Shown: piece after piece, positions 1 to 25,294 of the stretch
Layout of the letters: each line of letters opens with the position of its first letter
Numbering within the stretch: the first letter of the stretch is position 1
Virus record (IMG/VR): IMGVR_UViG_3300030107_004993
Span: 1 to 25,294 of that record
Strand: one strand, 5' to 3'
DNA from: a virus
DNA length: 25,294 nt
Program-made: the position numbers and the translations under genes
Notes under the pieces: model-generated
What the model was told of the DNA's origin: nothing
Seen by the model: only the letters and a program-made list of their open reading frames with translations
Databases searched by the model: none

Positions 1-263
1 ACAAGGACGCACTCAATGTAACTATCAACGATAAACTTACTAAGTCTAAGTTAATCGAGATATGTAATACATTGCAGGATAGATGTTTACTTAGTGAGTT
101 AGATAAGCCATCACTTATCAGTCCACAAAGTTACATCAAGGACGTACGTGCAAGGTGGGAGATACATCTCACTGAGACACGTGCTCTGATCAAGGACGTC
201 ATCAACGCAGGCAAGCAAGCCCGTGTCATTTATGACCGAGCTTATGCGCGTGCATTTGACTGA
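1..263 (+). CDS. Hypothetical protein, 5' end outside window
   Basis: An open frame runs from the window edge (first full codon at base 3) to a TGA at 261-263, with no stop and no in-frame ATG. The gene therefore most likely starts upstream, and a TTG at 72 need not be the start. The visible 86 residues are mixed-charge and look helical, with two IKDV tetrapeptides and an arginine-rich end (YDRAYARAFD). I do not recognise the family. By position it is one of the small early genes to the left of the integrase in P-SSP7-like cyanophages. Three copies of the octamer CAAGGACG lie inside it. Coding status is supported by the unbroken frame and protein-like composition only. Confidence 0.6.
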   Translation, partial: KDALNVTINDKLTKSKLIEICNTLQDRCLLSELDKPSLISPQSYIKDVRARWEIHLTETRALIKDVINAGKQARVIYDRAYARAFD

Positions 264-276
264 CTCTTTCCTCTTG

Positions 277-328
277 CCATCTATATCCACTGCGGTATAG
301 TTGGCTAGATGAAGGACTCAACTCCTTC
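277..328 (+). promoter_or_regulatory. Two hairpins in the leader of the next small gene
   Basis: The gap 264-357 holds two possible RNA hairpins. The first pairs 277-285 with 296-304 (CCA and CTATA arms, one T-T mismatch, ten-base loop). The second pairs GAAGGA at 311-316 with TCCTTC at 323-328 around a six-base loop. Neither is followed by a U-run, so they do not look like terminators. A GGAGGT ribosome-binding site follows at 349-354. A role as a structured 5' leader is inference. Confidence 0.25.
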
Positions 329-357
329 GCTTACACCCTATCTTTTATGGAGGTCAA

Positions 358-516
358 TTGAATTTAAATAGTGAAGAACTCATACATCTAATTGGTCGAT
401 TCAATCATATTAATCTGCGTCCAAGTTCTTGCACTATGAACAGCAAGGACGTATTCAAACTCAAAGAGAAATTACTTGATGAATACTATATTAAAGTTCA
501 AGGACGCGGATACTAA
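358..516 (+). CDS. Small hypothetical protein (52 aa, TTG start)
   Basis: A 53-codon frame starts at TTG 358 and ends at TAA 514-516. The sequence GGAGGT at 349-354, the best Shine-Dalgarno match in this area, sits three bases before the TTG; that spacing is short but the only nearby ATG (347) is followed at once by a stop. The peptide begins LNSEELIHLIGRF and ends YYIKVQGRGY; it is mixed-charge and plausibly folded. An alternative in-frame start is ATG 436, which would leave 26 aa. No family recognised. Its 3' end overlaps the next small ORF by 38 bases. Support is the ribosome-binding site plus codon content, so moderate to low confidence. Confidence 0.4.
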   Translation: MNLNSEELIHLIGRFNHINLRPSSCTMNSKDVFKLKEKLLDEYYIKVQGRGY

Positions 517-610
517 ACGTAAACAAAAAAGCAGGAGGAATCCTCAAAAGATAAGGCAAGCTAAGGCCAAAACGAAACAGCTAGTACGCAAACTTACTCA
601 AACAAAGTAA
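479..610 (+). CDS. Very basic small protein (43 aa)
   Basis: The frame runs from ATG 479 to TAA 608-610 and overlaps the preceding ORF by 38 bases. The product has 16 Lys/Arg against only two Asp (KRKQKSRRNPQKIR in the middle), so it would bind nucleic acid or anionic partners if made. No ribosome-binding site is obvious; it would depend on translation of the upstream ORF. The octamer copy at 499 reads KDA here, in the same phase as the copies in the neighbouring genes, which mildly favours this frame. It could equally be a chance frame in A-rich DNA. Confidence 0.35.
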   Translation: MNTILKFKDADTKRKQKSRRNPQKIRQAKAKTKQLVRKLTQTK

Positions 611-615
611 CACTA

Positions 616-789
616 ATGATTCACAATCACGAGGACGTTGCTGTTAATCAGCTACGTAAATATCTAGTGCTTACGAATAGTGGGAAGGAATTCACTATTG
701 AAAGTTTCGATGATATAGAGGCTGGTTACCGAGCCATTCATATATGCGGAGAACACAATGAGGAACTCAAGGACGTGACACCATTATGA
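616..789 (+). CDS. Small hypothetical protein (57 aa)
   Basis: ATG 616 to TGA 787-789. The stop overlaps the ATG of the next gene in the four-base ATGA arrangement (786-789), typical of translationally coupled genes and the best argument that both are real. The peptide (start MIHNHEDVAVNQLRKY, with FTIESFDDIEAGYRAI in the middle) has the alternating pattern of a small alpha/beta fold and is acidic, in contrast to the basic ORF before it. No family recognised. One exact octamer copy (768) lies near its end and a variant (630) near its start. Confidence 0.6.
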   Translation: MIHNHEDVAVNQLRKYLVLTNSGKEFTIESFDDIEAGYRAIHICGEHNEELKDVTPL

Positions 790-1112
790 GAAAAAAGAAT
801 CCTTATTTTCATCACAACTGGCAAGCAGTCAAAGACACGCCAGCAGAAGATTTCACAGCGATGACTTTCAAAGAGTTTGAATTATTGCAATCGCTTTGGT
901 CCATTCCAAGTTCTGTGGAATGCATCATGCGGATCACCAATCTCAAGACAGGGAAAGTCAAAGAGCATGTATATCGCAGACGAGGGAATGCTGAGAACAA
1001 GATTCGAGCATTAGTGAATCAAGGAAATCACGAGTTTGTGATTTGCGATCACGAAACAGTCCACCATTTATTTCCATTACCACCAAATGAAAAAAAGAAC
1101 AGAAGAAATTAG
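786..1112 (+). CDS. Hypothetical protein (108 aa)
   Basis: ATG 786 is coupled by ATGA overlap to the gene before it. The product is basic at both ends (MRKKN start, NEKKNRRN end). Its centre, CIMRITNLKTGKVKEHVYRR, looks like beta strands with a turn, followed by a short helix (NAENKIRALVNQ) and a further strand (HEFVICDHETVHHLF). This resembles a small phage accessory protein, but I cannot name a family. The last 26 bases overlap the following small ORF. A 62-aa frame on the opposite strand inside it is a shadow. Confidence 0.82.
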   Translation: MRKKNPYFHHNWQAVKDTPAEDFTAMTFKEFELLQSLWSIPSSVECIMRITNLKTGKVKEHVYRRRGNAENKIRALVNQGNHEFVICDHETVHHLFPLPPNEKKNRRN

Positions 1113-1218
1113 GCTTGCGGAATTAATCCGTGATGTCAGCAACCATCCACATAAGGAGGAGCTGATTGAAATTATGTATCAACAGGCACAAGAAGATTCA
1201 GAATATTTAGTACTCTAA
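1087..1218 (+). CDS. Small hypothetical protein (43 aa)
   Basis: ATG 1087 to TAA 1216-1218, beginning inside the last codons of the preceding gene in another frame. The peptide (KKRTEEIRLAELIRD, then HKEELIEIMYQQAQED) is amphipathic and predicted to be mostly helical, rich in Glu. The overlap and the clean helical pattern suggest a coupled real gene. No family recognised. It could be an antitoxin-like or regulatory helix, but nothing in the sequence proves that. Confidence 0.5.
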   Translation: MKKRTEEIRLAELIRDVSNHPHKEELIEIMYQQAQEDSEYLVL

Positions 1219-1241
1219 GCTACAAATTTTGTTTTCAAATA

Positions 1242-1439
1242 ATGAAACGAGTGACTGTCAACTTCCAAGATGAATGTCATTTAAGACTGAAATTATTTGC
1301 TGCCGCTAAAGAGATGACTATCAATGAAGTCATGATAGAAGCTGCAAAACTGTATGTACAGTGTAACAGTAAACACTATGAAATCGCAAAAGAATTGTTA
1401 AAAGAGAATGATGAAAGCAAGGACCAAGTTAACAATTAA
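1242..1439 (+). CDS. Ribbon-helix-helix (Arc/CopG-like) DNA-binding protein
   Basis: A 65-residue protein with the ribbon-helix-helix pattern: a short N-terminal strand (KRVTVNF, residues 2-8), helix A (ECHLRLKLFAAAKE, about 11-24), the turn MTIN, and helix B (EVMIEAAKLYVQ). Residues 1-40 are the whole fold; the remaining acidic/Lys tail (LLKENDESKDQ) is extra. Members of this family bind operators as dimers through the strand. It lies three genes upstream of the integrase together with a winged-helix protein, so control of early genes or of the integration decision is plausible but is inference. Upstream DNA (1219-1241) is T-rich and has no clear ribosome-binding site. Confidence 0.75.
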   Translation: MKRVTVNFQDECHLRLKLFAAAKEMTINEVMIEAAKLYVQCNSKHYEIAKELLKENDESKDQVNN

Positions 1440-1458
1440 CCCGACAGTATAAGTATTA

Positions 1459-1623
1459 ATGCAGATCTTTTCTTCAGGCAACCTTTATATAGGAACAGAT
1501 GATACATCATTCTGTAACATATCTATCCACCTTGGTAGATACAGGCTAGAGTATTCAAGTCCAAGCTTAGTAAAGGACAATGAGTACGGAACTCAAGAGG
1601 GATCTAACAGACGAGAAGATTGA
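1459..1623 (+). CDS. Possible small hypothetical protein (54 aa)
   Basis: ATG 1459 to TGA 1621-1623 in the otherwise empty 140-base gap, running 44 bases into the next gene in another frame. The first 35 residues have an alternating beta-like pattern (LYIGTDDTSFCNISIHLGRY), while the part that overlaps the next gene (YGTQEGSNRRED) is low quality, as expected of a forced tail. No ribosome-binding site is evident at its start. Treat as a candidate. Confidence 0.38.
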   Translation: MQIFSSGNLYIGTDDTSFCNISIHLGRYRLEYSSPSLVKDNEYGTQEGSNRRED

Positions 1624-1990
1624 GCGCTTATTAAAAGTGATCAACCTGATGCGTTTATATGACAGAGAAGTGCCATCACAAGTTCTAGCTACTTTGTTTT
1701 ATATTGGGTCTCATAATAATTGTCATAAGACAGCACTGGAGCAAGACTTAAACTTCACAACGGCTAGTAGTTCTAGAAATACTGATCGTTTAAGCAAGGA
1801 CCATCGTCTTAACGGCATGTTAGGTAAAAACGGCAAGCTCATTGTTAAGCCTGGATATGACTTAATTACTAAGGAGGTAGAAGAGGCAGTGTCGTCTCCA
1901 CGACGACAACGACTCAAGCTCACAAAAAAAGGTGAGGACTTAATGAACCAAATTAAAGAGATTCTTTATGGGACTGAAAACATGGGGTGA
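1580..1990 (+). CDS. Winged-helix (MarR-like) DNA-binding protein
   Basis: The 136-residue product has the layout of a winged helix: helix 1 (DEKIERLLKVINLMRLY), helix 2 (PSQVLATLFYIG), a helix-turn-helix (CHKTALEQDLNFTTASSSRN, where the second half is the likely recognition helix), a wing region (GKLIVKPGYDLI) and a C-terminal helix after the LTKKGEDLMNQI stretch that is typical of the MarR group. ATG 1580 follows AAAGGA at 1572-1577, a usable ribosome-binding site. The gene overlaps the integrase start by 23 bases, so the two are probably co-translated. A role as regulator of, or accessory factor for, integration is inference; some phage proteins of this class instead act in early transcription. 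Confidence 0.75.
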   Translation: MSTELKRDLTDEKIERLLKVINLMRLYDREVPSQVLATLFYIGSHNNCHKTALEQDLNFTTASSSRNTDRLSKDHRLNGMLGKNGKLIVKPGYDLITKEVEEAVSSPRRQRLKLTKKGEDLMNQIKEILYGTENMG

Positions 1991-2816
1991 GTGTCTTGAT
2001 TACACCATCTCAACACGCGCCACGTGGAAACGGGGCGGAGGTGCGCAAGCTGCACAAATCTATGCAGGTTACTTCACCAGATTGCGAGGACGATCCTTCC
2101 CTGCTGCCAAAATCAGACAGGCAATCATCAGACAATTAGGAGAAGAACTGGTCGAGGAAGGAAAGAGTAAAGCCACTGTAAATCGCTTCATCTCTGCTGT
2201 TGCGACTGTGCTGAATCACTGTAAAGCTGATGAACAGGTTGACTTTGATGTGCCTCGATTTGAGAGGTCCAAAGAAGACGATTTTGTTCGTGAATACTTC
2301 ACAAAAGATCAAGTGAAACAGATTGAATGGGTTGCACGGAATGAGTTTCATAATGATGCATTAGCTGATATCACCTTGATGGGTGCATATACAGGAATGC
2401 GTCAAGCTGAAATCCTTTCGATGAAAGCAAAGGACATTGATTTACACTTGAATGTTATTAACATTCCCAAGACTAAATCAGGCAAAACTCGTTGTGTACC
2501 CATTCACAATCACCTTAAGCCGATGTTAATGGAGAGGCTAGAATATTGCTCTCCAAATGTACAAATCTTTGGTGATTGCTGGACAAATAAAGATCAATTA
2601 CTGCGTCAATTCAAGAACGTAGTAAGAAAGTATATGCAGTTAGATGAACGGTATTGTTTTCATTCATTGAGACATACTTTCGCGACATGGCATGTACAAG
2701 CCGGGACTCATTTCAGGGAACTGATGGTGATGATGGGACATTCAAACATTGAGACAACACTCATCTATGCCAAGTCCACCGATATGAGTCGGCAGGCAGC
2801 AATCAACAATATTTAA
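1968..2816 (+). CDS. int: Tyrosine recombinase / phage integrase
   Basis: A 282-residue tyrosine recombinase. The N-terminal 110 residues form the SAM-like core-binding domain (AKIRQAIIRQLGEELVEEGK, then ATVNRFISAVATVLNH). The catalytic domain shows the full set of residues: Arg145 in TGMRQAEIL, a lysine in the beta hairpin (PKTKSGKT, 168-173), His232 and Arg235 in HSLRHTFATW, His258 in GHSNIETT and the nucleophile Tyr267 in LIYAKS. It should cut and rejoin attP with a host attB. Just downstream (2918-2962) lies DNA matching the 5' half of a tRNA-Leu gene, the arrangement described for P-SSP7. At about 280 residues it is a compact but complete member. The start overlaps the winged-helix gene. 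Confidence 0.95.
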   Translation: MGLKTWGECLDYTISTRATWKRGGGAQAAQIYAGYFTRLRGRSFPAAKIRQAIIRQLGEELVEEGKSKATVNRFISAVATVLNHCKADEQVDFDVPRFERSKEDDFVREYFTKDQVKQIEWVARNEFHNDALADITLMGAYTGMRQAEILSMKAKDIDLHLNVINIPKTKSGKTRCVPIHNHLKPMLMERLEYCSPNVQIFGDCWTNKDQLLRQFKNVVRKYMQLDERYCFHSLRHTFATWHVQAGTHFRELMVMMGHSNIETTLIYAKSTDMSRQAAINNI

Positions 2817-2817
2817 A

Positions 2818-2834
2818 CGACTAAGCTCGACTAA
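2818..2834 (+). repeat. Direct repeat CGACTAA x2 next to int
   Basis: CGACTAA occurs at 2818-2824 and again at 2828-2834, exactly ten bases apart (one helical turn), between the integrase stop and the tRNA-like core. Short repeats on one face of the helix near attP are often integrase arm or accessory-factor sites, but two seven-base copies could arise by chance. Confidence 0.35.
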
Positions 2835-2839
2835 CAGTC

Positions 2840-2971
2840 ATGTTTCAGAACGAAGTTACTGGCATCTCAAACTATGGATTTCGCACCACGCTGGATTATG
2901 ATCATCAAGATCCATTAGCCCACCTGGCGGAATTGGTAGACGCGCTGGTTTTAGGTTCTGGGGTGACTTAA
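2840..2971 (+). CDS. Doubtful small ORF read through attP (43 aa)
   Basis: ATG 2840 to TAA 2969-2971. The first half (VTGISNYGFRTTLDYDHQD) is protein-like; the second half is simply the tRNA-Leu fragment translated (HLAELVDALVLGSG). There is no convincing ribosome-binding site. Integration would break the frame or replace its tail with host sequence. I think it is more likely accidental, but it is listed because it fills the space and its composition is not obviously random. Confidence 0.22.
   Translation: MFQNEVTGISNYGFRTTLDYDHQDPLAHLAELVDALVLGSGVT
2918..2962 (+). other. Phage attachment site (attP) matching 5' half of tRNA-Leu(UAG)
   Basis: The bases from 2918 read as the 5' half of a bacterial leucine tRNA: a seven-base acceptor strand (GCCCACC), TG, a D arm with GGAATTGGTAGAC, and an anticodon loop centred on TAG (TTTTAGGT at about 2949-2956), ending near 2962. 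There is no variable arm, T arm or 3' acceptor strand, so it is not a tRNA gene. It follows an intact integrase by about 100 bases. P-SSP7 is known to carry a stretch identical to part of its host's tRNA-Leu gene at this place. The site is therefore the likely crossover core that would restore the host tRNA on integration. Confidence 0.85.
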
Positions 2972-2984
2972 ATACACGTACGTA

Positions 2985-3021
2985 GAGGTCAAGGCATGAA
3001 GTCTTGGCCTCATTTATTTTT
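2985..3021 (+). terminator. Intrinsic terminator between attP and the RNA polymerase gene
   Basis: GAGGTCAAG (2985-2993) pairs with CTTGGCCTC (3003-3011), nine base pairs with one G-T wobble, around a nine-base loop, followed by ATTTATTTTTC (3012-3022). It would end transcripts coming from the left arm and integrase before the polymerase gene, so the polymerase must be reached by read-through or have its own promoter in 3022-3075. Confidence 0.8.
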
Positions 3022-3075
3022 CAGCTATATACACCTTCGTATAAATCTAATCACCTTATCCAGCGCGATTTATTT

Positions 3076-5409
3076 ATGCTTACTAAGAGCAATATCGCGG
3101 ATCAAGTTAGGCTTGAACGTGATCAAATTAGAAAAGGTAAAGAGAAGTTATATGAAACAACAAAGAAATTAGAAGAACAGAATTATGCATCTGCATCTAT
3201 CTATGGATCGACAGCCTTACAAGTTCTGATTCCTAAAATATCGAAGAGAGTAGAAAATACTTCTAATAGGATTCATGAGGGAAAAGTTGGTGTTAAATTC
3301 AAAGATCTAAAACCATTTCTTTCAGTACTCAGCAGTTATAGTTGTGCTGCAATTACTTGTAAAATTGCAATCGATAAAATATTTGGAATCAGAGATAAAA
3401 GTAATTATGTCACTAACATTGCAGCATCAATTGGTTTTGGTATAGAGAAAGAATGTCAGATGCTTTATTACGAAAATAAAGTACCTGCATTGTTACAAAC
3501 CTTAAAAGATAATTATTGGCATAAATCAACAGGGACTGATTACAAAGTTAAGAAGATTCAAACATTAATGAATCGATATAAGGTAGCACCATGGGAAGCA
3601 TGGGGTCGTGTTAGATGCGTTCATATTGGTGGTTGGTTACTTGATTGTTTTATAGAAGAGAGTGGTTGGTTTGAAAAACAAATCAAAAGAGAAGGTAGAG
3701 AAACACATCCATATGTAGTTCCAACACCTGAATACTTAGCTACTAAAGATCAATTACTTACGGATGCTGAAGTATTTGCACCTTTTGCGCTTCCTATGCT
3801 TATACCACCGAGAGAATGGAGTCACGAAGAGAATGGTGGGTATGTACTTGACAAGTTATTACAGATCAATCCAATGGTCAGGCGCGGTCAGTCACATATA
3901 CAGGGAGAAGAACCTGTCACTTTCCTGAACAAAATTCAGAAGGTTGGATACCAGTTAAATCCATTCATTGTCGAGGTTGCTAAGTACCTATATAAAAAAG
4001 GTACTGAAGTAGGAAAGTTTATACCTATCGTTAACAATGAGATACCTCCTAAGCCAGTTGATATTGATACGAATAAAGAATCAAGGCATGACTGGAGAAG
4101 GAGAGCGACAAAGATAAGAGATCTAAATGCTCAAACATTTAAGCGTTCATGTAGAACACGAATGCAAATGATAGCTGTAGAGGAGTTTGAGGGTAAAGAA
4201 TTCTTCTTACCTTGGAGCTTTGATTACAGAGGAAGAGTATACCCCATCCCATCAGTATTATCTTTGCAAGATTCAGACTTTGGAAAAAGTTTGATTCTCT
4301 TCAGTGAGTCAGCAGAGATAAATAACCAGGGTAAGGAATGGTTAGCTTTCCAAGTAGCAACTACAGCTGGTAGAGATAAAGATAGTATGTCTGATAGACA
4401 GCAATGGGTCTTAGATAACCTTGAGGTCATCAAGAACATAGCTGAAGATCCAATAAGGTATATACATGAGTGGGAAGGTGTCTCAGAGCCATGGTGCCAC
4501 CTTGCAGCATGCAGGGAATACTATGAGATAGTCATAGCTAAGACTAAGACTACTACTAACTTACCTATAGCTATTGATGCCACTGCCTCGGGATTACAGA
4601 TCCTATCAGGGTTGTGTAAATGTAAATCAACAGCTGAATTGGTTAATGTAATACCAAGCTCTAAACCACAAGATGCTTATCAAGTAATAGCAGAGAAAGC
4701 ATTACCACATATACCTGAAAGATTACGACCTTACTGGGATCGTAAATGTACTAAACGTACAGTAATGACTATACCTTACAATGCTAAACCTTTTAGTAAT
4801 AGGTCATACATTAGGGAAGCTCTAAAAGAGAAAGGTATAGAGATTGAGAAAGATGAACTAACTCAAACTGTTAAAGCTGTTAGGGATGCAATGAATGAAA
4901 TATTTCCTGGACCTATGGCAGTTATGAAATGGATAGAGAAAGAGGTTAGTAGAGTTTTGGCTGACGGTAAGAAATATTTAGAATGGGAGACTCCATCTAA
5001 ATTTACTGTTAGACAGAAGTTAAATAAGAAAGATGTAGTAAGGATACAACTACGTCTATTAGGTACAGTTAACTTAAGAGTACCTACAGGTGATGGTAAG
5101 AAAGTAGATAAAGCTCATCATAGAAACGCTACAGCCCCTAATCTTATACATTCATTAGATGCTTCGATGCTACACATGTCAGCATTGGAATTTAATGCAC
5201 CGATAGCTCTAATACATGATTCTGTTCTATGTAGAGCTAATGATATGAAGCTATTAGGAGATCTAGTCAGAGATACATACATGCGTCTATTTGCAGAGCA
5301 TGATTTTTTAAAAGACTTTGCTCAGCAGATAGGAGCAAAGACTGAACCACCAATTATTGGCGACCTTAAACCAGAGTCAGTAATTGAATCCACTTACTTT
5401 TTTTGCTAA
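3076..5409 (+). CDS. T7-like single-subunit RNA polymerase
   Basis: This DNA-directed RNA polymerase would transcribe the phage middle and late genes. From ATG 3076 it has 777 residues (T7: 883). Palm motif A is IAIDATASG with catalytic Asp501; the fingers helix KRTVMTIPY supplies Lys560 and Tyr568; motif C is LIHDSV with Asp715. The DYRGRVYPIPS segment before the palm is the family's conserved sugar-discrimination region, and the protein ends in an aromatic foot (TYFFC) like the T7 FAFA end. The frame is open back to a TTG at 3004, but that lies inside the terminator's 3' arm, so ATG 3076 is preferred. The product most resembles T7 in its second half; the N-terminal promoter-binding part is diverged, so its promoter cannot be guessed from T7. 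Confidence 0.97.
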   Translation: MLTKSNIADQVRLERDQIRKGKEKLYETTKKLEEQNYASASIYGSTALQVLIPKISKRVENTSNRIHEGKVGVKFKDLKPFLSVLSSYSCAAITCKIAIDKIFGIRDKSNYVTNIAASIGFGIEKECQMLYYENKVPALLQTLKDNYWHKSTGTDYKVKKIQTLMNRYKVAPWEAWGRVRCVHIGGWLLDCFIEESGWFEKQIKREGRETHPYVVPTPEYLATKDQLLTDAEVFAPFALPMLIPPREWSHEENGGYVLDKLLQINPMVRRGQSHIQGEEPVTFLNKIQKVGYQLNPFIVEVAKYLYKKGTEVGKFIPIVNNEIPPKPVDIDTNKESRHDWRRRATKIRDLNAQTFKRSCRTRMQMIAVEEFEGKEFFLPWSFDYRGRVYPIPSVLSLQDSDFGKSLILFSESAEINNQGKEWLAFQVATTAGRDKDSMSDRQQWVLDNLEVIKNIAEDPIRYIHEWEGVSEPWCHLAACREYYEIVIAKTKTTTNLPIAIDATASGLQILSGLCKCKSTAELVNVIPSSKPQDAYQVIAEKALPHIPERLRPYWDRKCTKRTVMTIPYNAKPFSNRSYIREALKEKGIEIEKDELTQTVKAVRDAMNEIFPGPMAVMKWIEKEVSRVLADGKKYLEWETPSKFTVRQKLNKKDVVRIQLRLLGTVNLRVPTGDGKKVDKAHHRNATAPNLIHSLDASMLHMSALEFNAPIALIHDSVLCRANDMKLLGDLVRDTYMRLFAEHDFLKDFAQQIGAKTEPPIIGDLKPESVIESTYFFC

Positions 5410-5412
5410 TTA

Positions 5413-5994
5413 ATGCCAAACACCACACATAAGACGAATGCACCTGTCAGACTTGAGGGGTTCAACGCAGTACTAAAACCGAGTCAATTTGGGTATAGCC
5501 TTAAAGCTTTAGTCGAAGATGATTTGATTAATACATTGGAACAAGAGAGATCAGATCAAGTTGAATGGTGTGTCTCTAAGTTAAAGAATCCAAAAAGAAA
5601 AACAGAACGTCCAGTACCTTGGGAGGAAGTAGCAGATGGAAAATACACAATTAAATTCTCTTGGGGAGAAGACAACAAGCCACCAATTTACGATACAGAA
5701 GGCAGCTTGGTTACTGACCCTGACGTGCCTCTCTATGAAGGAAGTCTTGTAAAGCTAGCTTTTTATCAGAAGCCATACTTACTAAGAGATGGTGTTACCT
5801 ATGGAACATCTCTAAAACTTAGAGGTGTACAGATAGTCACAGTTAATAGTAAGGCTGGAGTTGATAATGGAGAGCTTAGTGATGAAGATGTAAAGAGTAT
5901 GTTTGGGACTTGTGAAGGTTATAAGACCAGTGCACCTAATCCTCAAAGAGTAGATGGAACCCCATCTTCAGTAGAAGAAGAAGATGATTTCTAA
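5413..5994 (+). CDS. Single-stranded DNA-binding protein (T7 gp2.5-like)
   Basis: 193 residues, starting three bases after the polymerase stop. It coats single strands at the fork. The central part (KYTIKFSWGEDNKPPIYD, then GSLVKLAFYQKPYLL and TSLKLRGVQIVTV) gives the beta strands of an OB fold, and the end is the acidic tail VEEEDDF with a terminal Phe, the feature by which gp2.5 contacts helicase-primase and polymerase. The primase-helicase here ends in DF too, as in T7. The stop shares one base with the next ATG (taATG at 5992-5996), so expression is coupled to the endonuclease. The assignment rests on position, size, OB-like strands and tail. Confidence 0.93.
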   Translation: MPNTTHKTNAPVRLEGFNAVLKPSQFGYSLKALVEDDLINTLEQERSDQVEWCVSKLKNPKRKTERPVPWEEVADGKYTIKFSWGEDNKPPIYDTEGSLVTDPDVPLYEGSLVKLAFYQKPYLLRDGVTYGTSLKLRGVQIVTVNSKAGVDNGELSDEDVKSMFGTCEGYKTSAPNPQRVDGTPSSVEEEDDF

Positions 5995-6347
5995 TGGGTT
6001 TCCGTTCGAAATTAGAAGAGAAGGTTTCAGATTTATTATGTGAACTAGGAATTGACTATGAGTATGAAACAACTAAGGTTGATTACCAAATCACCCACTA
6101 TTACGTCCCTGATTTTATATTACCGAATGGGGTTACTTTAGAATGTAAGGGATACTGGGACTCAGTAGATAGACGTAAGATCAAGAATGTTATAGAGCAG
6201 AACCCACAGTTAGATATAAGGATGGTGTTTCAATCTCCCTATAACAAGATTTCAAAAAGATCAAAGACAACGTACGCACAATGGTGTGATCGACACAAAA
6301 TACAATGGTGTGCGTTCCATACAATACCAATGGAATGGCTCATATAG
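5994..6347 (+). CDS. Endonuclease I / Holliday junction resolvase (T7 gp3-like)
   Basis: 117 residues, slightly shorter than T7 gp3 (149) because the N-terminal extension is missing. It resolves branched DNA and helps break down host DNA. The active-site set is intact: Glu8 (FRSKLEEKV), Asp40 (YVPDFILPNG), Glu50 and Lys52 (LECKGYW), matching T7 Glu20, Asp55, Glu65 and Lys67. The C-terminal half (QLDIRMVFQSPYNKI and EWLI at the end) also follows T7. It overlaps the SSB stop by one base and the primase-helicase start by 13 bases. Confidence 0.95.
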   Translation: MGFRSKLEEKVSDLLCELGIDYEYETTKVDYQITHYYVPDFILPNGVTLECKGYWDSVDRRKIKNVIEQNPQLDIRMVFQSPYNKISKRSKTTYAQWCDRHKIQWCAFHTIPMEWLI

Positions 6348-7933
6348 AGAGCGAATTCGTTAGACATACAGCATGTGAAAATTGTGGCAGTAGTGATGCG
6401 AAGTCTGAGTATTCAGATGGACATAGCTACTGCTTTGTATGTCAAACCCGTACTCCTGGGAATGGAGAAATTATTCACAATCATAAGATGTCAACAAATG
6501 TACAACTCCAAGGATCAGCCATACGGCTGCATAAAAGAGGTATATCAGAAGCAACAAACCAGAAGTATAAGATCTATAGAGACGGAGAACTTTTACGGTT
6601 CCATTATTTCTCAAGCGACGGACTACTTCAGGGAGCAAAGGTAAGAACTAAACAAAAGGATTTTTACTATGAAGGAAAGCAGACAGACACCTTATTTGGA
6701 CAACATCTCTTTCCTTCTAGTGGTAGAAGAATTGTCGTTACGGAGGGGGAACTAGATGCCGCCTCGTGTTACGAAGCAATGCCAGGATGGCCAATGGTTT
6801 CACTACCTCACGGAGCAGGAGGAGCCAAGAAAGACATTCAAAAACAAATCCCCTTGTTTCAAGGCTATGAAGAAATTGTACTCTTCTATGATGGAGACGA
6901 TCCAGGAAGAAAGGCAGCAGAGGAATCTGCAGGTGTATTACCACCAGGGAAGGTCAAAATTGCCAGGTTGGAATCCTATAAAGACGCTTCAGAAGCTTTA
7001 CAAGCGAATGACGCAGAAGCAATAAGAAGGGCTATATGGGATGCGAAACCTTACCAACCTGACGGAATAGTAGATGCTAAGACACTTCTTAAAGAAGTAA
7101 CCACACCACAGAAACCATTTGATCATGAATACCCATACAAAGGACTCAACGAGAAGTTACACGGGATCAGGTATGGAACACTTATCACATTTACTAGCGG
7201 CACTGGCCAAGGAAAATCAACCATCACCCGTGAAATTGCAACTCACTTGCTCAACAAAGGTGAGAGAGTTGGATTCTTGGACCTTGAAGCAAGTAATAGA
7301 CAAACAGCATTAGGTCTTATGTCTACTGCTGTAGGCAAACCCTTACATATAGGTGAACATAGTGAGCAAGAACTCAAAGAGTATTTTTCTAATACCATTG
7401 CTAATTGGAACCTCTACATGTTTGATGGCTTTGGGTCTTTTGATCCAGACGTGGTTTACAATCGGATCGAATTCCTTGCCAGTGGATTGGAGTGTCGTGT
7501 TGTATTCTTAGATCATTTATCAATATTACTTAGTGGTTTAGATGGCGACGAACGTCGCATGATTGATCAAACAATGACTAGATTAAGGAGTTTAGTTGAA
7601 CGCACAGGTATAACTCTTTTCTTAGTTAGTCACTTAAGACGTACAAGTAATGACAGAAAATCCCATGAAGAAGGAGGTCGAGTGTCCCTTGGACAGTTAC
7701 GAGGGTCTCATAGTATCGCTCAAATCAGCGATGCGGTCATCGCTTTGGAACGTGACCAACAGAGCGAAGAGAAACGAAGTGATACGACTCTTAGAGTTAT
7801 TAAAGATCGATATAGTGGCCAAACAGGAATAGCTTGCAAACTTACATATGACTTATCCAACTGCAGATTTAGTGAGAATGATGTTAAGGAATCACCCTTG
7901 GTATCAGGATCAGACGAAACCACAGATTTTTGA
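6335..7933 (+). CDS. Primase-helicase (T7 gp4-like)
   Basis: A bifunctional replication protein, 532 residues from ATG 6335; an in-frame ATG at 6305 would add ten residues that lie wholly in the endonuclease. In order: a four-cysteine zinc finger (CENCGSS, then CFVC, about residues 14-36), a TOPRIM primase domain with VVTEGELDAAS (about 134-144) and FYDGDDPGRK, then a RecA-type helicase with Walker A GTGQGKST (289-296) and a Walker B-like VVFLDHLSILLSG. It ends in an acidic tail finishing DF, as T7 gp4 does. An internal ATG at 6488, just after the zinc finger, sits where T7 starts its short helicase-only form, but no good ribosome-binding site precedes it here. Confidence 0.96.
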   Translation: MAHIESEFVRHTACENCGSSDAKSEYSDGHSYCFVCQTRTPGNGEIIHNHKMSTNVQLQGSAIRLHKRGISEATNQKYKIYRDGELLRFHYFSSDGLLQGAKVRTKQKDFYYEGKQTDTLFGQHLFPSSGRRIVVTEGELDAASCYEAMPGWPMVSLPHGAGGAKKDIQKQIPLFQGYEEIVLFYDGDDPGRKAAEESAGVLPPGKVKIARLESYKDASEALQANDAEAIRRAIWDAKPYQPDGIVDAKTLLKEVTTPQKPFDHEYPYKGLNEKLHGIRYGTLITFTSGTGQGKSTITREIATHLLNKGERVGFLDLEASNRQTALGLMSTAVGKPLHIGEHSEQELKEYFSNTIANWNLYMFDGFGSFDPDVVYNRIEFLASGLECRVVFLDHLSILLSGLDGDERRMIDQTMTRLRSLVERTGITLFLVSHLRRTSNDRKSHEEGGRVSLGQLRGSHSIAQISDAVIALERDQQSEEKRSDTTLRVIKDRYSGQTGIACKLTYDLSNCRFSENDVKESPLVSGSDETTDF

Positions 7934-8072
7934 TGGCAGTGATTATAAACATCCTTGGTATCAATTTCTGGATAGACCTGAACCCAAGCTGAAGAAACCC
8001 AACCCGCCTAGTAAAGAACAAATTAAAAAGGCAAAATTTAAAGACAAAACATATGAATGGAAAAAAAGATAG
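7878..8072 (+). CDS. Small hypothetical protein (about 64 aa) between helicase and polymerase
   Basis: The frame spans the 123-base gap between primase-helicase and polymerase exonuclease, overlapping the former by 56 bases and the latter by 16. ATG codons at 7878 and 7881 are equally likely; an earlier ATG at 7848 lies deeper in the helicase. The product has a duplicated HPWYQ (in RNHPWYQDQT and YKHPWYQFLD) and a Pro/Lys-rich basic tail (PKLKKPNPPSKEQIKKAK). I do not recognise it. Position suggests an accessory factor of the replication machinery; that is inference. Confidence 0.5.
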   Translation: MMLRNHPWYQDQTKPQIFDGSDYKHPWYQFLDRPEPKLKKPNPPSKEQIKKAKFKDKTYEWKKR

Positions 8073-8602
8073 TGCTTATCTTTGATTTAGAGACAAATGG
8101 ACTATTACATGATCTAACTCGCATTCATTGTTTATCAATACATAACTCAGAGACAAATGAAATTGAATCGTTTAATGACGAAAAGAATAACGATTATTCA
8201 ATCACTGAGGGACTGGCTAAGCTCTCTACAGCTGACGTCATTGTCGGTCATAACATTATCAACTTTGACCTACCTTGCATTAGAAAGCTCTACCCTTTTT
8301 TCTCTACCGTTGCTAGCTCTGTTGATACTCTTATTCTTTCACGTCTTTACCATCCAAATCTACTAAGTAGAGATTGGAAAAGAAGAGACCTTGAATTAAA
8401 TGAAAACATGCCTCTTCAATTATTTGGGAGGCATTCGTTAGAAGCGTGGGGATACAGACTTAATCATTTTAAAGGTGAGTTCTCTAAGACTACTGATTGG
8501 AAAGAGTGGTCTCCAGAGATGCAAGCCTACTGTGAACAAGACGTATCCGTCACACAAAGATTATGCACCCATTTCACCCCTTACCTGACTGGATTGCGTT
8601 AG
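8057..8602 (+). CDS. DNA polymerase, 3'-5' exonuclease part (split gene)
   Basis: 181 residues matching the N-terminal proofreading domain of T7 gp5. Exo I is FDLETNG (Asp10, Glu12); Exo II is GHNIINFDLP; Exo III is YCEQDVSVT. The segment HSLEAWGYRLNHFKGEF follows T7 SHALEAWGYRLGEMKGEY closely. The frame ends at TAG 8600-8602, just after Exo III, where T7 gp5 continues into the polymerase. The rest of the protein is in the next ORF, one frame back, overlapping 40 bases. Either two subunits are made or a frameshift joins them; see findings. Confidence 0.95.
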   Translation: MEKKIVLIFDLETNGLLHDLTRIHCLSIHNSETNEIESFNDEKNNDYSITEGLAKLSTADVIVGHNIINFDLPCIRKLYPFFSTVASSVDTLILSRLYHPNLLSRDWKRRDLELNENMPLQLFGRHSLEAWGYRLNHFKGEFSKTTDWKEWSPEMQAYCEQDVSVTQRLCTHFTPYLTGLR

Positions 8603-9837
8603 AGCATTCAGTCGCAGAAATACTTACAACCCAAGAATTACATGGATGGTACTTTGATGAAAGCTCTTCACGGGAACTTGAGCAAAGTCTCCGAAGAGAA
8701 TTGGAAGATCTTACTTGCTTACTTCGAGACAGGCATCCTTTCGTTGCAGGCACAGTATTCAATCCTAAACGAGATAATCGGACCAAAGGCTATGTCGCTG
8801 GTTTTGAATTCATCAGGCTCAAAGAACTGAATCCAACATCAAGGGATCACATATCTTGGATATTACAAACACACTATGGCTGGACTCCAAAATTAATCAG
8901 CTCGAAAAACAAAAAGCCTGTAATCGACGAAATAATTCTGAAGGACATTGGGACGGATATTGCTCTTCGTTTTCTACGATGCCTGGAACTGAAAAAGGCT
9001 TTAGGGATGATATCCGAAGGCGTGAACGCATGGCTCAAGCTATGTACGACGTCTAGCCGTATCCATCATCACTGCTCAGTAGCAACAAACACATTTAGAT
9101 GTGCTCACAGAAAGCCTAATCTAGCTCAAACACCAGCTGGAGAAGAATTTAGGAAACTATTCAAAGCTTCTCCAGGAATGAAGATGGTTGGTGCTGACCT
9201 TAGTGGAATCGAACTCAGGATGCTTGCTCACTATTTAGCAAGGTATGATGGAGGTAGATATGCAGACATACTACTTAACGGAGATATACATCAGGTCAAC
9301 GCTGATAAAATTGGTATAAGTAGAAGAGCTGTGAAGACAGTAACTTATGCCTTTCTTTACGGTGCTTCAGCAACCCGTATAGGTACTAGCTACGACAAAC
9401 AACTATCACCAGCAAAAGCAGCAGCTAAAGGAAAAGAAATTCGTGATGCCTTTATTAAAGCTATTCCTGGTTTATCAGAGTTGTTATCAGCTGTTAAGAG
9501 GAGATCTACATCAGGAGCAATACTAGCTATCGATGGAAGAAGAATCTTAGTTGATAGTCAACACAAGAGTCTGAATTATTTACTTCAGTGTTCAGCTGGA
9601 GTTATTGCAAAGCGATGGCTACTAATAGCAGACGAAACAATTAAAGAGGCTGGTCTACGTGCTCACCAGCTTGCGTTTATACATGACGAACTTCAATACG
9701 AGTGCGATCCAAAACATATAGATGATGTTAAATTCACCCTTGAAAACTCAGCAGTTAGAGCTGGGGAGTACTACAACCTTAGAGTTCCAATCGAAGCAGA
9801 AGCAAAGTCAGGAAGAGATTGGTCAGAGGTACACTGA
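8563..9837 (+). CDS. DNA polymerase, 5'-3' polymerase part (split gene)
   Basis: 424 residues forming the family A polymerase domain of T7 gp5. Motif A is VGADLSGIELRML (Asp212); the O helix is RRAVKTVTYAFLYGAS (Arg254, Lys258, Tyr262, Tyr266), where Tyr262 is the site giving low discrimination against dideoxynucleotides in T7; motif C is FIHDELQYE (His374, Asp375, Glu376). The thumb region begins DWIALEHSVAEILTTQE, homologous to T7 IEHRAAWLLAKQE. ATG 8563 lies upstream of the exonuclease stop in another frame. The weak AAAGA before it suggests coupling to the exonuclease ORF. All catalytic residues are present. Confidence 0.95.
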   Translation: MHPFHPLPDWIALEHSVAEILTTQELHGWYFDESSSRELEQSLRRELEDLTCLLRDRHPFVAGTVFNPKRDNRTKGYVAGFEFIRLKELNPTSRDHISWILQTHYGWTPKLISSKNKKPVIDEIILKDIGTDIALRFLRCLELKKALGMISEGVNAWLKLCTTSSRIHHHCSVATNTFRCAHRKPNLAQTPAGEEFRKLFKASPGMKMVGADLSGIELRMLAHYLARYDGGRYADILLNGDIHQVNADKIGISRRAVKTVTYAFLYGASATRIGTSYDKQLSPAKAAAKGKEIRDAFIKAIPGLSELLSAVKRRSTSGAILAIDGRRILVDSQHKSLNYLLQCSAGVIAKRWLLIADETIKEAGLRAHQLAFIHDELQYECDPKHIDDVKFTLENSAVRAGEYYNLRVPIEAEAKSGRDWSEVH

Positions 9838-9839
9838 TA

Positions 9840-10607
9840 ATGAAAGTATTAATTGATGCAGACTTTATAGTCTATAAATGTTGTGCTGCTGCAGAGACAG
9901 AGATTGACTTTGGTGATGATGTCATAGTTGTAAGTTCAAAATTTAGTGAAGCTTATAACTGTGTCAAAAGAGAACTACACAAGATACAACGAGAATTCTT
10001 TGTACCAATTCAAGATGTTTTATTGTTCTTTAGTGATAGTTGTAATTTCCGAAAAGAAATCCAAGCTGACTATAAAGGACATAGGAACCGTAAGAAACCA
10101 TGCGGATATAGAAGAGTGATTAAAGCTCTTGAAGAAGAATATGAGGTAATAAGAATGCCTTCTCTTGAAGCTGACGACGCACTAGGTATATACGCTACAG
10201 AACACCCTGGAAATACTATTGTCTCACCAGATAAAGACATGAAACAAATACCTGGTAAGCTTTATAACTTCACTGAAATGTTCACAATCACACCTGAAGA
10301 TGGAGCTAAGTGGCACTTGATTCAAACAATGGCAGGTGACAATACAGATGGTTATGCAGGTTTACCAAGTTATGGAGTAAAGAGATCAACCTTACTTTTT
10401 GAAAAAGAAGGTTATAGCTGGAAGACAGTAGTAAACGCATTCAAAGAGAAAGAGTTATCAGAAGATACAGCACTAATGAATGCACGTTTAGCAAGGATCT
10501 TAACCTTTAAAGATTATGACTTTGAAAAAAGAGAACCAATCTTATGGTCTCCCACCGCCGATTACAAAATTGACGATGGAGCAAGACTTCAAGTTAAGAA
10601 AAATTAG
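9840..10607 (+). CDS. 5'-3' exonuclease (T7 gp6-like, FEN/PIN fold)
   Basis: 255 residues from ATG 9840, two bases after the polymerase stop; GAGGT at 9826-9830 is a plausible ribosome-binding site, and a GTG-like start further upstream would overlap the polymerase. It degrades duplex DNA from 5' ends and removes RNA primers. Acidic active-site residues occur in VLIDADFIVYK, LFFSDSCNFRKEI, SLEADDALG, VSPDKDMKQI and MAGDNTDGYAGL, in the order seen in T7 gp6. The final LARILTFKDYDF also matches T7. Its last 32 bases overlap a small ORF. Confidence 0.94.
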   Translation: MKVLIDADFIVYKCCAAAETEIDFGDDVIVVSSKFSEAYNCVKRELHKIQREFFVPIQDVLLFFSDSCNFRKEIQADYKGHRNRKKPCGYRRVIKALEEEYEVIRMPSLEADDALGIYATEHPGNTIVSPDKDMKQIPGKLYNFTEMFTITPEDGAKWHLIQTMAGDNTDGYAGLPSYGVKRSTLLFEKEGYSWKTVVNAFKEKELSEDTALMNARLARILTFKDYDFEKREPILWSPTADYKIDDGARLQVKKN

Positions 10608-10830
10608 TGACGCATTAGATAACCCAAATGCAAAGAAAGAAGACATTAAAACTGTCTTCCTTGCATTACAAAAACAGAATTTTATTTTAGCCAACAGCCT
10701 TACTAATTTAATAGAGAAATGGCCGAAACCACCACCTCGGATTACGGACCTGGATATTACAGGCGTGGCTCCATCCAGCCATGGAGTTTTATTCGTGATC
10801 AAGAACTCAACTTCCACCTCGGAAACGTAA
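10576..10830 (+). CDS. Small hypothetical protein (84 aa)
   Basis: ATG 10576 is chosen because the sequence before it lies inside the exonuclease. Residues 1-50 (MEQDFKLRKISDALDN, KKEDIKTVFLALQKQN, ILANSLTNLIEKW) form a clean run of helices that looks like a small real protein. From about residue 49 the frame runs 112 bases through the beginning of the DUF3310 gene, giving a Pro/Ser/Thr-rich tail that is probably unstructured. No family recognised. The equal-length frame on the other strand (10542-10856) is a mirror shadow. Confidence 0.6.
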   Translation: MEQDFKLRKISDALDNPNAKKEDIKTVFLALQKQNFILANSLTNLIEKWPKPPPRITDLDITGVAPSSHGVLFVIKNSTSTSET

Positions 10831-11009
10831 TTAAATATGTATGTCGAGCAGGTCATAAATATGACGACATAGAAGATTTAGAAAAAGCAATCCACTACTT
10901 ACAGAATGAAGTCGAATTTAGAACAAGCCAAAGAGTTCAGGAATGCATTCGGAGTAACGAACACACAGAATCTGAGTTCGAGAACTTTGCAAAGGAATTT
11001 GATCGTTGA
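10719..11009 (+). CDS. DUF3310 family protein
   Basis: 96 residues. The segment IQPWSFIRDQELNFHLGNVIKYVCRAG (residues 19-45, shown here as its two halves IQPWSFI and HLGNVIKYVCRAG) followed by DDIEDLEKAIHYL is the DUF3310 signature found in many phages, where a partner in nucleotide metabolism is suspected but not established. The domain ends at about residue 65; the remaining 30 residues are Glu/Ser-rich and overlap the MazG-like gene by 104 bases. Start ATG 10719 lies 112 bases inside the previous frame. Its neighbours are exonuclease and MazG-like pyrophosphohydrolase, fitting a nucleotide or DNA metabolism role. Confidence 0.85.
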   Translation: MAETTTSDYGPGYYRRGSIQPWSFIRDQELNFHLGNVIKYVCRAGHKYDDIEDLEKAIHYLQNEVEFRTSQRVQECIRSNEHTESEFENFAKEFDR

Positions 11010-11280
11010 AGAATTTAAAGAATTTCTAGAAGCAGAGGGAATGCTTTTTAGACAAAGCTTACCGCTACATGAAGAAGCTTTAAAAGAATTAGCAGACCTT
11101 GTTTATGTATGTTTTCAATATGCAGTGAACATGGGTTGGGACTTAGATGAAGCTCTAAATCGAGTCCATAAAAGTAACATGTCCAAACTAGATGATGAGG
11201 GTAAACCAATTTATAGAGACGATGGAAAAGTGTTAAAGAGCAAAAAATATAAACCACCATTTTTAACTGATCTTGTCTAA
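10906..11280 (+). CDS. MazG-like nucleotide pyrophosphohydrolase
   Basis: 124 residues of the all-alpha NTP pyrophosphohydrolase superfamily. The metal-binding pattern is visible: LIVEEFKEFLEA supplies the first Glu pair and ALKELADLVYVCF supplies the Glu-x-x-Asp. The N-terminal EQAKEFRNAFG and the C-terminal DDGKVLKSKKYKPP, a substrate-contacting strand in phage members, are also typical. It would hydrolyse (d)NTPs to monophosphates, either to clean the pool or to feed the reductase. It starts 104 bases inside the DUF3310 frame, and its TAA (11278-11280) shares one base with the NrdA ATG, so the three genes are coupled. Confidence 0.85.
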   Translation: MKSNLEQAKEFRNAFGVTNTQNLSSRTLQRNLIVEEFKEFLEAEGMLFRQSLPLHEEALKELADLVYVCFQYAVNMGWDLDEALNRVHKSNMSKLDDEGKPIYRDDGKVLKSKKYKPPFLTDLV

Positions 11281-12662
11281 TGGCTAATTTAATATCAAGA
11301 ACTGGTAGGGTTCAGTCATGGATTGATAATTCAACCTCCCGCCTACCAGTGTCATGCACTGTCTTCGTTGTAGAAGACTCAATGGAGGGACCAAATGGAA
11401 TCGAAGCATCATGGAGATTTGTATCACATGCTCTCAGAAATGGAGCTGGTGTCGCAATTCACTTGTCAAAACTTAGACCTAAAGGAACTGAAAGCATTAA
11501 AGGAAATGACTCGCTCGTTGCCAGTGGACCAGTCTCCTTTGGAAGAATCTACTCAACCTTAAATGAAATATTAAGAAGAGGGGGGACATACAGAAATGGG
11601 GCGGCTGTTCTTCATATGGATTTGGATCACCCTGATGTTATTGATTTTATCACTACTCCTAGGTCAGAACTTCCATGGGTCAAAAGGTGTGTCAATATTA
11701 ACGACGAAAAATGGAAAGGTGCTGATCAGACAACACGGGATGCGTTGATATATGGCATCAGATCAGGTGACATATGGCTCAATAAAATTAAGTATGATAA
11801 AAATGGAAAAAGAATCCGAGGCAACGTATGCCTTGAAGTTTACCTGCCATCACGAGGAACTTGCCTCCTCCAACACGTTAATCTCGGTGCCTGTAAAATC
11901 GGAGAACTACAATATGCTTTCTCTGAAGGTATGCGAAGTTTGTGCGAGTTACATAGCAAAACAGGCGTTGGCAGTTCTGGAGAATACTTACCCCCGGAAA
12001 CGGACCGCCAAGTCGGACTTGGATGCCTTGGATTAGCAAACCTACTAGCTCAAAATAACGTCACCTATAAACAGTTTGGTGATGCGTTAGAGGCAGTAAA
12101 TGATGGCATACCTGGATTAGGTACAGCTGGTTTAATTGCACAAGAATTATATAAAGGTATTCATGCTGCAGCTAAAATAGCACGTGAATATAATATGGAT
12201 CGAGCATTTGCTATCGCTCCTACCGCAAGCTGTTCATATCGCAGTAGGAGTATATTAGGCTTTACTGCTACACCTGAAATCGCTCCACCTGTTGCACGTT
12301 CAGTCGATAGAGATTCAGGTACATTTGGAGTTCAAACATATGATTATGGTGCTGTAGAAATCGCCTCAGAAGTTGGTTGGGATACCTATAAGAAGGTAGC
12401 TGATGAACTAATGTATATGTTTGATTTTACAGGGCTTCTTCACGGCTATTCATTTAATAGCTGGAGCGATGTTGTTACATATGACGAGAGCTTCGTGGAA
12501 GAGTGGCTAGACAGCCCCCAGACATCACTTTATTATTCCTTACAGGTAATGGGTAATGTTCAGGATAAATCAAGTGCTTATGCAGCATTAGATGAAGATG
12601 ACGTACAAGATTACTTGCAAGGGATTCTACAAAAAGAACCCGAATGCGATTGTCAAGAATGA
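11280..12662 (+). CDS. nrdA: Class I ribonucleotide reductase, alpha subunit (short cyanopodovirus type)
   Basis: 460 residues, much shorter than E. coli NrdA (761) and without an N-terminal ATP cone, so activity regulation by dATP is probably absent. Active-site residues are present: the finger-loop NVCLEV gives Asn182, Cys184 and Glu186; the redox pair is Cys26 (PVSCTVF) and Cys205 (VNLGACKI); Tyr418-Tyr419 (SLYYS) match the radical relay of class I; and the tail CDCQE gives Cys456/Cys458 for re-reduction. The APTASCSY loop is the phosphate-binding site. The YY pair and the beta gene next to it place it in class I, although such podovirus enzymes were long labelled class II. The stop overlaps NrdB by ATGA. 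Confidence 0.93.
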   Translation: MANLISRTGRVQSWIDNSTSRLPVSCTVFVVEDSMEGPNGIEASWRFVSHALRNGAGVAIHLSKLRPKGTESIKGNDSLVASGPVSFGRIYSTLNEILRRGGTYRNGAAVLHMDLDHPDVIDFITTPRSELPWVKRCVNINDEKWKGADQTTRDALIYGIRSGDIWLNKIKYDKNGKRIRGNVCLEVYLPSRGTCLLQHVNLGACKIGELQYAFSEGMRSLCELHSKTGVGSSGEYLPPETDRQVGLGCLGLANLLAQNNVTYKQFGDALEAVNDGIPGLGTAGLIAQELYKGIHAAAKIAREYNMDRAFAIAPTASCSYRSRSILGFTATPEIAPPVARSVDRDSGTFGVQTYDYGAVEIASEVGWDTYKKVADELMYMFDFTGLLHGYSFNSWSDVVTYDESFVEEWLDSPQTSLYYSLQVMGNVQDKSSAYAALDEDDVQDYLQGILQKEPECDCQE

Positions 12663-13378
12663 ATCCATATGAAAAGTTACTCAATAGAAAGAGAACATGG
12701 ACACCAGTCCAAACAACAGCTGGAAAGCTTAAAGAGGGAGCAGAAGAGACCATCTACCGTGCTCTCGCAATACGCCATATGGAGCTACCAGTTGGCGAGT
12801 TTATTGCAGAATCACTTGAAAAAGAAGTTCCCGAATCTGCACGGAAACTCCTAGAGTCAAACGTCCAAGACGAGGTTAAACATGACCTCGCTCTTGGCTA
12901 TATAACCAACGCTATAGGCGTTGACGAGAAGTCTGAGAAAGAGGCTTTTCTATTAAGGGATGCGTGGGAAGCGCACCCTGACCACATGATTACAAAAGCC
13001 TTAGTTATTGAACGTGCTATTTTCTTTGTACTTCTGCCTTTCTTTAGGTTTAATGGCGATGCTGGTCTCAGAACGGTATCAGCTGATATTTCCAGAGACG
13101 AACAAATACACGTGGCCACTAATAGTCTCGTATGTGCTGATATGGGTCTTACTCCTAGTCAATCTCTGGATAAACTTAGGAAAGCCACAATTAACTGGAT
13201 CATGGAGCCATTAGGCAAGAATACCTATGGCGATAAATATTTAAGTAAAAAATTTTGGCTGGATTCTAGCGATAACCTTATGTATAACGGCAAAGCTCCA
13301 GAGCTTTCTGAAACTAAGTCAGCAAGAATGCCAGCGTTCTTTGAACATAGTAATGTCAACCTCCCGCAATATTCTTGA
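12659..13378 (+). CDS. nrdB: Class I ribonucleotide reductase, beta subunit (R2, no radical tyrosine)
   Basis: 239 residues from ATG 12659, which overlaps the NrdA stop as ATGA (an upstream in-frame ATG at 12644 is less likely). A ferritin-like helical bundle with the R2 metal ligands: probable Glu42 (HMELPVGEF), Glu72 and His75 (DEVKH), Glu118 (VIERAIFF), Glu148 and His151 (RDEQIH). The position four residues after His75, where E. coli has radical Tyr122, is Leu79 (KHDLAL); Tyr81 is two residues further on. The enzyme therefore probably uses another radical or metal centre, as in the tyrosine-less subclasses. It is far shorter than typical R2 (about 375). Confidence 0.9.
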   Translation: MNPYEKLLNRKRTWTPVQTTAGKLKEGAEETIYRALAIRHMELPVGEFIAESLEKEVPESARKLLESNVQDEVKHDLALGYITNAIGVDEKSEKEAFLLRDAWEAHPDHMITKALVIERAIFFVLLPFFRFNGDAGLRTVSADISRDEQIHVATNSLVCADMGLTPSQSLDKLRKATINWIMEPLGKNTYGDKYLSKKFWLDSSDNLMYNGKAPELSETKSARMPAFFEHSNVNLPQYS

Positions 13379-13541
13379 GCCAATCCTAGGACCAACTCTT
13401 GAGTCAATCCTCTCTGAGTTAGAGGAAATCTATCCACCTACCAACCCCAACCCTAATGAATCAATGGAATCAATTATGTATCGCTCAGGACAAAGGTCCG
13501 TTGTTGAGTGGATAACAACTCGTATCAGTGAGGATAATTAA
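13353..13541 (+). CDS. Small hypothetical protein (62 aa)
   Basis: ATG 13353 begins 26 bases inside NrdB; a TTG at 13341 is an alternative. The stop directly abuts the next ATG (taaATG, 13539-13544). The N-terminal half is a hydrophobic helix (ILEPILGPTLESILSELEEI), then a Pro/Asn linker, then YRSGQRSVVEWI, a motif I believe recurs in small proteins of other marine T7-like phages next to the structural genes. Function unknown. Tight coupling on both sides argues it is real. Confidence 0.65.
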   Translation: MSTSRNILEPILGPTLESILSELEEIYPPTNPNPNESMESIMYRSGQRSVVEWITTRISEDN

Positions 13542-14858
13542 ATGGCTAGATATAGAAGACCAGGATCTACTCTCACCAGTAATAACTTTGGAAAAGGTTT
13601 ACCAGGTAGAACTCCTCAAGCAACTAACACTGGGATAAAGAAACAAGTAGGTAGACCAGGTTTAAAGAAACAAGTAGGTAGACCAGGTCCAAACAAGCAA
13701 GTAGGTAGACCAGGTTCGAATGCTTTATCAATTGCACCAAGTACACCTGGACCTAAGCAAACAGGAAGACCATACTCATACGGTGGTTCTGGTTCATATG
13801 AGGATAAGGTAGGAAGCCAGGGACCAGACTGGGTAGAGCATACATATGATAATTACGAAGATATTGTAAATAGTGTTTATCAAAGTACTTTTGGTAGACC
13901 TGCTGAGTTCGGAGAATTTTCACACGGCACCTATGGTAATAAAGATGTAGGTGGTGACATTGCTCCTCTAGCTGGTTACTGGGTTGATCAGCTAATACAA
14001 GGTGCTCATAAAGATAGTCCTTTATATGAAAACCACAATATAGAAGCCTGGTTACAGGATCATCTCCTTAATTCACCAGAAGGTCAATCAACAATACAAG
14101 GTCATATAGGTGATTTATATGGTCAGCATGGTGCAAGTCCTGATTGGAGTGGAGCTGCTGGTGGTCTATTAGATCAAGTACAAGCTGGTGATTTCATTGA
14201 TAGTGGTGGTACATGGCAAGATTGGCTAAACGCTACTATTAGTAGTGGTCCTATAGGTCAAGGTCTACAACAAGGTACTACAGGTCAAACAGTTACACCT
14301 ACTGTTGGAGGTACTACAGGTCAAACAGTTACACCTACTGTTGGAGGCACACCTAGTCAAATAGATGCTACTACAGCCCTAGCTAACCCTTCTGGTGTAA
14401 CACTCGATCAAGTACAACCATATTTGAGTTCTCTATATAACACATTCTTTGATAGAGATATTAAGGACAAAGGCTTGAATTACTGGTTAGGTGAAGTTCA
14501 AAAACACGCAGATGATCAAGGAATGATAGGTAATAAAGATTGGAGATCTTGGTTAGCAGATAGTATTAAACAATCACCTGAATTTGGTAAAATATATTCC
14601 CCAGTACAAGCAGAAGGAGGTGGTAAGTGGGATGACTTCTTAGAATTCTTAACTGCTATAAATTCAATGGGTGGAATGTTTGGCGGAGGAGGATATCCAG
14701 GAGTTGGTTATGGAGGATTCTCACCAGGCGGAGTAGCAGGTGCCTCTAATCCTTATGGCCAGATGATTAACTTTATGAATGCCTTTAAAGGTATTGGTGA
14801 TACAGGTACAGGTAGTACTGCTAATAGAACCACCACTGGAAATCTAAACGTTGGTTAA
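13542..14858 (+). CDS. Repeat-rich protein with DUF4214-like units, probably structural
   Basis: 438 residues. The N-terminal 80 are basic and low-complexity, with three tandem KKQVGRPG-type repeats (33-58) and further TGRP/GRP motifs like AT-hooks. DUF4214-like units follow: residues 102-182 (VNSVYQSTFGRP, YWVDQL, WLQDHLLNSPE) and 288-350 (YLSSLYNTFFDRD, GLNYWLGEV, WLADSIKQSPEF), with a weaker one at 190-235. Between them are two exact GTTGQTVTPTVG repeats; the end is Gly-rich (GGMFGGGGYPGVGYGG). DUF4214 units occur in surface proteins and fibres, and the gene sits directly before the portal, so a virion or adhesion role is plausible. That is inference; no transmembrane segment or signal peptide is visible. 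Confidence 0.88.
   Translation: MARYRRPGSTLTSNNFGKGLPGRTPQATNTGIKKQVGRPGLKKQVGRPGPNKQVGRPGSNALSIAPSTPGPKQTGRPYSYGGSGSYEDKVGSQGPDWVEHTYDNYEDIVNSVYQSTFGRPAEFGEFSHGTYGNKDVGGDIAPLAGYWVDQLIQGAHKDSPLYENHNIEAWLQDHLLNSPEGQSTIQGHIGDLYGQHGASPDWSGAAGGLLDQVQAGDFIDSGGTWQDWLNATISSGPIGQGLQQGTTGQTVTPTVGGTTGQTVTPTVGGTPSQIDATTALANPSGVTLDQVQPYLSSLYNTFFDRDIKDKGLNYWLGEVQKHADDQGMIGNKDWRSWLADSIKQSPEFGKIYSPVQAEGGGKWDDFLEFLTAINSMGGMFGGGGYPGVGYGGFSPGGVAGASNPYGQMINFMNAFKGIGDTGTGSTANRTTTGNLNVG
13638..13718 (+). repeat. Three 27-bp in-frame tandem repeats
   Basis: The unit contains CAAGTAGGTAGACCAGGT; it recurs with a 27-base period (equivalent points at 13644, 13671 and 13698) and encodes three nine-residue QVGRPG units. 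The copies are nearly identical, suggesting recent duplication by slippage. Confidence 0.9.
14274..14361 (+). repeat. 36-bp in-frame tandem repeat, two full copies plus remnant
   Basis: Two identical 36-base units at 14274-14309 and 14310-14345 encode GTTGQTVTPTVG twice. A decayed third unit (14346-14361, GTPSQ) follows. The Thr/Gly/Pro content suggests a flexible linker between the DUF4214-like units. Confidence 0.9.
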
Positions 14859-14865
14859 ATAAAAA

Positions 14866-16446
14866 ATGACAGCAAAATCTAGATACGATTATTTATCAGG
14901 TGAACGTACCCAGTTTCTAGACGAAGCAGAAAAAGCAGCTGAATTAACTCTTCCATATTTAATTAGAGGTCACGAAGATTTCAATAAGGGGATGCGTCAT
15001 CTCCCTACACCTTGGCAAAGTGTTGGTGCGAAAGGATCCGTAGCTTTAGCAGCAAAATTAATGCTAGCTATGGTTCCTGTTCAAACCAGCTTCTTTAAGT
15101 TGCAGGTAGATGAAAGCCAACTTGGACAAGAGTTCGGACCACAGATTAAATCAGAACTAGATTTATCTTTTGCAAAGATTGAACGTACCATCTTAGAATC
15201 TATCGCAGCTTCTAATGATCGTGTAATTATTCACGAAGCACTACTTCATTTAGTAGTGACTGGTAATGCTTTAATCTTCATGGGTAAAGAAGGGCTGAAG
15301 TTATTTCCTCTTAACCGCTACGTCGTAGAACGAGATGGAAACGGCAATGTGATTGAAATAATCACGAAAGAAAAAATTGCTAAAAAATTAATTGAAGATC
15401 AGCTACCAGAAGATGTACTAAATGAGTACAACAAAGATGTAGTTGATGGATCTACTGATGATGTTGAAGAGTGTGACATATACACGTATGTCAAACGAGA
15501 CAACAATAGATACGTCTGGCATCAGGAAGTACATGGAAAAGTATTAGAAAAATCCTACGGGAAAGCACCAGTTGATGTAACTCCATGGATTGCTCTCAGG
15601 TTTAACACAGTTGACGGAGAGGATTATGGACGTGGCCGAGTAGGTCAATTTATTGGTGATTTAAAATCATTAGAAGCCTTATCACAAGCTCTAGTTGAAG
15701 GTAGTGCAGCAGCAGCAAAGGTAGTATTTACTGTATCTCCTAGCTCTACGACTAAACCTCAAACCCTAGCCAACGCAGGGAACGGTGCAATCGTGCAAGG
15801 GAGACCTGATGACATAGGAGTCGTACAGGTAGGAAAGAGTGCAGACTTTAGTACTGCTTTTCAAATGATGCAGCAACTAGAACGTCGTCTTAATGAAGCG
15901 TTCTTAGTGATGCAAGTTAGAAATAGTGAACGCACTACAGCAGAAGAGGTACGCCTCACACAGATGGAATTAGAGCAACAGTTAGGAGGATTATTTAGTC
16001 TTCTTACTACTGAGTTCTTACTTCCATACTTAAATAGAATACTTAATCAATTCCAAAAAACTGGAAAGATACCACGTTTACCAAAAGACATAGTTAAACC
16101 AACCATAGTTGCTGGTGTAAATGCTTTAGGTAGAGGACAGGATAGAGAAAGCTTAGGACAGTTCTTAACTATAGTGTCTCAAACAATGGGACCAGAAGCT
16201 GTACAAAAGCACATCAATCCAGAGGAAGTAATAAAACGATTAGCAGCTTCATCAGGTATAGATGTATTGAATCTAGTCAGATCAATGCAAGAGATACAAC
16301 AAGAAGAACAAGCTGCTCAACAAATGGCTATGCAACAACAGCAGGCAGAGTTAGGTGTACAAGCAATGAAGACTCCCATGATGGACCCTTCTAAGAACCC
16401 TGCAATGGCTGAGCAAAATGAACAACCATTACCACCACCATCTTAA
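14866..16446 (+). CDS. Portal / head-tail connector protein (T7 gp8-like)
   Basis: 526 residues, close to T7 gp8 (536). It forms the dodecameric ring at one capsid vertex through which DNA is packaged. The N-terminal stretch (RYDYLSGERTQFLDEAEKAA, LPYLIRG), then TPWQSVGAKGSVALAAKLMLA and ALLHLVVTGNALIFMG, are typical of podovirus portals. ERRLNEAFLVMQVRNSERTT with TAEEVRLTQMELEQQLG is the conserved clip/stem region. The end is a Gln/Met-rich tail (EEQAAQQMAMQQQQAEL), normal for this family. It starts seven bases after the previous stop and is followed after five bases by the scaffold gene. Confidence 0.96.
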   Translation: MTAKSRYDYLSGERTQFLDEAEKAAELTLPYLIRGHEDFNKGMRHLPTPWQSVGAKGSVALAAKLMLAMVPVQTSFFKLQVDESQLGQEFGPQIKSELDLSFAKIERTILESIAASNDRVIIHEALLHLVVTGNALIFMGKEGLKLFPLNRYVVERDGNGNVIEIITKEKIAKKLIEDQLPEDVLNEYNKDVVDGSTDDVEECDIYTYVKRDNNRYVWHQEVHGKVLEKSYGKAPVDVTPWIALRFNTVDGEDYGRGRVGQFIGDLKSLEALSQALVEGSAAAAKVVFTVSPSSTTKPQTLANAGNGAIVQGRPDDIGVVQVGKSADFSTAFQMMQQLERRLNEAFLVMQVRNSERTTAEEVRLTQMELEQQLGGLFSLLTTEFLLPYLNRILNQFQKTGKIPRLPKDIVKPTIVAGVNALGRGQDRESLGQFLTIVSQTMGPEAVQKHINPEEVIKRLAASSGIDVLNLVRSMQEIQQEEQAAQQMAMQQQQAELGVQAMKTPMMDPSKNPAMAEQNEQPLPPPS

Positions 16447-16451
16447 ATAGA

Positions 16452-17240
16452 ATGAGCGAAGGACAAACACTTACATATGATGCAGGTACAGATACTGTTA
16501 CCACAGCAGAGAATTTAAATGAAGCTGAAAAAGAAGCTCTCGAAGTAGGAGAAAACCTAGAGGCTCAAGAGGAACAGCTTTTAGCAGGTAAGTATAAAAA
16601 TGCAGAGGAGTTAGAGAAAGCCCATGTAGAACTCCAAAAAAAATTAGGCGAAAAATCTGAGGAGGTTTCAGAGAAAGAAGAACCAGAAACTGAACCTACA
16701 AATGAAGCTCCAAAACAATCTGACTCTAATATTCTTGATGAGTTATGGGAGGAAGGTGTTAGCAGCAATAAGTTAACTAAAGAGACATTTGAAAAACTTC
16801 AAAAGATGAACCCTGTTGATGTAGCAAAGTTAGCGCTACAACAACGACAACAGTTACAACAGAATGCTCCTAGAGATTTCTCTGAGAATGATGTACAACA
16901 GATTCAAGGTTTAGTTGGAGGTTCAGAGAACTATAACAACATGATGTCATGGGCTACTCAGAATGTTCCAGAGCAAGAGATCAAATTATATGACGCAGTG
17001 ATGGATTCAGGTAATCCATTAGCTGCTTACTTTGCTGTTCAATCTTTAGCTCGTAGATATCAAGATGCTTCTGGTAAAGACGGTCAATTAATAACAGGTA
17101 AAGCACCTAAGACTCAAGGTGATGTATTCAATAGTCAAGCTGAAATGATTAAAGCTATGGAAGATTCTCGTTATGAAGATGACCCAGCATATAGACAAGC
17201 AATACTAGATAAACTCGAACGTTCCAACATTAACTTTTAA
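16452..17240 (+). CDS. Capsid assembly scaffold protein (T7 gp9-like)
   Basis: 262 residues, very acidic in the first half (EAEKEALEVGENLEAQEEQL, EEVSEKEEPETEPTNEAP) with helical heptads, and a neutral to basic C-terminal helix (DPAYRQAILDKLERSNINF) that would contact the capsid shell. Sequence is poorly conserved in this family; the assignment rests on position after portal, composition and size (T7 gp9 is 307). It would guide procapsid assembly and then leave. Confidence 0.9.
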   Translation: MSEGQTLTYDAGTDTVTTAENLNEAEKEALEVGENLEAQEEQLLAGKYKNAEELEKAHVELQKKLGEKSEEVSEKEEPETEPTNEAPKQSDSNILDELWEEGVSSNKLTKETFEKLQKMNPVDVAKLALQQRQQLQQNAPRDFSENDVQQIQGLVGGSENYNNMMSWATQNVPEQEIKLYDAVMDSGNPLAAYFAVQSLARRYQDASGKDGQLITGKAPKTQGDVFNSQAEMIKAMEDSRYEDDPAYRQAILDKLERSNINF

Positions 17241-17242
17241 TT

Positions 17243-17371
17243 ATGTCTAAAAAAGAAAACAAACTAAAAGAATTTTACAAAGCTTTTAAAAGTGATGTAA
17301 AAACAGTAGCTACTACTTTTAAAAATAGAGATAAAGATTATCGTAAATATATGGGAATAAAAAATAAGTAG
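17243..17371 (+). CDS. Lysine-rich small protein (42 aa)
   Basis: ATG 17243 to TAG 17369-17371, two bases after the scaffold stop. The peptide (SKKENKLKEFYKAFKSD, then FKNRDKDYRKYMGIKNK) is strongly basic and amphipathic helical. Its stop falls at the first arm of the structured leader that precedes hli. No family recognised. Close spacing to the scaffold gene makes it likely to be translated. Confidence 0.55.
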   Translation: MSKKENKLKEFYKAFKSDVKTVATTFKNRDKDYRKYMGIKNK

Positions 17372-17416
17372 GTAGTCGTGGCGACCTGAAGCTTCATCCT
17401 CGCCATTAATCTACCT
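17370..17416 (+). promoter_or_regulatory. Structured 5' leader of the hli-psbA pair (possible PhotoRC-type RNA)
   Basis: A nested stem-loop: AGGTAG (17370-17375) pairs with CTACCT (17411-17416); inside it TGGCGA (17379-17384) pairs with TCGCCA (17400-17405); the centre is the palindrome TGAAGCTTCA (17387-17396). It ends ten bases before the hli start and has no long U-run, so it looks more like a regulatory or stabilising leader than a terminator. Conserved RNAs called PhotoRC-I and PhotoRC-II are known upstream of psbA in marine cyanobacteria and phages; whether this is one cannot be settled by eye. It may set RNA stability or translation of hli and psbA. Confidence 0.5.
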
Positions 17417-17425
17417 TTAAATTTA

Positions 17426-17620
17426 ATGACTGTAATTACTGAATACGGTAAGCAAAACCTTTTCGGAAAAGAAACACCACCAAGATTAATGAACGAACAA
17501 GAACAAGAGAACCTTCTTCACGATGCTGAAGAACTCAATGGTAGAGCTGCGATGATTGGATTTATTGCACTCGTAGGAGCCTACATAACAACAGGACAAA
17601 TTATTCCTGGTATTTTTTAA
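17426..17620 (+). CDS. hli: High-light-inducible protein
   Basis: 64 residues with a single chlorophyll-binding transmembrane helix containing the HLIP signature: ELNGRAAMIGFIALVGAYITTGQ, given here as ELNGRAAMIGF (Glu and Asn-x-x-x ligands with Arg) followed by the hydrophobic run. The N-terminal half is polar (EQEQENLLHDAE). Such proteins bind chlorophyll and carotenoid and protect photosystems under stress; phage copies are host-derived. It lies eight bases before psbA and shares its structured leader, so both are likely made from one transcript late in infection. Confidence 0.97.
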   Translation: MTVITEYGKQNLFGKETPPRLMNEQEQENLLHDAEELNGRAAMIGFIALVGAYITTGQIIPGIF

Positions 17621-17628
17621 CTTTATAA

Positions 17629-18708
17629 ATGACTACAGCCACACTAACAAAACCACTTAACAACTGGCAGCGTTTCTGTGACTGGACTACGAGCACCAAC
17701 AACCGAATCTATGTCGGTTGGTTTGGTGTTCTTATGATCCCTGCACTATTAACCGCTGCAACAGCATTTATCTTAGCGTTTACAGCTGCGCCTCCAGTTG
17801 ATATAGATGGTATTCGTGAGCCTGTCTCTGGATCACTATTCTATGGAAACAACATCATCTCAGGAGCCATCGTCCCATCCTCTAACGCAATCGGTCTTCA
17901 CTTCTACCCAATCTGGGAAGCTGCAACCATCGACGAATGGTTATATAACGGAGGACCATATCAACTTATTGTATTCCACTTTCTCATCGGTATCGCAGCT
18001 TACATGGGACGCCAATGGGAACTTAGTTATAGGCTCGGAATGAGACCATGGATATCCGTAGCTTATTCTGCACCTGTGTCTGCAGCTTTTGCTGTATTCC
18101 TTGTATACCCATTTGGTCAAGGGAGTTTTAGTGATGGTATGCCTCTTGGTATTTCAGGCACTTTCAATTTCATGTTTGTTTTTCAAGCGGAACATAATAT
18201 CCTTATGCATCCTTTCCATATGCTCGGTGTTGCAGGGGTATTCGGTGGAGCTTTATTCTCTGCTATGCACGGAAGTCTCGTTACTTCCTCACTTATTAGG
18301 GAGACTACTCAATACGAGTCACCGAATTATGGTTATAAGTTTGGCCAAGAGGAGGAGACGTATAACATTGTCGCTGCTCATGGCTACTTCGGAAGGTTAA
18401 TTTTCCAATATGCTAGCTTTAACAATTCTCGTGCTCTTCATTTCTTCCTTGCAGCTTGGCCTGTTACATGCATATGGCTTACCAGCATGGGAGTATCAAC
18501 AATGGCTTTCAACCTTAACGGATTCAACTTTAATCAATCCGTAGTTGCAGCTAATGGACAAACAATACCTACCTGGGCTGATGTAATTAATAGAGCTAAC
18601 CTAGGGTTTGAAGTAATGCATGAGAGAAATGCACATAACTTCCCACTCGATTTAGCATCGGTAAATACATTAGAACCGATAGCATTAAACACACCAGCAA
18701 TAGGATAG
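17629..18708 (+). CDS. psbA: Photosystem II D1 protein
   Basis: 359 residues, full length, no intron or frameshift. It spans the thylakoid membrane five times and carries the reaction-centre cofactors and the manganese cluster. The C-terminal ligands ([14 protein letters not shown], with His-Glu and the final Asp/Ala of mature D1) are intact; the tail after DLA ([15 protein letters not shown]) is the part removed on maturation. The segment [21 protein letters not shown] contains His for the non-haem iron and QB site. Phage psbA replaces host D1, which turns over rapidly, and keeps photosynthesis running during infection. Its codons favour more C-ending triplets in the first half than neighbouring phage genes, fitting host origin. 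Confidence 0.99.
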
Positions 18709-18712
18709 AGAT

Positions 18713-18784
18713 ATGCCAAAAGGAAAAGGAACCTACGGTTCACAAGTAGGAAGACCACCAAAGAAAGGAACTAAAAAGAAATAA
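18713..18784 (+). CDS. Tiny basic GRP peptide (23 aa, AT-hook-like)
   Basis: ATG 18713 to TAA 18782-18784, four bases after psbA. The peptide MPKGKGTYGSQVGRPPKKG... is Gly/Lys-rich with a GRPPKK core like an AT-hook, the short motif that lies in the minor groove of AT-rich DNA. I recall near-identical tiny ORFs (MPKGKGTYG...GRPPKK) in other cyanophages, which makes it likely real. Its QVGRP matches the tandem repeats of the 438-residue protein upstream of the portal. Confidence 0.7.
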   Translation: MPKGKGTYGSQVGRPPKKGTKKK

Positions 18785-18790
18785 AGCCGC

Positions 18791-18857
18791 GTCCGTTCAT
18801 CCGTAATTTTATGGACGCATGAAGCCAAGGCATGGAACGGGGTCTTGGTACTTGGAG
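18791..18857 (+). promoter_or_regulatory. Candidate glutamine-II riboswitch (Downstream-peptide motif)
   Basis: P1 pairs 18792-18798 (TCCGTTC) with 18835-18841 (GAACGGG). Inside it P2 pairs TCCGT (18800-18804) with ATGGA (18811-18815) around an AATTTT loop. The linker GACGCATGAAGCCAAGGCAT follows, and CCAAG (18825-18829) can form a pseudoknot with CTTGG (18844-18848). This fold, and the conserved-looking strings GTTCATCC, GGACGCATGAAG and GGCATGGAACGGGG, agree with my memory of the glutamine-II aptamer from marine cyanobacteria. A second CTTGG at 18851-18855 overlaps the Shine-Dalgarno GGAG (18854-18857), so alternative pairing could hide the start of the following peptide gene. Named from memory and folding by eye. 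Confidence 0.75.
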
Positions 18858-18864
18858 TTATCCA

Positions 18865-18927
18865 ATGACTATTAAAGTTACTTACAAGTATCGCGGCATT
18901 AAGTACACAAAAACAAAAACTATTTAA
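18865..18927 (+). CDS. Riboswitch-controlled short peptide (20 aa, YRG motif)
   Basis: ATG 18865 to TAA 18925-18927, with GGAG at 18854-18857 seven bases before the start. The peptide has a central TYKYRGIKYTK, the YRG-x-x-Y pattern seen in short cyanobacterial peptides of the DUF4278 type and in those that follow Downstream-peptide RNAs. It is strongly basic (five Lys, one Arg, no acid residues). In the host such peptides are tied to nitrogen state; a phage copy might mimic them. The location immediately behind the aptamer is the main evidence that it is made. Confidence 0.7.
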   Translation: MTIKVTYKYRGIKYTKTKTI

Positions 18928-18930
18928 TCA

Positions 18931-19293
18931 ATGAAAACAATTGCACTTGCTCTCGCAGCTACCACCATAGCGTCTGCACCTGCATCCGCTGGAGCTTATA
19001 TAAACACTGAAGTTAATAATGGATATACTGGTTCTGATTACCAAGGTAGAGTAATTGATCTACATATTGGATTTGAAGGATCAACAGAAAAGTTTGATTA
19101 CTATATACAAGGTGGTCCAGCTATAGTTGCTGTGGCCGATGTAGATGGTACTGATACTGAGATATCTGGAAAGCTTGGCGGTACATATAAATTTAGACCT
19201 AACCTAGGTATCTATGGTGAGATTTCTGGAATCACTAATGGTGATGAAGATAATAACTATGGAACAAAACTAGGAGCTAAGTTTACTTTCTAA
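18931..19293 (+). CDS. Secreted or outer-membrane beta-barrel-like protein (120 aa)
   Basis: Starts three bases after the YRG peptide stop, with no ribosome-binding site of its own, so it is probably coupled to it and under the same riboswitch. Residues 1-20 are a classical signal peptide (MKTIALALAATTIASAPASA) with an Ala-x-Ala cleavage site before GAY. The rest has alternating strands with aromatic residues (FDYYIQGGPAIVAVADV, GIYGEISG) and ends with Phe (GAKFTF), as small outer-membrane barrels do. About 100 mature residues is small for a barrel and fits roughly six to eight strands. A secreted protein in a phage is unusual; function unknown. Confidence 0.85.
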   Translation: MKTIALALAATTIASAPASAGAYINTEVNNGYTGSDYQGRVIDLHIGFEGSTEKFDYYIQGGPAIVAVADVDGTDTEISGKLGGTYKFRPNLGIYGEISGITNGDEDNNYGTKLGAKFTF

Positions 19294-19397
19294 TGTCCCA
19301 ACAATCAGACAAAGCTCCTGCTTTTGTGACAAAGCTCACACCAGAGAATCATCACAACAAGCCAGAGGAGCATGAAGAAGACGATAAGAAGGATTAA
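19293..19397 (+). CDS. Small acidic/His-rich protein (34 aa)
   Basis: The ATG at 19293 shares a base with the previous stop (taATG). The peptide (FVTKLTPENHHNKPEEHEED, ending DKKD) is polar and probably disordered. It is the last frame before the terminator at 19406 and completes the short operon that starts at the riboswitch. No family recognised. Confidence 0.5.
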   Translation: MSQQSDKAPAFVTKLTPENHHNKPEEHEEDDKKD

Positions 19398-19405
19398 TGG
19401 ATTAT

Positions 19406-19440
19406 GGGTAGTAGCTTTTACGCTACTATCCTTTTTTATT
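19406..19440 (+). terminator. Intrinsic terminator upstream of the capsid leader
   Basis: GGGTAGTAGC (19406-19415) pairs with GCTACTATCC (19422-19431), ten base pairs with one G-T wobble, loop TTTTAC, followed by six T then ATT. It separates the psbA/riboswitch operon from the capsid gene, implying that the capsid has its own promoter in 19441-19633 or is reached by phage-polymerase read-through. Confidence 0.9.
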
Positions 19441-19633
19441 ATGGTAGAGACAATACATGTTAACTATCATAGGTTAGAGACACCTCAGAGTCGGACCTCT
19501 AACTAATTTGGCTTTTGGCCTGTTACGACAGATACCCATTAGCCGTCATGACGGTGGGAATAGACCACAAAATCTTTAATTTAATTTGCTAGCAGAGAGA
19601 GTTTATACCTTCAAACATTTTAAAATATAGAAA
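19441..19633 (+). promoter_or_regulatory. Structured leader / probable promoter region of the capsid gene
   Basis: No gene is visible in these 193 bases. Reading along: GTTAGAG (19473-19479) pairs with CTCTAAC (19497-19503); GGC/GCC (19510-19512, 19518-19520) form a mini-hairpin; CTGT (19520-19523) and ACAG (19528-19531) close a TACG tetraloop; the palindrome CCGTCATGACGG (19543-19554) is flanked by CCCA (19535-19538) and TGGG (19555-19558). After this the sequence is AT-rich up to the ATG with no clear ribosome-binding site. A phage-polymerase promoter, RNA-processing site or stability element is expected here because a terminator precedes the most highly expressed gene; which it is cannot be said. 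Confidence 0.55.
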
Positions 19634-20770
19634 ATGGCGCAACAGTCAACAGATCATCAGGCTTCGGTAACCGTACCTGGTGCTAGTAATGGAGGAGCCG
19701 ATAGACGAGCCCTCTATTTGAAATTGTTCAGTGGCGAGATGTTCAAAGGCTTCCAGCATAATGCTATAGCTAGAGACCTCGTTATGAAGCGTACCTTGAA
19801 GAACGGTAAGTCCTTACAGTTCATCTATACAGGTCGCACAAAAGCCGAGTTTCATACACCAGGCAACAGTATACTAGGTAACTCCGATGGAGCACCTCCA
19901 GTAGCTGAGAAGACCATCACAGTTGATGATCTACTAATCAGTTCAGCATTCTTATACGAGCTGGATGAAACATTGGCTCATTATGATTTGAGATCAGAGG
20001 TATCTAGAAAGATTGGATACGCTCTTGCTCAAAAATATGACAGACTAACTTTCCGTGCAATAACACGTGGAGCCAGAGCTGCATCCCCAATCACTAAGAC
20101 TAACTTCGTAGAACCAGGTGGTACACAGATTCGTGTAGGTACAACTACAAACGCATCTGACGCTTATTCTGCTACTGGTCTTGTTAATGCGTTCTATGAC
20201 GCTGCAGCAGCAATGGATGAGAAGGGTGTATCTACTGATGGAAGATTCGGTGTTCTTAACCCACGTCAGTACTACGAACTAATCCAACAAGTTGGAGATA
20301 ATGGTCTAGTTAATAGAGACGAGCAAGGTACTTCTCGTCAAAAAGGAAATGGAATCGTTGAGATTGCAGGCATTAAGATCTACAAGTCAATGAACATTCC
20401 ATTCTTTAGTCAGTACGGTACTAAGTATGGTACTGGTTCAGCTACAAACCCAGGAGTTACTGATCCAGGTAATTCAGGATCATTCGTATCTGAAGCTGTA
20501 GAAGATGCTGCAGCAGACGTTACTGGTATCAACAACGAGTATGGTGAAGAGACAGAATTCGCTAACTCTTGTGGAATTATCGGACAACGTGAATCTGCAG
20601 GTATTGTTGAAGCAATTGGTCCACAAGTACAAGTAACTAAAGGTGACGTTTCCGTGATTTATCAGGGTGATGTAATCCTAGGTCGCTTGGCAATGGGTGT
20701 TGATTATGTCAACCCATCTGCTTGCGTAGAATTATTCGCAGGTACTGCTACCAAGCCTTCTGCATTCTAA
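19634..20770 (+). CDS. Major capsid protein (T7 gp10-like)
   Basis: 378 residues (T7 gp10A 344), HK97-type shell protein. Recognisable segments are the N-terminal arm ending in DRRALYLKLFSGEMFKGF, the DLLISSAFLYELDETLAHYD region that forms the long spine helix and P-domain, IGYALAQKYDRL, and the strand-rich A-domain with GRFGVLNPRQYYEL, AGIKIYKSMNIPFF and the C-terminal GRLAMGVDYVNPSACVELF. Expressed as a single frame; no sign of a T7-type frameshift to a longer form. It is bracketed by terminators at 19406 and 20783, a one-gene unit for high expression. Confidence 0.97.
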   Translation: MAQQSTDHQASVTVPGASNGGADRRALYLKLFSGEMFKGFQHNAIARDLVMKRTLKNGKSLQFIYTGRTKAEFHTPGNSILGNSDGAPPVAEKTITVDDLLISSAFLYELDETLAHYDLRSEVSRKIGYALAQKYDRLTFRAITRGARAASPITKTNFVEPGGTQIRVGTTTNASDAYSATGLVNAFYDAAAAMDEKGVSTDGRFGVLNPRQYYELIQQVGDNGLVNRDEQGTSRQKGNGIVEIAGIKIYKSMNIPFFSQYGTKYGTGSATNPGVTDPGNSGSFVSEAVEDAAADVTGINNEYGEETEFANSCGIIGQRESAGIVEAIGPQVQVTKGDVSVIYQGDVILGRLAMGVDYVNPSACVELFAGTATKPSAF

Positions 20771-20782
20771 TTATGCACATAT

Positions 20783-20811
20783 AAGGGAGTCATTACGGCT
20801 CCCTTTTTTTT
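20783..20811 (+). terminator. Intrinsic terminator after the capsid gene
   Basis: AAGGGAGTC (20783-20791) pairs with GGCTCCCTT (20797-20805), nine base pairs with one wobble, loop ATTAC, followed by a run of eight T. This corresponds in position to the T7 terminator after gene 10, which lowers expression of the tail genes behind it. Confidence 0.93.
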
Positions 20812-20828
20812 ATTTATATAACTTAATT

Positions 20829-21443
20829 ATGGCTTTTCCTACCACTAATGCTGCTCAAGAATTACCCGCTATAAATCAAATACTGATGGCTTGTGGTCAG
20901 GCTCCAGTAACCACTTTGGATGAGACCAACCCAGACGTTGCGATAGCTTATCAAACACTTTTAGAAGTTAGTAGAGAAATTCAAAGTGAAGGCTGGTCTT
21001 TCAATACAGAGCCTCATTATGAGATGACACCAGATACAAATAATGAAATATTAATACCTAATAATGTTTTACAAATAGACTTACATCATTCAGATGCTGC
21101 AGATAAACAAGCAGTAAGAAGGAATGGAAAATTATATGATAAAGAGCACCATACATATGAATGGACAAATGGTGCTGTAGATGTTGATATTGTTTGGCAT
21201 TTTGATTGGGTAGATTTACCAACACCTATACAAGATTACATAACAGCTAGAGCTTCCACTATTACATCTAGTCGAATTGTTGGAGATAGTAATCAGTATC
21301 AAATGCTCCAACAGAAAGAGGCATATACAAGAGCTATGGCTTTGGAATATGAATGTAATCAAGGTGATTATTCATTCTTTGGAAAGCCAGATGGTTCTGA
21401 ACCATATGTCAGCTATGAACCTTACAAAGCACTTATGAGATAA
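20829..21443 (+). CDS. Tail tubular protein A (T7 gp11-like)
   Basis: 204 residues (T7 196). It forms the gatekeeper/adaptor ring between portal and nozzle. The N-terminal LPAINQILMACGQAPVTTLDETNPDVAIAYQ, here in two halves (LPAINQILMACGQAPVTTL and DVAIAYQTLLEVSREIQSEGW), is the hallmark of podovirus gp11. The trailing segment with ITARASTITSSRIVGD and YTRAMALEYECNQGDYSFFG also fits. It lies first after the capsid terminator; its stop shares one base with the ATG of tail tubular B, so both are made together. Confidence 0.95.
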   Translation: MAFPTTNAAQELPAINQILMACGQAPVTTLDETNPDVAIAYQTLLEVSREIQSEGWSFNTEPHYEMTPDTNNEILIPNNVLQIDLHHSDAADKQAVRRNGKLYDKEHHTYEWTNGAVDVDIVWHFDWVDLPTPIQDYITARASTITSSRIVGDSNQYQMLQQKEAYTRAMALEYECNQGDYSFFGKPDGSEPYVSYEPYKALMR

Positions 21444-24124
21444 TGGCAGCTGTAACACAAAGAGTATCTAACTACTTAAGTGGTGTATCAAAACAACCAG
21501 ATAGTAAGAAACTTCCAGGTCAATTAAGAGAATGTATTAATGGGTTCCCTGATGTAACTACTGGTTTAACTAAAAGACCTGGTTTTAAATTCTTAGCAAC
21601 ATTAAAGAATACTAGTAACACTGCATTCAGTGGAACACAACTAGATGGAGCTAAATGGTTCTATATCAACAGGGGTGATGGTGATAAATATATAGGTTGT
21701 GTAACTCCTAAAGTAAGTTCTACAAATGGGACTATTCATATATGGAACGCAGATACTGGTGCAGCTTGTACTATCACAGATACAGCGACTAGTTCAGCAT
21801 TAGGAGCACATAGCTATTTAACAGGGACTAAGACTAATTATGATGTTTTAACTGTACATGACAGCACAATAGTAACTAATAACTCAGTAACAGTTACTAA
21901 GCAAGCTGATCAGACATTTGTAGCTCAGACAAGAGGAACCTTAATCCTTTTAGGTGCTGACTCTCAGATGGGTAGTGAAACATTTAGTTGTACCTTAGGT
22001 GGTAGTTCTATTACCACTGCTAAAGGTAGTGAACAAACAGCTACATATACATCAGCATCTACCGATGGATATGATGAAGTCTTAAATGGTCTTAAATCTG
22101 CAATTGAAGCTAAGAGTATCAGTGGTCTAACAGTTACCAAATATGGTACGTCACTTCAAATAGATTATGTAGTAAGTGGTACTAGAACCGCTTTCACACT
22201 TACTGCTGTAGGTGGTAAAGATAATAAAGGAATTATTGTCTTCCAAGATTGGGCTGAGAATGCATCAACATTACCAACTCATTCTTTCCATAATCATGTA
22301 GTTGAGATCATCAACACACATAACAATGAAGAAGATAATTACTACGCAAAGTTTGTAGCAAATAATGGAGTTAGTGATTTTGGATACTGGAAAGAAACCT
22401 TAGGACCAACAGCTTCACCTGGCTTAACTGATACAACCATGCCACATAGGTTGTTATGTACAGCTACTAATACATTTACCTTTGGACCAATACCTTATAC
22501 AGACAGACTAGTTGGTGATGATATAACCAATCCTCATCCTAGTTTTGTTGATAAAACTATTCAACAAGCTTTCTTTCATTCCAATAGATTAGGATTTTTA
22601 ACTGAAGATAATGTAAGTCTAAGTAAAGCAAAAGATCCTTTTAATTTCTATCACACTTCAGCTAGAACACAAACTAGTGCTGATCCTATTGATGTAGCAG
22701 CTACTTCTATTAGACCTGCTGTATTACATGCTGTTGTACCTACTACTCAAGGTTTAGTTCTCTTCAGTAAAAGTCAGCAGTTTTTAATGTATTCAGAGTC
22801 TGGACCTTTAACACCAACCAGTACAAAGATCAGACCTATTTCTAATATGGAAATGGACCCTGATGTTGATCCTATTGATATAGGAACTCACATGAACTTC
22901 ATTAGTAAGACTCCTAATTACACAAGAGTCTTTGCTATGCAAACCCGTGGTTTAGGTGAAAGTCCAAACATATTAGATGTAGGAAGAGTTGTTAATGAAT
23001 GGATCACAATTGATGTAGATACATTAATATCTAGTGTTCAGAATGACTTCTTAGCTATGTCTAGTCAATCTAGTGATGAGGTTTATTTTTATAAGACTTA
23101 TTCAGATGGTCAAGAGCTCTTAATGGAGTCTTGGTTTAAATGGAAATTAATTGGATTAGTTCAAACAATTAATGTTGATCAAGATGATATGTATGCTGTT
23201 ACTAAACAAGGTAATGGTTATACATTAGCGAGAGCAAACTTAACTCAAAGTCCAGAAGCTTCAGTCATTATTAATAACCAAGGTCAGAAAGTTAACCCTT
23301 GTGTTGATTTATATGCACAAGCATCTTCTGTTTCTTATGATTCTGCTAATGATAGATCTAAGTGTTATATACCTTTTACAAATTTAACTGATAAGAAAAA
23401 CGTAGTTGTAGTTGGTGGTACCACTGCAGCTGGAACTTATAATAACTCAGGATTTACTCTTACTCCAGAAGTAGGTACTGATGGGAGTGGTACATTTTTC
23501 ATTGTTCCTGGTCAAGATCTTTCTAGTAATGCCAGTAATGTTTATGTTGGATATGCCTATGATTTTGATTTAACTCTTCCACAGATCTATTTCAATCTTG
23601 CTCAAGATGGTAGGTCTACTGATTTTACCGCTAATTTAACTATTGCAAGATTACAGTTTGATGTTGGTCTATCAGGTGTGATGGGTTTTAAACTTAATTC
23701 AGTTGGTAGATTTGCAGGTACAAAATCTTATACAGGTGATGGCAGTACAACTAATTTTAATTGGACTGCAAATGATTTAGATTATGTAGATAGGAATCAA
23801 ATTAAAGTAAAAATCAATAATGTTATAAGTACAGCATTTACTTTTCAAAGTGATACAGAGATTCAATTTTCAAGTGCACCAGCTAATGGAGATAAGATTC
23901 TAATTTACTTAGATGAATGGTATAGTTTACAACCTATAACTTCTGCTAATACTTATCTTGCAGATGATGTACCACTAGATGAGTCAAGAGTCTTTACGAT
24001 ACCTATACACCAAAGAAGTAAGAATTTCACATTAAGAGTTTTCAACGACTCACCGTTTCCAGTATCTTTAAATTCAATGATGTGGGAAGGCAATTATTCA
24101 CCAAGATTTTATAGGAGGACTTAA
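21443..24124 (+). CDS. Tail tubular protein B / nozzle (T7 gp12-like)
   Basis: 893 residues (T7 794). It makes the nozzle of the short tail. The start AVTQRVSNYLSGVSKQPD, then GQLRECINGFPDVTTGLTKR and GFKFLATL, is highly characteristic of gp12, as are the central HSNRLGFLTEDNVSLSKAKD and AVVPTTQGLVLFSKSQQFL. The C-terminal third (SYTGDGSTTNFNWTANDLDY, DEIQFSSAP-like) is a beta-rich insertion seen in cyanophage and other marine members. Coupled to gp11 by a one-base overlap. Confidence 0.96.
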   Translation: MAAVTQRVSNYLSGVSKQPDSKKLPGQLRECINGFPDVTTGLTKRPGFKFLATLKNTSNTAFSGTQLDGAKWFYINRGDGDKYIGCVTPKVSSTNGTIHIWNADTGAACTITDTATSSALGAHSYLTGTKTNYDVLTVHDSTIVTNNSVTVTKQADQTFVAQTRGTLILLGADSQMGSETFSCTLGGSSITTAKGSEQTATYTSASTDGYDEVLNGLKSAIEAKSISGLTVTKYGTSLQIDYVVSGTRTAFTLTAVGGKDNKGIIVFQDWAENASTLPTHSFHNHVVEIINTHNNEEDNYYAKFVANNGVSDFGYWKETLGPTASPGLTDTTMPHRLLCTATNTFTFGPIPYTDRLVGDDITNPHPSFVDKTIQQAFFHSNRLGFLTEDNVSLSKAKDPFNFYHTSARTQTSADPIDVAATSIRPAVLHAVVPTTQGLVLFSKSQQFLMYSESGPLTPTSTKIRPISNMEMDPDVDPIDIGTHMNFISKTPNYTRVFAMQTRGLGESPNILDVGRVVNEWITIDVDTLISSVQNDFLAMSSQSSDEVYFYKTYSDGQELLMESWFKWKLIGLVQTINVDQDDMYAVTKQGNGYTLARANLTQSPEASVIINNQGQKVNPCVDLYAQASSVSYDSANDRSKCYIPFTNLTDKKNVVVVGGTTAAGTYNNSGFTLTPEVGTDGSGTFFIVPGQDLSSNASNVYVGYAYDFDLTLPQIYFNLAQDGRSTDFTANLTIARLQFDVGLSGVMGFKLNSVGRFAGTKSYTGDGSTTNFNWTANDLDYVDRNQIKVKINNVISTAFTFQSDTEIQFSSAPANGDKILIYLDEWYSLQPITSANTYLADDVPLDESRVFTIPIHQRSKNFTLRVFNDSPFPVSLNSMMWEGNYSPRFYRRT

Positions 24125-24127
24125 GAT

Positions 24128-25147
24128 ATGGCTGATCCAACTCTCGCTATTTCACTTGCTAGCGCTGGTATTTCATTAATAGGCGGTTTCTTTCAAAAGA
24201 AAAGTGAAAAAAAGCAATATGAGGCGCAACAAAAGTATTTAGAAGACAAATATAATGAATACGATCTTCCATTTTGGGAGATGAGTAAAGAGAAGATTGA
24301 AGCTGATTATGATGAAACGATACGTTCAATTCTGTTACAACAACAAAATGAACAAAAGCTTGCTGATTTCAAAGATGCTAATAATTTAAAAAATTATCAA
24401 CAGTCTTTAAAGATTCATCAATATCAAATAGATCAACAACAGAAACTGTACGATAAGTCAGAAGAGCTATATAGCACAGCTTTAGGTTTAAATTTTGAAA
24501 ATGCTCAAATAGCTAAACAACGAGAAGCTGATGCTTTAAGAGAAGAAACACAGAAATATGCATTCCAAAATGAAGACTCTGTAATAGAGAGTATAATAAA
24601 AAAAGGCGAGTTAGCAGCTACAAGTCAGGCAGGTAGAAGTTCAGTAAAAGCTAATCAATCTGAATTAGCTGATCTTGGTAGATCACAAGCAATTATGACG
24701 GAATCATTAGTGAGTGCTGGTCGTAATACACGTATGCGATTACTAGATATAGAAAGGGCTCATAAAGCTGCAGATTACCAAGCTTATGCAAATCGTATGC
24801 TTGAACCAGATGCGCCACCAGAGCCATTGAAACCAATGGAAACACCAACTTCTGATTATTTATTCCCTAGAGAATTAGAAGAATTTGATTTTGGACCACA
24901 ACCTATTATGGGAGTTAATCCAGTACAAGTATCAGGGTGGGGAAGTATCTTAGCTAATGCAGCTAGTACAGGTCTGGCAACATATGCAAATTACACTCCA
25001 GGTACCCCTAATTTCAATCCATCTACAGCTATACCTACGCCTTTTGGTTCAGCTTTTAACCAAGCCACTAAGCCGAGCTTCAGTTTTGGTTCAGCTATGA
25101 ATTTACGAGCACCATCGACTTCGGGCTTCGGAGGGTATTCAAATTAA
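24128..25147 (+). CDS. Internal virion (core) protein, T7 gp14-like position
   Basis: 339 residues. The N-terminal LAISLASAGISLIGGFFQKK has the length and character of a membrane-inserting helix. The middle 200 residues are long charged helices rich in Gln (KKQYEAQQKYLEDKYNEY, HQYQIDQQQKLYDKSEELY) with coiled-coil pattern, then RAHKAADYQAYANRM, then a Pro/Phe/Ser-rich tail (GSAFNQATKPSFSFGSAMN). This resembles the gp14 core protein that is ejected into the host with the DNA, though sequence conservation is low and it is longer than T7 gp14 (196). The next gene continues the internal-protein block. Confidence 0.85.
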   Translation: MADPTLAISLASAGISLIGGFFQKKSEKKQYEAQQKYLEDKYNEYDLPFWEMSKEKIEADYDETIRSILLQQQNEQKLADFKDANNLKNYQQSLKIHQYQIDQQQKLYDKSEELYSTALGLNFENAQIAKQREADALREETQKYAFQNEDSVIESIIKKGELAATSQAGRSSVKANQSELADLGRSQAIMTESLVSAGRNTRMRLLDIERAHKAADYQAYANRMLEPDAPPEPLKPMETPTSDYLFPRELEEFDFGPQPIMGVNPVQVSGWGSILANAASTGLATYANYTPGTPNFNPSTAIPTPFGSAFNQATKPSFSFGSAMNLRAPSTSGFGGYSN

Positions 25148-25163
25148 TCTTAATTGAAATAAA

Positions 25164-25294
25164 ATGTCAAAAACACAATTCCAAGGGTACGCCCGTGGGA
25201 AAGGCTTCGAAAATGTAGATCCTGGTTATTCTATTTTATCCCGTATGCGGGAGAAACAAAATCAAGATATAGCTAACCTTAAAGAACAACAAAA
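25164..25294 (+). CDS. Internal virion protein (T7 gp15-like position), 3' end outside window
   Basis: ATG 25164 begins an open frame that runs off the end after 43 complete codons. The start (SKTQFQGYARGKGFENVDPG, then SILSRMREKQNQDI) resembles the N-termini of cyanopodovirus gp15-like core proteins, with a basic beginning followed by helices. The assignment is from position after the gp14-like gene; too little is present to confirm it. Confidence 0.75.
   Translation, partial: MSKTQFQGYARGKGFENVDPGYSILSRMREKQNQDIANLKEQQ

Follow-up and report, generated by a model that had tools for sequence, protein, structure and literature searches.

A glutamine riboswitch of type 2, lying between psbA and the gene for the major capsid protein (MCP) of a T7-like cyanophage, probably controls the translation of a DUF4278-like micropeptide with a single YRG motif, as judged from sequence comparison. 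The window, i.e. the whole stretch of DNA that was analysed, is a virus record of 25,294 bases (IMG/VR IMGVR_UViG_3300030107_004993). Reading of its open reading frames (ORFs) showed that the genes are arranged as in a T7-like cyanophage, with hli, psbA, the riboswitch element, the MCP gene and tail genes following each other (Table 1). In NATL1A-7, P-SSP3, P-SSP7 and other phages, the MCP homologue carries an annotation as major capsid or head protein.

Table 1. Features of the window, ordered by position.
Feature	Positions	Strand	Basis or remark
hli	17426-17620	+	64-aa ORF
psbA (photosystem II D1), upstream neighbour	17629-18708	+	359-aa ORF
Small basic 23-aa ORF MPKGKGTYGSQVGRPPKKGTKKK, between psbA and riboswitch	18713-18784	+	sequence reading
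Glutamine-II riboswitch aptamer	18791-18849	+	RF01704 match, covariation
Pseudoknot 5' strand CGUUC, pairs with 18835-18839 (GAACG)	18794-18798	+	invariant, paired 44/44
P1 stem UCC/GGA (18800-18802 with 18813-18815)	18800-18815	+	97.7% paired, changes on both sides
P2 stem CCAAGG/UCUUGG (18825-18830 with 18843-18848)	18825-18848	+	encloses pseudoknot 3' strand
P3 5' strand GGUACUUG (predicted)	18847-18854	+	directly after P2; covaries with YRG codons
Shine-Dalgarno (SD) GGAG of YRG ORF	18854-18857	+	SD-like motif in 60/75 YRG leaders
YRG micropeptide, 20 codons, MTIKVTYKYRGIKYTKTKTI	18865-18927	+	sequence; homologues behind phage aptamers
P3 3' strand CAAGUAUC (predicted), codons K-Y-R of YRG motif	18885-18892	+	complementary to leader
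Phage_OMP (OMP), exported barrel-like protein, 120 aa	18931-19293	+	start 3 nt after YRG stop
34-aa ORF MSQQSDKAPAFVTKL..., fourth ORF	19293-19397	+	start overlaps OMP stop (TAATG)
Structured RNA in MCP leader, separate from riboswitch	19468-19572	+	compensatory changes; model R1 97.7 bits
MCP gene, 378 aa	19634-20770	+	ORF; annotated homologues

Some smaller elements of this neighbourhood were recorded as well. The DNA of window positions 18712-18766 recurs in the Roseobacter phages CRP-171/CRP-113 (85.5%), and ends similar to that of the MPKGKGTYGSQVGRPPKKGTKKK ORF precede the riboswitch in several loci. The 34-aa ORF gave a weak match to PHROG 23119 (E = 3.5e-5). Another ORF, of 44 aa and with a membrane-like stretch (MKKTIRRINGLWVVAFTLLSFFIMVETIHVNYHRLETPQSRTSN; 19372-19506, + strand), contains a strong terminator-like hairpin of 10 pairs with six T (19406-19431, + strand), which sits between the riboswitch unit and the MCP gene; the C-terminal codons of this ORF overlap the MCP-leader hairpin. 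A similar reading frame and a similar terminator-like hairpin are present in one further locus (L094).

The window was compared with Rfam, in which Glutamine-II (RF01704) was the sole family found at curated threshold. The match covers the full length of the model (positions 1-60) with 54.3 bits (gathering cut-off 33; E = 8.9e-11). The first-pass annotation had recognised by eye a Glutamine-II-type leader with P1, P2 and a pseudoknot and had named scoring with the Rfam model as a check; given a full-length match at threshold, this structural claim was right. The pairing of 18794-18798 with 18835-18839 is the equivalent of the PK in the crystal structure (PMC6698751), and the aptamer core nucleotides of the window and its relatives match the description of that structure (PMC6698751). 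Phage relatives were gathered in two separate ways, by scanning DNA for a pattern of the aptamer core and via the secreted protein encoded downstream. A pattern scan of genome contigs gave, for the most part, chance matches from outside the cyanobacteria. In the resulting alignment of 44 distinct phage aptamers, standard pairs occupy 98.9% of the pair cells. The five pseudoknot pairs never vary and are paired in 44/44 aptamers, and the long-range pair C18818:G18840, present in the window, is likewise invariant. P2 is 98.5% paired, with changes on both sides at all six pairs. P1 and P2 are kept by compensatory change, with 93 double-change cells compared to a shuffled mean of 22, while sliding the partners by one column reduced pairing to ≤60%. 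The aptamer was also found in P-SSP7, NATL1A-7, P-SSP3, P-SSP10, P-GSP1, S-RIP1 and P-SCSP-R27W; no riboswitch was found in Syn5. Together, these data indicate that 18791-18849 is a true member of the glutamine-sensing Glutamine-II class. Judged by this family membership, the phage operon would respond to host glutamine.

The short YRG-type peptide expected behind such a leader is indeed encoded in the window (MTIKVTYKYRGIKYTKTKTI), and an ORF with YRG follows 121 of the 129 raw matches to the aptamer-core pattern; of the eight left over, one (L084) has a YRG reading too, and the rest are Prochlorococcus loci or chance matches. The YRG peptide gene is the only gene of the neighbourhood that usually carries a Shine-Dalgarno sequence: an SD-like motif precedes 60/75 YRG starts, as compared to 2/44 for hli, 4/42 for psbA, 1/69 for MCP and 3/50 for OMP. 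This contrast fits SD-based control of the peptide and is in line with the probable translational control implied by the first-pass annotation. Depending on length class, the pN/pS of the peptide ranges from 0.14 to 0.61, i.e. synonymous change is favoured.

The riboswitch was detected in 42/61 host genomes belonging to the same bacterial family, and YRG peptides follow it in 38 of the 45 loci that were read. These host peptides mostly display two or three YRG-like motifs, and 5/6 of those scanned score above the cut-off of DUF4278 (PF14105). The 20-aa peptide of the window gave no Pfam match, nor did other 20-aa forms, and the longer podovirus YRG peptides reached at best 21.6 bits (DUF4278 cut-off 25.3); we therefore do not file the podovirus peptides as DUF4278 members. 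They resemble the last host repeat (LTYRGxxYxK), and the YRGxxY motif behind a glutamine riboswitch is present in phage and host loci. The phage peptide thus looks like a single YRG repeat of the host DUF4278 peptides, a likeness that is strong in motif and context. A 47-aa double-YRG peptide of the T4-like phage P-TIM68 passes the DUF4278 cut-off (26.0 bits).

Three related observations were made outside the podoviruses. The double-YRG peptide of P-TIM68 is preceded by two tandem aptamer-like sequences (L358, 955-1110), one of which scores 28.8 bits, below the Rfam cut-off. The T4-like phage S-ShM2 (L357, 1010-1100) carries an aptamer-like sequence just under the Rfam cut-off before an unrelated small ORF. 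The host Glutamine-II copies that are most phage-like in sequence (L339, L340, L342-L344) precede an ORF of about 56 aa (MNNLLQIREKIKRANR...) without YRG, and the one such ORF scanned had no Pfam match.

The riboswitch and the YRG peptide form the recurring unit, located between psbA/hli and the MCP gene. Among the 55 riboswitch-found loci with an MCP gene downstream, 50 have psbA or hli on the upstream side; without an intervening OMP, riboswitch and MCP gene are a median of 292 nt apart. The phages listed above with the aptamer, from P-SSP7 to P-SCSP-R27W, share this arrangement. In P-SSP7, for instance, the aptamer (20522-20575) is followed by an unannotated YRG ORF, MKVTFVYRGVAYTRVIG, and then by gp10. 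Phage psbA and hli are reported, with reference to earlier work, to be co-transcribed with the surrounding capsid genes (PMC7472177), and the riboswitch may therefore lie in a longer transcript. In two loci of another lineage (L067 and L069, with a terminase-like gene nearby), the riboswitch and YRG ORF stand alone, with a terminator-like hairpin behind them and no MCP gene in reach, which suggests that the YRG peptide is the regulated product.

In the folding ensemble, the coding region stood out as pairing partner of the SD (mean 0.588), and this led to the search in which a candidate helix between leader and YRG codons, P3, was identified. Its 5' strand shares GG with P2 and also contains the first G of the SD; the loop of P3 holds the SD and the start codon of the YRG ORF. 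For 62 distinct pairs of leader and codon strands the P3 duplex energy was -7.6, while swapping the partners gave -5.04 (sd 0.26; 0/1000). In fixed register, 80.7% of positions were paired versus 71.7% (sd 1.6) after swapping (0/2000; 35 distinct pairs). Slid registers gave ≤46% pairing, a control that favours P3 because the register was chosen after viewing the sequences; the swap control is unaffected by this choice. Among 100 leaders, the base that follows UA goes together with the third position of the codon preceding the YRG tyrosine: a leader C accompanies AAG (46/46), GUG (1/1) and AGG (2/2), a U accompanies AAA (15/15) and GUA (26/26), and a G accompanies ACC (2/2), with 8/100 leaders as misfits at this most variable pair of P3. 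Since AAG and AAA encode the same amino acid, as do GUA and GUG, protein constraint leaves this tracking unexplained. In trees of D1 and MCP, leader and codon bases change almost always on the same branches (D1 tree: joint changes 9 vs 8 and 9). Since leader and codons lie close together and could be exchanged as one module, we count about five module types and not dozens of events. None of the host leaders tested displayed P3 pairing, and host switches must thus work otherwise. From the covariation it would seem that codons of the peptide itself contribute to switching the riboswitch unit off.

Other helices were evaluated in the same manner. The first-pass annotation had proposed a CTTGG overlapping the SD as an on/off toggle; this alternative is stable in the window (-7.2 kcal/mol), where it is possible, yet showed no covariation among the relatives and was abandoned. 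For 100 distinct leaders, pairing of the P2 5' arm with the SD gave a mean of -3.12, indistinguishable from swapped partners (-3.14, sd 0.14), whereas P2 itself, used as control, gave -8.05 versus -4.70. A hairpin of SD and start (UUGGA/UCCAA in the window), which the minimum-energy fold of the window had suggested, covaried no better than swapped partners. The minimum-energy alternative, in which an upstream GCGUCC pairs with P1/CGCA, equalled swapped partners as well, GCGUC being present in 8/99 leaders. Enforcing the aptamer did not alter SD accessibility (0.349 versus 0.355) in a fold whose coding part, at 15 nt, was too short for P3 to form fully.

We propose that at low glutamine the aptamer would be loose and P3 would form at full length (eight pairs, including the GG shared with P2), hindering initiation at the YRG ORF. 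Glutamine would lock the pseudoknot and P2 and thereby remove the GG from P3; the weakened P3 would then allow the YRG peptide to be made. P3 shares only two nucleotides with P2, and the switching step would therefore be indirect. Competition with a structure occluding the ribosome-binding site (RBS) has been proposed for the Glutamine-II class (PMC6698751), and the ON direction would be that of the Prochlorococcus type-2 switch, which is reported to activate expression upon glutamine binding (PMC6316151). Where present about 4 nt after the peptide stop, the optional OMP may be co-regulated by coupling. The likely role of the unit would be to report the nitrogen sufficiency of the infected cell. 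As a guess, the peptide could target the glutamine synthetase control system of DUF4278/IF17; in IF17, the glutamine synthetase inactivating factor, the N-terminal part corresponds to DUF4278 (PMC6316151). A reading that we regard as possible, and put forward tentatively, is that of a host-type nitrogen sensor directly ahead of the capsid gene of T7-like cyanophages, on a phage-specific platform in which the YRG codons would close the RBS by pairing with the leader and the peptide sequence, being both product and switch strand, would yield a peptide that tunes the glutamine metabolism of the host during infection.

The protein encoded behind the YRG ORF in the window had been described in the first-pass annotation as a secreted, beta-barrel-like partner outside any described system. 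It belongs to Pfam Phage_OMP (PF24653; 130.7 bits, cut-off 27, positions 2-122 of 122) and PHROG 417, with relatives in 469 phage records, and the claim that it lies outside described systems does not hold. Its N-terminus is signal-peptide-like. As to the putative barrel, the structure model (mean pLDDT 72.3) contains one N-terminal helix and six strands, and fold matches were weak, several of the best being outer-membrane barrels and none reaching E ≤ 0.001. Where OMP follows the YRG ORF, it starts a median of 4 nt after the stop (57 loci). Of the 55 riboswitch-found loci with an MCP gene downstream, which were not selected for OMP, 7 have OMP between riboswitch and MCP gene and 2 have it elsewhere, while in 46 it was not found. 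OMP lies behind the riboswitch more often in the OMP-found loci, a sample that is biased by construction because the loci were picked via OMP. The four-gene cassette, whose recurrence in cyanophages the first-pass annotation had listed for checking, recurs, but only in a minority of loci. With 7/55 loci, OMP as a fixed partner was rejected; it is an optional neighbour, from a cyanophage family that has been described before. Nor do we take the missing SD of OMP to prove translational coupling, given that hli, psbA and MCP mostly lack an SD too.

The MCP leader contains a second covarying RNA structure, which has no Rfam family and stands outside the riboswitch finding. In an alignment of 49 sequences, compensatory changes were seen at 12 of the 20 predicted pairs, one pair showing four types without a break; no Rfam match was obtained even at E ≤ 1. 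Its pattern matched 127 loci, one of which (L019) is a GC-rich chance match. A model built from this RNA found 9/9 of the tested podovirus records, Syn5 with a weak match (E = 0.002), and 0/3 T4-like phages. The structure, with a UNCG-like apical loop, was also seen in L002, L100, L355 and others. Its first hairpin (window 19473-19504; L242, L256, L277, L304, L318) is T-arm-like in some phages, elsewhere a tRNA 3'-end-like sequence replaces it, and in NATL1A-7 (L001) a tRNA-Gly lies just upstream of the element.

The near-constant place of the unit upstream of the MCP gene, at the median distance given above, and the reported co-transcription of psbA/hli with capsid genes (PMC7472177) would also suit a riboswitch that governs the whole capsid/structural operon, by acting on transcript stability, on polarity or on read-through into the MCP gene, with the YRG ORF as a mere leader. 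We consider this unlikely, as the MCP gene has its own structured leader, weakly recognisable even in the riboswitch-less Syn5, the strong hairpin at 19406-19431 separates unit and MCP gene in the window, and the unit of L067 and L069 stands alone with its terminator-like hairpin. If, as the first-pass annotation had it, the YRG peptide and the secreted Phage_OMP worked as a pair controlled by glutamine, this would account for the loci in which OMP directly follows YRG (the window, NATL1A-7 and others). Such a pair appears distinctly improbable in view of the 48/55 loci in which OMP was not found between riboswitch and MCP gene, of three T4-like phages examined in which no riboswitch was detected in the stretch around OMP, and of S-RIP1 and MedDCM-OCT-S04-C24, where OMP lies upstream of psbA and the riboswitch between psbA and the MCP gene.

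The involvement of YRG codons in P3, the synonymous sites that track the leader and the very short peptide could further mean that the YRG ORF serves regulation alone, in which case its codons would be needed as RNA and the peptide would have no function of its own. The host homologues are longer multi-YRG proteins, though, and the G and the distal Y, residues outside P3, are conserved in phage YRG peptides with pN/pS below 1; we consider this reading unlikely. P3 covariation, in turn, may be an accident of the linked inheritance of a few leader-peptide modules, with an expression platform that differs from the one proposed: leader and codon changes share branches, as module exchange would also produce, and the hosts lack such a helix. 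We find this doubtful, given that each main module type (AAG/C, AAA/U, GUA/U, GUG/C, ACC/G) is itself complementary and that these types include two pairs of synonymous codons. Translational control of the YRG peptide by the riboswitch is the reading we prefer.

These findings bear on the possibility that phages sense the nutrient status of the cell they infect, a question made directly testable by the location of a characterised riboswitch class beside the capsid gene in most podoviruses examined. The podoviruses with the riboswitch include P-SSP7, a laboratory model on Prochlorococcus MED4; since its YRG ORF is unannotated in the record, published P-SSP7 infection data could be re-read. P3, if real, would be an expression platform consisting partly of coding sequence and detectable via synonymous codons. 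In the main texts of the open-licence literature we found no earlier description of the capsid-linked position or of P3.

The Glutamine-II class with its conserved peptide (PMC2864571) and glutamine riboswitches in phages (PMC9004378; PMC9602691) have already been described, and cyanobacterial glutamine riboswitches are mainly associated with DUF4278 (review PMC6316151). The podovirus element shares with RF01704, the type-2 switch of Prochlorococcus and marine Synechococcus, the aptamer sequence, the pseudoknot, P1/P2 and the short YRG ORF; it differs from the host copies in preceding a single-YRG peptide upstream of a capsid gene and in carrying the candidate P3, not seen in the host loci tested. 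Yfr6 of Prochlorococcus is a transcript for a 33-aa peptide whose 5' UTR is the Downstream-peptide RNA, likewise with a short conserved ORF (PMC2518516; PMC2864571). Host YRG peptides of 33 aa, equated with Yfr6 by length only, were found here; they have two YRG repeats in a host locus without a capsid-gene link. With DUF4278 (PF14105)/IF17 the podovirus peptides share the YRGxxY motif and the upstream glutamine riboswitch, but they hold one repeat and stay under the Pfam cut-off. The 120-aa protein of the window, a clear member of Phage_OMP (PF24653; PHROG 417), sits behind a riboswitch-YRG unit, unlike other members. Melnitz and Mosig (PMC9004378) and T4-like cyanophages (PMC9602691; PMC9964418) likewise are marine phages with a glutamine riboswitch; that of Melnitz is described as glnA-like and tmRNA-linked, whereas here Glutamine-II and a YRG peptide lie by the podovirus capsid gene.
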